Positions 1 to 64,000 of a stretch of 64,000 nucleotides of DNA are shown piece after piece. Position numbers and translations under genes: made by a program. Every line of letters begins with the position of its first letter. The first letter of the stretch is position 1. Under the pieces are notes generated by a model, which made no database searches, was not told where the DNA came from, and saw nothing but the letters and a program-made list of their open reading frames with translations. The stretch is from Chloroflexota bacterium (GTDB taxonomy: Bacteria; Chloroflexota; Anaerolineae; UBA4142; SHND01), in NCBI GenBank assembly GCA_029778615.1, contig JAKOPZ010000126.1, positions 1 to 64,000 of the forward strand. Direction: 5' to 3'.

Positions 1-152
1 CCTGTGCGCACAACATACAGAATGGCATTCACAATCAGCCACATTTCCCACTTGCGCGGGCGTCCGCGCACATTCGGCGGAAAGAATTGTTCAATCAGCA
101 ACCATTCGCTATACTTCAAGTCGGTCGGGTAGGTTTGGGTGAATTTGGTCAT
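1..152 (-). CDS. IS5-family transposase, N-terminal part (cut by window edge)
   Basis: The minus strand from an ATG at 152 reads MTKFTQTYPTDLKYSEWLLI and continues with FFPP, GRPRKWEMW and NAILYVVRTG-like sequence. This is the conserved N-terminal DUF4096 helix-turn-helix of IS5/IS1182-type transposases (family pattern: W..i...lPp....GRPRk......naILYvlRtG). About 50 residues are present before the window ends. The DDE catalytic core would lie to the left. It would cut and paste its own element; activity cannot be judged here. Confidence 0.8.
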   Translation of the reverse strand, partial: MTKFTQTYPTDLKYSEWLLIEQFFPPNVRGRPRKWEMWLIVNAILYVVRT

Positions 153-195
153 TCCCCAAGCTTACTCGACTTTTAGCGATTTATGAAACACTCTC
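1..195 (-). mobile_element. IS5-family element, one end (continues beyond window)
   Basis: The transposase start plus its outer flank define one end of an insertion sequence. The terminal sequence, read outward on the minus strand, begins GAGAGTGTTTCATAAATC at about 195 and runs inward to the transposase start, which is a typical IS5-family terminal inverted repeat. The adjacent CTAA fits the short target duplication of that family, although only one end is visible. The element lies inside the 3' end of the PIN-domain gene. The rest of the element and its other end are outside the window. Confidence 0.7.
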
Positions 196-625
196 TAAAT
201 GTTCCCAGTGCGAGTAGATGCGGGTCGCCCGTGACAATATATTCCGCTTCACCATCCACACCGCATGCTAGAATGGGATTGTCTTCCGGGTCCTCTCCAA
301 TCTCCGCCACGCTCGTTATGACCTGTACAACTTCTGCCACTTGCGGAATTGCCTCGAGATAGCGTTCGCGTTTGCTGGCTGTTACTTGCGCGCGATACTT
401 TTTTTGAATGTGGGGTCGAGCAAGGACATCGGCGATCTCGTCCAAGATAAATTGTGAGACCAGCGGCGCGAATTTTCCTTCCTCCCCCTGCGAAAAGATT
501 TGCGCGCAGTTGCCTTCCGGCTTGATTGCCGCACGGACAAAGACATTGGCAACGTGCGGGCACTCGATTGGTTCGCCGTACGTTGCGAGTGACCGCACGT
601 TGGTATTAAGGACGGCTCGAATCAT
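173..625 (-). CDS. PIN-domain toxin (COG1569 type), 3' end replaced by IS
   Basis: The 150-residue protein matches the PIN-domain putative toxin family: a start strand (AVLNTN), a helical middle (DEIADVLARP), an acidic cluster (EDPEDNPILACG) and the C-terminal VTGDPHLLALG. Active PIN RNases carry Asp in the first motif (LDTN); here it is Asn, so catalysis may be lost. After LGTF the sequence becomes RECFINR and stops. These codons coincide with the IS5 terminal repeat, so the native C-terminus (usually a SPxEFL segment) has been removed. The ATG overlaps the stop of the upstream small gene (ATGA), the usual toxin-antitoxin layout. Function is inferred from the family. Confidence 0.7.
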   Translation of the reverse strand: MIRAVLNTNVRSLATYGEPIECPHVANVFVRAAIKPEGNCAQIFSQGEEGKFAPLVSQFILDEIADVLARPHIQKKYRAQVTASKRERYLEAIPQVAEVVQVITSVAEIGEDPEDNPILACGVDGEAEYIVTGDPHLLALGTFRECFINR

Positions 626-786
626 TTTTTGCCCTTGCGATGTCTCACTTCCTGGACCGCTCTTTGAACATCTTGCTCTACCTCTTGTTCGCTAAACCTC
701 TCTCCGCCCTTTTGCATGTCCGTCAACGCGTTCATGAAATTTCGCCACGCACGTTGATTCTTGGCGCTCGTTTTCGCGTTTGGCAC
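622..786 (-). CDS. Small antitoxin-like protein upstream of PIN gene
   Basis: A 54-residue reading frame starts with GTG at 786 (VPNAKTSAKNQRAWRNFMNA) and ends in HRKGKK with a TGA that overlaps the PIN start codon. The protein is very polar, with a central SEQEVEQDVQRAVQEVRHRK helix of the kind seen in the C-terminal parts of antitoxins. It begins 6 bases after the stop of the GH66 gene. An upstream ATG at 799 in another frame closes quickly, so GTG is preferred. No named antitoxin family is recognised; the role follows from position and translational coupling. Confidence 0.5.
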   Translation of the reverse strand: MPNAKTSAKNQRAWRNFMNALTDMQKGGERFSEQEVEQDVQRAVQEVRHRKGKK

Positions 787-791
787 ATCTC

Positions 792-2459
792 TCACTCATA
801 TTGAACGATGAGTAAACCCCACACGGTGAGGGACGGGATAGTAAGCACCGTCACTTTGCCACTCCGTTCGAGGTCAAGTCGCTGTGCGCGTCCCGACGCA
901 ACATCGGGCGAAGCATAAAACGCCGCGCGAATCTTGCGCGCAATATTTAATTGCACACGCAAGCGGTTGATGCGGCGCGGCGCCTGTTTGGGTTGATTCC
1001 ACTGCGCGTCGTTCCCGTACAAATTCATCAGACCCACAGTCAATTCATCCTCGCGCTCGCGTACAATTGTCCAAATTGAGGCCTCTTGCGCAGACGGACC
1101 ATAACGCGCGGTTTGCAATTTCACCTCTTGATTAATGCCGCCCGCGTACGTAGTTGAAACATCACGCCAATGCGGGTCAAAAAAATATTCGGCGTAACGC
1201 GAGATGAAATCGTAATCGCGCCGCAGTGCGCGGACAATGCGCTCATCGAGCTGCGCGTATTCGGGAAAGTACGGGTCGCACAACACACCGTTGCGTTCGC
1301 CCATCACGATATGCGAACCGCCGTTCAAATAAATCGCTGCCGTGAGCACGCGCAGTGCATTCACCGCGCCGCGCGCGATTTTTTCATCCTTCGATTGAAA
1401 GGCATCCACATACGCGGCGAGAATCGGCGCGCGTCCGTTGCGCATATTGCGCGCGCACAAAATGATTTCGCGCACATCACGATAGGTGTCGTGCGGTGAC
1501 CACACCTCGATGTACAGCGGCGCAACGCGCGACTGCGCGGCTGGGTCCAAGCCCCACGTATTAACCGCATTAAAAACCGTCGGGCGCGCATCAATCGCCT
1601 TGCTCACACCATCCAAAAACGGTGCGAGCGCGAGTTCAACACTCACAAAATTTCCGCGCGCATCATAACCGACGCGTGGGTAACCGTATTGGTCGAGATG
1701 AATGCCGTCGAAATCGAGTTCGCGGATCGCGCGCACACATTCGTTTCGAAAATGCTGCGCCCAGCGCGCGTCGGCAAGATTCATGATGTTCAGAAAATCG
1801 CCGAGCATGGACGGCGCGCCGTCCGCATCATACAAACCCCATTTGCGATGTGACGACCAAAACGCGGGGCTCGCCGCATACACCGCGGTGTATGCCAGCG
1901 CTTGCATTCCGAACGCGTGCGCGTACCGAATTTTTTCGCGCACGGTTTGCAGCGACAGCGCGCGGTGCAGCGCATCCAAAAAATGTTCGGTCGGCGGAAT
2001 CAGCGTATCGTGGCGATACATCCAGTCGTAAAACTGAATCGCGTTCAGATGATAACGCGCCATCGTGGCGAGACGTTCGCGCGTATCCGATTCCTTTGGA
2101 AAAAAGTCCGCGAGAAATCCGTAACGCGGCGCGAGCCTCCAATCCGCGCAAACATCAAGTGCTGTTGTCGCATTCGCAACGAATTGTCCCCGCACATCGC
2201 GCACGGAAATTTCAACACCATATCCCCGTAAATCGTGCGACGGCAGCACGAGCTCGAGCGCAAACTCTTGGCGCGCATGAGCGCACAGAGAAATCGTTTC
2301 TTGCGCGCGGGCGCAAATTTCGCCGAGGGTGACAAGTTCGACGGAGAGGGTTCCGCGAAAAGCGCGTGCGTGCGCGTTTTCGACATGGATGTGAATCACC
2401 GCGCGTGCCCTTGGTGTGTACGTGGCGCGGTCGGAAAACGCGTCAAGTATTTTTAGCAC
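792..2459 (-). CDS. Glycoside hydrolase family 66 (dextranase-like)
   Basis: This 555-residue protein fits GH66, which holds endo-dextranases and cycloisomaltooligosaccharide glucanotransferases. An N-terminal beta-sandwich (about 1-110) leads into a TIM barrel with the family hallmark YHLNAIQFYDWMYRHD near residue 135. FDGIHLDQYGYPR near 250 carries the likely nucleophile Asp, and YIEVWSPHD near 320 the likely acid/base Glu. A C-terminal beta domain follows. No signal peptide is visible, so it probably acts in the cytoplasm on imported oligosaccharides. The start is a GTG overlapping the end of the GH15 gene by 17 bases, indicating translational coupling. Substrate alpha-1,6-glucan is a family-based inference. 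Confidence 0.82.
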   Translation of the reverse strand: MLKILDAFSDRATYTPRARAVIHIHVENAHARAFRGTLSVELVTLGEICARAQETISLCAHARQEFALELVLPSHDLRGYGVEISVRDVRGQFVANATTALDVCADWRLAPRYGFLADFFPKESDTRERLATMARYHLNAIQFYDWMYRHDTLIPPTEHFLDALHRALSLQTVREKIRYAHAFGMQALAYTAVYAASPAFWSSHRKWGLYDADGAPSMLGDFLNIMNLADARWAQHFRNECVRAIRELDFDGIHLDQYGYPRVGYDARGNFVSVELALAPFLDGVSKAIDARPTVFNAVNTWGLDPAAQSRVAPLYIEVWSPHDTYRDVREIILCARNMRNGRAPILAAYVDAFQSKDEKIARGAVNALRVLTAAIYLNGGSHIVMGERNGVLCDPYFPEYAQLDERIVRALRRDYDFISRYAEYFFDPHWRDVSTTYAGGINQEVKLQTARYGPSAQEASIWTIVREREDELTVGLMNLYGNDAQWNQPKQAPRRINRLRVQLNIARKIRAAFYASPDVASGRAQRLDLERSGKVTVLTIPSLTVWGLLIVQYE

Positions 2460-3528
2460 CGAGCGCGCTCCAGAGAATCAAAAATTTCGCGTGTGACCAA
2501 AGCAACGGTTTGGCGATTTTCCCCCAGCGCGCGACCCACGGCGCATATTCTGCCGGCGCGTTCAAATGCAGCGGCACCTGTTCGGGCAAATCCAAATCCG
2601 CGCCCGCTTGCGCGGATGCCCATTCCAAACATGCGCGGGCGCGTTCTTGATTTCCTGCGCGCGCATGATACCAACCGAGCCACGCCGTCAACAAAATCCA
2701 TTCGCCGCCGCCGTAATACACATCCGCCGCGTACCGATGAACGCCAATGTGCTGTGCCAAATCGCGTTCGATTTTTTGAATCGTCGCGATCGTGCGCGCA
2801 TCGTCGAGCGCGAGCAAACCGTACGGCACTGCCGCGCCAATGAGCGCGGCATCCACATTCTCGTTGCCGATAAATTTGATAAGGTGACCGTCGCGGACGC
2901 CTTGTGCGAGAACGAACGCGCGAATGTCACGCGCAACCCGTTCGTATTTTGTGTCACCGCTCCATTCCGCATACGCGCGCATTCCGCCGTACAACGCGGC
3001 GAGCGTCGAGATGTGAACGCGGTCACCGAATTCTTCCCAACAATCGTAATTCGGCAGCTGCCACAACGCGGCAACGTATTCTGCGACCAACGCCAACGCA
3101 TCACGCCAACGCGTGGCATTCGCGTTTTCCGTTTTTTGCAAATGATGTACCGCGCCCCAAAGCCACGTCCCAAAACCATCGAGTTGAAAATTCGCCCAAT
3201 CTTCGGAACCAATTTCGCCGTCGAGAGTGTAGCGCGTGTGCAGTCCTTCATTCGGCACAAGTGCTTCGCCGCGCGCCGCTTTGTTCATCACTGCCCGCGC
3301 CGCGTCCGCGTGACGCAGTACCGTTTGCGCCGACCAATCGTAAAATTTTTCCGCGCTGTCGTGTGCGCCGACCACATCCATTGCGTACGCGACAAAGGTG
3401 CCATCGCGAAACCACGCATAGTGATAGGTTTTGAAATTGGGTGAGGCAATGTACGCGCCCGAGGGCGATTGATGTTGACGAATCAATTCGATGGAATGTT
3501 GGACGAGCGCGGAAAAGTTTTTAGCCAC
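2443..3528 (-). CDS. GH15 glucoamylase-like enzyme
   Basis: A 361-residue (alpha/alpha)6-barrel protein of the GH15 family, which releases glucose from non-reducing ends of alpha-glucans. SPSGAYIASPNFKTYHYAWF and RDGTFVAYAMD near the N-terminus form the substrate pocket. CWEEFGDRVHIST near 155 carries the general acid pair EE, and YYGGGEWILLTAWLGW near 290 the catalytic base Glu. The chosen start is GTG at 3528, because AAGGAG precedes it at correct spacing and it overlaps the permease stop by 8 bases; a longer frame to 3585 would run deep into the permease. It lacks the N-terminal beta domain of larger bacterial GH15 enzymes and has no signal peptide, suggesting intracellular action. Confidence 0.85.
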   Translation of the reverse strand: MAKNFSALVQHSIELIRQHQSPSGAYIASPNFKTYHYAWFRDGTFVAYAMDVVGAHDSAEKFYDWSAQTVLRHADAARAVMNKAARGEALVPNEGLHTRYTLDGEIGSEDWANFQLDGFGTWLWGAVHHLQKTENANATRWRDALALVAEYVAALWQLPNYDCWEEFGDRVHISTLAALYGGMRAYAEWSGDTKYERVARDIRAFVLAQGVRDGHLIKFIGNENVDAALIGAAVPYGLLALDDARTIATIQKIERDLAQHIGVHRYAADVYYGGGEWILLTAWLGWYHARAGNQERARACLEWASAQAGADLDLPEQVPLHLNAPAEYAPWVARWGKIAKPLLWSHAKFLILWSALGAKNT

Positions 3529-4357
3529 GCACAGCTCCTTGCGTGAGACCTTTGACAAAATAACGCTGCAGTGAAACGAAAACAAAAATCACGGGCGCAA
3601 TCGCGGTGAGTGACGCGGCAAAGACCAGGCCCCACTGCGTCGCGTGTTCGCCGTGAAAGGTTGCAATCGCAATCGGCAGCGTGCGCCAGAGCGGGTCATC
3701 AATCGCGGTCAGCGCCCACGTGAATTCATCCCACGCGAACAGAAATGTAAAAATTGCGACCGTCGCCAACGCGGGCGTAGAAAGCGGCATCACGATGCGC
3801 CAAAAAATGGTCCAATAGCTGCCGCCGTCAATCAGGACTGCTTCTTCCAATTCGCGCGGCAGTCCTTCAAAAAATCCGCGCAAGAGAAATGTGTTGAGCG
3901 GGATGCTGAACGCGAGATACACGAGCACGAGTCCGAACAAATTATTGCGCAGTCCCAAATTTTTCACGAGCACAAATTCGGGAATGATGAGCATGAGGTT
4001 CGGCAGCATGAGCGTGAGTAGAATCGCATAGAACAAAATATTCTTTCCGAAAAAATCAAAGCGCGCGAGCGCGTACGACAACATCGCCGAAACGACCAGT
4101 GAGACCGCAGTGGTCGCCAACGCGACCATCAAACTGTTGCCGAAATAGCGCGCGAAGTTGTTGGACTGCCACGCGTCCACAAAATTTTGCAGTGTGATTT
4201 CTTTTGGCAGAAAGGACGGCGGTACTTCGAGAATATAAATTTGTCCTTTGAACGCGGTCGAGAGCATATAGAGAAAAGGAATCACCATCACCAGCGCGCC
4301 GAAAATCAGCGCCGCATACAACAATGTATGGCTCAGAAATTTTTGTGGACGCAACAT
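3521..4357 (-). CDS. ABC sugar transporter permease, MalG type
   Basis: The 278-residue integral membrane protein has about six transmembrane helices, starting with ALIFGALVMVIPFLYMLSTA. The cytoplasmic EAA loop is clear (EEAVLIDGGSYWTIFWRIVM, near 190), the contact point for the ATPase. This places it in the CUT1 class of carbohydrate importers (MalG/AraQ/LacG). It lies 2 bases after the partner permease and overlaps the GH15 gene, so it belongs to one operon of lipoprotein, two permeases and two glycosidases. No ATPase gene is present in the operon; CUT1 systems often share a distant MsmX-type ATPase. Confidence 0.92.
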   Translation of the reverse strand: MLRPQKFLSHTLLYAALIFGALVMVIPFLYMLSTAFKGQIYILEVPPSFLPKEITLQNFVDAWQSNNFARYFGNSLMVALATTAVSLVVSAMLSYALARFDFFGKNILFYAILLTLMLPNLMLIIPEFVLVKNLGLRNNLFGLVLVYLAFSIPLNTFLLRGFFEGLPRELEEAVLIDGGSYWTIFWRIVMPLSTPALATVAIFTFLFAWDEFTWALTAIDDPLWRTLPIAIATFHGEHATQWGLVFAASLTAIAPVIFVFVSLQRYFVKGLTQGAVRG

Positions 4358-4359
4358 GC

Positions 4360-5334
4360 TTATACCTCAACGGGTTGACGCAAAAATTTGATTTGCACAA
4401 AACTAATCACAAAAATAATTGCCGCGAGAATGTACGACAGCGCCGCGCCGTATCCGAATTCTAAAAAGTTGAACGCCTGATTGTACATGTACGTCAAAAT
4501 CGTTTCCGTGCGATGCAGTGGATTTCCACCCGTCATCAAATAAACGGGAATGAAAACATTGAACCCCCCAATCACCAACAGCACCAACACAAACACCAAC
4601 GTCGGGCGAAGCATCGGAACCGTAATGCGCCAAAAACGCTGCCAGCCATTTGCGCCGTCAATCATCGCCGCTTCGTGCAGTTCCGCCGAGATGCCTTGCA
4701 GTGCCGCGAGAAAAATCACCGCCGACCAACCGACCCCTTTCCAAATTCCTAGCGTCATAATTGCAACCATCGCGGGACCCGGTTCACGCAGCCACGGAAT
4801 CGGTTCTGAAATGATGTGGACGATGTGCATCAAAAAATAATTGACGAGTCCTGCTTCCGACGATTCAAACAAATACACAAACAAAAGCGACACCACAACC
4901 CACGATGTAACCACCGGCAAATAAAAGAGCGTGCGAAACAACACCTTGCCGCGCGGCACGGCGTCGAGAGCGAGCGCAACTAACATTGCCAGAATCATTT
5001 GCCCCGGCACCGTGACGAGCGTATAGAGCGCGGTATTGCGCAGTGCCATCCAAAACACCTCATCGCGAAACGCGTGCGCGTAATTTTCAAAACCGACAAA
5101 CAGACTCGTCGTGCCGGGCGTAATTTTCCAGTCAAACAAACTCATGCGAAACGCTTCGAACAACGGATAGAGCATAAACACCGCAAACACAAGCGCCGCC
5201 GGTAAAACAAAAAAATACGGCGTGAGAAAGAGACGGCGTTTGGGCGGCGCGGACTCAGCGCGCGCGCGGAGAGAAAGGGAACGCATTCGATGTGAGAGCG
5301 CAGGGACGTTGATTTCCAACGCCCCTGCAATCAC
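4360..5334 (-). CDS. ABC sugar transporter permease, MalF type
   Basis: The 324-residue permease has six predicted membrane segments, beginning with YFFVLPAALVFAVFMLYPLF, and an EAA loop (HEAAMIDGANGWQRFWRITV, near 230). It pairs with the downstream MalG-type permease to form the membrane channel of a CUT1 sugar importer. The longest frame starts with GTG at 5334, only 3 bases after the stop of the lipoprotein gene. ATG at 5286 (MRSLSLRARAES) is an alternative that would remove an unusual 16-residue lead. Neither has a convincing ribosome site, so the start is uncertain. Confidence 0.9.
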   Translation of the reverse strand: MIAGALEINVPALSHRMRSLSLRARAESAPPKRRLFLTPYFFVLPAALVFAVFMLYPLFEAFRMSLFDWKITPGTTSLFVGFENYAHAFRDEVFWMALRNTALYTLVTVPGQMILAMLVALALDAVPRGKVLFRTLFYLPVVTSWVVVSLLFVYLFESSEAGLVNYFLMHIVHIISEPIPWLREPGPAMVAIMTLGIWKGVGWSAVIFLAALQGISAELHEAAMIDGANGWQRFWRITVPMLRPTLVFVLVLLVIGGFNVFIPVYLMTGGNPLHRTETILTYMYNQAFNFLEFGYGAALSYILAAIIFVISFVQIKFLRQPVEV

Positions 5335-5337
5335 GAA

Positions 5338-6726
5338 TTATTGTAACAGCGGATCGATTTTCGCGGCCGCGTCGTCGAGTGCGGCTTGGGGTGTTTTTTC
5401 ACCGCGCAGGATTTCTTGTCCTGCGTTGGTCAAGATTTCTTCAATCTTGGGCCAATTCGGATGCGGCAAGCGCGCGCGTGAAGTTTTGATCTGGTCAAAG
5501 AAATATTGAAAGTACGGCTGCGCCTTGACCGCCTGGTCGGCAACGTCACTGCGCACCGGCATTTCACCCACTTGGGCGAGCGCGAGCTGTGATTCCGGCG
5601 TCAACAAAAAGCGCATGAACTCGTACGCCATTTCTTTGTTTTTGGATTGTTGAAATACGGCAATGTCTTCGCCGCCGACCACCGAAATCGAACCCGCAGG
5701 GCCCGCAGGCATGAGCGCCCAATTCAACGTCTTGGTGGGATATTGACTTGCGAAAATTCCCGGCATCCACGGGCCTTCGAGCAAGCTCGCGATTTTGTCT
5801 TGCGCGAAACCCGCCCCCGTATCCAGTCCGCCGCCGAGAATGCCTTTGTCGAGGTACCCTCTATCGAGCATTTGTTTGAGATACATGTACGCGCCAACCG
5901 TTTTTTCACCGTTCACGAATCCGGTCGCTTTCGTTTTTTCAGGATTCGTCACATCACCGCCGAACGACCAAATCCACGGCATAACTGCCCAGCCGTACAA
6001 GCCGCCATCGGCAAAACACGGCGCGTTCGCGCCGCTCTTGATTTTCGCGCACGCGGCGAGCAATTCGTCCGTCGTTTTCGGCGGCGCGCTGACACCGGCT
6101 TTGTCGTATACCTCTTTGTTCCACATCCATGTGCGCGTATTCGTATCGAGCGGCAGCGCGTAATAGTGTCCCTTCCATTCGGTTGTGGACAACGGACCCG
6201 CAATCAAGTTCGCTTTGAGGGCATCGAAATCTTTCATCTCGGTGTCCACTTGCGCGAGCGCGCCGAGGTCCGCAAACTCGGGAATCCAAATAATATCGAG
6301 ACGCGCAAGGTCGGGCGCAGTGCCGCCCGCAATCGAAGTCAACAGTTTGCGTCGAAAATCGCCGTACGGAACATTTTGATGTTGGATGGTCACGCCGGGA
6401 TGCGCGGCTTGAAACTGCGCGATTAATTTTTCAAGCGCTTGAATTTTGGGATTGTTGCCGCCTTCTCCGTACGTGTGCCAAAAAGTCAACGTGACGGGCG
6501 CGGCGGTTGTGGGCGCGGGCGTCGCGGGAACGACGACGGTTTGTTGGGCAACCACAGTTTGGGGTACGGCGACCGTCTGGGGTACGGCGACGGTTTGTTG
6601 TACGACAACGGTTTGTGGAACGACGACCGTTTGTGGAACGGGTGGTGGCGGCGTCGCAGGCGTACCGCATGCCATCAAAACGATAGACAGCAAGATGCCT
6701 CCGACCAGAATATGAATCTGCTTCAT
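5338..6726 (-). CDS. Sugar ABC transporter substrate-binding lipoprotein
   Basis: This 462-residue extracytoplasmic solute-binding protein belongs to family 1 (MalE-like). The signal peptide MKQIHILVGGILLSIVLMAC ends in a lipobox with Cys20 as the lipid anchor. Residues 30-70 form a low-complexity linker of repeated PQTVVV/QQTVAV units, encoded by near-identical direct repeats at about 6535-6650. The binding domain begins with VTLTFWHTYGEGGNNPKIQA and shows typical ligand-lobe segments (WNKEVYDKAGV, GPWMPGIF, MAYEFMRFLLTPESQLALAQ). GGAGGAG stands 8 bases before the ATG. It is the first gene of the operon and should deliver oligosaccharides to the two permeases. Confidence 0.93.
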   Translation of the reverse strand: MKQIHILVGGILLSIVLMACGTPATPPPPVPQTVVVPQTVVVQQTVAVPQTVAVPQTVVAQQTVVVPATPAPTTAAPVTLTFWHTYGEGGNNPKIQALEKLIAQFQAAHPGVTIQHQNVPYGDFRRKLLTSIAGGTAPDLARLDIIWIPEFADLGALAQVDTEMKDFDALKANLIAGPLSTTEWKGHYYALPLDTNTRTWMWNKEVYDKAGVSAPPKTTDELLAACAKIKSGANAPCFADGGLYGWAVMPWIWSFGGDVTNPEKTKATGFVNGEKTVGAYMYLKQMLDRGYLDKGILGGGLDTGAGFAQDKIASLLEGPWMPGIFASQYPTKTLNWALMPAGPAGSISVVGGEDIAVFQQSKNKEMAYEFMRFLLTPESQLALAQVGEMPVRSDVADQAVKAQPYFQYFFDQIKTSRARLPHPNWPKIEEILTNAGQEILRGEKTPQAALDDAAAKIDPLLQ

Positions 6727-6813
6727 GGAATCTTCTCCTCCTTGGAATCTTTGACGTACCGGGTGAAATTTAAGACGGGCACTCGTGCAAGGGGCTGCCT
6801 CCTTTCCACTTTA

Positions 6814-6826
6814 TTCGTTGAATGAA
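6814..6826. promoter_or_regulatory. Operator-like palindrome upstream of sugar operon
   Basis: TTCGTT-G-AATGAA is a 13-base imperfect palindrome, 5 of 6 pairs matching, about 90 bases before the lipoprotein start. It sits in the context CTTTATTC, which is shared exactly by the perfect palindrome in front of the ROK gene. The shared motif suggests both promoters are bound by that regulator. This is an inference from two sites. Confidence 0.5.
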
Positions 6827-6854
6827 CAAAGTTTTTGGCAAAAAAAAGAGAGGT

Positions 6855-8081
6855 TCAAAAATTGAGCGTCATGGCGGTGTCGGCGCGCTGTGAAATCGGA
6901 TGTTGAAAAATTTCGTTCAGGACCAAACTCGCCGCGCCGCGCGCCCACGTTTCATTGCCGCCAAATTCAATGACCACTTGCAAATTGTCCGCAAACCCGT
7001 CAAACGCGTGTTCTCGCAGCGCGGCGCGCATCGGACCAAATCGCCAATCGCCCGCGCGCACGCCTTCCCCGCCGACAATGACCAATGCGGGATCCAACAG
7101 GTTGACCACATTTGCAATACCGATGCCAAGCCAGTGTCCGGAATCCGCCAACGCGCGCCGCGCCAGGGCATCGCCGCGTTCGGTTGCTTTAATAATGCGC
7201 TCCAAGTCCAGATTACGTTCGCTCAATTCGGTCTTGCGTCCTTCGTGAATGCTTTCGCGGATCGAGCGCACCACCGCGGGATCCGAAGCAAGCGCTTCGA
7301 GACAACCTTGCTTGCCGCAGTCGCATTGCGCGCCGCCCGGCTGAACAGTGAGATGACCGATTTCGCCCGCGCCGCCCATTGCGCCACGATAAAATTGTCC
7401 GTTCGTCACAATGCCCATACCGATGCCGCGTCCTACGGTAATTACGACGAAATGCTCCACATCTTTGCCGTGTCCAAACCAGTTCTCGGCAAGCGTGAGT
7501 GTATTGACGTCGTTATCCAAAAAGACAGGAATTTCAAAATGTTCGCGCAGCGGCGCGGCAACCTGCACATCGCGCCAATGCAATATAGGCGAAAAGCGGC
7601 ATACGCCTTCATCTTTGTTGACGATACCACCCATGCCAACACCGATGCCCAATACTTTGGCGCGGTCCACGCGAGATTCTTTGAGCGCGCGTTCAATCGT
7701 ACGAATGAGCGCGCGTAATGTGGGTGTGGGCGTGTCCGCAAGTGTGTGCGAAATTTCGAGGTAATGCAGTACGGTCGCGTCCAAATCAGTGACCGCGGCA
7801 GTGATGGAGTCTGCGGCAAGTTTGACGCCGACGACAAATCCCGCTTTGGGTTCGAGTCGCAAGAGCACGGGACGGCGTCCGCCGCTTGAATACCCCGCGC
7901 CCATTTCATGAATCAAGCCGCGTTCGAGCAGTGCTTGTGTGATATACGTGACCGTTGCAGGGGAGAGACGCGTCTGCTTAGACAGCTCCGCGCGCGAAAT
8001 CGGACCCTGCGTGCGGATGAGATTGAGCAAGAGATTTTGATTGATGCGGCGGATGAGGTCACGATTTCCGGTGCGGAGCAT
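6855..8081 (-). CDS. ROK-family transcriptional repressor (NagC/XylR type)
   Basis: The 408-residue protein has an N-terminal winged helix (about 15-70; ISRAELSKQTRLSPATVTYI as recognition region) followed by a ROK sugar-kinase-like domain. VVGVKLAADSITAAVTDLD marks the ATPase-fold start, DNDVNTLTLAE the sugar pocket, and GHLTVQPGGAQCDCGKQGCL the zinc-binding CxCGxxGC motif. The start is set at ATG 8081 (MLRTGNRDLIRRINQNLLLN) because AAAGG precedes it; a frame to 8138 would include the promoter. It lies upstream of the sugar operon on the same strand and probably represses it until sugar is present. A palindrome overlapping its own start region suggests autoregulation. Confidence 0.9.
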   Translation of the reverse strand: MLRTGNRDLIRRINQNLLLNLIRTQGPISRAELSKQTRLSPATVTYITQALLERGLIHEMGAGYSSGGRRPVLLRLEPKAGFVVGVKLAADSITAAVTDLDATVLHYLEISHTLADTPTPTLRALIRTIERALKESRVDRAKVLGIGVGMGGIVNKDEGVCRFSPILHWRDVQVAAPLREHFEIPVFLDNDVNTLTLAENWFGHGKDVEHFVVITVGRGIGMGIVTNGQFYRGAMGGAGEIGHLTVQPGGAQCDCGKQGCLEALASDPAVVRSIRESIHEGRKTELSERNLDLERIIKATERGDALARRALADSGHWLGIGIANVVNLLDPALVIVGGEGVRAGDWRFGPMRAALREHAFDGFADNLQVVIEFGGNETWARGAASLVLNEIFQHPISQRADTAMTLNF

Positions 8082-8094
8082 GCTGAGACCTTTA

Positions 8095-8107
8095 TTCAAT
8101 GATTGAA
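8095..8107. promoter_or_regulatory. Perfect palindromic operator of the ROK gene
   Basis: TTCAAT-G-ATTGAA is a perfect 13-base palindrome. It begins 3 bases downstream of the -10 box and ends 14 bases before the start codon, where a bound repressor would block transcription. The flanking CTTTATTC is repeated at the sugar-operon palindrome. Confidence 0.6.
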
Positions 8108-8110
8108 AAA

Positions 8111-8138
8111 AGTATATCGTACTTTGGGAGGATGTCAA
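8111..8138 (-). promoter_or_regulatory. Sigma-70-type promoter of the ROK gene
   Basis: On the minus strand, TTGACA (8138-8133) and TATACT (8116-8111) are separated by 16 bases. Both boxes are near consensus, and the palindromic operator follows directly. Confidence 0.75.
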
Positions 8139-8209
8139 GGTTGTAACTTCGGTTGTGCTGCTGGCGTGTGGTGACAGCCTCGCCTCGTGAAAGGAATCGT
8201 CAGTACTAT

Positions 8210-8743
8210 TTATTGCGCTCGCGAGTCGGGGAGGTAGACGCCTTGCTCGCGCAGCGTCGCCTCGAGCAACTGGTTAGCGCGCTCGCGGAGAATCCGACGC
8301 GCTTCGGCGGCACCGAGACGCCGCGATGCCAATTGAAGGGTTTGCCGATAATCGGTGCAAGTCAAACGCAAATATAAAAAAAGCCGATCGCGTGTCAACG
8401 CCTCGGGAGCAAAATAGCGTCGCGCCGCGGAGAACGCCGAGGGCGGAATCGGTTCAATCTGCAGCGGCACCGATTGACTCCATTCAATCGTTTCTTGGCG
8501 CTGCCGCTGAACTCTGTGACGTGCGCTATCCTGACGACGCGGACGCAAAGTGAGGATCCGCTGAATGCGCGCCGCATGTTCTTCCGCAAACCGTTCGACG
8601 CGCGCGAGGTCGTAATAATACGTATAGCCCCACTGCGCGTTCGCTCTCACAAAATCGGGTTGCCCCAACTCCGAAACGAGGTTCGCAGAAAACCCGTACG
8701 TTCGAATCATCTCTTGCCGCGAAACATAAACCTCTTGGCGCAT
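8210..8743 (-). CDS. Uncharacterised protein with N-terminal HTH-like segment
   Basis: A 177-residue basic protein. Residues 7-55 (VSRQEMIRTYGFSANLVSEL followed by YYYDLARVERFAEE) resemble the winged-helix layout of MerR/excisionase-like proteins, in which a short helix-turn-helix is followed by a tyrosine-rich strand. The rest is helical and rich in Arg and Gln (QRQRQE, RRYFAPEALTRDR, RRILRERANQLLEATL) and matches no family I recognise. It starts 10 bases after the OB-like gene and is probably co-transcribed with it. The surrounding island of decayed genes suggests acquired DNA. Confidence 0.5.
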   Translation of the reverse strand: MRQEVYVSRQEMIRTYGFSANLVSELGQPDFVRANAQWGYTYYYDLARVERFAEEHAARIQRILTLRPRRQDSARHRVQRQRQETIEWSQSVPLQIEPIPPSAFSAARRYFAPEALTRDRLFLYLRLTCTDYRQTLQLASRRLGAAEARRILRERANQLLEATLREQGVYLPDSRAQ

Positions 8744-8752
8744 GAAATAATA

Positions 8753-9109
8753 TTATTCGCTGTCATCACCAATTGTCCACGCGGGAAGCGTCTCATCAAG
8801 AGAGATTTCTTGCGTCGCTCGGCGTTGCAAAACGCGGAATGATTCTCCGTCGACTAAAATGATGGAACGCTGCGTCGCCGGTGGTTTTAACAGCATGTCT
8901 TGGGCAACCGTGCCTTCGACGACGACCAAAGTTCCGCGTTCGATGTGTTGAGCGTATTTGTGAAACTTGGCTGCCTGATAACGGTAGCGATAGAGGACAT
9001 GTTTGTTCTCATCCTCGACGATATCGACAAAGGTGATCTTGCCTTGATGCGGAACATGCACAGTGGCAATGTCCACAATTTGCCCCACCGTAAAGATTTT
9101 GCTCGGCAC
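8753..9109 (-). CDS. Small protein with possible OB fold
   Basis: The 118-residue product starts with GTG at 9109, preceded by a purine-rich GGAGAAGGGAAGG. The pattern FTVGQIVDIATVHVPHQGKI, VDIVEDENKH, AKFHKYAQHIERGTLVVVEG resembles the strand layout of single-stranded-DNA-binding OB folds, where a hydrophobic VxVEG strand follows a KxxKG turn. Similarity is weak and no family name is claimed. The neighbourhood includes a clearer SSB-like pseudogene, so a nucleic-acid role within a former mobile element is possible. Confidence 0.4.
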   Translation of the reverse strand: MPSKIFTVGQIVDIATVHVPHQGKITFVDIVEDENKHVLYRYRYQAAKFHKYAQHIERGTLVVVEGTVAQDMLLKPPATQRSIILVDGESFRVLQRRATQEISLDETLPAWTIGDDSE

Positions 9110-9489
9110 GCGCCTTCCCTTCTCCTCGAAAAAAGATGTACTCTATTCATTTTACGGCAAGACGGTGACTGTTTTTGTACGAGGTACAACGGGTGTACAA
9201 AAGCAGTCATAGTTCAATCGCGTACGCTGGAAGGCAAAAAGTCAGAGTGGCACGGACATCTCGCGTCCGCGCATTGTTAGCGCAATCCATGAGCCCGGTG
9301 CAACGGATATCATCTGCGCCAATTCAAGCGAAGAAAAAGGTCGGGGGAAAAACTTGAGCGGAGCAATCGGCGGCGAGAGGTTCGTGTTCACTTTTGAAGA
9401 GTGTGTTTTGTAGGTTGATTCATTCCTGAAGGAATCGCAATACGCAACGCCAGCATCGCTCTTCGCCGTGCGCCCTCTTCATCTCGACG
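9110..9489. other. Non-coding stretch in accessory island
   Basis: No convincing gene is seen here on either strand. The stretch carries the upstream region of the OB-like gene and a long inverted repeat at 9167-9208. Otherwise there is no recognisable feature. Confidence 0.5.
9167..9208. repeat. 14-base inverted repeat upstream of OB-like gene
   Basis: Arms GACTGTTTTTGTAC (9167-9180) and GTACAAAAGCAGTC (9195-9208) pair with one mismatch across a 14-base spacer. It lies 58 bases upstream of the gene start at 9109 and has no U-run, so an operator or element end is more likely than a terminator. Confidence 0.5.
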
Positions 9490-9804
9490 TTAGGCAAGCG
9501 ACTTGATCTGCTGAATCTTTCTCGCCGTGATTTCATACAAGGCATAGGGTTGTCCATCGGAGTAGGTATGAACATAGGGATTGCCTTCGCGAGTGGTTCT
9601 GGGTTCTCCATCCACAATCACTTGAGCGCCTCATTTGAGATCAACAAAGCGCTTTGCTAAATCGTCGTGGGCGGTTACAGTGACAATAATCTTGCGCGGT
9701 TCGAATGTCCCGACTCTCGCGATGACCCGAAATACAATACACCGTTCATCTACGCGCTTTGGGGCTTGGTGGACGGTGCCAACGACAAAAAATTTGCAGA
9801 TCAT
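9490..9804 (-). pseudogene. SSB-like protein, broken by an in-frame TGA
   Basis: One frame runs from ATG at 9804 to TAA at 9490 (105 codons) with a single stop (TGA at 9631-9633). The first part reads MICKFFVVGTVHQAPKRVDE and continues with VFRVIARVGTFEPRKIIVTV and TAHDDLAKRFVDLK. After the TGA it goes on with GAQVIVDGEPRTTREGNPYV and YALYEITARKIQ. This order (VxGxV, strand with Phe, TA.dlA.....lKkGxxVxVeGe, ARKIq) is that of single-stranded DNA-binding OB-fold proteins. The stop falls where family members have a basic residue before GxxV, so a point mutation is likely. Confidence 0.65.
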
Positions 9805-10918
9805 ACCGACACTTTAATTGGCAAATTTCAGAGCGCATCTCTCCCAGATGGGATTGAACTCTTTCAATGAATGTAGAGCTGGGTTCAGTTCCCAGTTCTT
9901 GCTTGAAGCTTTCCCAGCACAACAACCAAGTGCGTTGAGCAGCAATGCGATCGCCCCGCGCGGAATGCAATGCAATCAATTGAGAATACGCGTCCTCATT
10001 GAGAGGGTCCGCGCGCAGTATCTTCTCATAACAGCCAATCGCCTCTGCAGGATTTTCTTGTTCGTACAATCGTGCGAGTTGCAGCAAGGCGGCAAGCTAT
10101 TTCATCCGCAGACGGGCCCGAATCGGTGCGGTCCAATCCTTGTAATTCTTCTCCAAAAAGTCGCCGCGATACAAATCGGCTGCGTGCTCAAGCAGTTTGA
10201 TACTCAGCTGTGGATTGAGGGCGCTCTGCGCGCGAGTACACAAAGTTTCGAATTCAGCAACGTCAAACCAAATCGGCAGATTGGGGTTCAACAGATACTG
10301 CCCACGCTTGACTATCAGAATCACCTCTTCGCCGACGAAATCATGCAGCCGATGGCGCGCCGTGTGGAATGCTTGCTGTGCGCGTACCGAATCTTTGGCG
10401 GGCCAGAGCGCCTCGGCGATTTGTTCATTCGTGCGCGGACGGCGTGGTTCAACGAGAAAGTATGCGAGGAGCTCGCTTTGCGCTTCCGAAAAGCGCTCTG
10501 GTTTTTTTGACCGCTCGGAGGACGCGGCGTCCGTTGATAGCGACGGGGCATCGACCGATTGCAGATAAGCCACTCCGAACGCAAAACTACGGAGACGTGG
10601 TGGTACTGTTTGTGTATCGACGGCGATTTCCAACAAACTGTGCAGATTCAGAAAGGTTGAATCCTCCAAAATAACAGAAAAAGGTAGAACGTGCAGAACG
10701 CGCTGCAATTGGCGGAGAGCAATCAACACATCAGGACGCGGGGTTGTGCGCATCTGCACACAGAGGTCAGCAAACTCCTCCGAAATTTCAAGAGGCAACG
10801 CACTGCCCAACGATAGCTGATTGCCGTTGGTATCGGACTCAGTGATTGGGTCGTTTAGCTCCGCATTTGGGTTTCTTGCAACTCGTTCGGGATCAAAAAT
10901 ACGCGATGAATCAGACAT
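9746..10918 (-). pseudogene. SARP/BTAD-type regulator, broken by an in-frame TAG
   Basis: The frame from ATG 10918 runs through one TAG (10097-10099) and on to 9746. Before the stop there is an N-terminal region of about 150 residues, a winged helix of the OmpR/SARP kind (PRTNEQIAEALWPAKDSVRA) and the start of a bacterial transcriptional activation domain (LYRGDFLEKNYKDWTAPIRA). After the stop the TPR-like helices continue (LLQLARLYEQENPAEAIGCY, DPLNEDAYSQLIALHSARGD). The stop falls inside an alpha-helix, so the domain was once continuous. AGAGG precedes the ATG. The last codons overlap the SSB-like relic. No gene is seen in the 300 bases upstream (10919-11218). Confidence 0.7.
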
Positions 10919-11218
10919 GGCCTCTACACGCGTAGTGACAGGTCTGTGCGTTGCCGATCCGAACAAAAGTTAGTAGCGAGTTGGGACGAGGATCAATGAA
11001 GGTTATCTCGAAGGATGAGCAATGTGTGATGCGATGAACGCGAGTGATTGTTTCGCACAGCGAAACGACCACTCGACATCGCCGCAATATCAATTCGGAA
11101 AAGTACGATACGGATTCTGGCGCGATTTTTCTTACTTGCGCGTTGTTCCATGTGGACTGAAACGATAAGGTCGCATCCCAGCACCCAGAATTGCACAGAC
11201 CTCTTACGCTCTTTGGTG

Positions 11219-11644
11219 TCAGATTATACTCGGAATTGGCGAATCTTCATTCTTGTTCTCTCCACCTTGGTTTGTGGTTTGTAGCTCACTCATTTCGATC
11301 TTATCGCCGAGCCGAGTTTGAGACTCGGCGATCGCACCTTCAGCCACCTCTAATACTCCGCGCGCTCCGCGCGCCCAAGCAATCCGATTGGGATGAATGG
11401 TCTCGAGCCGCATTACACATTGATTTTTGTCCAGATAAATGACGTCGATTGAAAATTTCATTCCGATTGTGTGGATCGCCATGAACGGAATCCAACTCCG
11501 TCCGGGAATGAACAGTCCTTGCCCCAGTTTAAGCCGATCGTGCTTAAATAGACCAATTCGCCGCGCGTTCGGAGTATCCGCAAAGTCGACCTGTGCAGCA
11601 ATCATGGTTTGGCGCGTGGAGTTGAGCACTGCGAATCGAGGCAT
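11219..11644 (-). CDS. DUF192 family protein
   Basis: The product is a 141-residue DUF192 (COG1430) protein. It shows the family pattern: an early VDFADTPNARRIGLF segment, then GQGLFIPGRSWIPFMAIHTI leading into GMKFSIDVIYLD, then ARGVLEVAEGAI. The biochemical role of DUF192 is not established; many members are secreted, but here no signal peptide is evident. ATG 11644 (MPRFAVLNSTRQTM) is chosen because the family usually starts this way; a frame to 11677 exists. No ribosome site is clear. An IS1-like remnant lies directly upstream, and a TATAAT on the minus strand at 11705-11700 could drive the gene. Confidence 0.75.
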   Translation of the reverse strand: MPRFAVLNSTRQTMIAAQVDFADTPNARRIGLFKHDRLKLGQGLFIPGRSWIPFMAIHTIGMKFSIDVIYLDKNQCVMRLETIHPNRIAWARGARGVLEVAEGAIAESQTRLGDKIEMSELQTTNQGGENKNEDSPIPSII

Positions 11645-11719
11645 AGGACACGAGAGAAAGGTCTGCAATAGCAACACAGTTCATAAAGCGCACATGCCGA
11701 TTATACACACGAACCTTGA

Positions 11720-12080
11720 CCGTTTTTGTACACTCATCAAGCATCTTCCTATTTTTGGCATTGATACCACAAAGCACGCGCTCACCGTGCTGTGACGCCG
11801 CGTGCAACACCGAATAGACCGCGCGCTCATCCCAGCCGAGGGCACGCTCAATGGCTTGCGGCAGACAGCCATACGCGAACAAGGTGATAACACAGACCAC
11901 GCGTGCCAACAGCTTGTGACAGCGATAAAAGGGCGTGCCTTTGCTCGGCGTGAAGGTCTTGCCAAATTACGTGCAACGATAACGCAGGGGTTTGCGACTG
12001 TGAATGTGAATATTGCCTTGTCCAACCTGCCCTCTTACGGGACAGTCCGAGTTTAGGCAAAATGTTTTTCGCGGGTCCAT
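11720..12080 (-). pseudogene. IS1-like transposase remnant (zinc-ribbon N-terminus)
   Basis: From ATG 12080, with AAGGAG upstream, one frame reads MDPRKTFCLNSDCPVRGQVG, then NIHIHSRKPLRYRCT, a TAA stop, FGKTFTPSKGTPFYRCHKLL and LPQAIERALGWDERAVYSVL. The paired cysteines and the YRCxxCGKTF motif followed by a helix-turn-helix are those of IS1-type transposases. At the zinc site CTQCG has become CT-stop-FG, so both a nonsense and a Cys loss are present. No DDE catalytic core follows. It is a dead fragment; similarity fades near 11720. Confidence 0.65.
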
Positions 12081-12184
12081 TGGGAGCAGCTCCTTTCCGT
12101 GATTGGGAAATCACTTGGAGTAGCCTCGTGGACTCGTATTTGTTCAAATACGCCCCTCTCCACATTTTGGAGTGCTATCCATAA

Positions 12185-12214
12185 TTTACCTTTCGTAACT
12201 CAGATGGATATAAT
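12185..12214 (+). promoter_or_regulatory. Promoter upstream of methyltransferase gene
   Basis: TTTACC at 12185 and TATAAT at 12209-12214 are separated by 18 bases. They imply a leader of about 105 bases before the methyltransferase start. Confidence 0.5.
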
Positions 12215-12326
12215 CGCCTGAAGTAATTGATTCAATTGTTCAAAGGTGGACGCTCACCAAATGCAAGGATAGTCCAAGATGCAAAAAGCAATTTGGATTT
12301 GAGAGCCGCGAAACGGAGCATTTAAG

Positions 12327-13097
12327 ATGGATGAAGCAACCAAGCTTATTCAGCAGCAATTTGGTGTGAACGCGGATAACTACGCAACGAGCGCAGTGCA
12401 CGCGCGCGGTGAAAGTCTGGCGCGGCTTTTGGAATGGACCAAGCCACAGGCGGATTGGCTTGTGCTCGATGTCTCAACCGGCGCAGGACACACTGCGTTC
12501 ACCTTTGCACCACACGTTGCGAACGTAATCGCCGTTGACCTTACACCCGAAATGCTTCTAACGGCACGCAGACTGGCGAACGAACGCGGCATTACGAATA
12601 TCGAATTTAAACCCGCCGACGCGCACACACTGCCATTTGAGGACAACTCATTCGATTTGGTCATGAACCGCATTGCCTTACACCATTACACCGATGCGCG
12701 CCAAGCGGTCAAAGAGATGGTGCGCGTTTGCAAGCAAGGCGGATTGATTGGCTTTACCGACAACGTCGTCCCGCCCGACAAAGTCATCGCAGGTCACATT
12801 AACCACTGGGAGCAGCTGCGCGACCCCTCCCATCATTGGGAATATCCTGTGGCACGCTTGGAGGCGATGTTCACCGACGCAGGAGTAACGATTGAACAGA
12901 CCGAAAAATTAGAAAAGGAGATGGAATTCGATCCGTGGGCTGACCGCATGGGCGCGAGCGCCGAGTTGAAAGCCCAACTCCGTCAATGGATCGCGAATGC
13001 ACCCGAAGCCGTTCAAGAATGGCTAAAGCCCCGTCACGAGGGAGATCAACTGTTTTTCACACTGCATGAGGTCGTTTTGATCGCAAGAAAACCGTAA
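12327..13097 (+). CDS. Class I SAM-dependent methyltransferase (UbiE-like)
   Basis: The 256-residue protein has the Methyltransf_11 Rossmann fold. Motif I is VLDVSTGAGHTAF (about 47-59), motif II region VIAVDLTPEMLLTARRLANE, and post-motif NIEFKPADAHTLPFEDNSFD with MNRIALHHYTD downstream. The substrate is not predictable from sequence. The C-terminal third (RDPSHHWEYPVARLEAMFTD, then FDPWADRMG) is repeated in a partial copy just downstream, pointing to an old tandem duplication. A promoter lies about 110 bases upstream, and GGAG stands 10 bases before the ATG. It is monocistronic as far as visible. Confidence 0.85.
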   Translation: MDEATKLIQQQFGVNADNYATSAVHARGESLARLLEWTKPQADWLVLDVSTGAGHTAFTFAPHVANVIAVDLTPEMLLTARRLANERGITNIEFKPADAHTLPFEDNSFDLVMNRIALHHYTDARQAVKEMVRVCKQGGLIGFTDNVVPPDKVIAGHINHWEQLRDPSHHWEYPVARLEAMFTDAGVTIEQTEKLEKEMEFDPWADRMGASAELKAQLRQWIANAPEAVQEWLKPRHEGDQLFFTLHEVVLIARKP

Positions 13098-13196
13098 AGT
13101 GAGTAAGTTTGCGAACCCACTCCCTTTACTCCATCTACGTTGCAGTCGGTGATAGGTCAATTGGTTGCGATTGCAACACGAACCATTGATAATTGA

Positions 13197-13496
13197 CTTT
13201 ATCACTTTGAGAAACTCCGTGACCCATCACACAATTGGTGTTATCCGCTTGAACGCTTGCAGCGATATTTCGAGGAAGCAGGATTAAAAGTGGAACACGT
13301 CGAGGAATCGCCCAAGCACATGGAGTTTGAAGCGTGGGCGAATCGGATGGGCTGCACAGAGGAAACAAAAAAAGAATTGCTGCGTCTGCTCGACACCGCA
13401 CCGCCCGACGCGCGCGAATTTTTTAATCCGCGCATCGAGAACGACAAATTGATGTTTTCAATTCGCGAGACGATTCTGATTGCGCGCAAGCAGTGA
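13197..13496 (+). pseudogene. C-terminal fragment of a second methyltransferase
   Basis: The frame is open after a TGA at 13194 and reads LYHFEKLRDPSHNWCYPLER, then QRYFEEAGLKVEHVEESPKH and EFEAWANRMG, ending in RETILIARKQ. It lines up with the last 100 residues of the neighbouring intact methyltransferase (RDPSHHWEYP, ADRMG, HEVVLIARKP), with about half the positions identical. The Rossmann core is missing and no start codon with a ribosome site exists. It is most likely the surviving tail of a tandem duplicate or paralogue. The two are diverged enough that the duplication is not recent. Confidence 0.7.
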
Positions 13497-13591
13497 TTCG
13501 GGCAGACGCAATCATTCGAGACAACCAAATTCAGCGAGCGGACAGAGTCACTCCTCTACCCGCTCGCTTTTTCAATTCCTTTACCTTGCGC

Positions 13592-14191
13592 TCATTCCAA
13601 AGTCAACGGAATCAAATACCATTCTTGCCCATCGCCTTCACTGCACCAGCCGATAGGTTTCGCCGCGCCCGGCGGCTGCACCTGCCACCAGACCATTTTG
13701 TTGCTGCATACCGGACTGCCCACGACGGAAACCACCGACCCCACCACCAAGCCGTCAACGCGCGCACTGTGCGGGTCCGGCGCCGCGCGAACATTGAGAC
13801 CATCGGACGGCAGCACATATACATCTTGCCCTGCTCCGAGATGGGTCGTCAAGGCAGTTCCCATCGTATCCACTCCGGCGACAGTCCCATCCATCAGTTC
13901 CAAAAAATCATTGGCGCCCTCGTTCGCGGCAGTCCAACCTTCAATCACCCTGAACCGATGCGGGGCAACGTGGTCGTCTGTCCGGCTGCGTACATACCAC
14001 CACACGTGCGTATTCAACGCGTAGGGGTACGCGCCACTCCAATTTGCCGGGCGCGGCAAAAGCGCGAGGACCGCATGTTCCGGAATCGGGCTGCCCGACA
14101 CGGATGTGCCATTCGGCGCCGCGCGTACGTTATTACCGCCTTTGCCAGGAATCACTATCGCCAGACTTCCGACCTGAAGATGTTTCAACAT
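13592..14191 (-). CDS. SH3-like-domain protein of unknown function
   Basis: The product is 199 residues from ATG 14191 (MLKHLQVGSLAIVIPGKGGN), preceded by AAAGGA. Two bacterial SH3-type repeats are visible. The first has NNVRAAPNGTSVSGSPIPEH and WWYVRS; the second has DGLNVRAAPDPHSARVDGLV, SVVGSP and VWWQVQPPG. In such domains NVRxxPs...G.v..g......... WwkV is the core pattern, and they often bind cell-wall or surface ligands. No signal peptide is visible, which is unusual for a wall-binding protein. The neighbour at 14355 lies on the same strand but is separated by a terminator. Confidence 0.65.
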   Translation of the reverse strand: MLKHLQVGSLAIVIPGKGGNNVRAAPNGTSVSGSPIPEHAVLALLPRPANWSGAYPYALNTHVWWYVRSRTDDHVAPHRFRVIEGWTAANEGANDFLELMDGTVAGVDTMGTALTTHLGAGQDVYVLPSDGLNVRAAPDPHSARVDGLVVGSVVSVVGSPVCSNKMVWWQVQPPGAAKPIGWCSEGDGQEWYLIPLTLE

Positions 14192-14322
14192 GAGTGTGTC
14201 CTTTGCTTGAATTTTTTTCCTTGCGACACGATAACACAAACCGATGGGCTTGCCTAGAGATTTTTGGAAACTGTATCGCTATTTCACCGATACAATTTCG
14301 CGCGCCGCATAAACGAAAAGAA

Positions 14323-14350
14323 TCGAGCCACGCAACATGGCGTGGCTCGA
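14323..14350 (-). terminator. Intrinsic terminator after the 14355-14714 gene
   Basis: A perfect 11-bp stem (TCGAGCCACGC paired with GCGTGGCTCGA, loop of 6) starts 5 bases after the minus-strand stop codon and is followed by a U-rich ATTCTTTTC. The plus-strand side also has a T-run, so it may work in both directions. Confidence 0.8.
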
Positions 14351-14354
14351 TTTT

Positions 14355-14714
14355 TTACGGCAGCACGGTCACCGGAATTTCCAAAAACAATTTTCGTCGG
14401 CTTGACGGAGGACCGGAATCCGCTCGCGGTGGGACGCCGGTCGCAAACAAGCACGTTTTTCCCCCTGCTCGCGCTTGAAACGTTACACCATCTGCGCTCG
14501 TCAACATCATTTCATCGCGCACGCGTACAGTCCACAGCCCCTGTCCCAGATTCAGTGTAAATTGTTCCCCCACGCGCAACACAATTCCTTTTTCTGCATT
14601 TTCCAAAGTGAGAATTCGATTTGCGCCCGTCGCGCGAGGAGGACGATATATCGGGAGTGGGATGTTGACGCGGGTGCGTTCAGGGAACGCAGAGGTAGAT
14701 TCAAGCGTGTTCAT
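14355..14714 (-). CDS. Hypothetical 119-residue protein
   Basis: ATG 14714 (MNTLESTSAFPERTRVNIPL) is preceded by AAAGGAG at ideal spacing, so it is preferred over an ATG at 14732. The middle (LRVGEQFTLNLGQGLWTVRV and LTSADGVTFQARAGGKTCLF) looks like a small beta-sandwich. VGEQFTLNLG with a following W recalls chagasin-like (I42) inhibitors, but the diagnostic NPTTG loop is absent. No signal peptide or membrane helix is seen. A strong terminator follows. Function is unknown. Confidence 0.6.
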   Translation of the reverse strand: MNTLESTSAFPERTRVNIPLPIYRPPRATGANRILTLENAEKGIVLRVGEQFTLNLGQGLWTVRVRDEMMLTSADGVTFQARAGGKTCLFATGVPPRADSGPPSSRRKLFLEIPVTVLP

Positions 14715-14958
14715 TGAAACTCCTTTCGCCATTTCCCTGCATTGGAAGAATGCATCGAATGACGAAAATCGAGGGGAAGCAGTTTGCGGAAACGAAATCT
14801 AGACGCCAAAATGGGTAGATTTGTTGCATCGCGTGTTCCAAGCGCGCGTTTTCGTTTGACACTCGTATCAACCCGACCTACAATACCGCGCGCTCCCAGA
14901 ACCCACATTATTATTGCGCCAAATTGTGTAGTGGGTTTTAAGCAATTGTGAAAACAAA

Positions 14959-16299
14959 ATGAAGTACCACATAACGACTTACGGTTGTCAAATGAATACC
15001 GCCGATTCGCAAAGATTGGCGTCCGAAATGGAAAAACTCGGACTGCACGCGACGCCCGTTGCCGAAGACGCGGATGTAATTGTGTTGAATACATGCGTGG
15101 TGCGGCAAGGTCCCGAAGACAAAGCCGTGTCGCGCCTCTTGTCGTTGAAACCGCTCAAGCAAAAAAATCCCGATGTTGTGTTCGGCGTGATGGGCTGCAT
15201 GGTCGGCGTGCGCGAACCGAAAGCATTGCGCGAGAAATTTCCGTTTGTTGATACCTTTTTGCCCCCGTCGGACCCCAGCGCGCTCGTACAACTTTTGCAA
15301 GCGCGCGGCGTGCAAGCGGAAACGGGACGCGAAGACTATTGGCTCGAACGCGACGCAACGGAAACGCGTTACGCGTTACAAGACGCAGATTTTATTTTGC
15401 CCGCGCACGAACGCGGACAACTCGTCAGCGCGCACGTGCCAATTATTTTCGGCTGCAATCACGTTTGCACGTTCTGCATTATTCCCTATCGGCGCGGCAC
15501 GGAACGTTCGCGTTCGATTGGCGAAATCGCCGCGCACGTGCGTTCGCTCGTCGCGCAAGGCGTTCAAGAAGTGACGCTGCTCGGGCAAATTGTGGACCGC
15601 TACGGTTACGACGTTCCCGATGGACCGCGCTTGCCGCAACTCTTGCGCGCGATACATGACATTGATGGATTACAGCGCATCCGTTTTCTCACCTCGCATC
15701 CGAATTACATGAACGATGAATTGCTCGACACGGTGGCAGAATTGCCAAAGGTGATGGAGCATATCGAAGTGCCGATTCAAGCGGGCGACGACGAGGTATT
15801 GAAACGCATGAAGCGCGGCTACACCGTTGACGCGTATCGCTTGCTCATCGAAAAAATTCGCGCGCGGATTCCAAACGTGAGCATCGCCACAGACATCATC
15901 GTCGGTTTTCCGGGCGAAACGGAAAAACAATTTCAGGGCACGTATGATATTTTGCAAGAATTGAAATTGGATGTCGCGCATGTGGCAATGTATTCGCCGC
16001 GTCCGAACACCGCATCCGCGTCCCGTTTTCCCGACGACGTTTCGCCCGAAGAAAAAGAACGCCGCCGCCAAGCGATTGACGATTTGCAAGCAGAGGTCGT
16101 CGGCGAAATCAACAAACGGTATTTGAATCAAACCGTTGAGGTGTTGGTCGAAGAAAAAAACAAACAGCGGTGGAAGGGACGCACGCGCACCAATAAACTC
16201 GTGTTCTTTCAAGACGATACGCGCGAGTGGAAGGGACAGCTCGCGCACGTGAAAATCAATTGGACGGGTCCATGGTCTATGATTGGTGAGGTTATGTAA
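14959..16299 (+). CDS. miaB: tRNA-2-methylthio-N6-dimethylallyladenosine synthase MiaB
   Basis: The 446-residue radical-SAM methylthiotransferase adds the methylthio group to i6A37 of tRNAs reading UNN codons. The N-terminal domain has the MiaB signature TYGCQMNTADSQRL (first cluster Cys11), NTCVVRQ and GVMGCMVG, giving three cluster cysteines. The radical-SAM motif is CNHVCTFCIIPYRRGTERSR near 165, followed by GVQEVTLLGQIVDRYG and DIIVGFPGETEKQF. A C-terminal TRAM-like segment (VEVLVEEKNKQRWKGRTRTN) binds tRNA. YGCQMN separates it from MtaB and RimO. The next gene begins immediately at its stop (TAATG), so they are translationally coupled. Confidence 0.93.
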   Translation: MKYHITTYGCQMNTADSQRLASEMEKLGLHATPVAEDADVIVLNTCVVRQGPEDKAVSRLLSLKPLKQKNPDVVFGVMGCMVGVREPKALREKFPFVDTFLPPSDPSALVQLLQARGVQAETGREDYWLERDATETRYALQDADFILPAHERGQLVSAHVPIIFGCNHVCTFCIIPYRRGTERSRSIGEIAAHVRSLVAQGVQEVTLLGQIVDRYGYDVPDGPRLPQLLRAIHDIDGLQRIRFLTSHPNYMNDELLDTVAELPKVMEHIEVPIQAGDDEVLKRMKRGYTVDAYRLLIEKIRARIPNVSIATDIIVGFPGETEKQFQGTYDILQELKLDVAHVAMYSPRPNTASASRFPDDVSPEEKERRRQAIDDLQAEVVGEINKRYLNQTVEVLVEEKNKQRWKGRTRTNKLVFFQDDTREWKGQLAHVKINWTGPWSMIGEVM

Positions 16300-17018
16300 T
16301 GGGCGTCACCATTCACTATAACGGGAAATTGAATGACCGCGCCCGTCTGGCAGAATTGCTGGACGCGGCGCGTTTGTATTGTGCCGAGCAGCGTTGGGCA
16401 TATCGCGAGGTGGACGAACGCATCATCGGGCGCGTGGAACGAACCGTTGATTTCAACGCGGCAGAGGACCCGACAGCAGACACGCGGTTGGTTGAGCGTG
16501 ATGAAGCGGAAACCCAAGCCGCGCCGATTGACGATTTCTTGCAAGGCATTCTCATTTTCCCGCACCCCAAAGCGGAACCGCTCGCCCTCACGTTCAATCA
16601 AGCGGGCGAGCTCGCATACTACATGCCGCTCGACGATTTGGGGACGTATTGGGAAATCAAATCGCTGTTCACCAAAACACAATTCGCGGGCTTGGAAACA
16701 CACAGCGCGGTCTGCGAGTTTTTACATTTTCTGCAAGACCAATACATGCCGGACTTGCACGTGTACGACGAAGCAAATTATTTCGAAAGCGGTGATGCGG
16801 CACGCGCCGCACAATCGCTCGATACGCTCGATACGGCAATGGACGAATTGCAGACCGCGTTAGAAGATTGGGACGACGGGGAAGCGGCAATGGATGAATC
16901 TCCGGCAGAAACATCCGACGTGAGCCCCAAAAAAGGCAAAGTCGAGCGCGGCAAGAAAATCGCGCGGCGCGAACCGCAGTGGAAACGCGGTCACGGCGCG
17001 AGCGCGGGCAAAAATTAA
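16299..17018 (+). CDS. Uncharacterised acidic protein coupled to miaB
   Basis: A 239-residue protein beginning MGVTIHYNGKLNDRARLAEL at an ATG sharing bases with the miaB stop codon. It has an alpha/beta-looking N-terminal two-thirds (LLDAARLYCAEQRWAYREVD, GILIFPHPKAEPLALTFNQA, GLETHSAVCEFLHFLQDQYM). A charged, probably disordered tail ends in basic residues (KGKVERGKKIARREPQWKRG). No transmembrane segment or known motif is recognised. Tight coupling to miaB hints at a shared expression need, but no functional link can be stated. Confidence 0.6.
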   Translation: MGVTIHYNGKLNDRARLAELLDAARLYCAEQRWAYREVDERIIGRVERTVDFNAAEDPTADTRLVERDEAETQAAPIDDFLQGILIFPHPKAEPLALTFNQAGELAYYMPLDDLGTYWEIKSLFTKTQFAGLETHSAVCEFLHFLQDQYMPDLHVYDEANYFESGDAARAAQSLDTLDTAMDELQTALEDWDDGEAAMDESPAETSDVSPKKGKVERGKKIARREPQWKRGHGASAGKN

Positions 17019-17042
17019 TTTGTGTCTCTCACGGAGGTAGGG

Positions 17043-17852
17043 ATGTCTACTCCAGTTCCTGAACCGACGAATGCTCCCAACACCGCCGCCCCGCTTTCGG
17101 CGAAAACACAAACCGTCAAAGGGCGCGGGCGCGTCCTCGTCTACGCCGGCACCGCAATCTTGCTCGGAATCATGGCAGGGACCATTTCGTTCGCCTTGAG
17201 CTATCCGTTAAACAAAGTCCAGGTGCGTCCGCTGGAAATGGGCGTGGATTTGTCGGCAGTGCTCGCACCCGTCATTATCGCCTCGCTGGGCGTCGAGCGC
17301 ATGATTGAAATGCTGTGGAATCTCGTCGAGAGTTACATTCGTTCCTTTGTCGCGTTTCTCGCGGGACGCAGTGAATGGCTGCGCTGGGCGAACGATGAAT
17401 TGACCGCCGCACGCGAACGGCTCGAACATCTTGCGCAAGAAGGCGACCCCACCGAACGCGTGCAGGACATGCTCCCGACAAGTCAGGACGCGCTGTCGCA
17501 ATTGATTGAACGCGCGGCAAATGACGTGGCGCTTGCCGAAGCGCGCCTTTCATCGCTCACCTCGACACAGCAATACCGCGACGCCAAACGCGTCATTTCC
17601 ATTATCACGAGTCTTGTGCTCGGCATTGTCGTCGCCACCGTCGTGGGCTTGCAAATGTTCGCGCTGTTGGGGATTGATGTGAATCCGCGCATTGATGTAT
17701 TGATTACGGGGATTGCGATTGGCACGGGCTCGACGCCGGTTCATTCGCTCGTCGGAATTTTACAGCAGGGCAAAGACGCCCTCGAAAGCGCGCAAAAAGC
17801 ATTGCACATTCGCAACGTGGAAAAAGTTCAAGATTTGGCGAATCAAGGTTAA
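17043..17852 (+). CDS. Membrane protein of unknown function with central helical domain
   Basis: The start is ATG 17043, because GGAGG stands 5 bases before it; a GTG at 17022 is upstream. The 269-residue protein has a Pro/Thr-rich N-terminus and a membrane helix (VLVYAGTAILLGIMAGTISF). A second hydrophobic segment follows (LAPVIIASLGVERMIEMLWN), then a charged helical middle (ANDELTAARERLEHLAQEGD). A C-terminal hydrophobic region follows (IISIITSLVLGIVVATVVGL and IDVLITGIAIGTGSTPVHSL). It may be co-transcribed with the upstream gene. I recognise no family. Confidence 0.6.
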   Translation: MSTPVPEPTNAPNTAAPLSAKTQTVKGRGRVLVYAGTAILLGIMAGTISFALSYPLNKVQVRPLEMGVDLSAVLAPVIIASLGVERMIEMLWNLVESYIRSFVAFLAGRSEWLRWANDELTAARERLEHLAQEGDPTERVQDMLPTSQDALSQLIERAANDVALAEARLSSLTSTQQYRDAKRVISIITSLVLGIVVATVVGLQMFALLGIDVNPRIDVLITGIAIGTGSTPVHSLVGILQQGKDALESAQKALHIRNVEKVQDLANQG

Positions 17853-17858
17853 TGTTAA

Positions 17859-17900
17859 AAAACAACAAGCGGAGCGCGTGCGCGCTCCGCTTGTTGTTTT
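17859..17900. terminator. Bidirectional terminator between convergent genes
   Basis: A perfect 20-bp stem (AAAACAACAAGCGGAGCGCG with its complement) has A-tract and T-tract flanks on both strands. It lies 6 bases after the plus-strand stop and 28 bases before the minus-strand stop at 17929, so it can end both transcripts. Confidence 0.9.
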
Positions 17901-17928
17901 GCGCACCAACGGCGCCGGGCACAAAAAT

Positions 17929-18507
17929 TTACGCGTCGTCATTTTCAACGTAAGAGGACAACGCGGCTTGTTCGGTTGTTGGCTCTGGCGCTGGCGGCAC
18001 AGTCAATGCTTCGCGATTCGTCACCGCAGGACCGAGCCACAACGCGGCAAGTTTGAGATGGTCGGCGTCCTGACTCGATGCCTGCTCGCCCAATTTGTCT
18101 GCCAACGCGGACAAAACCGGAATCGCTTCAAATTCAAAAAAACCTTCGAGCCCTTTTTGCCAATTCCATTCCTCTGCAAATTGCAGCCCCGCCATAGTTC
18201 CCGCCTGTTTCAGCAAACCGATTTGTGCCGCCGCCGCCTGCGCCCACAGCGCAATCACAAGCGCCGAAACCTGCGGTTGATTCGGCATCGCTTTTGCCAA
18301 CGCTCTGCGCTGACCAATCAAGTCCGCGCGAAAAAACGAACGCGCGCCGGGCACCGCAATTTTGTCAAATGCCGCGCGCGCGAGCGTCTGCAATTCGGCA
18401 GGCGCGTCTTTGATTTGCCGCGCCGCCATCGCCGCGACGAGCAAGCGATAATCATCGCGCATGTAATGATTCACCTCAATCCATTCGTGTAGATTCAATT
18501 CTGCCAT
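17929..18507 (-). CDS. Hypothetical alpha-helical protein
   Basis: ATG 18507 (MAELNLHEWIEVNHYMRDDY) is supported by AGGAG 8 bases upstream; the frame is open further to 18609 without support. The 192-residue product is mostly helical, with Ala-rich helices (LVIALWAQAAAAQIGLLKQA) and an acidic C-terminus. No signal, membrane segment or family motif is recognised. It is convergent with the membrane-protein gene and shares a terminator with it. Confidence 0.55.
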   Translation of the reverse strand: MAELNLHEWIEVNHYMRDDYRLLVAAMAARQIKDAPAELQTLARAAFDKIAVPGARSFFRADLIGQRRALAKAMPNQPQVSALVIALWAQAAAAQIGLLKQAGTMAGLQFAEEWNWQKGLEGFFEFEAIPVLSALADKLGEQASSQDADHLKLAALWLGPAVTNREALTVPPAPEPTTEQAALSSYVENDDA

Positions 18508-18636
18508 AAACACTCCTGCACTCTGCTCCGGTTCGAATCTGGCTCGCCGGGCAAAAAATTTTAACATGGCGCGCGGCAAGTGGCAAGATACGCGGCTCGG
18601 TTTTACCAATGAGCGGAATCAAGAAAAACTATCCTA

Positions 18637-18645
18637 TGCTATAAT
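18637..18645 (+). promoter_or_regulatory. Extended -10 promoter of the 1258-residue protein gene
   Basis: TGCTATAAT is a consensus extended -10 element 66 bases before the GTG start. No good -35 box is seen, as is usual for extended -10 promoters. Confidence 0.55.
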
Positions 18646-18711
18646 CGCCCCGCGATAAGCGTGACCGATTTGGTTTCTATGCATTGGCTCACTTTTTCCT
18701 CGAGGTGATGA

Positions 18712-21700
18712 GTGGTCCGACAACAGCCCAGTCCCCCTCCCCTTCCAACGCGAAATTTACCGCGCCCCCCCGCGCCCAAAGCCGATGACGCGCGTTATCT
18801 CGGACTGCCGCATTATTTGGTCGGGTTGGTGGACGCGGGCGGAGAGACGCATTTGCTCGGCGCAGGGAAACCGGGTTGGATTGTCGTGCGCGCCCAAGTG
18901 AAACCGCCCGAAGCCAGCGGCGACTATTCACACCTTGCGGACAAAGGACTCGGCGTCATCGTCGTCCTTGCCACCAACAGCGGGACGCAAGGCGCGTTCC
19001 CCAATTCGTACGATTATGATTTGTTTGCGCTGCAATGCGCCAACTTTGTAAAAAAATCCAAAGGCGCGCGCATTTGGGTTATTGGCAATGAACCGAACGC
19101 GGCGCGCGAACGCGCCATGTACGACGGCGCGGTCAATTCGGGCGAATTGATTACGCCCGAAATGTATGCGCGCTGTTTCAATCTCGCGCGCAAAGCCATT
19201 CGCGCGCTGCCCGGTCACGAACACGACTTCGTCGTCCCCGCCGCGATTGCGCCGTTCAATACGCAAACGACCTATCCGGGAAATCCTTCGGGCGATTGGG
19301 TGCGCTACTTTGCGGACACCTTGTTTCAAATTACCGCGCAGGGCGGCAACGCGGATGCGATTTCACTCCACGCCCACACGCACGGTTATGACGCGAATTT
19401 CATCACGAGCGATGCCAAAGGCGTGAACCAATTTCAAAATCGGCATTGGCATTTTCGCGCGTACCGCGATTTTCTCGCGGCGATTCTGCCGGCAATGCGC
19501 AACCTGCCCGTTTTTATCACCGCCGCGTCGCCGCTCGAACCGGGCTGGACGAATGCGAATCGCGGTTGGATGAACGCGGCGCTCACCGAAATCAACAGTT
19601 GGAACTCCAACGCCAACAATCAGCCGATTCAAGCCGTCTGCTTTGCGCGGTGGCAGGCGCTTCCCGGCGACCCGCCCGGTTGGGGTCTCGCCGATAAACC
19701 GCAAGCGGTCAATGATTTGCGCGTCGCGCTGCAAAATGATTTTCGCCTGCGCTGGCCCGGCTTGCCTCCGACACCCGATTTTCAGGCGCAGTGGATTAAC
19801 GTGCTCAACGTTCCACAAAATCAATTGACCACGAATGAGAGCATCAGCGGACGGATTGTATTGAAAAATGTCGGCGCGAAAGCGTGGCTCGCCGCAGGCG
19901 CGAATCCGATTCGCTTGAGTTATCGCTGGTACAACGCGCAAGGCGTCGAAATTCCCCTTGCGCCCGCTGCCGAACATTTTTCGCTCGCCCAAAACGTTTT
20001 GCCCGGACAAACCGCGATTGTCGAAAATGTGAAACTGCGCGCACCGCAGTGGCAAGGTGAATATGTCGTCAAGTTCGATTTGATTCAAGAAGGACATGCG
20101 TGGTTCAGCGCCTTTGGTTCGCCGACACGCGACGTGCGCGTCACAATTCAAGCGCCGCCGTATGCCGCCGATTGGGAAAGCGTAATGAACGTTGGCGAGA
20201 AAGGGCTGGCGCTCAATGCCAACACCATTGGCACCGTCACAATCAAAAATCTGGGTTCGCGTACGTGGCACAAAAGCGGACCCAATCCCATCCGCCTTGG
20301 TTATCGTTGGTACAACGCGCAAGGCGTACAAGTCCCCGTCAATCCGTACGCGGGCAATTTTGAAATGGACGTGGATACGCCGCCCGGCAGAACGGCAACC
20401 TTTAGCAATGTTGTTTTGCGCGCGCCGCATTACGAAGGCACCTTCACCTTGCGTTGGGATTTGGCGCACGAAGGCGTAACGTGGTTTAGCCAACAAGGCG
20501 TCGAAACCTACGACCAACTGGTCCAAGTCTTTACGCCGATTCCCGATTACGCGGTCAAATGGGTGAACCTATTTCTGGATGTGCGCGGCGCGCTCGAACC
20601 GAACGAGACCATCACGGGAACTGTGACCGTTCAAAACATCGGCGCGAAAACATGGAACGCATCGGGCGAAGCGCCGGTCAAACTCGGTTATCACTGGTAC
20701 GACGTGGATAACAACAGCGTCACGCTCGCCGCGTATCCGGGAAATTTTTCACTGCGCGAGGATGTGCCGCCGCAAGGGATGGCAACATTTGAAAACGTGG
20801 TCGTGCGCGCGCCGATTCCGCAAGCGAAATATAAACTCGCCTTTGATTTGAACCACGAAGGCGTGACATGGTTTTCTGCGGCGGGCGCGAAACCGTTTGA
20901 AGCACAAGTGTCCGTGAAAACGGACGCGCCGCCGTTCGTCGCGCAGTTTCAGGAAATTTTCGCGATTCCGCAAAATCAAATCACCGCCGGTGAAACCGTG
21001 AGCGGCAGAGTGGTGGTAAAAAACACGGGCGCGGAAATTTGGGAGGCAGAAGGCGAGACGGCGGTACAGCTCGGTTATCGTTGGTTCAACCTGATTGGCG
21101 ATGAGGTTCCCGCGCCCACCGACCCGGGTCCGCGCGTCTTGTTGAATGATGTTGCGCCGCGCGAGAATGTGACCTTTGACAACGTTGTGATTCACACCCC
21201 CACCGCGCCGGGCGATTACACCTTGCGGTTCGATTTGCGGCGCGGCGCGGAATGGTTTTCTTCCAATGCGGCGGAAACCCAAGTCCGCATCAAGCCCCCC
21301 CCCCTCGAATGGGGCGCGCAGTTTATCGCACACAATACGCCCGCGCACCTTACGGTGGGACAAACGGTGGACGTGGCATTGCGCATTGTCAATGTCGGCA
21401 AACGCACGTGGCAGACCGACGGCGCGCATCCGGTGCATATCACGTATCAATGGTTCATCAGACGAACTCCGTCTGACGCGAATGGCGCGCAAATGTTTGA
21501 TGTCCAAGAGCTGCGGACTGCCCTGCCGCACCCTGTCAAGCCGGATGACCAAGTGGATTTCACCGCCTCGCTCGCCGCACCGAACGCGCCGGGCGTGTAT
21601 CAACTGCATTGGGATTTGATTGCGGAAGGCATCTCATGGTTCGCGGACGGCGGCAATCCCGCGCTCGTCCTGCCCATCAGCGTTACGCTGACACCCAACG

Positions 21701-22488
21701 CGACAACTTTGTGGCGCGCTGAAGCGAGTCACAACGGCGCATCGGCGATTCTCGCAATTGACGGCGACCTTGGTTCGTTTTGGACCAATCAAGCGCGACA
21801 AACGCAGGGGATGTGGTTCCGCGTAGATTTCGGCGAGGCGCGCTTGATGGACGGCATCGCGTTTCGTTCGCCCGGACATGGGCATCCGTTTGCGTACACG
21901 GTGCGCGTTTCGCATGACGGAAATTTATGGCGGACGGTTTGGGCAATCGCGCAGGGCAATTCGCGCGATGTGGTCGCCATGTTCGCGCCGTTTCAGGTGC
22001 GTTACGCGCAGATTGATTTGCTCGCGCCGCACGACGAAGAATGGATGATTAGCGAGGTGCAAATTCATCCGTGCCCCGCATGGAGCGCGACCGCGAGCAT
22101 CAACAATGATTACGCGCACAACGCGATTGACGACAATCCGACCACCGCATGGACGAGTGTGGAACCGCAAGCACCGAACATGTGGTTTCAACTCGACCTT
22201 GGACGTGTGGAAAGCGTAAGCGGTTTGCGTTTAACGCCGCCAAAAGATGAAATTCCAAACGGTTATCGCGTGAGCATTTGGAATCAACAGGCGGGGGGCT
22301 GGCAAAAAATCGCGGAAAAACAAAACAATACCGAAGCCATCAACATTTCGTTTGCGCCTGTCCAAACTCAGTTTCTCAACATTCAGCTCTTGCAGCCCGG
22401 CGAACTGCCCTTTGCGATTCGCGAAGCGCGCGTGACGAAAGCGATGACCGAGTGGATTGGACCGATGCGCGCGCCGACGCGCAAATAG
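18712..22488 (+). CDS. Large multidomain protein: glycosidase-like barrel, five Ig-like repeats, two discoidin-like domains
   Basis: A 1258-residue protein starting with GTG after CGAGGTGATGA. Residues 30-340 resemble a clan-A TIM barrel: VIGNEPN near 122 gives an acid/base Glu, but the later strand is LPVFITAASP where active enzymes have TE, so the nucleophile may be absent. Five repeats of about 125 residues start near 355, 480, 608, 739 and 862. Each carries NxGxxxW, then RWYN or HWYD, PPG or PQG, and a final ligand-like LxxEGxxWFS; they resemble NBR1/CARDB-type Ig folds. Two F5/8 type C-like modules start near 993 and 1120 (ASHNGASAILAIDGDLGSFW; NDYAHNAIDDNPTTAW). No signal peptide is visible. 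It probably binds polysaccharide; whether it is exported is unclear. Confidence 0.7.
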   Translation: MVRQQPSPPPLPTRNLPRPPAPKADDARYLGLPHYLVGLVDAGGETHLLGAGKPGWIVVRAQVKPPEASGDYSHLADKGLGVIVVLATNSGTQGAFPNSYDYDLFALQCANFVKKSKGARIWVIGNEPNAARERAMYDGAVNSGELITPEMYARCFNLARKAIRALPGHEHDFVVPAAIAPFNTQTTYPGNPSGDWVRYFADTLFQITAQGGNADAISLHAHTHGYDANFITSDAKGVNQFQNRHWHFRAYRDFLAAILPAMRNLPVFITAASPLEPGWTNANRGWMNAALTEINSWNSNANNQPIQAVCFARWQALPGDPPGWGLADKPQAVNDLRVALQNDFRLRWPGLPPTPDFQAQWINVLNVPQNQLTTNESISGRIVLKNVGAKAWLAAGANPIRLSYRWYNAQGVEIPLAPAAEHFSLAQNVLPGQTAIVENVKLRAPQWQGEYVVKFDLIQEGHAWFSAFGSPTRDVRVTIQAPPYAADWESVMNVGEKGLALNANTIGTVTIKNLGSRTWHKSGPNPIRLGYRWYNAQGVQVPVNPYAGNFEMDVDTPPGRTATFSNVVLRAPHYEGTFTLRWDLAHEGVTWFSQQGVETYDQLVQVFTPIPDYAVKWVNLFLDVRGALEPNETITGTVTVQNIGAKTWNASGEAPVKLGYHWYDVDNNSVTLAAYPGNFSLREDVPPQGMATFENVVVRAPIPQAKYKLAFDLNHEGVTWFSAAGAKPFEAQVSVKTDAPPFVAQFQEIFAIPQNQITAGETVSGRVVVKNTGAEIWEAEGETAVQLGYRWFNLIGDEVPAPTDPGPRVLLNDVAPRENVTFDNVVIHTPTAPGDYTLRFDLRRGAEWFSSNAAETQVRIKPPPLEWGAQFIAHNTPAHLTVGQTVDVALRIVNVGKRTWQTDGAHPVHITYQWFIRRTPSDANGAQMFDVQELRTALPHPVKPDDQVDFTASLAAPNAPGVYQLHWDLIAEGISWFADGGNPALVLPISVTLTPNATTLWRAEASHNGASAILAIDGDLGSFWTNQARQTQGMWFRVDFGEARLMDGIAFRSPGHGHPFAYTVRVSHDGNLWRTVWAIAQGNSRDVVAMFAPFQVRYAQIDLLAPHDEEWMISEVQIHPCPAWSATASINNDYAHNAIDDNPTTAWTSVEPQAPNMWFQLDLGRVESVSGLRLTPPKDEIPNGYRVSIWNQQAGGWQKIAEKQNNTEAINISFAPVQTQFLNIQLLQPGELPFAIREARVTKAMTEWIGPMRAPTRK

Positions 22489-22517
22489 CCGATAGGAAAT
22501 TGGTACGGCGGAAATTC

Positions 22518-22563
22518 AAAGCGAACAGGTGTACGCCCCAGAGCGTGCGCCTGTTCGCTTTTT
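22518..22563 (+). terminator. Terminator after the large multidomain gene
   Basis: AAAGCGAACAGGTGTACGC pairs with GCGTGCGCCTGTTCGCTTT, with two G-U pairs and a 6-base loop, followed by a T-run, 30 bases after the stop codon. Confidence 0.85.
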
Positions 22564-22661
22564 GTAAGCAAATTTCTTGTAGTGATATTACGATTCGCTT
22601 ACTATACGCATTTTCCGATTGCGGATAGCCATGTCACTGCAACAATCACCTGTTTTCCTTG

Positions 22662-22667
22662 TATAAT
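22662..22667 (+). promoter_or_regulatory. -10 box of the small secreted protein gene
   Basis: TATAAT at 22662-22667 is preceded by TTG and implies a leader of roughly 105 bases before the ATG at 22781. A -35 box is not clear. Confidence 0.45.
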
Positions 22668-22700
22668 TTCCAATGAAATGTGCGATTGCGGCATGTTTCA

Positions 22701-22749
22701 GACAAGGGTTTGAATTTCTTGTCCGACCCCTCAAGCAAGAAATTCAAAC
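22701..22749 (+). promoter_or_regulatory. 5' leader with two mutually exclusive hairpins
   Basis: GTTTGAATTTCTTG (22708-22721) pairs perfectly with CAAGAAATTCAAAC (22736-22749). The smaller hairpin GACAAG (22701-22706) with CTTGTC (22718-22723) uses part of the same strand, so the two exclude each other. The region lies between the promoter and the ribosome site of the small secreted protein gene. Confidence 0.5.
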
Positions 22750-22780
22750 GCGTAAATTCTACCAGAGGAGGTGAGACGTT

Positions 22781-23080
22781 ATGAAGCGAGCATTGTTTGT
22801 CTTTCTGGCGGTGGCGATTTTGTTGACCGTGATTGCCCCGCTGGCAACGACGGCAAAGGCGGACGGTCCGTGGGGCTATGGTTACGGATACGGTTACGTC
22901 TATCCGGGTTCGGGCTATAACAAAGTCTGTATGTACAGTTACTGGAACTGTTCGTACCGCTTTGTCCCGCCGTATCCGGTTTCGGGCTATTACCAATATC
23001 CGTACAACACGTACTATCGCCAAAACACCCCGTACTACAATCCCAATTGGTGCACACCCGGTTTGTACTGCGGTTATTAA
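22781..23080 (+). CDS. Small secreted Tyr/Gly/Pro-rich protein
   Basis: The 99-residue product has a clear Sec signal peptide (MKRALFVFLAVAILLTVIAP, cleavage probably after AKA near residue 28). The mature part of about 70 residues has some 20 tyrosines (YGYGYGYVYPGSGYN, YYQYPYNTYY) and four cysteines (VCMY, NCSY, WCTP, YCGY) that could form two disulfides. GAGGAGGTGA lies 6 bases before the ATG. It is transcribed alone with a structured leader. Tyr-rich secreted peptides can be surface or matrix components; no family is recognised. Confidence 0.7.
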   Translation: MKRALFVFLAVAILLTVIAPLATTAKADGPWGYGYGYGYVYPGSGYNKVCMYSYWNCSYRFVPPYPVSGYYQYPYNTYYRQNTPYYNPNWCTPGLYCGY

Positions 23081-23203
23081 TTCACCTTACGCATGTCATT
23101 TCGAACCCCTCAATCCTTCGGGGTAAACTCTGTGAGAAATGTCAGTTTTTTCCACCGAGATTTCTCGCAAGACCGCTCGAAATGACAATTCTGCGTAACA
23201 TGA
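23081..23203. mobile_element. MITE family B, copy 1 (123 bp)
   Basis: The element is bounded by an 8-base target duplication GTTATTAA (23073-23080 and 23204-23211). The ends TCACCTTACGCA and TCATGTTACGCA form imperfect inverted repeats around the shared core TGTCATTTCGA. An inverted copy of the same length lies at 28825-28947. The left duplication contains the TAA stop of the secreted-peptide gene, so the gene is unharmed. It encodes no protein. Confidence 0.85.
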
Positions 23204-23254
23204 GTTATTAAATCTACCGTCCCGAACAGGGGCAAAATGCCACTCGCAAGAATG

Positions 23255-23288
23255 CAACCGCCGAACACCCTCGGCGGTTGTTTTTTTT
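23255..23288 (+). terminator. Intrinsic terminator
   Basis: CAACCGCCGA pairs with TCGGCGGTTG across a 6-base loop and is followed by eight T. It probably ends the secreted-peptide transcript beyond the inserted MITE. Confidence 0.85.
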
Positions 23289-23414
23289 GTGGAGACTGTT
23301 TGGGATTGCGGTGCGTCTCCTAATCCCACGCGTGCGATTTTTTTTACAGGCAGAGATTTTTTGTGCGCTTGCAAGAATAAGACAAGAGTACGTGCGAATG
23401 TATCGGTTTTTTGC

Positions 23415-23443
23415 TTGACAAGCATTTTGATTCGTGATATACA
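23415..23443 (+). promoter_or_regulatory. Strong promoter of the c-di-AMP riboswitch transcript
   Basis: TTGACA (23415-23420) and TATACA (23438-23443) are spaced by exactly 17 bases. Transcription would begin near 23450, about 32 bases before the riboswitch P1 stem. Confidence 0.8.
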
Positions 23444-23481
23444 ATTTTTGCGACGTGAGTGTCGTCTACAATCGAATATTT

Positions 23482-23623
23482 CTTGTCAGCCGAGTCTCTG
23501 AGACAGGTCAGAGAGCGGAGGAACCACTTACGGGGTGAATTGCGAATCCAAAAAACCGATTCCCAAGGAACATCTTTCAGTTCTAACCCGACAGCTAACT
23601 TCGTAGGCAGTGAAAGGGACAAG
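23482..23623 (+). ncRNA. Cyclic di-AMP riboswitch (ydaO/yuaA class)
   Basis: The conserved core is visible: AGCGGAGGAACCACTTACGG, then GGGGTGAAT, and AACCCGACAGCTAACTTCGT followed by AGGCAGTGAAAGG. These match the GGAGGAACC, GGGGUnAAU and CCGACAGCUAACnnCGnAGGC segments of the ydaO class. The closing P1 stem is CTTGTC (23482-23487) with GACAAG (23618-23623). In this class c-di-AMP binding usually turns expression off, mostly of wall-hydrolase, potassium or osmolyte genes. A terminator follows 12 bases later. No protein gene is apparent between it and tRNA-Phe, so its target is unknown. Confidence 0.85.
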
Positions 23624-23634
23624 TCTGGAGCCGT

Positions 23635-23663
23635 GACCACAGATTTGACCTGTGGTCTTTTTT
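23635..23663 (+). terminator. Expression-platform terminator of the riboswitch
   Basis: GACCACAG pairs with CTGTGGTC across a 7-base loop and is followed by six T. It begins 11 bases after P1, where c-di-AMP-controlled termination is expected. Confidence 0.85.
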
Positions 23664-23727
23664 GTTTGGACGGTTTTTCGTCCGCGACGCGGGCGCGCGT
23701 CGGCGCAAGCAACAGAATTGAGAGCAT

Positions 23728-23761
23728 GGGCTGTGACTTGACCAAGTCGGCAGCCCTTTTT
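23728..23761 (+). terminator. Second terminator-like hairpin downstream of the riboswitch
   Basis: GGGCTG and CAGCCC close a stem whose inner part GACTT/AAGTC also pairs, followed by five T. It lies about 65 bases after the first riboswitch terminator. Confidence 0.6.
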
Positions 23762-23885
23762 CTTTCAGACGCACGAGTGAGGATTGACCTCACCGGCACG
23801 TTTACAACGCACTTCTTCTCCTCCTTTTCGAAAGGTTATCTCCTCGCATCGGCGTCTGTGTGGGGAGATAACCGCGACCGCAAGC
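23762..23885 (+). ncRNA. Possible structured RNA of unknown class
   Basis: Between two terminators lie GTGAGG/CCTCAC (23777-23782/23788-23793) and a 10-bp stem GGTTATCTCC/GGAGATAACC (23834-23843/23864-23873). The loop of the latter contains GCGTCTG (23852-23858), complementary to CAGACGC at 23766-23772, which would form a pseudoknot. No convincing protein frame covers the region. Pairings were found by eye, with no covariation test, so the call is tentative. Confidence 0.35.
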
Positions 23886-23936
23886 CGCGCTGCTTGGTTC
23901 ATCCACGGTGATGAACCAGCAGCGCGATTTTTTTTT
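23886..23936 (+). terminator. Strong terminator ending the riboswitch region
   Basis: CGCGCTGCTTGGTTCATC pairs with GATGAACCAGCAGCGCG, with one bulged T and a 6-base loop, followed by nine T. Confidence 0.9.
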
Positions 23937-23962
23937 GACAGCGCGCCCAAACTGAATACAAT

Positions 23963-24102
23963 ACCTAATGTGCAACACTTTTGTCATTTCGAGCGGAGCG
24001 AGAAATCTCGCAAGGCGCGAATGAGATTTCTCGCAAAACTTGTCCCGAAGCATTGAGGGAACGGCTCGAAATGACATTTGTCCCGCGAAAGAGTTGCACA
24101 TT
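23963..24102. mobile_element. MITE family C (about 140 bp) next to tRNA-Phe
   Basis: The ends AATGTGCAAC and GTTGCACATT are perfect inverted repeats of 10 bases. Inside are the TGTCATTTCGAGC core in both orientations and a GAGATTTCTCGC palindrome, as in families A and B. Flanks GAATACAAT (23954-23962) and GAGTACAAT (24103-24111) agree in 8 of 9 bases, consistent with an older target duplication. The right flank contains TACAAT, which may be the tRNA -10 box. Confidence 0.7.
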
Positions 24103-24122
24103 GAGTACAATGTCCGTTGCGC

Positions 24123-24195
24123 GCCGAGATAGCTCAGTTGGTAGAGCATGCGGCTGAAAACCGCAGTGTCCGCAGTTCGATTCTGCGTCTCGGCA
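24123..24195 (+). tRNA. tRNA-Phe (GAA)
   Basis: The 73-base cloverleaf has acceptor stem GCCGAGA/TCTCGGC, D arm GCTC...GAGC, anticodon stem TGCGG/CCGCA with loop CTGAAAA (anticodon GAA), T arm CGCAG TTCGATT CTGCG, and discriminator A. CCA is not encoded. Confidence 0.96.
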
Positions 24196-24200
24196 TTTTT

Positions 24201-24233
24201 GGATGGTGTGAGGTCACACCATCCATTTTTTTT
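24201..24233 (+). terminator. Terminator of tRNA-Phe
   Basis: GGATGGTGTGA pairs with TCACACCATCC and is followed by eight T after an A. It starts 6 bases after the tRNA. Confidence 0.9.
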
Positions 24234-24471
24234 CGCACTGGCGTTGCGTTCGCATTGAAAGGATTGTACAAACCGGACTGTGCGACACTCTTTCATATCA
24301 CACCGCGCGCAACAGCAACTTGCCCCAATTTTTTCGCGTTGTTCCGAGCCGTAACTTTTGTTATAATCGCATCGTAGGATACTGCGTGCGGACAAACGCG
24401 CAGGGTGGCGCAACGAACGCAAAACGTAAAAATTATTTTCCCCCGGTCAAATGGTTCCCAAGGAGGCGCTC

Positions 24472-25245
24472 ATGGATGTCGGCAAATCATTTACGTACAT
24501 GTTCGAAGACAAAGACTGGATCGCCAAGGTCGCAATTGGTGGTGTTATTCTGCTCGTCGGCGGATTAATTTTGGGATGGCTTGTGATTCCCGCCATCGCC
24601 GCCTCAATTTTGTTGTTTGGATATACGCTGACTGTCATTCGAAATGTGTACGACGGCAGCCCCAACCCTCTCCCCGAATGGAACAACATCGGCGATTTGT
24701 TCATGAAGGGTTTGATGGGAAGCATCGGCGTATTGATTTGGGCAATCCCTGTAATAATTCTGGCGTGTTGTATTGCCATGGCAACGATTGCGTTCGGCTC
24801 TGCCGCGAACGACAGCGGACGCAGCAACATCGGACCGGCGGGCGGTCTCGTCATCACGTGCCTTTATTGCCTCACGACCATTGTCGGTTTGGTCATCAGT
24901 CTCTTTGTGTATGCGCCGATTACGAAATTCGCCATCTCGAATCAATTGAGCGATTTCTGGGATTTTCGCGGCGCGTGGAGTTTCATCCAGGCGAATCCGG
25001 GAAATTATGTCATTGCGTTTTTGCTCGCGCTCGTCGCGAACTTTATTGCAGGATTCGGAATTATCGCGTGTCTCATCGGCGTCTTTTTTACCAGTTTTTG
25101 GGCGATGCTCGTGATGGGGCATTTGTTCGGACAAGTGGCGCGGACAAATATGAACCCGACTTCTTCCGTGCCGCCCCCGGCGCCGCCGATGAATGAGCCG
25201 CCGAGCATGATGCAAGGTCCGATAGAACCCGCGCCGTCGGCATAG
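24472..25245 (+). CDS. DUF4013 membrane protein
   Basis: The 257-residue integral membrane protein starts at ATG 24472 (MDVGKSFTYMFEDKDWIAKV), with AAGGAGG 7 bases upstream. It matches DUF4013: an initial DxxWixKvaiGG segment, PAIAASILLFGYTLTVIRNV, the conserved SPNPLPEWNNIGDLFMKGLM amphipathic stretch, and several membrane helices. The C-terminal tail is Pro-rich and probably cytoplasmic. The family function is unknown. The DUF4126 gene follows about 50 bases later on the same strand. Confidence 0.85.
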   Translation: MDVGKSFTYMFEDKDWIAKVAIGGVILLVGGLILGWLVIPAIAASILLFGYTLTVIRNVYDGSPNPLPEWNNIGDLFMKGLMGSIGVLIWAIPVIILACCIAMATIAFGSAANDSGRSNIGPAGGLVITCLYCLTTIVGLVISLFVYAPITKFAISNQLSDFWDFRGAWSFIQANPGNYVIAFLLALVANFIAGFGIIACLIGVFFTSFWAMLVMGHLFGQVARTNMNPTSSVPPPAPPMNEPPSMMQGPIEPAPSA

Positions 25246-25296
25246 TGTTATGGATTTCGTTCGGATTCGAAATCCAAAGCAGCGGGAGGTCTTGGT

Positions 25297-25908
25297 ATGA
25301 GTAGTCTCGCTTCGATTCTTTCAGCGTTTGGTCTTTCTGCCGCCAGCGGATTGAATGCGTATATTCCACTGTTGCTCGTCGGCTTGACCGCGCGCTTTAC
25401 CGATTGGCTCAAATTGTCCGCGCCGTTCGATTTGTTGGCGAACGAATGGGTCCTCGGCGCGCTGGTGATTTTGCTCGGCATTGAATTTTTTGCCGACAAG
25501 ATTCCGTTGGTAGACCATGCGAACGATGTGATTCAAACGTTCATTCGTCCGACTGCGGGCGCAATTTTGTTTGCCTCCGAAGCACACGTCATCACGCAAA
25601 TTCATCCTGTCCTCGCGTTGGTTCTTGGACTGCTCGTCGCATTCGGCGTCCACGCGACCAAAGCGACCGCGCGTCCGTTGGTGACAGTGACCACGGGCGG
25701 CATTGGGAATCCGATTGTGAGTACGGTCGAAGATGTCGCTTCGGTGGGACTTTCGTTAATGGCAATCCTCGCGCCCGTGCTTTTAGTGTTCGCCTTTATC
25801 GCGTTGCTACTCGCGGCGTACATGATTTGGACACGGCGCAAGGAAACGCAAGCGGCACGCGCCGTTGCAAAATCCGCCAGCGACCCACCGTTGAAATGGC
25901 CCCGCTAG
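25297..25908 (+). CDS. DUF4126 membrane protein
   Basis: The 203-residue membrane protein starts MSSLASILSAFGLSAASGLN, with a GGGAGG upstream. SAASGLNAYIPLLLVGLTAR and the later RPTAGAILFASEA and TGGIGNPIVSTVEDVASVGL segments identify DUF4126. Four to five helices are predicted. Some members carry a mitochondrial-carrier-like or transport annotation, but the function is not known. It probably shares a transcript with the DUF4013 gene, ended by the following terminator. Confidence 0.85.
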   Translation: MSSLASILSAFGLSAASGLNAYIPLLLVGLTARFTDWLKLSAPFDLLANEWVLGALVILLGIEFFADKIPLVDHANDVIQTFIRPTAGAILFASEAHVITQIHPVLALVLGLLVAFGVHATKATARPLVTVTTGGIGNPIVSTVEDVASVGLSLMAILAPVLLVFAFIALLLAAYMIWTRRKETQAARAVAKSASDPPLKWPR

Positions 25909-25926
25909 CCGTTCTCGAAAAATGAA

Positions 25927-25954
25927 AGGCGCGCCGTGCACGGCGCGCCTTTTT
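25927..25954 (+). terminator. Terminator after the DUF4126 gene
   Basis: AGGCGCGCCG and CGGCGCGCCT form a perfect 10-bp stem with loop TGCA, followed by five T. Confidence 0.93.
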
Positions 25955-25998
25955 GTTTTCCCTGCCCTCAATTTCTTGCGAACGCGTGTTCGCAACGT

Positions 25999-26008
25999 GT
26001 GATATAAT
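25999..26008 (+). promoter_or_regulatory. Extended -10 promoter with near-leaderless start
   Basis: TGTGATATAAT contains TGATATAAT ending at 26008. The ATG at 26017 lies 9 bases beyond, so the transcript would be leaderless or nearly so. Confidence 0.6.
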
Positions 26009-26016
26009 TTTTCGCG

Positions 26017-26313
26017 ATGAATGATAAACCCGCGTTTGAACCGCGACCAATGGAGGATGTTATTCGCTCTGCATTCGATGATGTCAACATGAAGCAGATC
26101 GAGATTTTTGCGCGTATGACGATCGCGGAGCGCGCGCAAATCATGTTTGACCTCATCGAGTTTCAACGGCAAAAAATGTATGCGTTCGAAAAACAACGCG
26201 ACCCAACTGCGACAGAACAAGAACTTTGGAAAAGAGTCCGCAGACGGATCGAATTGAGTTATGATGAACCAACCATACAACGACTTCGCAAGTACAATTA
26301 TCCATTTGCTTGA
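26017..26313 (+). CDS. Small protein paired with nucleotidyltransferase-like gene
   Basis: The 98-residue product (MNDKPAFEPRPMEDVIRSAF) is helical, with FARMTIAERAQIMFDLIEFQ in the middle and a basic C-terminus (WKRVRRRIELSYDEPTIQRL). No family is recognised. Its 3' end overlaps the next gene by 53 bases, a tight coupling typical of two-gene modules such as toxin-antitoxin or MNT/HEPN-like pairs. The promoter sits immediately before the ATG with no ribosome site, suggesting leaderless translation. Confidence 0.6.
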   Translation: MNDKPAFEPRPMEDVIRSAFDDVNMKQIEIFARMTIAERAQIMFDLIEFQRQKMYAFEKQRDPTATEQELWKRVRRRIELSYDEPTIQRLRKYNYPFA

Positions 26314-26857
26314 AGCACTGGAGATTGATTATGCCATTGGCGGTTCCTTTGCCAGCAGTTTATACGGGGAGTCGCGTTCTTCGGTGGATATAGATATTTC
26401 CGTCATCATCCCAAAAGAAAAATTCGAGCCAGTTGTCCAAGCCGTTGAAAAGTTGGGCTACTATGTTACATGGGATTCTATTTTGGACGCGATGATTTGG
26501 AAAACACCGTTCAACATTATTGACTCTAGCACGGGGTTCAAGGCAGATTTATTTCTGGTGGAACCTGCCACTCCGCTTGAACAATCCATCTTTCAGCGGC
26601 GGCAACGCAGGATTTATGACCCCCTGTCGGGCAATTCCGCCATTCTCTATTCGCCCGAAGATGTCATTATTTACAAATTAAAGTGGTATCTGGAAGGCAA
26701 AATGGAAAAGCATCCACGCGATATTGTTTCGATGATGTTGGTGCTAAAAGACTCGCTCGATTTTGAATATCTGGAGTTTTGGGTCAACGAGATTGGCGCG
26801 CAAGAGGTGTGGACAAAAATCTTGCAAGACTATCATCGTCGTCTTGGCATCAAGTAG
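26261..26857 (+). CDS. Nucleotidyltransferase-fold protein (AbiEii/DUF6036-like)
   Basis: A 198-residue protein with the polymerase-beta-type nucleotidyltransferase layout: IDYAIGGSFASSLYGESRSS then VDIDISVIIP, where the GGS and the DxD pair are the metal-site motifs. PEDVIIYKLKWYLEGKMEKH and PRDIVSMMLVL downstream resemble the helical part of AbiEii-like toxins and related enzymes. The start may be ATG 26261 or 26264. It overlaps the preceding small gene, and 2 bases separate it from uvrC. A defence or toxin role is an inference from family and gene pairing. Confidence 0.65.
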   Translation: MMNQPYNDFASTIIHLLEALEIDYAIGGSFASSLYGESRSSVDIDISVIIPKEKFEPVVQAVEKLGYYVTWDSILDAMIWKTPFNIIDSSTGFKADLFLVEPATPLEQSIFQRRQRRIYDPLSGNSAILYSPEDVIIYKLKWYLEGKMEKHPRDIVSMMLVLKDSLDFEYLEFWVNEIGAQEVWTKILQDYHRRLGIK

Positions 26858-26859
26858 CA

Positions 26860-28824
26860 ATGTCTATTAAACCCTCTATCCAACAAACCCTTGACACCCT
26901 GCCGACGAAACCCGGCGTCTATCTGATGAAGAATGACGACGGGACGATTATTTATGTCGGCAAAGCGGTAAATTTGCGAAATCGCGTCCGTTCGTACTTT
27001 CATGCAAACGCTTTTGACGCCAAAGTGATTTCGCTGACCGCGCATGTCGAGAAAATTGAATTTATCGTCACCGAGACGGAACTTGAAGCCCTCGTCCTCG
27101 AAAACAACCTCATCAAGAAATATCGCCCCAAGTACAACATCCGCCTCAAAGACGCGAAAACGTATCCGTACATCAAAATCACGTGGCAGGACAATTTCCC
27201 GAAGGTGTTTATGACGCGGCGGATGGACGATGACGGCGCGCGTTATTTTGGTCCCTTCACCGCCGTTTGGGCAGTGCATGAAACGCTCGACACACTGCGG
27301 AAAATATTTCCCTACCTCACCTGTGACCGCGACATTACGGGTCAAGACAAACGCGCGTGTTTGTATTATGACATTGGCTTGTGTCTCGCGCCGTGCATTG
27401 GCGCGGCGTCGCGCGAAGAATATCGCGGGATGATTGACCGGCTCTCCCAGTTTCTTCAAGGACACAGCGACGAAATTACGCAAACCATTCACGGCAAATT
27501 GGCGCAAGCCGCCGAGAATTTGGAATTTGAACGCGCGGCAGTGTACCGCGACCAACTGCAAGCCATCTCGCGTATTACTGAACATCAAAAAATGGTTTCG
27601 CCGCAAATGGTTGACCAGGATGTGATTGCGTTTGCGAAAGATGATGGGAACGCGTGCGTGCAAATCTTTTTTATTCGCGCGGGCAAATTGTTGGGACGCG
27701 AATATTTTGTATTGGAAGGCACCACCGACGCCAACACCGACGACGTGCTAACCTCTTTTGTGCAGCAATTTTATGACCAAGCCGCGTACGTGCCGCCCGA
27801 AATTCTTTTGCCCGAAATGATTGACGAAGCAAAAATCATCGAATCGTGGCTCAAGCAAAAAGGTTCAACGACGACAATCCGCGTGCCTTATAACGGCAAC
27901 GGCGGACGCGAACTCTTGCGGATGGCAGAAGAAAACGCACGCATCACGCTTGAAACGATTAAACAGCAGTGGCTCGCCGACAAGACCAAACACTTGCAGG
28001 CGGTCGAAGAATTACAGCAGGCGCTCGAAATGGAAAATCCACCGCTGCGGATGGAGTGCTACGACATTTCCAACATTCAAGGCACCAATTCCGTCGGCGC
28101 GATGGTGGTCTTTGAAAACGGCGCGGCGAAAAAGAGCGACTATCGCAAATTCAAAATCAAAACCGTCATTGGGGCGAATGATTTTGCAAGTCTGCAAGAA
28201 ATGCTGCGGCGCAGATTCAAACGGTATCACGACGCGAAAAAACAGGAACAATCAAGCGGAGAGTGGATGGAAGGGGACAGGGGACAGGGGACAGGGGAGG
28301 CGGAAGCAACCAACCCCCAACCCCCACCGTCCAAATCCAAGCTGCCCCTCTCGAAAGGTATTCGCACCGCCGAGCGCAAAAACGATGAATCGTGGGCGCG
28401 CATGCCTGACCTCGTAATCATTGACGGCGGCAAGGGACAATTGAGCGCGGCGCAAGAGGTGTTCAAAGAAATGGGCGTCGAAGGCGTGAGATTGATTTCG
28501 CTGGCAAAGCGCGAAGAAGAAGTCTTTATCCCCAATCGCGCAGAATCTTTAAGGTTGCCCAAAAGTTCCCCGGCGCTTCATTTATTGCAAAGAATCCGCG
28601 ACGAGGCGCATCGCTTTGGCATCACGTATCATCGCAGTTTGCGCGCGAAAAAGGGACTGCATTCACAGCTGGACGCGATTCCCGGCATTGGTCCGCGCCG
28701 CCGCCGCGCCCTCTTGCAGAAATTTGGTTCGCTCGATGCGATTCGCGACGCGAGCGTGCAGGAATTGATGCAAGTGGAAGGCATGTCAAAAAGCGCGGCG
28801 GAAAAGCTAAAGGACAATTTGTAA
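26860..28824 (+). CDS. uvrC: Excinuclease ABC subunit C
   Basis: UvrC makes the dual incisions of nucleotide-excision repair after UvrAB mark a lesion. The 654-residue protein shows the N-terminal GIY-YIG nuclease (KPGVYLMKNDDGTIIYVGKA, about 15-95), a UVR motif (AQAAENLEFERAAVYRDQLQ), the RNase-H-like second nuclease (MECYDISNIQGTNSVGAMVV; VIIDGGKGQLSAAQEV), and a C-terminal helix-hairpin-helix pair (IPGIGPRRRRALLQ; VEGMSKSAAEKL). ATG 26860 starts it at the canonical place. Between the RNase-H strands lies an unusual insert rich in Gly, Gln and Pro, encoded by a GGGGACA tandem repeat at 28273-28300, which keeps the frame. Confidence 0.95.
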   Translation: MSIKPSIQQTLDTLPTKPGVYLMKNDDGTIIYVGKAVNLRNRVRSYFHANAFDAKVISLTAHVEKIEFIVTETELEALVLENNLIKKYRPKYNIRLKDAKTYPYIKITWQDNFPKVFMTRRMDDDGARYFGPFTAVWAVHETLDTLRKIFPYLTCDRDITGQDKRACLYYDIGLCLAPCIGAASREEYRGMIDRLSQFLQGHSDEITQTIHGKLAQAAENLEFERAAVYRDQLQAISRITEHQKMVSPQMVDQDVIAFAKDDGNACVQIFFIRAGKLLGREYFVLEGTTDANTDDVLTSFVQQFYDQAAYVPPEILLPEMIDEAKIIESWLKQKGSTTTIRVPYNGNGGRELLRMAEENARITLETIKQQWLADKTKHLQAVEELQQALEMENPPLRMECYDISNIQGTNSVGAMVVFENGAAKKSDYRKFKIKTVIGANDFASLQEMLRRRFKRYHDAKKQEQSSGEWMEGDRGQGTGEAEATNPQPPPSKSKLPLSKGIRTAERKNDESWARMPDLVIIDGGKGQLSAAQEVFKEMGVEGVRLISLAKREEEVFIPNRAESLRLPKSSPALHLLQRIRDEAHRFGITYHRSLRAKKGLHSQLDAIPGIGPRRRRALLQKFGSLDAIRDASVQELMQVEGMSKSAAEKLKDNL

Positions 28825-28947
28825 CTCATGTTACGCAGAAGTGTCATTTCGAGCGGTCTTGCGAGAAATCTCGGTGGAAAAAACTGAGATTTCTCACAGA
28901 GTTTACCCCGAAGGATTGAGGGGTTCGAAATGACATGCGTAAGGTGA
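28825..28947. mobile_element. MITE family B, copy 2 (123 bp, inverted)
   Basis: The copy is nearly identical to the one at 23081-23203 but in reverse orientation. It is bounded by the 8-base duplication ATTTGTAA (28817-28824 and 28948-28955); the left copy contains the uvrC stop codon. The right copy lies directly before the next start codon, so the element fills the whole intergenic space. Confidence 0.88.
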
Positions 28948-28956
28948 ATTTGTAAA

Positions 28957-30810
28957 ATGGGCATGGACGCCGTTAGCCGTTTACGCGGGGTGTACTTTTT
29001 GGAGCATCTCACGCCAGAAGAATTTCAGGCGCTGGCGGACATGATGGATTTGCGCCCGTTTGTCGCCGGCGACAAAATTCTCAATCAGGGCGAACCGACC
29101 ACCAATTTTTATATCGTGGACTCGGGGCATGTGAACTTGCGCTATACGGACAAAGCCGGTTATGAAAAACCGATTGGTTCCAAAAGTGAGGGCGACTATT
29201 TTGGCATCAAAATGTTCACCACCCAAGAAGTATCCGAGTTTACCTTTGAAGCCGTCGGGCAGGCGCATCTTTGGGTGGTGGAACGACAGGATTGGGACGC
29301 GCTGCTGGAAAAATTTCCAAATGTGCTGGACCACATGCCCGAGCTCCGCGTCGAATATGCCAAACTCACGCGCGGTTTAGATTGGCTCGCGCCCGGCGAA
29401 GTGGTGGATATTTTTACCCGCCAGCATTGGTGGGCGTTGGCATTGTCCCTGCGCCTGCCTGTGTTGCTCGCCGCGCTGTTTACGGGCGCGTTTTTACTTT
29501 CGCTAAACTTTGGCGTTGTCGCCGCACTCCCATGGGTCGGGTTTGTGTATGGCGCAGCATTGGTGGTCGCGTTGGTGCTGACCGCGTGGAATGCCGCCAC
29601 CTGGTTCAATCACAAATACATTGTCACCAATAAACGCGCCATCCGCATCACCGAAGTTTTGTTCATTTCCGATTCGCGCGAAGAACTGGGGATTGAAAAA
29701 ATCCAATCCCAGCAGGTGGAGCGCGGCGGACCAATTTCGGTTTTTCTGAATATTTCGGATTTGCGTCTCACCAGCGCATCGAGCGGGGCGGGCGGACTGG
29801 TCTTTGAAAAAGTCGGCAATGTCGAACGGATTCAGGAAGCGATTAACAACGAAAAAGCCAAAGTCGTGGAGCGACGCGGCGCCGCCGAGCGCGAACGCCT
29901 GCGCAATCAAATCGCCAACGAAATTCGCCATTATGTTTTTCAACAACCGAACCCGCTCGAGAGACCCAAGCCCAAACCCAAACCCCTTTCGCTCGGCGGG
30001 CGCGTGCGCAATGTGCTGCAGGAAATGTTCGGCACCGAGATTCGCACCGACAAGATTGTGACGTGGCGCAAACATCGCATCATCCTCTTGCGCCAGACCG
30101 GCGTGTACTTGGTCATTTTTTTCGCGCTCCTCGCGCTCATGATTGGCATCAGCATTTATGGTTCCACCTCACTGCTCGCGCAAAACGGTGTCTACCTGGC
30201 GCTCGTTTTGTTAATGGGCATCGCGCTTGGCGCGGCGGTGTGGCAGTGGATGGATTGGCAAGTGGATTTGTATCGGCTCACCGAAACGCAAATCATTGAC
30301 ATTGAGAGTTTGCCCTTTGGTCTCCGTTACACGGAAAACCGCGCCGACCTGGCAAAAATTCAAGATGTAAATGCGGCGCGCCCCGGTTTCTTTTATACGC
30401 TCCTCAATTTCGGCGATGTCATTGCGCGCGTCGCGGGGAACGCGGAACCCTTTACGTTCAATGACGTCGCGCGCCCCAGCATTGTCGCAGACGAAATTTC
30501 CGAACGGCTCGCCATTCTCAAATTGCGCGAGACCGAACGCACCATGCGCGAACAGACGCGCACGGTTGTGGATGCCATCGTGGCGTATCATCGCTTGATG
30601 ATGGCAGAACGCCAAGAGCAAGCTGCCGCGGGCGCCGCCGCGCCCGCGCTCGTCCTGGCGTCCGCGTCCGCTGCGCCCGCAGACGCCGCGCCACAGTCGG
30701 ACGAATCTGCTCCCGACGCCGAGACGCAAAGCGACAACACGGACACGGATTTTGACGGCGACGCGTCCGAGAGCGAATTTCCCTCCGAGAGCGATTTGTT
30801 CACGCTTTGA
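28957..30810 (+). CDS. Cyclic-nucleotide-binding / bacterial PH membrane protein
   Basis: A 617-residue fusion. Residues 8-125 are a CRP-like cNMP-binding domain (FLEHLTPEEFQALADMMDLR; GDKILNQGEPTTNFYIVDSG; SKSEGDYFGIKMF), without a DNA-binding helix-turn-helix. Two membrane helices follow (ALALSLRLPVLLAALFTGAF; FVYGAALVVALVLTAWNAAT), then a bacterial PH domain (KYIVTNKRAIRITEVLFISD; VERGGPISVFLNISDLRLTS). A second helix pair and PH copy come next (TETQIIDIESLPFGLRYTEN; PGFFYTLLNFGDVIARV). The C-terminus is Ala-rich, then acidic. It probably senses a nucleotide or potential at the membrane; the output is unknown. It starts directly after MITE B copy 2, with no clear ribosome site. Confidence 0.8.
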   Translation: MGMDAVSRLRGVYFLEHLTPEEFQALADMMDLRPFVAGDKILNQGEPTTNFYIVDSGHVNLRYTDKAGYEKPIGSKSEGDYFGIKMFTTQEVSEFTFEAVGQAHLWVVERQDWDALLEKFPNVLDHMPELRVEYAKLTRGLDWLAPGEVVDIFTRQHWWALALSLRLPVLLAALFTGAFLLSLNFGVVAALPWVGFVYGAALVVALVLTAWNAATWFNHKYIVTNKRAIRITEVLFISDSREELGIEKIQSQQVERGGPISVFLNISDLRLTSASSGAGGLVFEKVGNVERIQEAINNEKAKVVERRGAAERERLRNQIANEIRHYVFQQPNPLERPKPKPKPLSLGGRVRNVLQEMFGTEIRTDKIVTWRKHRIILLRQTGVYLVIFFALLALMIGISIYGSTSLLAQNGVYLALVLLMGIALGAAVWQWMDWQVDLYRLTETQIIDIESLPFGLRYTENRADLAKIQDVNAARPGFFYTLLNFGDVIARVAGNAEPFTFNDVARPSIVADEISERLAILKLRETERTMREQTRTVVDAIVAYHRLMMAERQEQAAAGAAAPALVLASASAAPADAAPQSDESAPDAETQSDNTDTDFDGDASESEFPSESDLFTL

Positions 30811-30861
30811 TGGGTTGTCTGCGCGTGCATAATTTGTCAGGCACGGGTTCGCCCGCGCCTG

Positions 30862-30870
30862 TGATATAAT
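30862..30870 (+). promoter_or_regulatory. Extended -10 promoter of galK
   Basis: TGATATAAT at 30862-30870 is the same extended -10 form as seen at 26000. Transcription would begin near 30877, about 30 bases before the galK ATG. Confidence 0.6.
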
Positions 30871-30908
30871 TTTGCTTCTGTTTGCATAAATCATTCGAGA
30901 AATTTCCA

Positions 30909-32099
30909 ATGCCCGGGCTCAACACTCTGCTTGACGCGTTTCAACGTATCTACGGCACGCGCCCCACCAAAATTGCGCGCGCACCGGGACGCGTGAATTT
31001 AATCGGCGAACACACCGATTACAATGAAGGTTTTGTCATGCCCATTGCGATTGACCGCGAAGTATTGATTGCCGCGCGGGAGCGCGACGACAACCAAGTC
31101 CATGTCACGGCACTGGATGTGGAAGGCGGGCAAGCAGACCAATTTACCCTTGACGATATTCCGCATCACCCCGATTATCGCTGGGCGAATTACGTGCGCG
31201 GCACCGCGTATTATTTAGCACAAGAAAACGTAAGGTTGACCGGAATAGATGCTGTGATGACTTCCACGTTGCCATCGGGCGCGGGACTTTCATCCTCCGC
31301 CGCGTTGGAAGTTTGCACCGCGACGATTCTACAAGCATTTACACCTTGGCGTGTGGGTGGCGTCGCTATTGCAAAATTGTGTCAACAAGCGGAAAACCAT
31401 TTTGTCGGCGTCAAGAGCGGCATCATGGACCAATACGCGTCCGCGCTGGGCGAACGCGGCGCGGCGCTAAAAATTGATTGCCGGGCGTTAACGTACAAAG
31501 CCGTCAAACTGCCGCGCGGCGTCACGATAGTCGTCGCCGATACAAACAAGAAACGCCACCTTGCGGGCTCGGACTATAACACGCGGTATATGGAATGCCG
31601 CAATGCCGCCATGCTCTTGTCACAGCTGTTGGATAGAGACATACCTGCCCTGCGCGACGTATCTCTAAAGGAATTCAAAACGGTCGCCAAACATTTGCCC
31701 GATAATTTGATGCGGCGCGTGCGCCATGTCCTGACGGAAAACGAGCGCGTGCAAAAAGCCGCGCGCGCGGCGAAACGAAACGACGCGGTCAAGTTTGGCG
31801 CACTGATGAACGAATCGCAAACGAGCTTGCGCGAGGATTTTGAAGCCAGTTCACCCGAATTGGACATCATGGTTGAAATCGCGCGCAAGCAAGAAGGGTG
31901 TCTCGGTGCGCGGCTCACCGGCGCGGGCTGGGGCGGGGCAACCGTGAATCTGGTGCGGGACGAACACGTGGATACCTTTGTGCAGCAAGTGGACTGGGAA
32001 TATCGCGAACGGACCGGAATTGTTCCATGGGTCTCACCCGTACGTGCCTCGCCCGGTGCGGGCATGATAGAGTGGGAACAGGGAGAAGCTAAAGCATGA
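30909..32099 (+). CDS. galK: Galactokinase
   Basis: The 396-residue GHMP-family kinase phosphorylates galactose at C1, the first step of the Leloir pathway. The N-terminal galactose-binding signature is GRVNLIGEHTDYNEGFVMPI. The ATP-binding motif is TLPSGAGLSSSAALEV near 120, and the C-terminal motif is GARLTGAGWGGATVNLV near 340. ATG 30909 (MPGLNTLLDAFQRIYGTRPT) fits family starts; a TTG at 30882 lies upstream. The stop overlaps the start of a sigma-factor gene (ATGA), a curious coupling of sugar metabolism with regulation. No other Leloir gene is nearby. Confidence 0.95.
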   Translation: MPGLNTLLDAFQRIYGTRPTKIARAPGRVNLIGEHTDYNEGFVMPIAIDREVLIAARERDDNQVHVTALDVEGGQADQFTLDDIPHHPDYRWANYVRGTAYYLAQENVRLTGIDAVMTSTLPSGAGLSSSAALEVCTATILQAFTPWRVGGVAIAKLCQQAENHFVGVKSGIMDQYASALGERGAALKIDCRALTYKAVKLPRGVTIVVADTNKKRHLAGSDYNTRYMECRNAAMLLSQLLDRDIPALRDVSLKEFKTVAKHLPDNLMRRVRHVLTENERVQKAARAAKRNDAVKFGALMNESQTSLREDFEASSPELDIMVEIARKQEGCLGARLTGAGWGGATVNLVRDEHVDTFVQQVDWEYRERTGIVPWVSPVRASPGAGMIEWEQGEAKA

Positions 32100-32779
32100 G
32101 TCAAACGCGCGTACGCCAACGCTCGAATCCCGAGTGGTTGTCCCAGCTTCGCGCCGAAGGCACGCCGGAACAGGCGGAAGCCATTGAAGATTTGCGTCAA
32201 TACTTGTTACGTGCGGTCTTGTATTTTTTTAGTCAAAACCCCGGCGACTTGCGTTCGCTCGCGCGCGAAGAAATCGAACAAGTGGCGCAGGACCTCGCGC
32301 AAGACGCGCTGTTGACGATTCTGAAAAATCTGGATGAGTTTCGCGGCGAAAGCAAATTCACCACGTGGGCATATCGCTTTGCCATCAACATGTCTCTGGT
32401 CGAAGCGCGCCGGCAGCGTTGGAAAAATCTTTCGCTCGACCGCATTTTGGAAAATTCCGAACTGCCCGATTTTCAATTTCAAGACAAAGAATCGCCTGAC
32501 CCTGACCGCAGCGCGCAGCAGCAAGAAATTTGGGAGACCGTGCGCGAAGTGATTCAAAATGAATTGACAGAGCGACAGCGCGCTATTCTGACTGCTGTCG
32601 TGTTTGACGATGTGCCGGTGGATGTGGTGACCAAAGAATTTCGCATGAATCGCAACGCCGTGTACAAGATGGTGCACGACGCGCGCGTAAAATTGAAAAA
32701 GCGATTGGAAGATCGCGGTTTTGATGTGGGCGAAATTTTGAATTTGTTTGGAAGCACGCCTGCGCCGCGCATGGCATAG
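32096..32779 (+). CDS. ECF-type RNA polymerase sigma factor
   Basis: A 227-residue group 4 sigma factor. Region 2 contains AQDALLTILKNLDEFRGESK and FTTWAYRFAINMSLVEARRQ, the -10 recognition and core-binding helices. Region 4 contains LTERQRAILTAVVFDDVPVD and FRMNRNAVYKMVHDARVKLK, the -35 helix-turn-helix. Its start overlaps the galK stop by four bases. Sixty bases downstream lies a small zinc-finger protein that is likely its anti-sigma factor. Regulated genes are not evident here. Confidence 0.88.
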   Translation: MSQTRVRQRSNPEWLSQLRAEGTPEQAEAIEDLRQYLLRAVLYFFSQNPGDLRSLAREEIEQVAQDLAQDALLTILKNLDEFRGESKFTTWAYRFAINMSLVEARRQRWKNLSLDRILENSELPDFQFQDKESPDPDRSAQQQEIWETVREVIQNELTERQRAILTAVVFDDVPVDVVTKEFRMNRNAVYKMVHDARVKLKKRLEDRGFDVGEILNLFGSTPAPRMA

Positions 32780-32841
32780 AATGTCAGGTCGGTATTCGTA
32801 AGCTTGAACCTGTTCCCTACACACAGACAGAGGTTGAGGTT

Positions 32842-33129
32842 ATGCGTGTGACCCACATCAATCTGGATGCCTTTATGCTCAAAGTCGCGCGGACTCGCGA
32901 GGTCGAAGCGAGCTGTGACGATTGCGCCAAACATTCCGCTCGCTTGATCGAGGCGCTGATGCAAGGCAACGTCCAAGACCAAGAGCTGCTTGACATTTTG
33001 CATCATGTGTTGATGTGTTTGCCCTGCTCGCAAGAATTCCAGGTGCTGCACGATTGTGCGCGCATGGATGCAGAAGATTCGTGGCCCTCGATGGACGAGA
33101 TGTGGAACCAAATTGACCAAGCCCAGTAA
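32842..33129 (+). CDS. Small ZAS-type anti-sigma factor
   Basis: The 95-residue soluble protein has the zinc anti-sigma signature HHVLMCLPC (His-x3-Cys-x2-Cys, near 54-62) plus an earlier CDDCAKH. The lone N-terminal anti-sigma domain without a membrane helix suggests a cytoplasmic, perhaps redox-responsive, antagonist of the sigma factor encoded just upstream. A GAGGTT ribosome site stands before the ATG. Confidence 0.75.
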   Translation: MRVTHINLDAFMLKVARTREVEASCDDCAKHSARLIEALMQGNVQDQELLDILHHVLMCLPCSQEFQVLHDCARMDAEDSWPSMDEMWNQIDQAQ

Positions 33130-33194
33130 GAAATTTCTTTGTGTAATCACTCACAAGCGAATGGGTAAGACTCCTCCCAAAAAGCCGACCGTGA

Positions 33195-33317
33195 TGTGAA
33201 TTGACAAGGGTTGGGGTGCACAGCCACGGTACGGCTGGCTAGTTGGGCTACCTTCGCCATGGTCGCCTTCGGGTTTCAACCTCCTTTCCCCGATGCGTCA
33301 TGGCGAAGGATTTTTTT
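33195..33317 (+). other. Structured RNA-like region ending in a long-loop terminator
   Basis: CCTTCGCCATG (33251-33261) pairs perfectly with CATGGCGAAGG (33299-33309), followed by seven T, giving a terminator with a 37-base loop. The preceding 50 bases (GGGGTGCACAGCCACGG, GGCTAGTTGGGCTACC) contain small helices and vaguely recall the 3' part of a c-di-GMP (GEMM) aptamer. The required first helix with its GNRA loop is not seen, so no riboswitch is claimed. Confidence 0.4.
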
Positions 33318-33338
33318 GGCTAAAACCAAATTCCAAAA

Positions 33339-33492
33339 TAAGGCGACTGCAAAGTCCCTTGACAAGGATATGTCATTTCGAACCCCTCAATCCTTCGGGG
33401 TAAACTCTGTGAGAAATCTCGTTTGTCACGAATGGTTGAGATTTCTCGCATCCGCTCGAAATGACAATTGGCGCGACTTTGCAGTTGCCTTG
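33339..33492. mobile_element. MITE family A, copy 1 (154 bp)
   Basis: Imperfect terminal inverted repeats TAAGGCGACTGCAAAGTC and CAAGGCAACTGCAAAGTC enclose the shared TGTCATTTCGA core. The element is flanked by a perfect 9-base target duplication ATTCCAAAA (33330-33338 and 33493-33501). An almost identical copy of the same length is at 49684-49837, which implies recent movement. Confidence 0.92.
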
Positions 33493-33509
33493 ATTCCAAA
33501 ACGGGTTGC

Positions 33510-33537
33510 TTGACAAGTTACAAAAACTGCATATAAT
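33510..33537 (+). promoter_or_regulatory. Strong promoter before the recombinase gene
   Basis: TTGACA (33510-33515) and TATAAT (33532-33537) are both consensus, with a 16-base spacer. A GAGGCGAGCGG/CCGCTCGCCTC hairpin without a T-run follows at about 33552-33590 in the leader. Confidence 0.8.
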
Positions 33538-33614
33538 ACTGACGCATAATTTTGAGGCGAGCGGAAGCGATAGACTCCCGCTCGCCTCGCCATGAATCGA
33601 AAGCTTGTTTTGTC

Positions 33615-34487
33615 GTGCCGCGTGTCCGTACTGCCCAACCCATTCTCGCGCCGACGCTCATTGCAAACTTTGAAGGCTATCTCCAACGCGTCGAACTCGC
33701 CCCCGCTACCATCCGCAACTATTGCGCTGATGTGCGGGGTTTTGTGCGTTTTCTACAAAAAAATTTGAATGGACATACCCCTGCCATTCCGACCGCCCAA
33801 GACTTTGTGCGGTACCGCGAGCATCTGATTGACGCGACCGACCAATCACCCGCCACAATCAATCGTCGCTTGCAAGCCCTCCGTGGCTTTGGTCGTTTTT
33901 TACATGAAGCGGGATTCGCCGAGACAAATCCTGCTCAACCTTTACAACTTGTCACACATGGCACGGCGGAAAGCGCGCCGCGCGTGTTGGACGATGACGA
34001 AATCGCGCAATTGATTGTCGCCGTCCGCGCGGGAGCGCGCCGCAGTTTAATGCGTCGTGATTACGCCATCATCGAACTGATGCTGCAAGCCGGATTGCGC
34101 GTCAATGAAGTTGCGATGCTGAACATGCAAGACCTCGTGACGACGAACAATGGGATGCGACTGGTCATTCGCGGAACGGCAGAGCATCATTTTCGTCAAG
34201 TGCCATTGAGCGAAACGCTGGCGCGGGCATTGCGCGAATATCTTCAGGTGCGTCCGAGTTTGCCGGATGTGGATGCCGTTTTTTTGAGCCAGCAAGGCAA
34301 ACCGCTTTCGACGCGTTCGATTCAACGTTTGGTCGAAGCGTACGCGAAAGCAGCGGAATTGTCAGATGTCAGCGCGTACAGTTTGCGTCACACCTGCGCG
34401 AAAAAATTATTGGACGAAAATTCGCCCGACCAAGTTGCAAAATGGTTGGGACATAAAAGTGTGGAAGCGCTGAGTAAATACAAATAG
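33615..34487 (+). CDS. Tyrosine recombinase (XerC/XerD-like)
   Basis: The product is about 290 residues if GTG 33615 is the start (VPRVRTAQPILAPTLIANFE); the frame is open to 33552. The N-terminal SAM-like core-binding domain (LAPATIRNYCADVRGFVRFL) precedes the catalytic domain. Visible active-site residues are Arg in LQAGLRVNEVAMLN, the LRH of YSLRHTCAKKLL, His in WLGHKSVEALSKY, and the terminal Tyr. In the usual HxLRH box the first His is Tyr here. The protein stops one residue after the catalytic Tyr, shorter than XerC/D, so it could be clipped. It sits between a MITE and a broken methyltransferase, suggesting a mobile-element integrase. Confidence 0.78.
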   Translation: MPRVRTAQPILAPTLIANFEGYLQRVELAPATIRNYCADVRGFVRFLQKNLNGHTPAIPTAQDFVRYREHLIDATDQSPATINRRLQALRGFGRFLHEAGFAETNPAQPLQLVTHGTAESAPRVLDDDEIAQLIVAVRAGARRSLMRRDYAIIELMLQAGLRVNEVAMLNMQDLVTTNNGMRLVIRGTAEHHFRQVPLSETLARALREYLQVRPSLPDVDAVFLSQQGKPLSTRSIQRLVEAYAKAAELSDVSAYSLRHTCAKKLLDENSPDQVAKWLGHKSVEALSKYK

Positions 34488-34499
34488 CAGAATATCTCG

Positions 34500-35423
34500 A
34501 TGCCTAAATCCAATCCTAAGCCACAACATTCTACCCGCAAGAAAGAAAAAAGCGCTTACATCATAACCAGTGTGGGTAATAATGGGCATTTTCTTTTTGA
34601 AGATGGTGCAAACTATGAAACCTCAAATCGCCCGTTGAAGTTTCATCACAAGAATCTTTGGTTGTTTCAAGGCAATTCTCTTACCAGGCGTCTTTTTGAA
34701 AAAGAGTTTATTGATCTCATTGTAACATCGCCGCCCTATAATGTTGGCATTGATTACAATTCTAATAGTGATGAGATTTCATACGAAGACTATCTTGAAT
34801 TCACCCAGCAGTGGATTTCAAATTGTTTTGCATAGAGCAAGCCCCAAGCTCGTTTTTTGCTGAACATCCCACTTGATAAGAACAAAGGTGGGAATCGGAG
34901 CGTTGGGGCTGACATTACAAAGATAGCTCAGCAAATTGGTTGGAAGTATCATTCAACAATTGTTTGGAATGAGGGAAATATATCGCGTCGAACAGCGTGG
35001 GGTTCTTGGCTCTCAGCGTCCGCACCATTCGTGATTGCTCCCGTTGAGCTAATTGTTGTTCTTTACAAAGAGCAGTGAAAAAAAACAGAGGGCACACGGA
35101 AATCCGACATCTCGAAAGATGAGTTCATGGCGTGGACAAATGGGGTTTGGACATTCAACGGTGAAAGTAAAAGACGCATAGGACATCCTGCGCCATTTCC
35201 TAGAGAGCTACCTCGTCGCTGCATCAAGCTCTTTAGCTTTGTTAATGATTTAGTCTTCGACCCATTTTGTGGGAGTGGTACTACCCTTATTGAGGCATAT
35301 CTTAACAATCGAAAAGCAGTCGGTGTTGAACTGGATGACCATTACTGTCAAGTTGCAATAAACAGAATTTCCTCTGAAATAAATTTAGTTACAGATTGGG
35401 CGAACGAGTATGCCACAACATGA
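34500..35423 (+). pseudogene. DNA methyltransferase (N4/N6, TSPPYN type) with two in-frame stops
   Basis: A single frame carries the whole enzyme, interrupted by TAG (34833-34835) and TGA (35076-35078). Part 1 has LIVTSPPYNVGIDYNSNSDE, the catalytic motif IV. Part 2 has FLLNIPLDKNKGGNRSVGAD and STIVWNEGNI. Part 3 has FDPFCGSGTTLIEAYLNNRK and AVGVELDDHY, the SAM-binding motif I. The order (IV before I) marks a beta-class methyltransferase as in type II restriction-modification. The second stop lies where Trp is likely (TGG to TGA). The gene is much more AT-rich than its neighbours, indicating horizontal transfer followed by decay. Confidence 0.82.
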
Positions 35424-35673
35424 AATCACCCAAGAAGAACTTGTAAAAGAATTCTTTCTTAGAAATCCAAATCGAAGTATTCAACATCCAGAAGTCGTTG
35501 ATTGGCTGGTTACTGAATATAGAAGACGAACCGGAAAGGTGTTTCGCGATCCCGATAGACAAATTCGGAAACTGAGTCAAGAGGGATTTTTAATTAAAGA
35601 GGGTAAGGGTGTCTATAGATATGACCCAGACTTTATTGAAAATCGCGAGCTAGAAGATTTTACACCTTTTTGA
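35410..35673 (+). CDS. Winged-helix-like protein linked to the methyltransferase relic
   Basis: The 87-residue frame starts 14 bases inside the methyltransferase 3' end (MPQHEITQEELVKEFFLRNP). It has a helical DNA-binding look: HPEVVDWLVTEYRRRTGKVF, RDPDRQIRKLSQEGFLIKEG, and GVYRYDP as a wing. ELEDFTPF at the end resembles the linker before HNH nuclease domains (RELEDFTPAQK). The frame closes at an A-rich run, and a one-base shift would extend it by about 25 residues. It may therefore be the head of a lost restriction enzyme. The remaining 186 bases up to rpoC are AT-rich with no feature recognised. Confidence 0.55.
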   Translation: MPQHEITQEELVKEFFLRNPNRSIQHPEVVDWLVTEYRRRTGKVFRDPDRQIRKLSQEGFLIKEGKGVYRYDPDFIENRELEDFTPF

Positions 35674-35859
35674 AAAAAAATTTCAAGCAAACGGAAACTG
35701 GCAAGAAGATGTTTATTCGACTTTACGATTTAGCAAAAGCAGAAAATGATGTTCAGTTAATGCAATTTTGTGCCTCCGTTCTCGAAGTTTTTGAACGATT
35801 CAATATTAATGGTCATATAAAGTGGAACCGCTGACAGCATAAACTTTAAAGGGGAAAAG

Positions 35860-38800
35860 ATGGAAATCAAAGATTTTTCCGCGGTCCGTATTTCGCTCGC
35901 TTCGCCCGAGCAAATCAAAGCGTGGTCCCATGGCGAAGTGTTGAAACCGGAAACCATCAACTATCGCCGCCTGCGCCCCGAACGCGATGGACTGTTTGAC
36001 GAACGCATTTTCGGTCCGACGCGCGATTGGGAATGTTACTGCGGCAAATACAAAAAAGTCCGCTACAAGGGAATGATTTGCGAAAAGTGCGGCGTACAGG
36101 TCGCACCTTCGCGCGTGCGCCGCGAACGCATGGGACACATCGAACTCGCCGCGCCCGTCGCGCATATTTGGTACACGCGCCGCGTGCCGTCGTATCTCGG
36201 CTTGCTGCTCGACGTTTCGCGCCGCAATCTCGACCGCGTATTGTATTTTGCCCAATACATCATCACCAACATTGACGAAGGCGCGCGCACCAAAGCTCTC
36301 AAAAAACTCGAAGAAGAACTCGACCACCGCATCGCCAAAGATACCAAATCGCTCGCGGACAAACTCGAAAAACGCGAGCTCGATTTGATGGAAGAAATCG
36401 AGAAACTCGACAAAAAGACGGAAACCGCGCTTGCCAAACTGGAAGAGAAACTTGCCGAAAAGACCGACGAGGTTGTTTCGCTCGGCAAGCAGTTGGAGCG
36501 CAAACTCGAAGACCGCGGCAAAGAAGTCCGCAAAGCGATTGTGTTTGAACCCACCGGCGAAGTGATTGTCGAAGAGGGCGAAGAAATCGCGCCCAAACAC
36601 CGCAAGAAACTTGCCGAAGTGATGCAAGCGCACCTCAACGAAATCGAATCCGACATCAAGCAACAGCAAAAAGACAAACGCCTCGACGCGCAGGGCAGAC
36701 GGGAAACGATGCAAGCCGATTTTGAAGAAGAAGCGGCATCGCTGCGCGGACAAATCGAGGACAAGGCGAACGCGCTGCGAAGTGAATTTGACCCGAAATT
36801 CGATGAGCTGCAAGCGATTGCGGTCAAAGAATTTTTGACCGAATCGCAGTACCGCGACCTTTCGGACAAATGGGGTCACGTGTTCAAAGCGGGCATGGGC
36901 GCGGAAGCGGTTTTGGAAATCGTCAAGCGCATGCAAATGGACGACATGGCAAAATCGCTGCGCCGCGAAATTCGCGGCACGCGTTCCAAGCAGCAGCGCA
37001 AAAAAGCCATCAAGCAACTGCGCGTCGTCGAATCGCTGCGTAAATCGCAGAACCGTCCCGAATGGATGATTCTCACCATTCTGCCGGTGATTCCGCCGGA
37101 CTTGCGCCCGATGGTGCAGCTCGATGGCGGTCGTTTCGCGACGAGCGATTTGAACGACCTGTATCGCCGCGTCATTAACCGCAATAACCGCCTCAAGCGG
37201 TTATTGGAACTCGGCGCGCCCGAAGTCATTGTCAACAATGAAAAACGCATGTTGCAAGAAGCGGTGGATTCGTTGATTGATAATTCGCAGCGCGGCAAAG
37301 CCGTTTCACAGCGCGGGCAGCGCAAACTGAAATCGCTTTCCGATTTGCTCAAAGGCAAGCAAGGACGTTTTCGCCGCAACCTGCTCGGCAAGCGCGTGGA
37401 CTATTCGGGACGCTCCGTCATCGTGGTCGGTCCGCATCTCAAATTGCATCAATGCGGTCTGCCAAAACAAATGGCGCTCGAATTGTTCAAACCGTTTGTG
37501 ATGCGCAAACTTGTCGAAAACAATTTCGCGCACAATATCAAATCCGCGAAACGTCTCGTGGACCGCATGTCGCCCGAAGTGTGGGACGTGCTCGAAGACA
37601 TCATTCAGGACCATCCCGTACTGTTGAACCGCGCGCCGACACTGCATCGCTTGGGCATTCAAGCATTCGAAGTGGTGCTGGTCGAAGGCAGCGCGATTCA
37701 AATTCACCCGTTGGTTTGCGCGGCGTTCAATGCAGACTTTGACGGCGACCAGATGGCAGTGCACGTTCCGCTGTCCGAGTCGGCAAAACAAGAAGCGCGC
37801 ACGCTCATGTTGAGCGCGACCAATCTCTTGAAACCCGCGTCGGGCGAACCGATTGTGGAGCCGACCAAAGACATGGTGCTCGGCTGCTACTATCTCACAA
37901 TGGACAAGCCGGAAAATCGTGGCGACGGCAAAGTTTTTGCCTCGTTCGAAGAAGTCGCGCTGGCGTACGAACTGGGTGCGGTGGACTTGCACGCAAAAAT
38001 CAAAGTCAATTTCGTCAAGGGCAAGAAACGCGAATTGATTGACACGACGGTTGGGCGCGTCCTGTTTAACGAAATCTTTCCCGAAGAAATGCGCTTTGTG
38101 AATGACTTTCAGGACAAAAAGAAACTCAAAGAACTCGTCGCCCGCGCGTACCAAGTCGTCGGTCCCGAAGGCACTGCCGAAGTGGTGGACCGCATCAAAG
38201 ATATTGGTTTCAAATACGCCACGCGTTCCGGTCTCACCATTGCGATTGACGACATTACCGTTCCCGAAAACAAGGACGAGATTGTCAAAGGCGTCGAAGA
38301 CAAAGTCGCCGAAGTCGAAAAACAATACCGGCGCGGTCTCATTACCGAAGATGAACAGTACGTGAAAACGGTGGAACTTTGGACGGAAGCGACCGAAGAA
38401 ATTACCGATGCGGTATCCAAATCGTTCGCGCAAGATTCACCCGTGCGCGTCATGGCAAACTCGGGCGCGACGAAAGGTGGTTTCACACCGCTGCGTCAAT
38501 TGGCAGGGATGCGCGGTTTGATGGCTGACCCCGCAGGTCGCATCATTCCCTTGCCCATTACGTCGAATTTCCGCGAAGGGCTCACCGCGTTGGAATATTT
38601 CATTTCCACGCACGGCGCGCGCAAAGGTCTCGCCGACACCGCGCTGCGCACGGCAGACGCGGGCTATCTCACGCGTCGCCTCGTGGACGTGGCGCAAGAT
38701 GTCATCATTAACGAAGAAGACTGCGGCACGCACGCGGGCATTTGGCTTTCCGCCGATTCCAAAGAACGCACCGGCGAAGGATTTGAAGAACGCGTGGTGG

Positions 38801-40332
38801 GACGCGTCACCGCGAGCGCGGTGCCGAATCCCAAGACGGGCGAAGTCATCGTCAACGCGGGCGAACTCATCACCGAAGCGCATTGGAATCAAATGAAACC
38901 GGCGGGCGTTGACCGTGTGTTCGTACGCAGTCCATTGACCTGTGGTGCGCGGCATGGTCTGTGCGCGAAATGTTATGGACGCGATTTGGCGCGCGGCGGT
39001 CTGATTCGCATTGGCGAAGCGGTTGGCGTTATCGCCGCGCAATCCATCGGCGAACCGGGCACGCAGCTCACACTCCGCACGTTCCACACGGGCGGCGTCG
39101 CAGGCGCAGACGACATCACGACGGGTCTCCCGCGTATTGAAGAACTTTTCGAAGCGCGCGACCCGAAAGGTCAAGCGTTGATTGCCGAAATTGACGGCAC
39201 CGTCGAAATCGCCATCGAAGATGGTCAGCGCGTCATCAAAATCGTCGCGACCAAGACCGAGAGCGACGAATATGAACTACCGCCTCACACCAAAGCGCTG
39301 GTCAAAGACGGCGATTTCATTGCGCGCGATGATGTGTTGTTCCACGACAAGGACGATAACGAAGTTTACGCGGCGAACGAGGGCCAAGTCGTTCGCGAGG
39401 GTCGCACGTTGTTCGTGCGCCGCGAAACGCGCGAAGAAAAAACGTACGAAGTCGCCGCCGCCGCGCGTGTGCGTGTGGGCATCGAAAACGGCGCACATGT
39501 CAACGCAGGAGACCAACTCACCGAAGGTCCGAAAAATCCACATGATATTTTGCGGATTCTCGGACGCGATGCGGCGCAGATTTATCTGGTGGAAGAAATT
39601 CAGCGCGTGTACCGCTCACAAGGTGTGAACATTAACGACAAGCATATCGAAATGATTTTGCGTCAAATGTTCCGCCGCGTGCGCGTGAAATCCACAGGCG
39701 ATACGGATTTCCTGCCCGGTCAATTGGTTGACCGCCTCGCCTTTGAAGACGTGAACGAAAAAATCACCGAAGCGGAAGGCATTCCCGCCACCGCACAGCC
39801 GATTCTTTTGGGCGTGACGAAAGCGTCACTTTCGACAGATTCGTTCCTGAGTGCGTCGTCGTTCCAACACACCATCAGCGTCCTTTCGCAAGCGGCGATT
39901 GAAGGCAAGCGCGATGACTTGTATGGTTTGAAGGAAAATGTCATCATCGGCAAGTTGATTCCTGCGGGCACCGGTTTCCGCCAACGCACCCGCGCGGACA
40001 TTGCCGAAATGAAAATCGGCACAATGGGTCGTCTCGGGCACAAACTCGATGAGGACATTCGCCTTGAAGATGAAGAACTCGCCGAAGTAGAAGCGCTCGA
40101 CGAAGAATTGATTGGCGAAGTGGATACCGAACTCGAAGAAGCGCCCGAATCCGAAGTCGAAGGCGAAGACATTGTCGCCGGTGTCGAGGAAGTGGAAGAA
40201 GAAGCGGAAGAAGCCGAAGAAGAAGCGGAAGAGGAAGAAGAACTCGACCTCGACGAAGACAATTCGCTCGAACTCGATGATGACGACACAGAGGATGAGG
40301 AAGAAGAAGAGGAAGAAGCGGAAGCAGAGTAG
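35860..40332 (+). CDS. rpoC: DNA-directed RNA polymerase subunit beta'
   Basis: The 1490-residue largest catalytic subunit of RNA polymerase. The N-terminal zinc site is [20 protein letters not shown]. The catalytic Mg site is [12 protein letters not shown] near 625, and the second zinc cluster is DCGTHAG with [20 protein letters not shown] near 1030. After the YFAQYIITN segment a coiled-coil insertion of about 190 residues (135-330; [20 protein letters not shown]) replaces the short loop of E. coli. The last 65 residues are almost all Glu/Asp. AAGGGGAAAAG precedes the ATG. The gene ends in TAG, so TAG is a normal stop in this genome. rpoB is not adjacent; upstream lies AT-rich acquired DNA. 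Confidence 0.97.
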
Positions 40333-40429
40333 AGATTGGAAATTGGATATTGCAAGTCAGAAAAGGGGCGGCAGGAAACTGTCGCCCCGATTCTTTTACT
40401 TGGACCAAACAGTGTTTGCATGATAGCAG

Positions 40430-40663
40430 TGTTTTTTGCGACCCAATCAAGGATAGTTGGAGTGAATACAGGCGTGGATGTAAAAGTTTCGGTTGGTTTC
40501 GGAGTTGGGGTGTACGTCGCAGTTGGGCTCGGTGAAGACGTACTTGTTGGTACGTGAATGACGACGATGTTGCTGTTGCTGGCAATGTTGCAAGAGTTGG
40601 TTTTGGTGCAACTGCACAGGCAGAGAACAAGAAAAAGAAAGCCAAAAAGAGAATCTATTTCAT
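40430..40663 (-). pseudogene. Relic of a PT-rich lipoprotein gene
   Basis: On the minus strand from ATG 40663 the reading is MK, a TAG, then ILFLAFFFLFSACAVAPKPT, a lipoprotein signal with lipobox FSAC. About 30 codons on, another frame takes over with PTSTSSPSPTATYTPTPKPT and TILDWVAKN, the Pro-Thr linker usual in lipoproteins of this group. A nonsense at codon 3 plus a frameshift show decay. The remainder runs into the rpoC 3' end, so the gene is truncated. Confidence 0.5.
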
Positions 40664-40673
40664 TTCAACCTCA

Positions 40674-40682
40674 TGCTATAAT
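40674..40682 (+). promoter_or_regulatory. Extended -10 promoter, leaderless start
   Basis: TGCTATAAT ends at 40682 and the GTG start is at 40690, so the predicted first base of the mRNA is at or next to the start codon. Confidence 0.6.
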
Positions 40683-40689
40683 CTTGTTC

Positions 40690-41034
40690 GTGAAACTCAC
40701 TGACATTGCTGACAGCATTGCAATTGACCCACGAAAATTAACACAGTACGCGCTCAATCCCGATTCACTGTATGGCAAACACAAAGCACTTGTCTTTGAA
40801 CGTGCATTGGGAATCACTCTCAAAAATTATAACGTCCTCGTCGCTCAAATCGAAACCCAAATTGAAAATGCAGAATTGAGTTTCCACAGTGCGGACGAAT
40901 TTGGTAAAAGATATTTTGGGGATTTAGAAGTTACTGGCATTGAAGGAAAACGCGCAACTGTACGAACGGGATGGTTTATTGCAGGCGGTACTCGAGTCGC
41001 GCAACTCGCGACGATTTACGTGAAAAAGAGGTAA
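40690..41034 (+). CDS. DUF6883-like small protein
   Basis: A 114-residue protein from GTG 40690 (VKLTDIADSIAIDPRKLTQY). The pattern KLTQYALNPDSLYGKHKALV then FERALGIT is that of DUF6883, usually found next to DUF4926 genes as in the present case. The C-terminus (VTGIEGKRATVRTGWFIAGG) is a small beta unit. DUF6883 proteins have been placed among polymorphic-toxin-associated or TA-like proteins, but no activity is established. The next gene starts 5 bases after its stop. Expression appears leaderless. Confidence 0.65.
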   Translation: MKLTDIADSIAIDPRKLTQYALNPDSLYGKHKALVFERALGITLKNYNVLVAQIETQIENAELSFHSADEFGKRYFGDLEVTGIEGKRATVRTGWFIAGGTRVAQLATIYVKKR

Positions 41035-41039
41035 GCGCT

Positions 41040-41366
41040 ATGACAGATATTGGCGATGTAATTGAACTTGTCGTAGATATTCCAAACGAAAACTTGCGCG
41101 CCGGCATGCAGGGGACGATTGTTCATCAACACACCGACAAGGCATTTGAAGTCGAGTTCGTTAACCAAGAGGGTGAAACTCGTGCGTTGTTAGCGCTTGA
41201 CACATCACAGTTCATCGTTGTATGGCAGGCGGCAACAAAGAAATGGGTGCCACTTGCCGAACGCGCGGCACTTCTCGTTGCTATCCTACCCGACGAAGCG
41301 GCGCAAGAGGTTGTTGACTTTGCGCGGTTTTTGAAAACGCGCCAAAACGAAAAACTCCCTATTTGA
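41040..41366 (+). CDS. DUF4926-domain protein with DUF2281-like tail
   Basis: The 108-residue protein (MTDIGDVIELVVDIPNENLR) carries DUF4926: LRAGMQGTIVHQHTDKAFEV and EVEFVNQEGET in the first 60 residues, an SH3-like barrel. The C-terminal LPDEAAQEVVDFARFLKTRQ resembles DUF2281, often seen in antitoxin-like proteins. The fusion and the tight pairing with the DUF6883 gene suggest a two-gene toxin/immunity-like module. This is an inference only. Confidence 0.65.
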   Translation: MTDIGDVIELVVDIPNENLRAGMQGTIVHQHTDKAFEVEFVNQEGETRALLALDTSQFIVVWQAATKKWVPLAERAALLVAILPDEAAQEVVDFARFLKTRQNEKLPI

Positions 41367-41377
41367 AACAAACCAAT

Positions 41378-41410
41378 AAGCGAGCCGCAAAATTTGCGGC
41401 TCGCTTTTTC
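41378..41410. terminator. Bidirectional terminator between convergent transcripts
   Basis: AAGCGAGCCGCAAA with its perfect complement is flanked by A and T runs. It stands between the DUF4926 gene (plus) and the RskA-like gene (minus, stop at 41410). Confidence 0.9.
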
Positions 41411-42156
41411 TATAATCCTCCCACTATCACAATCGTCCCCGTTGGTTTCTCTACGCCTTGACGCGGCTCTATCGTTACGCCCCAGCCCTTGAAATTTTCA
41501 ACCTTGTCCCTCGCGTTCACCAACACAGTGTTCGTGCCATCGGCATTCACTGTGAACACATCGGAGGGCTGTGGCTCGCCGCCGCGAAAGAACCAAAATT
41601 CATATCCCTTGTCGGAGGGCAGAGATGCCAAGCCCCCAACCTTTAATACCGCGCGCGATTGCCCCGGCACCATATACATTTCGCCCCACGCATCTGGCGC
41701 GTCGGGTGTGCCCGCCAACGAAATTTTTTGCACAAGCGGGTCATTCATAATGGAAGCAATCGCTTGTTGTTCCGGTGATTCAAGATTCTGCAAAACCATC
41801 CAGCCGCCAATTGCCAACAGCGCGACAAGCGCTAATACGGCGAATGCGAAAACGGGTTGCGCGAACCATGCGCGACGCGCGGTTTGTTTCATTGCGCGCT
41901 GCGGTACGTGTGCCGCGTGGTTTTGCGCGAGGTCAGCGTCCACGCGCGCAAACAATTTCAGTTTCGTTTCCTGTGACGGTTCAACCGGCGCGACCGAAAA
42001 CGGCAATGTGTTGACCGCTGCCTGTTCTTGGCGCAGCGATTTGCGACATGCCGCGCATTCGCTCAAGTGCGCTTGTACCTGCTTGCGCTCGGCGTCGCCA
42101 ACCGCGCCCAGCGCATACATTGAAATCAATTCTTGAAAATACTCGTGCGATACCAT
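41410..42156 (-). CDS. RskA-type membrane anti-sigma factor
   Basis: The product is 248 residues from ATG 42156 (MVSHEYFQELISMYALGAVG); a TTG start at 42168 is also possible. The N-terminal zinc anti-sigma motif HLSECAACRKSL (His-x3-Cys-x2-Cys) is followed by one membrane helix (FAFAVLALVALLAIGGWMVL, near 115). An extracellular anti-sigma-K domain follows (YMVPGQSRAVLKVGGLASLP; GYEFWFFRGGEPQPSDVFTV). It lies 40 bases after the sigma gene on the same strand. By family, regulated proteolysis would release the sigma factor. Confidence 0.9.
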   Translation of the reverse strand: MVSHEYFQELISMYALGAVGDAERKQVQAHLSECAACRKSLRQEQAAVNTLPFSVAPVEPSQETKLKLFARVDADLAQNHAAHVPQRAMKQTARRAWFAQPVFAFAVLALVALLAIGGWMVLQNLESPEQQAIASIMNDPLVQKISLAGTPDAPDAWGEMYMVPGQSRAVLKVGGLASLPSDKGYEFWFFRGGEPQPSDVFTVNADGTNTVLVNARDKVENFKGWGVTIEPRQGVEKPTGTIVIVGGL

Positions 42157-42195
42157 TTCGCGTTCCAATTTTGCTCAATCCCCACAACAACTTGT

Positions 42196-42849
42196 TTATG
42201 CTTGGTCCAACTGCCACGCCGTTAAATTCTCGCGCAACTTTTGCAGCGCGAGCCGCGCTCGCGTATGAATTGTTCCAATCGGTTCATTCAAACGCGCCGC
42301 AATTTCTTGATGCGTCAATCCTTCAAAATAGGCGAGTTCAATCACATTCCGTTGCGCGTCGGGCAAGCCGGACAACGCCAAACGCACCTGTTCCCCCGTA
42401 ACCCTTGCAAGCGCCGCTTCTGCCACATCCGCCCCGGGGTCCGGCAATTCCAAAATCATTTCGTCTTCTACATCAGTCGAAAGCGGATTCGGACGGACAC
42501 GACGGCGGCGCAGTTCGTCAATCGCCAGATTATGCACAATCCCAAACAGCCATGCGGTAAATTGGCCGCGTTGTAATTCAAATTGCGCCGCGCGCTTCCA
42601 CACGCGCCAAAAAGCTTCCTGGACAATTTCTTCGGCAGCGTTCCGTTCGCCCAACATTTTGAGCGCGAGTCCCATCGCTGCTGCCGCATAGCGCTCGTAC
42701 AATTCTTCCAGCGCGCGTTTGTCCTGACGCGCGACGCGCGCCATCAACTGCGCGTCGGTCAACGCGTCAGCGCCCATGCGAAGGGGCGTCACCGCCGCGC
42801 TCGTCATCGCGGCGGTCGCCGCGAGCGATGACCAGAGTGCAGTAATCAC
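42196..42849 (-). CDS. ECF sigma factor, SigK-like
   Basis: The 217-residue protein has region 2 (EELYERYAAAAMGLALKMLG; AEEIVQEAFWRVWKRAAQFE; FTAWLFGIVHNLAIDELRRR) and region 4 (LSGLPDAQRNVIELAYFEGL; EIAARLNEPIGTIHTRARLA). This matches the ECF subgroup partnered with RskA-type anti-sigma factors, here encoded directly downstream. The first 25 residues (before MGADALTDAQLMARVARQDK) look atypical, so translation might start at a later codon. It stands alone upstream, with no recognised target promoter. Confidence 0.9.
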   Translation of the reverse strand: MITALWSSLAATAAMTSAAVTPLRMGADALTDAQLMARVARQDKRALEELYERYAAAAMGLALKMLGERNAAEEIVQEAFWRVWKRAAQFELQRGQFTAWLFGIVHNLAIDELRRRRVRPNPLSTDVEDEMILELPDPGADVAEAALARVTGEQVRLALSGLPDAQRNVIELAYFEGLTHQEIAARLNEPIGTIHTRARLALQKLRENLTAWQLDQA

Positions 42850-42904
42850 GTTCTATTAATCTACGTAACACCATCTACCCCAAATGTATGGACCGCTTGC
42901 CCAT

Positions 42905-44551
42905 TTACAATTCGGTCACTACAGGAATGACCATCGGTCGCCGCCGCGTAGATTTATACAAGTATTCGCCAAGACTTTGTTTGAGAGTCGCACTGAGCCC
43001 CGTATCATGCGCGCTTTCGGTGACGGCATCGCGAATCACTTGTTTCGCGCCCTCGATGATGCTTTCTGCTTCGGGATTATAGACAAAGCCGCGCGTTTCA
43101 ATCTCAGGACCAAAGACAATTTCGCCCGTGCGCATGTCAATCCCCAACATGGCGATAAAGAAACCATCTTGCGCGAGATGATGGCGGTCGCGCAAAACCA
43201 CACTGCCAATGTCTCCTACGCCGATGCCGTCCACCAATACATCCGCCGCGCTGACCTCCTCGCGCAGCACATGTCCCTTGCCGCCCACATCAAATTCGAC
43301 AACATCGCCATTTTCGATAATGAACACATGGTCGCGGCGATAGCCGAGTGATTCTGCCAAACGCCCGTGAATGACCAAATGCCGATATTCGCCGTGTACG
43401 GGAATAAAATATTTCGGGCGCACAAGGTTGAGCATCCACTTTTGTTCTTCTTGACTCGCATGTCCCGAAACATGCACGTCGAGAAAGCGGTCATAGTACA
43501 CCGTTGCGCCTTCGCGGAACAAATTGTTGAGCGTCTTGTTCACCATTTCTTCGTTGCCCGGAATCGCGCTCGAAGAAAGAATCACCGTATCGCCGGTTTT
43601 CAATGTCACCTGCTTGTGCTCACGATTCGCCATCTTGGTCAACGCGCTCGTCGGTTCCCCTTGCCCGCCGGTACAGACAATCAAAATTTCCGAATCGCTG
43701 TAATCGTCCAGCTCGTCCGCGCGAATGAAACGATTGGGGTCGGCTTGGAGATAACCCAACTCGACCGCCATTTTTACATTGTCCTGAATCGAGCGCCCGA
43801 TGACGCACACTTTGCGTTCAAACCGCTTTGCCGCGTCAATCGCCTGCTGAATGCGCGAGATGTTGGAAGCGAACGTGGCGACCAGAATACGTCCGTCTGC
43901 CAACGCAAACACGCGCGCAAAGGTATCTTGAATCACTTGCTCGCTCGGCGTATGTCCGGGCGAATCGGCATTTGTACTGTCGCTCAATAATGCCAGAACG
44001 CCGCGCGCGCCCAGCTCTGCGATTTTTGCAAAATCCGTCATCTCGCCGTCCACCGGATTCGGGTCAAATTTGAAATCGCCCGAATGCACAATCGTGCCGA
44101 GCGGCGTCGTAATTGCCATGCCCACGCCATCGGGAATGGAATGACTCACGTGAAACGTTTCAATAGTGAATGGTCCTACCTGAAACGTATCCCGTTCTTG
44201 AATGACGTGAATCGTCGCGTCGCGCACCTTGTTCAATTTCAATTTCACTTGAATCAAACCGGCGGTGAGTTTGGTCGCATACAGCGGAACATTGAGGCGC
44301 GGCAGAACATACGGCAGCGCGCCAATGTGGTCTTCGTGTCCGTGCGTGATGATGATGCCCAAAACTTTGTCTTGATGTTCGAGCAGGTAGGAAATATCGG
44401 GGATGACCAAATCCACGCCGAGCATGTGCGATTCAGGAAACATCATGCCGGCGTCAATGACAAGAATGGCGTCATCGTATTCGAACGCCGTCATGTTCTT
44501 GCCAATTTCGCCAACCCCACCGAGGGGAATAATGCGGAGCGTATTAGTCAT
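42905..44551 (-). CDS. rnj: Ribonuclease J
   Basis: The 548-residue metallo-beta-lactamase/beta-CASP RNase has both endo- and 5'-3' exoribonuclease activity in mRNA turnover and rRNA maturation. The metal-binding HGHEDHIGALPYVL motif is near 75. GGVGEIGKNMTAFEYDDAIL opens the fold, HSGDFKFDPNPVDGEMTD carries a further ligand, and beta-CASP motifs GQGEPTSALTKMANREHKQV and HVSGHASQEEQK follow. ATG 44551 (MTNTLRIIPLGGVGEIGKNM) fits all relatives; the frame is open to 44740. The coding end overlaps no neighbour. The udg gene lies upstream on the same strand. Confidence 0.95.
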   Translation of the reverse strand: MTNTLRIIPLGGVGEIGKNMTAFEYDDAILVIDAGMMFPESHMLGVDLVIPDISYLLEHQDKVLGIIITHGHEDHIGALPYVLPRLNVPLYATKLTAGLIQVKLKLNKVRDATIHVIQERDTFQVGPFTIETFHVSHSIPDGVGMAITTPLGTIVHSGDFKFDPNPVDGEMTDFAKIAELGARGVLALLSDSTNADSPGHTPSEQVIQDTFARVFALADGRILVATFASNISRIQQAIDAAKRFERKVCVIGRSIQDNVKMAVELGYLQADPNRFIRADELDDYSDSEILIVCTGGQGEPTSALTKMANREHKQVTLKTGDTVILSSSAIPGNEEMVNKTLNNLFREGATVYYDRFLDVHVSGHASQEEQKWMLNLVRPKYFIPVHGEYRHLVIHGRLAESLGYRRDHVFIIENGDVVEFDVGGKGHVLREEVSAADVLVDGIGVGDIGSVVLRDRHHLAQDGFFIAMLGIDMRTGEIVFGPEIETRGFVYNPEAESIIEGAKQVIRDAVTESAHDTGLSATLKQSLGEYLYKSTRRRPMVIPVVTEL

Positions 44552-44618
44552 TTCGAGACAATAGGACGAATGACGAATTATTTTTTGTTTCGTCTCGAGT
44601 CCTGCGTCTTGCGTTTTT

Positions 44619-45257
44619 TCAAAACATTCTGAGTTGTTCTGCGGGCGGGTCCTTTTGTGGTGCGGGTTGCGGTGCCGACACGCCCGCGTCGGCTTTTTTT
44701 GATTCTTGAATGTACGTCGGCAATTTCTTGAAATCTTCAATCAACACTGGTTTCAAATTGATGTTGTGCAGCGCGGCGGCAGGATGAAACATGGGCACCA
44801 CCATCAAATGACCAAACCGTTTGGCTTTGCCGTGAATCGCTGAAATTTTTTCATTCGGAAACCAACGCGCCATCGCAAAGCGGCTGATGGTCACAATCAC
44901 GCGCGGTTGAATCAATTCGATTTGTTGGTCCAGCCACGGGCGACATGCTTCGATTTCTTCAGGCAGCGGGTCGCGATTGTTGGGCGGACGATGTTTGACC
45001 ACATTCGTAATAAAAATATCCGAGCGCTTGAGATTGATGTGCGCCAACAGTTCATCCAAAAATTTTCCTGCCGCGCCCACAAAGGGACGTCCCTGCTGGT
45101 CTTCATGGAACCCGGGACCCTCGCCAATCATCATAATCTCGGCATTGGCAGGTCCCTCGCCCGGAACGCCTTGGGTCGCCGTTTTATATAGAGGACAGCG
45201 CGTGCAGGCACGCACCTGTTCCGCAATCGCATTCAATTCGTCGCTTTTGTTTGACAT
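44619..45257 (-). CDS. udg: Family 4 uracil-DNA glycosylase
   Basis: A 212-residue iron-sulfur-type UDG that removes uracil from deaminated DNA. CTRCPLYKTATQGVPGEGP holds the first cluster cysteine pair. MMIGEGPGFHEDQQGRPFVG is the catalytic motif A, and MFHPAAAL the minor-groove motif. The third cluster ligand is EACRPWL. At the fourth position family 4 enzymes usually have KCRPPxNR; here it is VKHRPPNNRDPLP, with His in place of Cys. ATG 45257 (MSNKSDELNAIAEQVRACTR) is preceded by GAGG. It may be co-transcribed with rnj downstream. Confidence 0.9.
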   Translation of the reverse strand: MSNKSDELNAIAEQVRACTRCPLYKTATQGVPGEGPANAEIMMIGEGPGFHEDQQGRPFVGAAGKFLDELLAHINLKRSDIFITNVVKHRPPNNRDPLPEEIEACRPWLDQQIELIQPRVIVTISRFAMARWFPNEKISAIHGKAKRFGHLMVVPMFHPAAALHNINLKPVLIEDFKKLPTYIQESKKADAGVSAPQPAPQKDPPAEQLRMF

Positions 45258-45370
45258 TGCTTTTCCCTCGTCAAGATTGCGCGCATTATACTCCAAAATG
45301 AAACGCGCATTTTCAATACGGGTCGTTTCGGATAGTAACGGACTTTTTTTTCACTTGCGGCGCAAATCAC

Positions 45371-45399
45371 TTGAAAGCGCGCGCGGCTTGTGTTATCCT
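45371..45399 (+). promoter_or_regulatory. Promoter of the L,D-transpeptidase gene
   Basis: TTGAAA (45371-45376) and TATCCT (45394-45399) are separated by 17 bases, giving a leader of about 65 bases. Confidence 0.5.
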
Positions 45400-45470
45400 G
45401 CGTGAGCACACGCGGCTTGTACCAGAACCCTACCGCACGCCGTACCAAACCTGTATCGGATGAGGCAAAA

Positions 45471-46394
45471 ATGAAACGAGTTCTCTTTTTCTTGCTCTTG
45501 GGCGCGCTGTTGCTTACGACCGCAGCGCCTTTTGTTGCGACCACACACGCGGCGGGACCCGAATGGGTCATCGTCAATCCCGGCGACACGCTCTTTTCCA
45601 TCGCCGCGCGCTATGGTGTTTCGGTTGAACTCTTGATGCGCGCCAACAATTTACCCAATGCCAACTTTGTCTATTCGGGACAACGCTTGTTGATTCCCGA
45701 CCCGTTGATGATTTTGGAGCAGCCCGCGCAAAATGTTTCCGTCAACGCGCCCGCGAGTGTTGCCTCCATCGCGCAAGGCAACCCGAGCGCGGTGTACTAT
45801 ACCGTAAGTCCGGGCGACACACTTGCCGCGATTGCGCAACGGTACGGCGTTTCCATCGCCGCGATTGCCCAAGCAAATAATCTAACGAACTGGAATTTTG
45901 TTTGGTATGGACAGCGGCTCGTCATTCCCGGCGCGAACATGCCTGCGCCCGCGCCCGCACAGCCCGTTGCCCCCCCCCCTGCCGCGCCGGTGGCAGCTGC
46001 ACCCGCGCCCGCGAACGCGCCGACGGATGGGAAATGGATTGATGTGAATGTTTCCAATCAGACCATCACCGCATACGAAGGCAGCGTCGCCATCAAAACG
46101 ATTCTCGTTTCCACCGGGTTGCCGCGCACGCCCACCGTTTTGGGCACCTATAAAATTTTGTCCAAATATCCCGCCGTGCGAATGACGGGCGGCACACCCG
46201 GCATTGATTATTATGACTTGCCCAACGTGCCGTACACCATGTTTTTCTTTCGCGGCTATGCGATTCATGGAACGTACTGGCACAATAATTTTGGACATCC
46301 GATGAGTCACGGTTGCGTCAACTTGCCCACCACTGAAGCGAAATGGTTTTACGAATGGGCGCCCATCGGAACGCCGGTGGTAACACATCTCTAA
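45471..46394 (+). CDS. LysM-YkuD L,D-transpeptidase
   Basis: The 307-residue secreted protein starts at ATG 45471 with GAGG upstream. A Sec signal peptide (MKRVLFFLLLGALLLTTAAP, cut after HAA near 28) precedes two LysM domains (VIVNPGDTLFSIAARYGVSV; YTVSPGDTLAAIAQRYGVSI), a Pro/Ala linker, and a YkuD catalytic domain. The latter has HGTYWHNNFGHPMSHGCVNL, with the active-site His and Cys. It would bind peptidoglycan through LysM and form 3-3 cross-links or anchor proteins. A promoter lies upstream and a strong terminator downstream, so it is monocistronic. Confidence 0.95.
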   Translation: MKRVLFFLLLGALLLTTAAPFVATTHAAGPEWVIVNPGDTLFSIAARYGVSVELLMRANNLPNANFVYSGQRLLIPDPLMILEQPAQNVSVNAPASVASIAQGNPSAVYYTVSPGDTLAAIAQRYGVSIAAIAQANNLTNWNFVWYGQRLVIPGANMPAPAPAQPVAPPPAAPVAAAPAPANAPTDGKWIDVNVSNQTITAYEGSVAIKTILVSTGLPRTPTVLGTYKILSKYPAVRMTGGTPGIDYYDLPNVPYTMFFFRGYAIHGTYWHNNFGHPMSHGCVNLPTTEAKWFYEWAPIGTPVVTHL

Positions 46395-46413
46395 CGGTTT
46401 CAAAAAAAAGCGG

Positions 46414-46446
46414 ACGGCGAGTTCATCACGAACTCGCCGTTTTTTT
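46414..46446 (+). terminator. Terminator after the L,D-transpeptidase gene
   Basis: ACGGCGAGTTC and GAACTCGCCGT form a perfect 11-bp stem with a 5-base loop, followed by seven T. Confidence 0.93.
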
Positions 46447-46520
46447 GATTGTTGCGAAAATTTCATTCTTGATTCAAAATCAAACGCCGCGCCCGGCACG
46501 TATCTCTGGCGCGACGGTTT

Positions 46521-47225
46521 ATGAAAACAACTATGACTGGAAGCGAACACGAACGCGCCCGCGAAAACCAAGCAATGTTCGCGCGCATTGCGCCGCGTTA
46601 CGATTTGATGAATCGCCTGATGACGGCAGGCATGGATATGAGTTGGCGGCGCGAATTGATTGAACGCGCCGCGCTCCAAGCCGGTGCGCGCGTGTTGGAC
46701 ATTGGCACCGGCACCGGCGACCTCGCACAACAAGTGTCGGCGCGTTGTCCGCAGTGTGTGGCAATCGCTTCGGACTATACGTTCGAAATGATGAATACGG
46801 GCAGGCGAAACGGACGCACGCTGAATTTCAACGCGGCGGACGCGCTGCATTTGCCTTTTCCATCCGATACCTTTGACGCGGTGGTTTCGGGCTTTTTGCT
46901 GCGCAACGTCACCGATTTGGAGCGCGCGCTGCGCGAACAATTTCGCATTTTGAAACAAAGCGGACGCTGGGTCGCACTCGATACGACGCGTCCCGAAAAA
47001 AATCTCTTGACGCCGTTCATCCAATTTTATTTACAGCGCATCATCCCCGCGCTCGGAAAATACATCGCAGGACAAGGCGACGCGTACGGGTACTTGACGC
47101 GTTCCACCCAAAATTTTTTGCGCGCCGAAGAATTGGCGAACCTCGCGCAGCGCGCGGGTTTTCGCGAGGTCGGCTTTGCGCGAAAAAATTTTGGCACCAT
47201 TGCAATTCATTGGGGGATGAAATAA
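46521..47225 (+). CDS. menG: Demethylmenaquinone methyltransferase
   Basis: The 234-residue UbiE/MenG-type enzyme methylates demethylmenaquinone, the last step of menaquinone synthesis. Signature segments are MFARIAPRYDLMNRLMTAGM, the SAM-binding VLDIGTGTGDLAQQVSARCP, VSGFLLRNVTDLERALRE, and ALDTTRPEKNLLTPFIQFYL near the end. A context of menA (85 bases downstream) and the other men genes supports MenG over UbiE. The frame begins with ATG in MKTTMTGSEHERARENQAMF; a second ATG four codons later is possible. Confidence 0.92.
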   Translation: MKTTMTGSEHERARENQAMFARIAPRYDLMNRLMTAGMDMSWRRELIERAALQAGARVLDIGTGTGDLAQQVSARCPQCVAIASDYTFEMMNTGRRNGRTLNFNAADALHLPFPSDTFDAVVSGFLLRNVTDLERALREQFRILKQSGRWVALDTTRPEKNLLTPFIQFYLQRIIPALGKYIAGQGDAYGYLTRSTQNFLRAEELANLAQRAGFREVGFARKNFGTIAIHWGMK

Positions 47226-47266
47226 CAAACCATTCACGCGGCTCTGGAATCCGTAATCCGTCTGTA

Positions 47267-47297
47267 TTTTCCGCGTTTATCCGCGTTCATCCGCGTC
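47267..47297. repeat. Short tandem repeat TCCGCGTTYA between menG and menA
   Basis: Three tandem units TCCGCGTTTA, TCCGCGTTCA and TCCGCGTCCT precede the menA start codon and occupy the place of its ribosome site. Confidence 0.7.
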
Positions 47298-47308
47298 CTA
47301 TTACAAAC

Positions 47309-48214
47309 ATGGTTGCCTCTTCCACAAAATCTCCACTCGAAATTTGGTGGCTCGCGATTCGCCCGCGCACGCTGCCCGCCGCCGCCGCACCCGTACTAGT
47401 GGGTTCCGCGCTCGCGTTCTATCAAAACGCGTTTCAATTTTTTCCCGCGCTCGCCGCGTTGCTCGGCGCGCTGCTTTTGCAAATCGGTGCGAATCTGGCG
47501 AACGATGTGTTCGATTTCAAAAAAGGCGCGGACACACACGAACGTTTGGGTCCGCCGCGCGTGACCCAGTTGGGACTGCTCACGCCGAATCAAGTTCTAA
47601 TTGGCATGGGCGTTACGTTCGCGCTTGCCGCGCTCGTCGGTCTCTATTTAATTTATGTTGGCGGCTGGGTCATCTTGCTCATCGGGGGCTTGGCAATCAT
47701 CAGTGCCATTGCGTACACGGGCGGACCCTTTCCGCTCGGTTATCATGGGCTGGGCGAAATTTTTGTGTTTTTATTTTTTGGACTTGCCGCAGTATGTGGA
47801 ACGTATTTTGTGCAAGCGGGAACCGTAACGCCGCTCGTGTGGATTTCGGCTGTTCCCATCGGCTTGCTCGCCGTCGCCATCCTCGTCGTCAACAATCTCC
47901 GCGACCTTGACACGGACCGCGCGGCAGGCAAGAAAACGGTGGCAGTCCGCATCGGCGCGGCGCAAACGATTCGCGAATACGCGCTGCTCGTCGCGTTGGC
48001 GTTCGCGATTCCACTGCTGTTGTTCGCGACGAATTTTGAATTGGTGTGGCTCGTGCTTGTTTACGCGGCGGTTCCGTACGCGCTGCGAATCTATCGCATC
48101 GTCAAAAACGAACACGGCCGCGCGCTAAACGCCGCGCTCGGCGGCACGGCACAGTTGGAATTTATCTATGCACTTTTATTCGCGTTGGGACTCGGTCTCG
48201 CGCGCGTCTTGTAA
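47309..48214 (+). CDS. menA: 1,4-dihydroxy-2-naphthoate polyprenyltransferase
   Basis: The 301-residue UbiA-superfamily membrane enzyme attaches the isoprenoid tail to DHNA. LAIRPRTLPAAAAPVLVGSA is the typical start. The first Asp-rich motif is NLANDVFDFKKGADTHERLG, and the second NNLRDLDTDRAAGKKTVAVR. Eight to nine hydrophobic helices follow the family plan. ATG 47309 (MVASSTKSPLEIWWLAIRPR) is chosen because it keeps the family N-terminus; the frame is open to 47210. Its last 39 bases overlap the 3' end of menE on the opposite strand. Confidence 0.94.
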   Translation: MVASSTKSPLEIWWLAIRPRTLPAAAAPVLVGSALAFYQNAFQFFPALAALLGALLLQIGANLANDVFDFKKGADTHERLGPPRVTQLGLLTPNQVLIGMGVTFALAALVGLYLIYVGGWVILLIGGLAIISAIAYTGGPFPLGYHGLGEIFVFLFFGLAAVCGTYFVQAGTVTPLVWISAVPIGLLAVAILVVNNLRDLDTDRAAGKKTVAVRIGAAQTIREYALLVALAFAIPLLLFATNFELVWLVLVYAAVPYALRIYRIVKNEHGRALNAALGGTAQLEFIYALLFALGLGLARVL

Positions 48215-49675
48215 TTCGGCGCGTTCGCGCAGCACATTTCGCAACAGCTTGCCCGAAGCATTGCGCGGCAAATTTTCCACAAAAACAAATCGCGTCGGAA
48301 TTTTATAGCGCGCCAATCTCTCGGCGCAAAACATTTTCAATTCGTCCGCGCTCACACCACCCAATTCGCGCACAACACAATACGCCATCGGCGTCTGCCC
48401 CCACGCGGCGTCCTCCACGCCGACCACTGCCGCGTCCAAAAGCGCGGGATGCGCGCGCAGAACATTTTCAATTTCGGCGGGATAAATATTCTCGCCGCCC
48501 GACACAATCAAATCCTCACGCCGCGCGACAACGTATAAAAAGCCCTCCTTGTCCAAATATCCCAAATCGCCCGTGTGAAACCAACCTTCGCGAAACGCGC
48601 GCGCCGTCCCTTCCGCATCCTCTGCATATTCCTTCATCACCGTCGCGCCGCGTATCAAAATTTCTCCAACGTTCTCGCTCGCTTCATGCTCAATCTTCAA
48701 TTCCACGCCAAACAACGGCATCCCCGCCGAACCCAATTTTCCCAACACATCATACGGCGCGAGCGTCGCCACTTGAGATGCCGCTTCTGTCAAGCCGTAC
48801 GTTTGCACCACAGGCACATTTTTTTCCGCGCAGCGTTCCAATAAATTTTTCGGCGCAGGTCCACCGCCCAACAGCACACAGCGCAGCGTTGACGGAAAAT
48901 CTTGCTCACCGCGCGCGTCGAGAACGCGCTGCAGCATCGTACTCACCAACGAAACAATCGTAACGCGTTTTTCGTCGAACGCGCGATTCACTTGCGCCGC
49001 GTCAAACGATTCATGCAGCACCACCGGATTTCCATAAATCACGCTTCGCAGCAAAATCGCCAGCCCGCCGATATGAAACAATGGCAAACACGCGAGCCAC
49101 ACATCGTCATCATGCAGTCCGAGATTCAACGCGGAAGCAATGGCATTGTGCCAATGATTTGCGTACGTCAACACCGCGCCTTTCGGTTTGCCCGTAGTGC
49201 CGGAAGTGAAAAGAATCGCGTGGGGAGATTGGAGACTGAAGACTAGAGATTCAGCGCGAATGTTCGTAGAGACGTTTCGCTGAAACGTCTCCGCCCACGA
49301 AAGCGCGCGCAAATCGCCAATTGTTTGCGCCACCTTCATCGCCAGTTGTTCGTTTGCATCATCATGAATCAAAACCCGCGCGTGAAGGTGATTCAATTGC
49401 CATTCGATTTCGTTCGCCACCAAACGCGTATTGATTGGCACAAGCACCGCGCCAATGCGCGCGAGCGCGTGTACGAGAAACACATACGCGTCGCTGTTTC
49501 GCATCAGCACCGCAACGCGCATTTTTTCTGAAATTCCATGCGTGACGAGTTGCGCGGCGATTTCATTCACGCGTTCATTCAATTCGCGGAACGTCCAAAA
49601 TTCATTTCCAAAAAACAACGCGATCCGTTCGGGTGAACGCATCGCGCGTTGGGCGAGCCAATCTTGCATCGTCAT
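48176..49675 (-). CDS. menE: o-Succinylbenzoate-CoA ligase
   Basis: The 499-residue adenylate-forming enzyme activates o-succinylbenzoate to its CoA ester. The P-loop-like motif is ILFTSGTTGKPKGAVLTYAN near 155. Other motifs are VVQTYGLTEAASQVATLAPY, WFHTGDLGYLDKEGFLYVVA and the terminal LPRNASGKLLRN with the catalytic Lys. Just before the P-loop a segment ETFQRNVSTNIRAESLVFSL is encoded by interspersed repeats (49223-49293) inserted in frame. The ATG at 49675 adjoins the target duplication of MITE A copy 2, so the original ribosome site was displaced. It is the last gene of menF-D-H-B-E. Confidence 0.92.
   Translation of the reverse strand: MTMQDWLAQRAMRSPERIALFFGNEFWTFRELNERVNEIAAQLVTHGISEKMRVAVLMRNSDAYVFLVHALARIGAVLVPINTRLVANEIEWQLNHLHARVLIHDDANEQLAMKVAQTIGDLRALSWAETFQRNVSTNIRAESLVFSLQSPHAILFTSGTTGKPKGAVLTYANHWHNAIASALNLGLHDDDVWLACLPLFHIGGLAILLRSVIYGNPVVLHESFDAAQVNRAFDEKRVTIVSLVSTMLQRVLDARGEQDFPSTLRCVLLGGGPAPKNLLERCAEKNVPVVQTYGLTEAASQVATLAPYDVLGKLGSAGMPLFGVELKIEHEASENVGEILIRGATVMKEYAEDAEGTARAFREGWFHTGDLGYLDKEGFLYVVARREDLIVSGGENIYPAEIENVLRAHPALLDAAVVGVEDAAWGQTPMAYCVVRELGGVSADELKMFCAERLARYKIPTRFVFVENLPRNASGKLLRNVLRERAELQDARETESQRE
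49223..49293. repeat. Interspersed repeats inside menE coding sequence
   Basis: GGAGATTGGAGACTGAAGAC plus TAGAGATTC resembles the intergenic repeats at 50741 and 60474. CGTAGAGACGTTTCGCTGAAACGTCTC is a palindrome related to the CGTCCCTACGGACG-type repeats at 53460. Both are in frame within menE. Confidence 0.6.
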
Positions 49676-49683
49676 CGCGTAGG

Positions 49684-49837
49684 TAAGGCGACTGCAAAGT
49701 CCCTTGACAAGGATATGTCATTTCGAACCCCTCAATCCTTCGGGGTAAACTCTGTGAGAAATCTCGTTTGTCACGAAAGGTTGAGATTTCTCGCATCCGC
49801 TCGAAATGACAATTGGCGCGACTTTGCAGTTGCCTTG
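49684..49837. mobile_element. MITE family A, copy 2 (154 bp)
   Basis: The copy is nearly identical to that at 33339-33492, with the same ends and length. It is flanked by a perfect 9-base duplication TCGCGTAGG (49675-49683 and 49838-49846). The left duplication includes the outer base of the menE start codon; the right one is part of a palindromic repeat, so the MITE landed at the edge of an older repeat between menB and menE. Confidence 0.93.
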
Positions 49838-49841
49838 TCGC

Positions 49842-49895
49842 GTAGGGGCGAAGCATTGACAGGCGCGCTTGGGAATGTCAATGCTTCGCCCCTAC
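49842..49895. repeat. 20-bp perfect inverted repeat between menB and menE
   Basis: GTAGGGGCGAAGCATTGACA and TGTCAATGCTTCGCCCCTAC form a perfect 20-bp palindrome around a 14-base spacer. No T-run follows. It resembles common intergenic palindromes and is nested with MITE A copy 2. Confidence 0.9.
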
Positions 49896-49908
49896 AACCA
49901 CCGTTCGA

Positions 49909-50733
49909 TTACGGTAATCGCGGAAATTTTCCAAAATCAGGTTTTCGTTTTTCCAAAAACGCGTTCTTGCCTTCTTGCGCCTCTTCACTCAAATAATACA
50001 ACAACGTCGCATCGCCCGCGAGCTGCTGCAAACCCGCGAGTCCGTCGGTGTCTGCGTTGAACGCGGCTTTTAACAAACGAATCGCCAGCGGACTCTTTTC
50101 CAAAATTTCGCGCGCCCACTGCACCGCTTCCGCCTCCAAATTTTCGAGCGGCACAACCGTATTTACCAAACCCATTTCCAACGCCTGCTGCGCGTTGTAT
50201 TGACGGCACAAGTACCAAATCTCGCGCGCCTTTTTGTGACCGACGATGCGCGCCAAATACCCCGCGCCGTAACCGCCGTCGAAACTTCCCACCTTTGGAC
50301 CCGTCTGTCCAAAAATCGCGTTCTCTGCCGCAATCGTCAAATCGCAGACAACATGCAAAACATGTCCGCCGCCAATCGCGTAACCCGCAACAACCGCAAT
50401 CACAGGTTTCGGAATCACGCGAATCAAGCGCTGCAAATCCAAAACATTCAAGCGCGGAATTTTATCTTCGCCGACGTAACCGCCTTTGCCGCGCACCGCT
50501 TGGTCGCCGCCCGAACAAAATGCTTTGTCGCCCGCGCCCGTAAAAAGAATCACGCCCGTATTCGCATCATCGCGCGCGTGCGTGAACGCGTCCAACAATT
50601 CCTTGACGGTCAACGGACGAAACGCGTTGCGCCGCGCGGGGCGATTGATTGTAATTTTCGCAATCGCTTCGTCCGCCGCGTGTTCGTACAAAATATCGGT
50701 ATATTCTTTAATGGGTGTCCACTGGATTGACAT
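49909..50733 (-). CDS. menB: 1,4-dihydroxy-2-naphthoyl-CoA synthase
   Basis: The 274-residue crotonase-fold enzyme closes the second naphthoquinone ring of OSB-Co[21 protein letters not shown] is the MenB-specific active-site segment. [20 protein letters not shown] forms the oxyanion hole, and [20 protein letters not shown] contains the catalytic Asp region. The length is as in MenB of other bacteria. It lies between menH and menE in the minus-strand operon, with repeat DNA on both sides. Confidence 0.96.
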
Positions 50734-50740
50734 GAAAAAA

Positions 50741-50809
50741 TGGAGACTAGAGATTAGAGACTAGAGATTGTTCAGTCTCCAACCTCCAATCTCTAGTCTC
50801 TAGTCTCTT
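50741..50809. repeat. GAGACTAGAGATT-type palindromic repeat between menH and menB
   Basis: TGGAGACTAGAGATTAGAGA followed by CTAGAGATT is mirrored by AATCTCTAGTCTCTAGTCTC. It fills the whole 66-base gap and overlaps the menH end. A relative lies at 60474-60540. Confidence 0.75.
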
Positions 50810-51609
50810 TTTAGAAATTCCAAAACGATATGGTCAAACATTTCGCGTTGTTCAAGATGAACCGTATGCCCTGCATCCTCAACCATTTTCAATTCCGAGT
50901 TTGGCATCGCGTTCGCCATCTCGTGCGCAATCTCGGAAAATTTTTCGTCGAGTTGTCCTGCGATGAGCAGTGTTGGAATTCGAACGCTCGGCAATACATT
51001 CCACAACGACGCTTGCACGCCCACGCTCAAGCCGCGCAAGCTGTTCGCCAAACCTTGCGCGTTGTTTTGCAGACGCTGTTGTTTCAATCGTTCCCGTACA
51101 TCTTGCGGCAAACGCGCTTGTGTTGCAAACAACGGGAGATTTGTCCACGCCTCGACAAATTTTTCAATTCCCTCGCGCTCGATTTTTTCCGCTAACTCTG
51201 CATCACTCGCCGCGCGCGCGTTTCGTTCCGCCGCATCTTTTAAACCTGGCGACGCGCTTTCCAAAATCAATTTTTTCACGCGTTCGGGATACGCGTTTGC
51301 AAAATGCAGCGCGACGCGTCCGCCCATCGAATAGCCTAATAAATCCGCGCTAGCAATTTCCAACTCGTCCAAAATTTCGCGCAAATCGGCGACACACCAT
51401 TCCATACGATACCGCAGCGCGTCACGCGGCGCGTCCGATTTTCCATGCCCCAAAAAATCTATCGCGACAATTGAAAAATGATTTTCAAAAACAGAAATCT
51501 GTTCGCGCCAATTTTCGATGCTGCCTGTAAAGCCATGCAAAAGAACAAGCGGCTCGCCCTGCCCCGCGCGCTCGATGTTGTATTCAACTCCGTGTATTTT
51601 CAGTCGCAT
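50800..51609 (-). CDS. menH: SHCHC synthase-like alpha/beta hydrolase
   Basis: The 269-residue alpha/beta-hydrolase is placed between menB and menD, so it is assigned as 2-succinyl-6-hydroxy-2,4-cyclohexadiene-1-carboxylate synthase. LLHGFTGSIENWREQISVFE holds the oxyanion region, DLLGYSMGGRVALHFANAYP the nucleophile Ser, and MVEDAGHTVHLEQREMFDHI the catalytic His. FLGHGKSDAPRDALRYRMEW is typical of MenH. Seventeen bases separate it from the menD stop. The C-terminal codons lie in the palindromic repeat. Confidence 0.9.
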   Translation of the reverse strand: MRLKIHGVEYNIERAGQGEPLVLLHGFTGSIENWREQISVFENHFSIVAIDFLGHGKSDAPRDALRYRMEWCVADLREILDELEIASADLLGYSMGGRVALHFANAYPERVKKLILESASPGLKDAAERNARAASDAELAEKIEREGIEKFVEAWTNLPLFATQARLPQDVRERLKQQRLQNNAQGLANSLRGLSVGVQASLWNVLPSVRIPTLLIAGQLDEKFSEIAHEMANAMPNSELKMVEDAGHTVHLEQREMFDHIVLEFLKRD

Positions 51610-51626
51610 GAATTTTTGGGATTACT

Positions 51627-53423
51627 TTAATCTGCGTAGGCAGGTTTCGTGTCCGTGTTGCTGCGAATTCTATTCGCCACCGCCTTCCACACCGCGCGGT
51701 GCATCGTCACATTCGTCTCGCGATTCGTTTTCACTTGCACAATATCCAAACCAGCTCGGGACAAACTCTCTTTTACCGCCGCGCGGAATTCATCCCAACT
51801 TGTCGCGCTAACAAAATGCGCATCATACAATTTTGCCGCGTGTTCAAAATTCAAACCGTGCGGCGTTCCAAACAATTGTTCAAAATGTTTCGGATATGCC
51901 GCTTGGGGCAAGAACGAAAAAATTCCGCCGCCGTCGTTATTCAACAAAATAATCAACGCGTTCAATTTATGCAATTTCGCCGCGAGCAAACCATTCAAGT
52001 CATGGTACAACGCGAGGTCGCCAATGACCAGCACCACTTTTTCACGACCCGCCGCGCCCGCACCCAATGCAGTGGAAACGACGCCGTCAATTCCATTCGC
52101 GCCGCGATTGGCAAGAAATCGAATCCTGCGCGCGTTGGATGGAAAAAAAGTATCCATGTCGCGCACAGGCATACTGCTGCTCGCAAAAAAGGTTGTCCCG
52201 TTCGGCAGCAGTGCTGCAAGTTCCGCAAACACGCGTCCTTCAAAAAATTCGTCGTAGGTTCCGAGTTGCGCGCTGATGGCGGATTTCGTTTGCGCGTTGA
52301 TATTTTGCCATTCCGTCAGCCACGCGGATTTTTGACGCGGCGCAGAAATTTTTTCCGCGAGCGCATTGCAGAACACCATCGCGTCACTCCGAACCATCTC
52401 GCTCGCAATGTGCGCGGGTTCATTCCAATTCGCATCGTCAATCAAAATTTGGCGGGCGTTCGCGTGCTGCTGCAAATACTGTAACACGGGTTTCGAGGTT
52501 GGAATGGCGCCAAAACGCACGACGATTTCGGGCGCGAGTCGTTGCGCCATTTTTGTATCGCGCAAAAACGCGTCATACGCATCCATCACATTTTCGCGGC
52601 AGTGTTCGCCACAGCGCACTTGAGATAACGGGTCAGCAAGAATCGGATAGCCCAACACATTCGCTAGTTCCGTTACTGCGTTAGGAAATTGCGCGTCATT
52701 TTGCATCCCCGCCACAATCAAGCCGCGTTCGTGTTGTGCGAGCGATTGCGCGAGGTTCGAAATGATTTTTTCATCAGGAACATTTTTCGCGCGCGAGATT
52801 TCGACAAATGCTTTCCCCTCCGCGCGTCCGAAATACGCGTCGCGTTCGGCGTCGCTCACCGTGATTTCCACAGGCAGCGGCATGAGCGGTTCACGAAACG
52901 GCATATTGAAATGTACAACGCCTGCCGGACTCGCTTGCGCTTGGGCAGCCGCGCGCCCCGCCATCGTCCGCGCATAAGAAAGCATTTCCGCGTTTGCTTC
53001 GGGCAGCGCGATTTCCGCAAACCATTTCGCGTACGCGCCATACATTTTGATTTGGTCAATCGTTTGCGGCGCGCCCGTATCGCGCAGTTCAGGCGGACGG
53101 TCCGATGTCAGCACAATCAATGGGACACGCGCCGCGTGCGCTTCGACGACGGCGGGGAAAAAATTCGCGGCAGCCGAGCCCGATGTACAAACGAGCGCGA
53201 CCGGCGCGCGTGATGCTTTAGCGAGACCGAGCGCAAAAAACGCACACGCGCGTTCGTCCAAATGCATCCACAGTCGAATGTTTTTGTTTTCCGCAAACGT
53301 GAGCGCCAACGGCGTGGAACGCGAGCCGGGGCAGACGCAAACATTCTGCACGCCGGCGCGCGCCAATTCGTCCACAAATGCGCGGACGTACAACCACGTA
53401 ATATTTGCGTGCGAAAGAGTCAT
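51627..53423 (-). CDS. menD: SEPHCHC synthase
   Basis: The 598-residue thiamine-diphosphate enzyme joins isochorismate and 2-oxoglutarate. CVCPGSRSTPLALTFAENKN and HLDERACAFFALGLAKASRA are the N-terminal MenD signature. CTSGSAAANFFPAVVEAHAA and LTSDRPPELRDTGAPQTIDQ follow. The ThDP-binding GDLALYHDLNGLL with LIILLNNDGGGIFSFLPQA is near 480. ATG 53423 (MTLSHANITWLYVRAFVDEL) fits relatives; the frame extends to 53525 through repeat DNA. It lies between menF and menH in the same operon. Confidence 0.95.
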   Translation of the reverse strand: MTLSHANITWLYVRAFVDELARAGVQNVCVCPGSRSTPLALTFAENKNIRLWMHLDERACAFFALGLAKASRAPVALVCTSGSAAANFFPAVVEAHAARVPLIVLTSDRPPELRDTGAPQTIDQIKMYGAYAKWFAEIALPEANAEMLSYARTMAGRAAAQAQASPAGVVHFNMPFREPLMPLPVEITVSDAERDAYFGRAEGKAFVEISRAKNVPDEKIISNLAQSLAQHERGLIVAGMQNDAQFPNAVTELANVLGYPILADPLSQVRCGEHCRENVMDAYDAFLRDTKMAQRLAPEIVVRFGAIPTSKPVLQYLQQHANARQILIDDANWNEPAHIASEMVRSDAMVFCNALAEKISAPRQKSAWLTEWQNINAQTKSAISAQLGTYDEFFEGRVFAELAALLPNGTTFFASSSMPVRDMDTFFPSNARRIRFLANRGANGIDGVVSTALGAGAAGREKVVLVIGDLALYHDLNGLLAAKLHKLNALIILLNNDGGGIFSFLPQAAYPKHFEQLFGTPHGLNFEHAAKLYDAHFVSATSWDEFRAAVKESLSRAGLDIVQVKTNRETNVTMHRAVWKAVANRIRSNTDTKPAYAD

Positions 53424-53432
53424 AGATTTCTT

Positions 53433-53562
53433 GCGATTAGAAATCGCAGCAACAAAAAGCGAAACGTCCCTACGGACGTTAGTCTGCGTTGCGATGAGTT
53501 TGTTCGCGATTTGAAATCGCAGCAACAGAAACGCGAAACATCCCTACCGACGTTAGTCTGCG
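53433..53562. repeat. Two direct repeats of about 56 bp between menF and menD
   Basis: The unit GCGATTAGAAATCGCAGCAA...GACGTTAGTCTGCG occurs at 53433-53488 and 53506-53562 with few differences. Each holds a GCGATT-AAATCGC palindrome. A GGCGAATAAATTCGCC palindrome at the menF end has a relative at the menD end (about 51638-51680), giving a mosaic of small repeats. Confidence 0.7.
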
Positions 53563-53594
53563 CAGGCAGACTTGGCGCCCTTGTTGTGGCGAAT

Positions 53595-55007
53595 TTATTC
53601 GCCCAACGCCGCCAACATCGGCTTGATTTTCAATTCCGATTCCGCATACTCGCGCGCCGGGTCTGACGCGGCAACAATCCCGCAGCCCGCAAACAACGTC
53701 GCGCGATTTTTCCGCAACAGCGCGGAACGAATGGCGACAACAAATTCGCCTTCCGCGCGTTCATTCATCCAACCGACCGCGCCGGCATACCACCCGCGCT
53801 CCAATTTTTCATTTTCGCGCAGCCACTGCATCGCCGCCGCGCGCGGGCGACCGCCGACAGCCGGCGTCGGATGCAAACGCTCCACCAAATCCAAAATGGA
53901 ATTGCCCTGCGCGAGCGTGCCGTTAAAGCGCGTGACCAAATGTTGAATGCTGCCTAATTTCAAAAGCGTTGGCGCCGCGCTCATTTGCAGTTGCACACAT
54001 GTATCGCCCAACACTTCGCGCATCGCGCGCACAACAATTTCTTGTTCGTTGCGGTCTTTGGCGCTGGCGAGCAATTCTTCGCCAAATTGTTTATCTTGCG
54101 CGGGCGTCGCACCGCGCGGCATGGAACCCGCCAGTCCCATCGTTTCCAATTTGCCCGCGCGCACGCGCACCAATTGTTCGGGGGTCGCGCCGAGAAAAGC
54201 GTCCTCGCCGCGCGCAAATGCGAATTGATACGTGCCCGGCGCGTGCTGTGAAAAATAGCGCAAGGCACGCGCGGAGTGAAAATCCCGCGCCCCGCGCAAT
54301 TCGACCGCGCGCGCGACGACAACTTTTTCCAGCTGCTCGCGTCGGATGGCTGCAATGGCACGCGCGACAATCTTTTGCCATTCGTCCGCACTCACCAATT
54401 CGCGCGCCTCCGCCTCGAGCGCATGGGCGCGCACGCGCGGAAATGACGGCGGAATATTTTCAAGCGCTCCCGCAAATTCATCGAGCGCGAGCGCGTCAAA
54501 CGTCACGTCCGCATCGGCGTCCACCACCACATTGCGCGTGAGCCAAAATTCATTGTTCGTTTTGGTGTAAAGCAATTTCGGGAGCACCAACCGCGCGTGC
54601 GGAAAATTCTGCCACTGCGCCGGAGTTGGATTTTGCGCGTCAAAAGCGAAACCGCCCAGCACCAGAGGACCCACGCCCGGCAAGCCGCGTGAGCCCTCTA
54701 TCATCGCTCCTGCCAACAAATAGCGCCAGTCAGCTGCCGCTTGCCGGAACCGCAGCGACTCAACGGTATCTATGGCGTGAGCAACGCCCAAACCGACGAG
54801 CGTGAGCTCGGCATCGGGCTGTGCCCAGAATGTGCGCGCGTTCGTCAACTCTGCCGCGCGGTCAAAAAGGGATATCGGTTCAAATTCAGAAATGCGTTCC
54901 GACACACTCACCAGAATCGGTTTGCTCAAACGTACGGCTTGCTCTATCCCACGTCGCAGCGCCAGCGCGAACTCATCCGTCCGCGTTTCCTGATAAATCA
55001 TTTCCAT
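53595..55007 (-). CDS. menF: Isochorismate synthase
   Basis: The 470-residue chorismate-using enzyme opens the menaquinone pathway. The chorismate-binding domain covers the C-terminal 270 residues: SADEWQKIVARAIAAIRREQ, KVVVARAVELRGARDFHSAR, TPEQLVRVRAGKLETMGLAG, QHLVTRFNGTLAQGNSILDL, and LHPTPAVGGRPRAAAMQWLR. These match isochorismate synthases of the MenF/DhbC group. It is the first gene of the men operon, with a TGGTATAAT element about 38 bases before the ATG. Its end overlaps a palindromic repeat. Confidence 0.93.
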   Translation of the reverse strand: MEMIYQETRTDEFALALRRGIEQAVRLSKPILVSVSERISEFEPISLFDRAAELTNARTFWAQPDAELTLVGLGVAHAIDTVESLRFRQAAADWRYLLAGAMIEGSRGLPGVGPLVLGGFAFDAQNPTPAQWQNFPHARLVLPKLLYTKTNNEFWLTRNVVVDADADVTFDALALDEFAGALENIPPSFPRVRAHALEAEARELVSADEWQKIVARAIAAIRREQLEKVVVARAVELRGARDFHSARALRYFSQHAPGTYQFAFARGEDAFLGATPEQLVRVRAGKLETMGLAGSMPRGATPAQDKQFGEELLASAKDRNEQEIVVRAMREVLGDTCVQLQMSAAPTLLKLGSIQHLVTRFNGTLAQGNSILDLVERLHPTPAVGGRPRAAAMQWLRENEKLERGWYAGAVGWMNERAEGEFVVAIRSALLRKNRATLFAGCGIVAASDPAREYAESELKIKPMLAALGE

Positions 55008-55054
55008 TCCATCTCTTTGTGAATTTTATTACAATCTTGTTTCATTATACCACT

Positions 55055-55070
55055 TGTGTCAATTGTCACA
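55055..55070. promoter_or_regulatory. Palindromic operator candidate at the men promoter
   Basis: TGTG-T-CAATTG-T-CACA is symmetric except for two positions and lies just upstream of the minus-strand extended -10 element TGGTATAAT (about 55054-55045). A bound regulator here would control the menF-D-H-B-E operon. Confidence 0.4.
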
Positions 55071-55179
55071 CATTCCAAAACAATTACGTTCAAAACACCC
55101 TTGCGGAATGTCTGCGCGGGGCGCAAAAAACGCGCCGAACCGCAAGAATTCGACGCGGTGAAAAGTGCGGGGCAATGGC

Positions 55180-55890
55180 TCAACCGCCGTACAAAACAAG
55201 CCGCTGCCCGTTCACTCCATGAGCGGCATCACTCAACAGATAAAGCAGCGCGGCAGAAATTTCTTCGGGTGTGCTCCATTCCGCGTTGCTCGGCGTCGGC
55301 GCGGTATCGCGTTCGTGCTTGGCATCAATTGCCTTGATGACAACGATGTTCGCCGTGACACCCGTGCCTTTGAGTTCTTGCGCCAAACCGAGCAGGAGCG
55401 CTTCTTGCGCCGCTTTGGCTGACGCGTAGGCGGCGCGATTCGGCTGCGGGGACAAACTGTTGGGCGGCGACACGGTCGCGATTCTGCCCCAACCATTCGT
55501 GAGCAAGAGCGGCACGAACGCTTGCAAAAGATGAAATGTCGTCCAGACGTGTTGGTCAAACATATCAGACAAATTTTGTGGCGCCAATTCCACCAGCGTT
55601 TTCCCGCCCAACCAACCGCCGACGAAATTAAAGAGCGCGTCCACGCGCCCGAATTTAGATTGCACTGTGCGCGCGGTTTCAAACACCGCGTCGCGTTGTT
55701 GCGCATCCACCGCGTGACACGAAAAATTTTCCGGCTCCAAATTCAATTCGCGTGTGAGTGCCGTCAAGCGTTCGGCATCCGAGCTCAAAAGGGCTACGCG
55801 CATTCCTTTTGCCGCGAGCGTTTGTGTTACTATGCGTCCCAAGCCGCCGGTTGCTCCGGCAATGACAACCACTCTGTTTTCAAGCCCCAT
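55180..55890 (-). CDS. Short-chain dehydrogenase/reductase
   Basis: A 236-residue Rossmann-fold oxidoreductase. The NAD(P)-binding glycine motif is VVVIAGATGGLGRIVTQTLA. The structural NFVGGW segment near 90 follows, and the catalytic Tyr and Lys stand in NRAAYASAKAAQEALLLGLA, with Ser in TVSPPNS. The substrate is not predictable. It lies upstream of menF on the same strand, but 170 bases and a promoter separate them, so a functional link is unproven. Confidence 0.88.
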   Translation of the reverse strand: MGLENRVVVIAGATGGLGRIVTQTLAAKGMRVALLSSDAERLTALTRELNLEPENFSCHAVDAQQRDAVFETARTVQSKFGRVDALFNFVGGWLGGKTLVELAPQNLSDMFDQHVWTTFHLLQAFVPLLLTNGWGRIATVSPPNSLSPQPNRAAYASAKAAQEALLLGLAQELKGTGVTANIVVIKAIDAKHERDTAPTPSNAEWSTPEEISAALLYLLSDAAHGVNGQRLVLYGG

Positions 55891-56017
55891 GTTGAATCCT
55901 CCGCGAACATGATTTTATACAAGATTGGTCTGGAATGAAATGAAACGGTTTCAGCGCCGCGAAATTCTTTACAAAATGCACTTGCAATCCGCGTATGATT
56001 GATGCAAAATACGGTCA

Positions 56018-56734
56018 ATGACAGGCCAGTTTGAAGAGTCCCACGTTCCGCCGCGAATCTTGACGGTAGACGACGACGTTGTCATTCGCAATCTGATTCG
56101 CCTCAAATTCGAACTCGCCGGGTATGAGGTCTGGAGCGCTGCGAACGGCAAGGAAGGATTGGCGCTCGTACAAGAACGCGGACTGCCGCATCTCGCCATC
56201 GTTGACCTTGAAATGCCGGGCATGTCGGGTTTTGAATTTTGCCGCGCAGTGCTGAATTATTCGGATTTGCCCATTATTATTCTCACCGCGAACTCGGCAG
56301 AAGAGACGATTATCGAAGGCATTGAACAATACGCGGAAGATTACGTCACCAAACCATTCAGTCCGCGCGAACTGCTCGCCCGCGTCGAACGCGTGCTGCG
56401 TCGCGTGGGCGATTTCAAGTACACGCTCGCCGCCGAGACGCGCATAGACAAGAATCTCTCGATAGATTTTGCCAACCAACGCGCCATTGTGCGCGGCGAA
56501 CGCGTTGACCTCACGCCAACTGAAACCAAACTGCTGTATATCTTGATGCGTAACGGCGGGCACACTGTGACGACCGATTTTATTCTGCGCCGTTTATGGC
56601 CCCAACAAGAAGTGTTCGAAGACGCGCTGCGCGTGCACATTCGCCACTTGCGCCAAAAAATCGAACCCGACGCCGCGTCGCCGATTTACGTCTTAACCGA
56701 CCGCGGGGTCGGCTATCGCTTTAGTTCGAAATAA
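56018..56734 (+). CDS. OmpR/PhoB-family response regulator (orphan)
   Basis: The 238-residue two-domain regulator has a receiver (ILTVDDDVVIRNLIRLKFEL; phospho-acceptor Asp in HLAIVDLEMPGMSGFEF; Lys in DYVTKPFSPRELLARVERVL) and a C-terminal winged helix (LTPTETKLLYILMRNGGHTV; FILRRLWPQQEVFEDALRVH; YVLTDRGVGYRF). No histidine kinase lies next to it. It diverges from the SDR gene, and the shared 127-base gap holds no clear operator. A penicillin-binding protein gene follows after a separate promoter. Confidence 0.93.
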   Translation: MTGQFEESHVPPRILTVDDDVVIRNLIRLKFELAGYEVWSAANGKEGLALVQERGLPHLAIVDLEMPGMSGFEFCRAVLNYSDLPIIILTANSAEETIIEGIEQYAEDYVTKPFSPRELLARVERVLRRVGDFKYTLAAETRIDKNLSIDFANQRAIVRGERVDLTPTETKLLYILMRNGGHTVTTDFILRRLWPQQEVFEDALRVHIRHLRQKIEPDAASPIYVLTDRGVGYRFSSK

Positions 56735-56775
56735 GTTTTATGCCGACTGGCGCGCCGTATTTGTCCCGCGCGCGC

Positions 56776-56793
56776 GTGTCGGTTATAATTCCG
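56776..56793 (+). promoter_or_regulatory. -10 box inside a palindrome upstream of the PBP gene
   Basis: GTCGG-TTATAATT-CCGAC places the TATAAT within a 5-bp inverted repeat, about 60 bases before the ATG. This could be an operator or simply chance symmetry. Confidence 0.4.
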
Positions 56794-56852
56794 ACGCGTT
56801 ATTCTGCACCGTTCGTTCCGCGCTCACCCGGACTGCCACACAAAAAAATTTC

Positions 56853-59030
56853 ATGTACGACCGAACGCTGTTTCAGCTCTCGCGCCGCGCGTTTCTTCAA
56901 GCCCTTGCCGTCGGCGGCATTGTGATTGCGTTGGACGCATGTGATACGCAAGCGCCCACGCCCGCTCCCCCCACCATCACTCTTGCTCCTCCCGCTTCGC
57001 CAACGCCCGCGCCGCAGCGCGCGGATGTGACTGCGCGCCTCTATCTCGACGCGTGGAGCAAAAATGATTTCGCCACAATGTACAGCACACTCGCGCCGGC
57101 GACACAAACCAAAATTTCACAGGATGAATTTGTCACGCGGTACCGCGACATTGTGCGCGAGGCGACCATTTCCAAAATTGTGCCCACGCTGACCAACATT
57201 GTCGAAGAAGGCAGCACCGCGACCGCGCAATTTCATGTGCAATACGATACTGCGCTGCTCAACACCATCGAACAGGACAATGTGTTTTCGCTCGTGCGCG
57301 AGCGCGGCAAGTGGGGCATCGTGTGGTCGCCGCGTTTGATTTTCAAAGAACTCGAAAACAACAATCGTCTCAAACTCTATATTAACAAATCTACGCGCGG
57401 CAACGTCTATGACCGCAACGGCGCGCCGCTTGCGATTGGCGTCAAAGCGATTGTGGTCAATGTGTGGCCCGCCGAAATGCGCCGCCAAAAATCAGAAGCT
57501 CAAGTGCTCGCCGCGCTCGAACCGGTGTTGGGACTTGGACAAGACGACATTAAAAAGCGCTATGCGGGACAGAACCCGGAGTGGAAAATTCCGATTCAGA
57601 CCATTTCGCAAGACCTCGCCCAGCAGAACGCGGACGCCTTGTCGCTGCCCGGCATCGTCGTCGAAGAATTGGACGCGCGACAATATCCGCTCGGCGCGGC
57701 GGCTGGACATGTCGCAGGATATGTGGGACAAATCACTGCCGAAGAATTGAACGACTTGTATGCCCAGGGCTATCGCGAAGGCGAAACGTTTGGGCGCGCC
57801 GGGCTCGAACATCTCGGCGAGCCGTATCTCGCGGGCGGACGTGGCGGCAAACTCGTCGCGCTCGACACGGACGGCAATCAAGCCGCCGTCATTGCGGAAC
57901 GCGCGACGGAACAAAGCAAAAGCATTTACGCGACCATTGACGCGGACTTGCAAACGCATCTCGCGACCCTGCTCACGAATCAACGCGGGAGTATCACCGT
58001 CATGGATGTGACGAATGGCAATGTCCTCGCGTTGTACAGCAATCCCGGTTACGATTCCAATGCGTTCGTTGACCGCGAGCGGCAGCAAGAACGCGCAAAC
58101 TATTTGACGAGTCCGCAAAAAATCATGTTGAATCGCGCGACGCAGGGCGCGTATCCGCACGGCTCGGTGCAAAAAGTGATTACCACTGCGGCAGCGCTCG
58201 AACGCGGCGGACTCTCGCAAAACACACCGTTTCGGTGTACGGGCATTTGGAAAGGTCTCGGTTATCCAAAAGCGTGTTGGATTAACGCGTACGGCAAAAC
58301 ACACGGCAACATTACGTTAAAAAACGCGCTCACGCAATCATGCGACATTACCTTTTACGAAACCGGACTCATTCTGCATAACAAAGACGAAATGCTCTTG
58401 ACGAATTTCTGTTACGCGTTCGGGCTCGGTTCGGAAACTGGCATCGGGCTGGAAGAAAGCGCGGGCAACGTCCCCGACCCGACCAAACAAGAATGGCAGC
58501 CCACCGACAGCACCGACAGCGCGATTGGTCAGGATACGTTTTTGGTTTCGCCGATTCAAGTGGTTGATTTTATCGCGGCGATTGCAAACGGTGGAACCTT
58601 GTGGCGACCGAATTTAATTTCCAAAATTCAAGACTTTGTGAACGAGACGGAAGAAACGGTCGCGCCGCAAAAACGCGGCGACCTGCCCGTGAGCGCAGAT
58701 GTGCTTGCTGTAGTGCGCGACGCCATGCACGGCGTCACTTCGACCAAAGACGGCACTGCCGCATTCGTCTTTGACAAACTGCCCCTCAGCACCGCAGGCA
58801 AAACCGGCACCGCTCAAGTGCCCGGCAATCACGAGCCGCACGCATGGTTTGCCGGCTACGCGCCCGCCGAGAATCCGCAAATTGCGTGCGTGGTCATGGT
58901 CGAAAACGGCGGCGAAGGTTCCAAAGTTGCTGCGCCGCTTTTTCGCAAAGTGATTGAAAAATATTTCAACGTGAAACCGCCGACGCCGCAAAAAGGCGCA
59001 CCCACGCCCACGCCGCCACCTTCGGAATGA
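56853..59030 (+). CDS. Class B penicillin-binding protein (transpeptidase)
   Basis: A 725-residue PBP. The N-terminus (RRAFLQALAVGGIVIALDAC) combines a twin-Arg-like pair with a lipobox, so it may be a lipoprotein rather than a single-pass membrane protein. Residues 60-165 form an NTF2-like MecA-type domain (ARLYLDAWSKNDFATMYSTL). A dimerisation domain follows (TRGNVYDRNGAPLAIGVKAI; GHVAGYVGQI). The transpeptidase has GSVQK as the SxxK motif, QSCDITFY as the second motif, and GKTGTAQ as KTG. It would cross-link peptidoglycan; the MecA-like domain and lack of a partner FtsW/RodA gene make the subtype uncertain. Confidence 0.92.
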   Translation: MYDRTLFQLSRRAFLQALAVGGIVIALDACDTQAPTPAPPTITLAPPASPTPAPQRADVTARLYLDAWSKNDFATMYSTLAPATQTKISQDEFVTRYRDIVREATISKIVPTLTNIVEEGSTATAQFHVQYDTALLNTIEQDNVFSLVRERGKWGIVWSPRLIFKELENNNRLKLYINKSTRGNVYDRNGAPLAIGVKAIVVNVWPAEMRRQKSEAQVLAALEPVLGLGQDDIKKRYAGQNPEWKIPIQTISQDLAQQNADALSLPGIVVEELDARQYPLGAAAGHVAGYVGQITAEELNDLYAQGYREGETFGRAGLEHLGEPYLAGGRGGKLVALDTDGNQAAVIAERATEQSKSIYATIDADLQTHLATLLTNQRGSITVMDVTNGNVLALYSNPGYDSNAFVDRERQQERANYLTSPQKIMLNRATQGAYPHGSVQKVITTAAALERGGLSQNTPFRCTGIWKGLGYPKACWINAYGKTHGNITLKNALTQSCDITFYETGLILHNKDEMLLTNFCYAFGLGSETGIGLEESAGNVPDPTKQEWQPTDSTDSAIGQDTFLVSPIQVVDFIAAIANGGTLWRPNLISKIQDFVNETEETVAPQKRGDLPVSADVLAVVRDAMHGVTSTKDGTAAFVFDKLPLSTAGKTGTAQVPGNHEPHAWFAGYAPAENPQIACVVMVENGGEGSKVAAPLFRKVIEKYFNVKPPTPQKGAPTPTPPPSE

Positions 59031-59040
59031 AAAAGAATAA

Positions 59041-59085
59041 TTGTCATCTCGAGCGGGGCGAGATATTTCACTGCGTTCGATGTGG
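59041..59085. repeat. Partial MITE-like sequence (half element)
   Basis: TTGTCATCTCGAGCGGGGCG followed by AGATATTTCACTGCG resembles one arm of the TGTCATTTCGAGCGGAGCGA core shared by families A-C. The other arm and any target duplication are missing. Confidence 0.55.
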
Positions 59086-59100
59086 CAAGCATTCTACCCG

Positions 59101-59622
59101 ATGCGCGCAAAAAAACTTTTTTTCTCGCTCCTCATTCTCGCCTTGACGCAATGCGCGCAAACGCCCGCCTCCCCCACCCCGCGCCCCACGCGCGCGCCCG
59201 TTTCACCCGAACTCGCTGTACAATACGCGCTCGACGCACTCCACACGGACAGCGCGACGGGTTACCTCATTGGCGAACCGACCGAATTGCGCGGACAAAC
59301 CATGTCGCTTGCGGACGCTTTTGCGCGCGTGAATGGAAAACCGTTGGATGAAAAATCGCCGCTCGCGCTTCGGCGCGACAAACTCGTGTGGCTTGTCGTC
59401 ACGCGCGGAGATTGGGTGCTGCATATTCCCGGCGGACATGGCGACCCGCGCCAGCGCACGCCCACCGTCTTGTCCAAAGATGTGACGGTTCACGATTTAT
59501 GGAACGCCATTTATTTTGATGCGGTAACGGGACAGGTGTACGAGCAAGGCGGAATTGTCGAAACACAACGCGCGCAAATGGAAAAATTACCGCTCCTTGC
59601 CGCGTTGCGCCGCACCCCGTAA
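59101..59622 (+). CDS. Hypothetical lipoprotein
   Basis: The product is 173 residues from ATG 59101 (MRAKKLFFSLLILALTQCAQ), a lipoprotein signal with Cys18. A Pro-Thr linker (TPASPTPRPTRAPVS) follows, then a domain of about 140 residues (VQYALDALHTDSATGYLIGE; RDKLVWLVVTRGDWVLHIPG; LWNAIYFDAVTGQVYEQGGI). The WLVxxxG and DAxTG pattern resembles PepSY-like secreted domains, but the match is weak. It lies between the PBP and adenylate kinase genes on the same strand and may share a transcript with them. Confidence 0.65.
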   Translation: MRAKKLFFSLLILALTQCAQTPASPTPRPTRAPVSPELAVQYALDALHTDSATGYLIGEPTELRGQTMSLADAFARVNGKPLDEKSPLALRRDKLVWLVVTRGDWVLHIPGGHGDPRQRTPTVLSKDVTVHDLWNAIYFDAVTGQVYEQGGIVETQRAQMEKLPLLAALRRTP

Positions 59623-59633
59623 AAGATTGCGCC

Positions 59634-60308
59634 ATGAATGACAGACCCATTCACCTTTTGCTCTTTGGTCCGCCGGGGGCGGGCAAGAGCACGCAAACGG
59701 ATTATCTGTTACAACACTGGAATCTCGTTCCAATTTCCACCGGCGCGCTGCTGCGTGCTCAAGTCGCGCGAGCGACAGAGATTGGGAAACAGGTCAGCGG
59801 CATTTTGTCGCGCGGCGAGTTAGTTGCGGACGAAATCATTATTCGCGTCTTGCGCGCGCGTCTCGACGCGTTGTCACCCGCGCAAGGTTTTTTGCTCGAC
59901 GGCTTTCCGCGCAATACTCCCCAAGCCCAAGCGCTGGACCAAATCCTCCACGAACTGCATCGCCCGCTCCATGCCGCGATTTTTCTTGAATTGGGAATGG
60001 CAGAAGCAATCAATCGTTTGGGCGGACGCCGGATTTGTCACGGCGGCGGAGCGGATGAAATTATTCACATTAGCGATGAAGCCGCCGTCGCGCGCTGTAT
60101 CGAACGCGGCGGATTGTTGGTCCAGCGCCCCGACGATTTGCCGAATGTGATTATTCGCCGTCTCGCCGTTTATCACGCGCAAACCGAGCCGCTCTTGAAT
60201 TTCTATCGCCCGCGCGGCATCGTATGTGTGGTGGACGCGGCAGGTTCCCCGCACGAAGTGGCGCGGCGCGTTTCCGCTGCGTTGGAGCAAATGACGCGCG
60301 CAACCTAA
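59634..60308 (+). CDS. adk: Adenylate kinase family protein
   Basis: The 224-residue P-loop kinase equilibrates AMP, ADP and ATP. The Walker A motif is FGPPGAGKSTQTDYL. AMP-binding segments are PISTGALLRAQVARATEIGK and LLDGFPRNTPQAQALDQIL. The LID region is shortened and lacks zinc cysteine pairs (GGRRICHGGGADEIIHISDE), and the following QRPDDLPNVIIRRLAVYHAQ is the usual RxDD segment. Because the LID is atypical, a related nucleoside-monophosphate kinase is possible. It begins 11 bases after the lipoprotein gene. Confidence 0.82.
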   Translation: MNDRPIHLLLFGPPGAGKSTQTDYLLQHWNLVPISTGALLRAQVARATEIGKQVSGILSRGELVADEIIIRVLRARLDALSPAQGFLLDGFPRNTPQAQALDQILHELHRPLHAAIFLELGMAEAINRLGGRRICHGGGADEIIHISDEAAVARCIERGGLLVQRPDDLPNVIIRRLAVYHAQTEPLLNFYRPRGIVCVVDAAGSPHEVARRVSAALEQMTRAT

Positions 60309-60380
60309 AGCGCGTCTTGCCTGACACCCTGCACCGCGCGAAAAAACGTGCCAGAATCCCGAATCGAGAACCGGGTAATT

Positions 60381-60408
60381 TTGTAATGCGTCGTGTCACT
60401 GATATAAT
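60381..60408 (+). promoter_or_regulatory. Promoter upstream of typA
   Basis: TTGTAA (60381-60386) and TATAAT (60403-60408) are spaced by 16 bases; TG at 60400-60401 also makes an extended -10. Transcription should start near 60415. Confidence 0.7.
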
Positions 60409-60434
60409 GCTCGCGCAGTAATGAGGAAATGACG

Positions 60435-60457
60435 CCTCGGCAGCCGCCGAGGTTTTT
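60435..60457 (+). terminator. Terminator in the typA leader
   Basis: CCTCGGC and GCCGAGG form a 7-bp stem with loop AGCC, followed by five T. It begins only about 20 bases after the predicted transcription start and 100 bases before the typA ATG, as an attenuator would. Confidence 0.75.
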
Positions 60458-60473
60458 GTTTGTCTGAAAAAAA

Positions 60474-60540
60474 AGACTAGAGACTAGAGACTGGAGATGC
60501 ACCAAATCGCCACTTTCTAATCTCTAGTCTCTATTCTCCA
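60474..60540. repeat. GAGACTAGAGACT-type palindromic repeat before typA
   Basis: AGACTAGAGACTAGAGACTG and its mirror TAATCTCTAGTCTCTATTCT flank a short spacer. It runs up to the typA start codon and leaves no ribosome site. A relative lies at 50741-50809. Confidence 0.75.
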
Positions 60541-62436
60541 ATGCTTTTCCGCAACGACATTCGCAATATCGCCATCATCGCCCACGTTGACCACGGCAAG
60601 ACTACGCTCGTGGACGCGATGCTCAAGCAATCGCATATTTTTCGCGACAATCAAGTTGTCCAAGAACGCGTGATGGACTCGAACGATTTGGAACGCGAAC
60701 GCGGCATCACGATTCTGGCAAAGAATACGGCGATTACGTATCACGACATCAAAATCAATATCATTGACACGCCCGGACACGCGGACTTTGGCGGCGAAGT
60801 GGAACGCGTCTTGAATATGGCGGACGGCGTTTTGCTTTTGGTGGACGCCGTAGATGGTCCAATGCCGCAAACGCGTTTTGTCTTGCGCAAAGCGCTCGAA
60901 CTCGGGCATAAAGCGATTGTGGTGATTAACAAAGTGGACCGTCCGAACGCGCGTTTGAATCACGTGGCGAACGCGACGTTCGATTTGTTTATTGACCTCG
61001 GCGCGACGGACGACCAAGCCGAATTTCCGATTGTGTACACCGACGCGCTCACGGGACGCGCGACGCTCGACCCGCATCTCGCGCAGCGCGCATTCAAGAA
61101 CACGAGCGGCGAACTTGTGGTCTCGGATTTGGAGCCGCTCTTTGAGACCATTGTCGAATACATTCCCGCGCCCAAAATCGCGCCGGATGACCCGCTGCAA
61201 ATGTTGGTGACCACGCTGGCGTATGATGATTACAAAGGACGCATTGCGATTGGACGCGTGTTTTCCGGAAAAATCCGCAAAGCGCAAGAAGTGATGCGGA
61301 TTGATGTGCACGGCGTCATGGAAAAAAACAAAATCGCCGAAGTCTTTATTCATCAAGGCCTCGACCGCATTCCGGTGAACGAAGCGGAAGCGGGCGAAAT
61401 TGTCGCGGTGACCGGTTTGCCCGAAGTGTTTATCGGCGAAACCATCGCCGACGCGCAATTTCCCAAAGCGCTGCCGCCGATTCGCGTCGAAGCGCCAACC
61501 GTACGGATGACGTTCGGTGTGAATACGTCGCCGTTCGGCGGACGCGAAGGACAATTTTCTACGTCGCGCAAATTACGCGAGCGCTTGTTCAAAGAATTGG
61601 AAGCGAATGTTTCGCTGACCGTACAAGAAACGGAAAGCGCGGACACGTTCATTGTCAGTGGACGCGGCGAATTGCATTTGGCGATTTTGATTGAGACGAT
61701 GCGGCGCGAAGGATACGAATTTCAAGTTGCCAAACCCGAAGTGATTTTTCACAAAGGCGACGGCGGCGAATTGTTGGAACCGTACGAAGATGTGTACATC
61801 GAGGTCGCGCAAGAATCTATGGGCAGCGTGATGGAAATGTTCGGTGCGCGGCGCGGACTTGTGACCGAGATGCGGAACGGCGAAGACGGCACCGCGTATT
61901 TGCGGTATCGCGTTCCCACGCGCGGCTTGCTCGGTTTCCGCAGCAAATTTCTCACCGCCACGCGCGGCACGGGCATCATGCACGCGCTGTTTGCGGGATA
62001 TTTTCCGCTCGCGGGTGAGATTGCCACGCGCACACACGGCTCGCTCGTCGCGCACGAAGCCGGCACGGCGACGACATTCGGTTTGAGCAACGCGGAGGGA
62101 CGCGGCATTTTGTTTATCGGCCCCGGGACTGAAGTGTACGAAGGGATGATTGTGGGCGAGAATCCGCGCGAAGAAGATGTGGTGGTGAATGTCGCCAAGA
62201 AAAAACATTTGACCAACATGCGCTCCTCCAACGCGGATGTTGCGGTGCAATTGACGCCGCCGCGCAACATGTCGCTCGACGACGCCATCGAATACATTGC
62301 CGAAGACGAATTGATGGAAGTGACGCCGCGCAATATTCGCTTGCGAAAAAAGATTTTGAACAATGAAGAACGCGGCAAGTTGAAAAAATCCGCGCAAAAA
62401 GCGCGCGAAAGCGAACAAGAAAAAGTGTTGGCATAA
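60541..62436 (+). CDS. typA: Ribosome-associated GTPase TypA/BipA
   Basis: The 631-residue translational GTPase of the EF-G/LepA group acts in 50S assembly and stress adaptation. The G1 motif is [16 protein letters not shown]2 lies in [15 protein letters not shown]3 in [20 protein letters not shown] and G4 in [11 protein letters not shown]. Domains II and III follow, and the BipA-specific C-terminus shows [20 protein letters not shown] and [18 protein letters not shown]. The ATG directly follows a palindromic repeat, with no Shine-Dalgarno sequence. A leader terminator suggests attenuation. A terminator follows the gene. Confidence 0.96.
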
Positions 62437-62445
62437 CCAAGTCCA

Positions 62446-62473
62446 AAAATCGCTCTGAACGAGCGATTTTTTT
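62446..62473 (+). terminator. Terminator after typA
   Basis: AAAATCGCTC and GAGCGATTTT form a perfect 10-bp stem with a 5-base loop, ending in a T-run. Confidence 0.92.
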
Positions 62474-62505
62474 ATTTGTTCAAGAGCTGGCATAATGAAT
62501 TTCCA

Positions 62506-63621
62506 ATGTCCAAATCCAAGTTGGGCGTCTATGTAATTTCACTCGGCGGCGTGGACGTGCTCGAGTACGTGCGCCGCGCGATGCCGCGCGTAATTCTTTC
62601 GATGGACCACAATCTCGAAACGTGGCGGCAGGTGAAACAGCTTTCGCCCAACACGTTTTTGCTCGGACGTTATTATCTCGACGACGGCGAACAAATTTAT
62701 CTCGACCAGCCCGAACTGCGCGCGACGCAATTTTTTAACCGCATGAAACCCGAAATGGAAAAAATGCGCGGCGTGTATGATGCGTGGATGGGCTATAACG
62801 AAACGGTCATCCACAGCGCGGTGGAAGCGCGCCGTTTGTCGCGTTTTTACGCGCAGTGGGGAAACTTGATGCGCGACGCGAATTTGAAATCTGCCGCGTA
62901 TTCGTTCGCGACCGGCAATCCCTCCGCCGGTTTTCCAAACCCCGACGGCAACGGCAGCGAACCGAACTATTGGCAATTTCTCGCGGATGGTTTGCGCGCG
63001 TGCGATTATTTATCGCTGCACGAATACAGCGCGCCGCATCTCCAAGACTTGCAGGGATTTTTGTGTTTGCGCTATCGCCATGTTTGGAATCTGTTGCCGG
63101 AGGACGCGCGCAAACCGCTGATTATTACCGAATGCGGGATTGACGGCGGCGTCCTTCCCGGCGGCGCGATGGCGCAAAAGGGCTGGACGTTTTTTACAAA
63201 TCAAGACGGCTATTTGAGCGAACTGCAATGGTATGACACTGAATTGCGCGCGGATGATTACGTTCTCGGCGCGACGATTTTTTCGTTGAACCCATGGGGC
63301 ATTCAAGGTTCCTTTGCCATTGACCGCGCCGAAAAAATTCGCGACTATATCGCGCAAGGCGGCGCGCCGCCGCCCATCAATCCGTCACAGCCATCGCTCG
63401 AACAAGCCGTCGAGCAAACCGCGCGCAGTGTATCGTGGATGCCCGTCAATAATACTGCGGCGTTGTGGCAATATGCGAAACAGAACGGGCTGCAAGACCA
63501 GCAAACCGACGAAATTCATTTCACCTATAACGGCGCCGATTACATTGCCCAAGTTTTCAATCTCGGCATCGTCTATGTCAAGGTGGGCGATTGGGGCAAT
63601 ATCAAGGTGATACCCAAGTAA
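62506..63621 (+). CDS. Glycosidase-like TIM-barrel protein
   Basis: The product is 371 residues from ATG 62506 (MSKSKLGVYVISLGGVDVLE). It resembles clan-A glycoside hydrolases: WMGYNETVIHSAVEARRLSR near 98 supplies a likely acid/base Glu, and PLIITECGIDGGVLPGG near 210 a likely nucleophile Glu. LSLHEYSAPH near 180 is an active-site strand. The last 70 residues (QAVEQTARSVSWMPVNNTAA; EIHFTYNGADYIAQVFNLGI) form a small extra domain. No signal peptide is seen. It is similar in plan to the N-terminal barrel of the 1258-residue protein, but here both acidic residues are kept. The exact GH family is not assigned. Confidence 0.7.
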   Translation: MSKSKLGVYVISLGGVDVLEYVRRAMPRVILSMDHNLETWRQVKQLSPNTFLLGRYYLDDGEQIYLDQPELRATQFFNRMKPEMEKMRGVYDAWMGYNETVIHSAVEARRLSRFYAQWGNLMRDANLKSAAYSFATGNPSAGFPNPDGNGSEPNYWQFLADGLRACDYLSLHEYSAPHLQDLQGFLCLRYRHVWNLLPEDARKPLIITECGIDGGVLPGGAMAQKGWTFFTNQDGYLSELQWYDTELRADDYVLGATIFSLNPWGIQGSFAIDRAEKIRDYIAQGGAPPPINPSQPSLEQAVEQTARSVSWMPVNNTAALWQYAKQNGLQDQQTDEIHFTYNGADYIAQVFNLGIVYVKVGDWGNIKVIPK

Positions 63622-63650
63622 TGCACAATGGACAATGCACAATGAACAAT
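63621..63650. repeat. Short repeat ATGCACAATGGACAATGCAC before the peptidase gene
   Basis: Near-tandem copies of AATGCACAATG and AATGAACAAT occupy the gap between the two genes and supply the ATG of the next one. Confidence 0.6.
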
Positions 63651-64000
63651 TTGATAAAACCTTTACCGAACGATGTTCAGGAATTTTCTACGTGGAGTTG
63701 GGAACACATCGAACCGTATTATGCGCGCTTGAACGAAAGTGAATTGAACGCGCAGAACGTGAACGCGTGGCTCGCGGATTGGTCACAGCTCGCGTCGTTG
63801 CTGGACGAGCGCTATCAACGTTTGCAATTGGCGACCACGCAAAACACCGCTGACAAAGAAATTGAAGCCGCATTCAATCACTTTGTCGAAGAAATCTATC
63901 CGAAATATCAGAGCGCGGAACAAACGCTAAAAGAAAAACTCATCGCGAGCGGTTTGACTCCGAACGGTTTTGAAACGCCGTTGCGCAATCTGCGCGCGGA
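63642..64000 (+). CDS. M3-family oligoendopeptidase, N-terminal part (cut by window edge)
   Basis: The first 119 residues read MNNLIKPLPNDVQEFSTWSW, then EHIEPYYARLNESELNAQNV, and continue helical (LASLLDERYQRLQLATTQNT; FVEEIYPKYQSAEQTLKEKL). WSWEHIEPYYxxL with the following helices is typical of PepF-like M3 peptidases. The HEXXH zinc site would lie beyond the window. The ATG lies in repeat DNA, so the start is less certain. Confidence 0.75.
   Translation, partial: MNNLIKPLPNDVQEFSTWSWEHIEPYYARLNESELNAQNVNAWLADWSQLASLLDERYQRLQLATTQNTADKEIEAAFNHFVEEIYPKYQSAEQTLKEKLIASGLTPNGFETPLRNLRA

Follow-up and report, generated by a model that had tools for sequence, protein, structure and literature searches.

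The orphan riboswitch and its surroundings

The window, by which we mean the whole 64,000-nt stretch of DNA analysed, carries on its forward strand a cyclic di-AMP (c-di-AMP) riboswitch that an earlier, sequence-only reading had described as lacking a recognisable target gene. That reading had seen a ydaO-class aptamer together with a promoter and a terminator, and all three are confirmed. The covariance search that it had proposed, run over both strands of the 64 kb, aligned the RF00379 model over its full length (model positions 1–134) and well above the gathering score (E = 1.5e-14), making the aptamer a clear member of the class. The promoter hexamers are TTGACA (23415–23420) and TATACA (23438–23443), and a TTGACA...TATA/TACA box lies upstream of all 17 homologous riboswitches compared here. 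The statement that no target gene follows stands for proteins only: there is no credible open reading frame before the tRNA-Phe gene, but a conserved, unannotated small RNA (sRNA) at about 23812–23936 adjoins the switch. The features of the locus are the following.

23415..23443, +: sigma-70 type promoter, TTGACA - 17 nt - TATACA (sequence reading)
23478..23624, +: c-di-AMP (ydaO/yuaA) riboswitch aptamer (RF00379, 71.3 bits against a gathering score of 38)
23616..23628, +: switching strand GGGACAAGTCTGG (alternative folds in 17/17 homologues)
23635..23663, +: intrinsic terminator 1, read as riboswitch-controlled (terminator scan; conserved in the genus)
23728..23765, +: second terminator-like hairpin, GGGCTG...CAGCCC with a T-rich tail (alignment; five of six genus members)
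23812..23936, +: proposed small RNA, the 3' module of a read-through transcript (conservation; model R1)
23812..23831, +: unpaired anti-Shine-Dalgarno seed CTTCTTCTCCTCCTTTTCGA (identity in 16 sequences; fold)
23834..23873, +: sRNA hairpin with a conserved TCGGCGTCTG loop (covariation)
23886..23936, +: sRNA terminator, 8-bp G+C stem base and T run (fold and sequence)
24123..24195, +: tRNA-Phe, a neighbouring gene that does not belong to the unit (in several genomes of the sister family f2 the sRNA is followed by other genes)

The six genomes of the genus share one order of elements: the riboswitch, a few hundred non-coding nucleotides, tRNA-Phe and a DUF4013 gene, with a Tyr-rich small ORF upstream of the riboswitch wherever that region is readable. 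The terminator region that follows this ORF (22781–23080 in the window) lies at 23222–23289, is conserved in the genus and carries a GCCACTYGC motif; it scores 34.4 bits against Rfam STnc240, under the gathering score of 55, and is possibly an RNA derived from the 3'UTR. Palindromic repeats of the form TGTCATTTCGAGC...GCTCGAAATGACA occur at 23089–23190 and 23962–24107, the latter as an insertion that separates the tRNA-Phe gene from its promoter and is missing at that place in five relatives.

Predicted switching between exclusive folds

The switching strand can enter two structures. It either extends the P1 helix by pairing with CTTGTC on the 5' side of the aptamer, or it pairs with the 5' arm and loop of terminator 1 as an antiterminator; in the genus, the antiterminator strand reads GGGACAAGTCTG and sits immediately 3' of P1. 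The terminator 1 hairpin spans 23635–23657 and is followed by a T run that is weak in two of the six genus genomes. When the RNA 3' of the aptamer was folded, antiterminator and terminator excluded each other at all 17 loci, and the terminator could form instead of the antiterminator once its 3' arm was added to the folded RNA. Both antiterminator strands of locus L024 have lost one base in matching, length-compensating fashion, and L362 builds the same switch design from unrelated sequence (GAGTGGC/GCCACTC). The riboswitch possesses an expression platform of mutually exclusive folds, and c-di-AMP binding to the aptamer at 23478–23624 is predicted to change transcription. Because the switching strand also extends P1 (CTTGTC/GACAAG), ligand binding should free the terminator, implying an OFF switch, a mode known for this riboswitch class in Bacillus. 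The second terminator-like hairpin further downstream, whose hairpin proper spans 23728–23756 in the window, is absent in genome G005 of the genus.

A proposed small RNA behind the switch

Past the terminator, the region 23812–23936 ranks with the best conserved parts of the locus. Across the six genus genomes, 58 of the 65 positions in the block CTTCTTCTCCTCCTTTTCGAAAGGTTATCTCCTCGCATCGGCGTCTGTGTGGGGAGATAACCGCG (23812–23876) are invariant, and strong matches to model R1 are confined to the order, where 16 genomes have one. The window's genome contains only one copy of the block, which rejects a repeat or mobile element. A known RNA family was likewise rejected as its identity: searching the window against Rfam at E values up to 10 returned nothing credible at the sRNA, and the sRNA of six other sources had no Rfam match either.

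The sRNA is built of three parts. First, it begins with a 20-nt unpaired stretch, CUUCUUCUCCUCCUUUUCGA, that is the complement of Shine-Dalgarno sequences; nucleotides 1–19 of this seed are identical in 16 of 16 sequences and nucleotide 20 in 15 of 16. The mean unpaired probability of the seed is 0.89 when the sRNA is folded alone versus 0.37 in the full read-through RNA, so the proposal has to assume either processing of the transcript or folding during transcription. Second, the hairpin that follows shows two-sided compensatory changes at 10 of its 15 pairs among the 16 sequences, a count reached by none of 500 shuffles, and 95.7% of cells are paired versus 86.5% in the shuffles; the MAFFT alignment of the hairpin misplaced two sequences, so the compensatory count is probably conservative. 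Third, the stem of the closing terminator is maintained while its sequence diverges. The suggestion, made from the sequence alone, that the switch might regulate an unannotated RNA is supported by this conservation and covariation, as well as by the invariable linkage to the riboswitch described below.

Predicted targets

The best candidate target inside the window lies far from the riboswitch, on the opposite strand.

6731..6743, -: predicted target site AAGGAGGAGAAGA, the Shine-Dalgarno sequence of the ABC substrate-binding lipoprotein gene 5338–6726 (seed duplex)

The duplex of the seed with this site has an energy of -22.7 kcal/mol, the best among 60 ORFs of the window, the runner-up reaching -16.1. 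The gene (5338–6726, -) matches Pfam SBP_bac_1 at 5.4e-41, is of the sugar type and adjoins a permease gene. Few sites in the genus carry AAAGGAGGAGAA, the reverse complement of the seed: there are 11 besides the sRNA itself. Nearly all are Shine-Dalgarno sequences, most of them belonging to genes for ABC substrate-binding lipoproteins, and AapJ-type genes are among them in three genomes. Extra 13-mer sites in f2 again lie mainly upstream of substrate-binding proteins. When the 1832 genes in 2.17 Mb of genome G003 were ranked by complementarity of their start sites to the seed, the top 30 held 11 of the 60 long lipoproteins (hypergeometric 6e-10). The same ranking gave 0 for the 16S anti-Shine-Dalgarno sequence, at most 7 for 120 shuffled seeds and at most 10 for 120 shuffles that kept the core. 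All ten of the G003 candidates run against Pfam were ABC substrate-binding proteins. At aapJ, start sites in seed-bearing genomes with a readable start reach -16.6 to -25.5 kcal/mol.

Two results temper this signal. Seed-free genomes also keep fairly strong complementarity at aapJ (G012, -21.1; G010, -19.1), and the shift towards lipoproteins becomes modest after regression on anti-Shine-Dalgarno strength (p = 0.012); part of the target signal may therefore reflect a general style of Shine-Dalgarno sequence. The presence or absence of an exact 13-mer complement proved uninformative as a test for targets, although it exposed sRNA variants that lack the exact 18-mer. The predicted targets are the start sites of ABC substrate-binding lipoproteins, including the one in the window and, in relatives, AapJ and LivJ-type proteins, and these mRNAs would be repressed by base pairing.

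A different use of the same RNA has to be weighed here, in which the RNA is real and under riboswitch control, with a pyrimidine tract that serves as a decoy or sponge for a protein or the ribosome instead of pairing with individual mRNAs. The element CCUCCUUU is identical to the core of the 16S rRNA anti-Shine-Dalgarno sequence, binding to one protein could account for a near-invariant seed too, and the genomes of family f16 have the exact 13-mer complement only at the sRNA itself. Set against these points, the real seed ranks more substrate-binding lipoproteins than any of the 240 control seeds, and known anti-Shine-Dalgarno sRNAs of similar layout target mRNAs (AbcR1/2, PMC8844928; LhrC, PMC4132741). 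We consider a decoy unlikely, and favour a seed that would pair with individual mRNAs.

Linkage of switch and small RNA

A c-di-AMP riboswitch is present in 16 of 20 genomes of the order, and in all 16 the sRNA lies directly behind one such switch. The four genomes without the riboswitch (G009, G010, G012 and G015, one of them 97% complete) also lack the seed, with neither an exact seed nor a model R1 match. A 17th case occurs outside the order, at L362 in family f31, where the riboswitch scores 95.7 bits and the core lies 89 nt from the seed. Behind five more riboswitches in these genomes there is no sRNA block, and for the most part ordinary genes come next (L002, L009, L027 and L028, read by eye; L008 unclear). 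In f2, the gene after the sRNA varies from tRNA-Phe followed by tRNA-Gly to a caspase-like gene or a lipoprotein gene. Since the downstream genes differ, what stays with the switch throughout is the sRNA block and not the gene that comes after it. Action in trans had also been suggested for the orphan; it is the sRNA behind the switch that is probably trans-acting.

In 12 of the 17 loci the gap between terminator arm and seed core is only 15–28 nt (15–25 nt in G005 and each of the ten f2 loci, 28 nt at L362). So short a gap could hardly hold another promoter and suggests that the sRNA is made by read-through, at least in those 12 loci. A conserved non-coding RNA lies behind the switch, and at the same 12 of 17 loci it would have no promoter of its own. 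The spacing, like the constant linkage, also tells against a scheme in which the short, terminated riboswitch RNA itself acts in trans and the 3' module is a separate gene. A riboswitch RNA of this kind has a precedent in the Listeria SAM riboswitch RNA acting on prfA (cited in PMC7266159), yet we find the scheme improbable at this locus.

Read-through might instead serve tRNA-Phe or the DUF4013 gene, which lie beyond the sRNA, and tRNA-Phe does follow in six of six genus members and in several f2 genomes. A strong terminator closes the sRNA, tRNA-Phe has its own TTGACA...TACAAT box, and L017, L018, L019 and L021 have no tRNA-Phe downstream in the DNA read. Control of tRNA-Phe or later genes, rejected because the downstream genes vary, is given slightly less credence still. 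A small peptide encoded 3' of the switch, allowed for in the sequence-only reading and superficially matched by short chance ORFs, is scarcely credible: no combination of start codon, Shine-Dalgarno sequence and reading frame is common to the 17 sequences, and the sequence changes track base pairing. A relic switch that has outlived its gene, a reading in line with the lack of a downstream protein gene, is equally implausible; it is already contradicted, since 16 of the order's genomes and one outside the order retain the aptamer, the promoter and the mutually exclusive folds.

Proposed mechanism and known systems

We propose, with a probability of roughly 0.7 and from sequence comparison, that the locus encodes one non-coding transcript of two modules, a c-di-AMP riboswitch and, past its terminator, a trans-acting anti-Shine-Dalgarno sRNA that represses ABC substrate-binding lipoproteins. 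With c-di-AMP bound, the extended P1 would hold GACAAG, no antiterminator would form and transcription would end at 23663 (OFF). At low c-di-AMP, the switching strand would pair with the 5' arm and loop of the terminator, and the polymerase would read through. The sRNA would then accumulate, possibly after being cut free, and its exposed seed could pair with extended Shine-Dalgarno sequences AAGGAGGAGAAG and block translation, most likely of the mRNAs of ABC importer substrate-binding lipoproteins. The level of the sRNA in the cell is accordingly a c-di-AMP-dependent quantity in prediction. The sequences themselves show the aptamer, the exclusive folds, the linkage, the covariation and the lack of an ORF; the direction of switching, the read-through, the pairing, the repression and the choice of targets are inferred. 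A motif search for a c-di-AMP synthase gene in 2.17 Mb of G003 found none.

Riboswitch-controlled sRNAs are already known; to our knowledge, c-di-AMP as their input would be new. The riboswitch-containing sRNAs of the DebRoy and Mellin groups, said to be Rli55/EutX of the cobalamin class, reportedly sense cobalamin and act by sequestering a response-regulator protein. They resemble the locus described here in that a riboswitch decides the completion of a trans-acting RNA, and differ from it in that the window sRNA has a c-di-AMP input and a predicted mRNA-pairing seed. We know of no c-di-AMP riboswitch with a trans-acting sRNA as its output, and none controlling an sRNA was found in the literature searched. 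Both earlier studies (DebRoy et al. 2014; Mellin et al. 2014) are cited in PMC7266159. Known c-di-AMP riboswitches precede protein genes, for example those encoding transporters of K+ and amino acids or proteins of the cell wall (PMC7266159). The window copy scores as an RF00379 member and shares their terminator/antiterminator platform, but precedes a non-coding RNA.

By presumed mode of action, two further groups come closest. AbcR1 and AbcR2 of alpha-rhizobia carry the anti-Shine-Dalgarno motifs CUCCUCCC and UUCCCCUC; through these they silence ABC transporter mRNAs, livK among them, and also target the aapJQMP operon (PMC8844928). The window sRNA is like them in its CUCCUCCC motif and in having ABC transporter mRNAs as predicted targets, its seed being complementary to the starts of ABC substrate-binding proteins. 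AbcR1/AbcR2 are controlled by LsrB and RpoH1 and, unlike the window sRNA, have no riboswitch control. With no Rfam match, the window sRNA is not a member of the AbcR (alpha-r15) family and would be an analogue. LhrC of Listeria and the csRNAs of streptococci place C/U-rich or anti-Shine-Dalgarno unpaired regions beside stem-loops and depend on two-component systems (PMC4132741, PMC3091779); they show no sequence homology to the window copy, which has a riboswitch instead. By the tests made, none of these RNAs, nor the riboswitch-containing sRNAs, is a homologue.

If the proposal is true, this would be the first c-di-AMP riboswitch known to us with a trans-acting sRNA as output, through which one second messenger reaches many unlinked genes via RNA alone. 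It would also explain the orphan riboswitch, and suggests re-reading other riboswitches that lack a gene.

A proposed wider family in Anaerolineae

The exact 18-nt seed occurs once each in 30 of 396 genomes of the class, against one match in the table for the reversed pattern, and a search of 400 genomes of the phylum found no case outside the class. Fifteen of the 30 genomes lie outside the order, and in all 15 the seed is followed by a G+C hairpin and accompanied by no riboswitch. Nearly all of these riboswitch-free copies have an upstream box, CGTAGG-N5-CGTAGG-N5-CGTCC or a variant, with the 11-bp spacing seen for response regulators (at L130, too little upstream DNA is available to judge). 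The box resembles the CiaR site, TTTAAG-N5-TTTAAG (PMC4132741, PMC3091779). Relaxed seeds revealed further sRNA copies in genomes that had seemed negative, including L362. Elsewhere in Anaerolineae, then, RNAs with the same seed are mostly without a riboswitch and usually carry the repeated CGTA promoter box, and L362 places the riboswitch input in at least two clades; this input is either ancestral or was acquired twice.

We give even odds to the broader reading that an anti-Shine-Dalgarno sRNA family spans Anaerolineae with exchangeable inputs, mostly a transcription-factor box and, in at least two lineages (the window's order and f31), a c-di-AMP riboswitch, by which c-di-AMP would set ABC nutrient import via an RNA-to-RNA relay. 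If so, it would offer an evolutionary case of one type of sRNA carrying different sensors, and would give a large class that is mostly uncultured a proposed family of regulatory sRNAs along with predicted targets.

Several observations accompany this survey. Outside Chloroflexota, the hairpin is missing from almost every exact-seed match, and these matches seem to reflect chance or coding sequence. The exception, L079:3799-3880 on a Candidatus Gottesmanbacteria contig, has the same 18-nt seed, a strong hairpin and a T run, and could reflect transfer, convergence or a binning error. Across L129-L141, three 11-bp direct repeats (CGTAGG..CGTAGG..CGTCC) upstream of the seeds suggest that the copies lacking a riboswitch have a dedicated response regulator. 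At L139, L140 and L345, a structured leader closed by GGCATGG...CCATGCC lies ~100 nt upstream of the seed, matches no Rfam family and is possibly another sensor; L139 also carries a 6S RNA (RF00013, 69.8 bits) at 750-930, ~570 nt from its seed sRNA. Two genomes of family f45 each hold at least two such sRNAs (G281: L127, L338 and L365; G239: L128 and L339), which differ in their seed ends and terminators.
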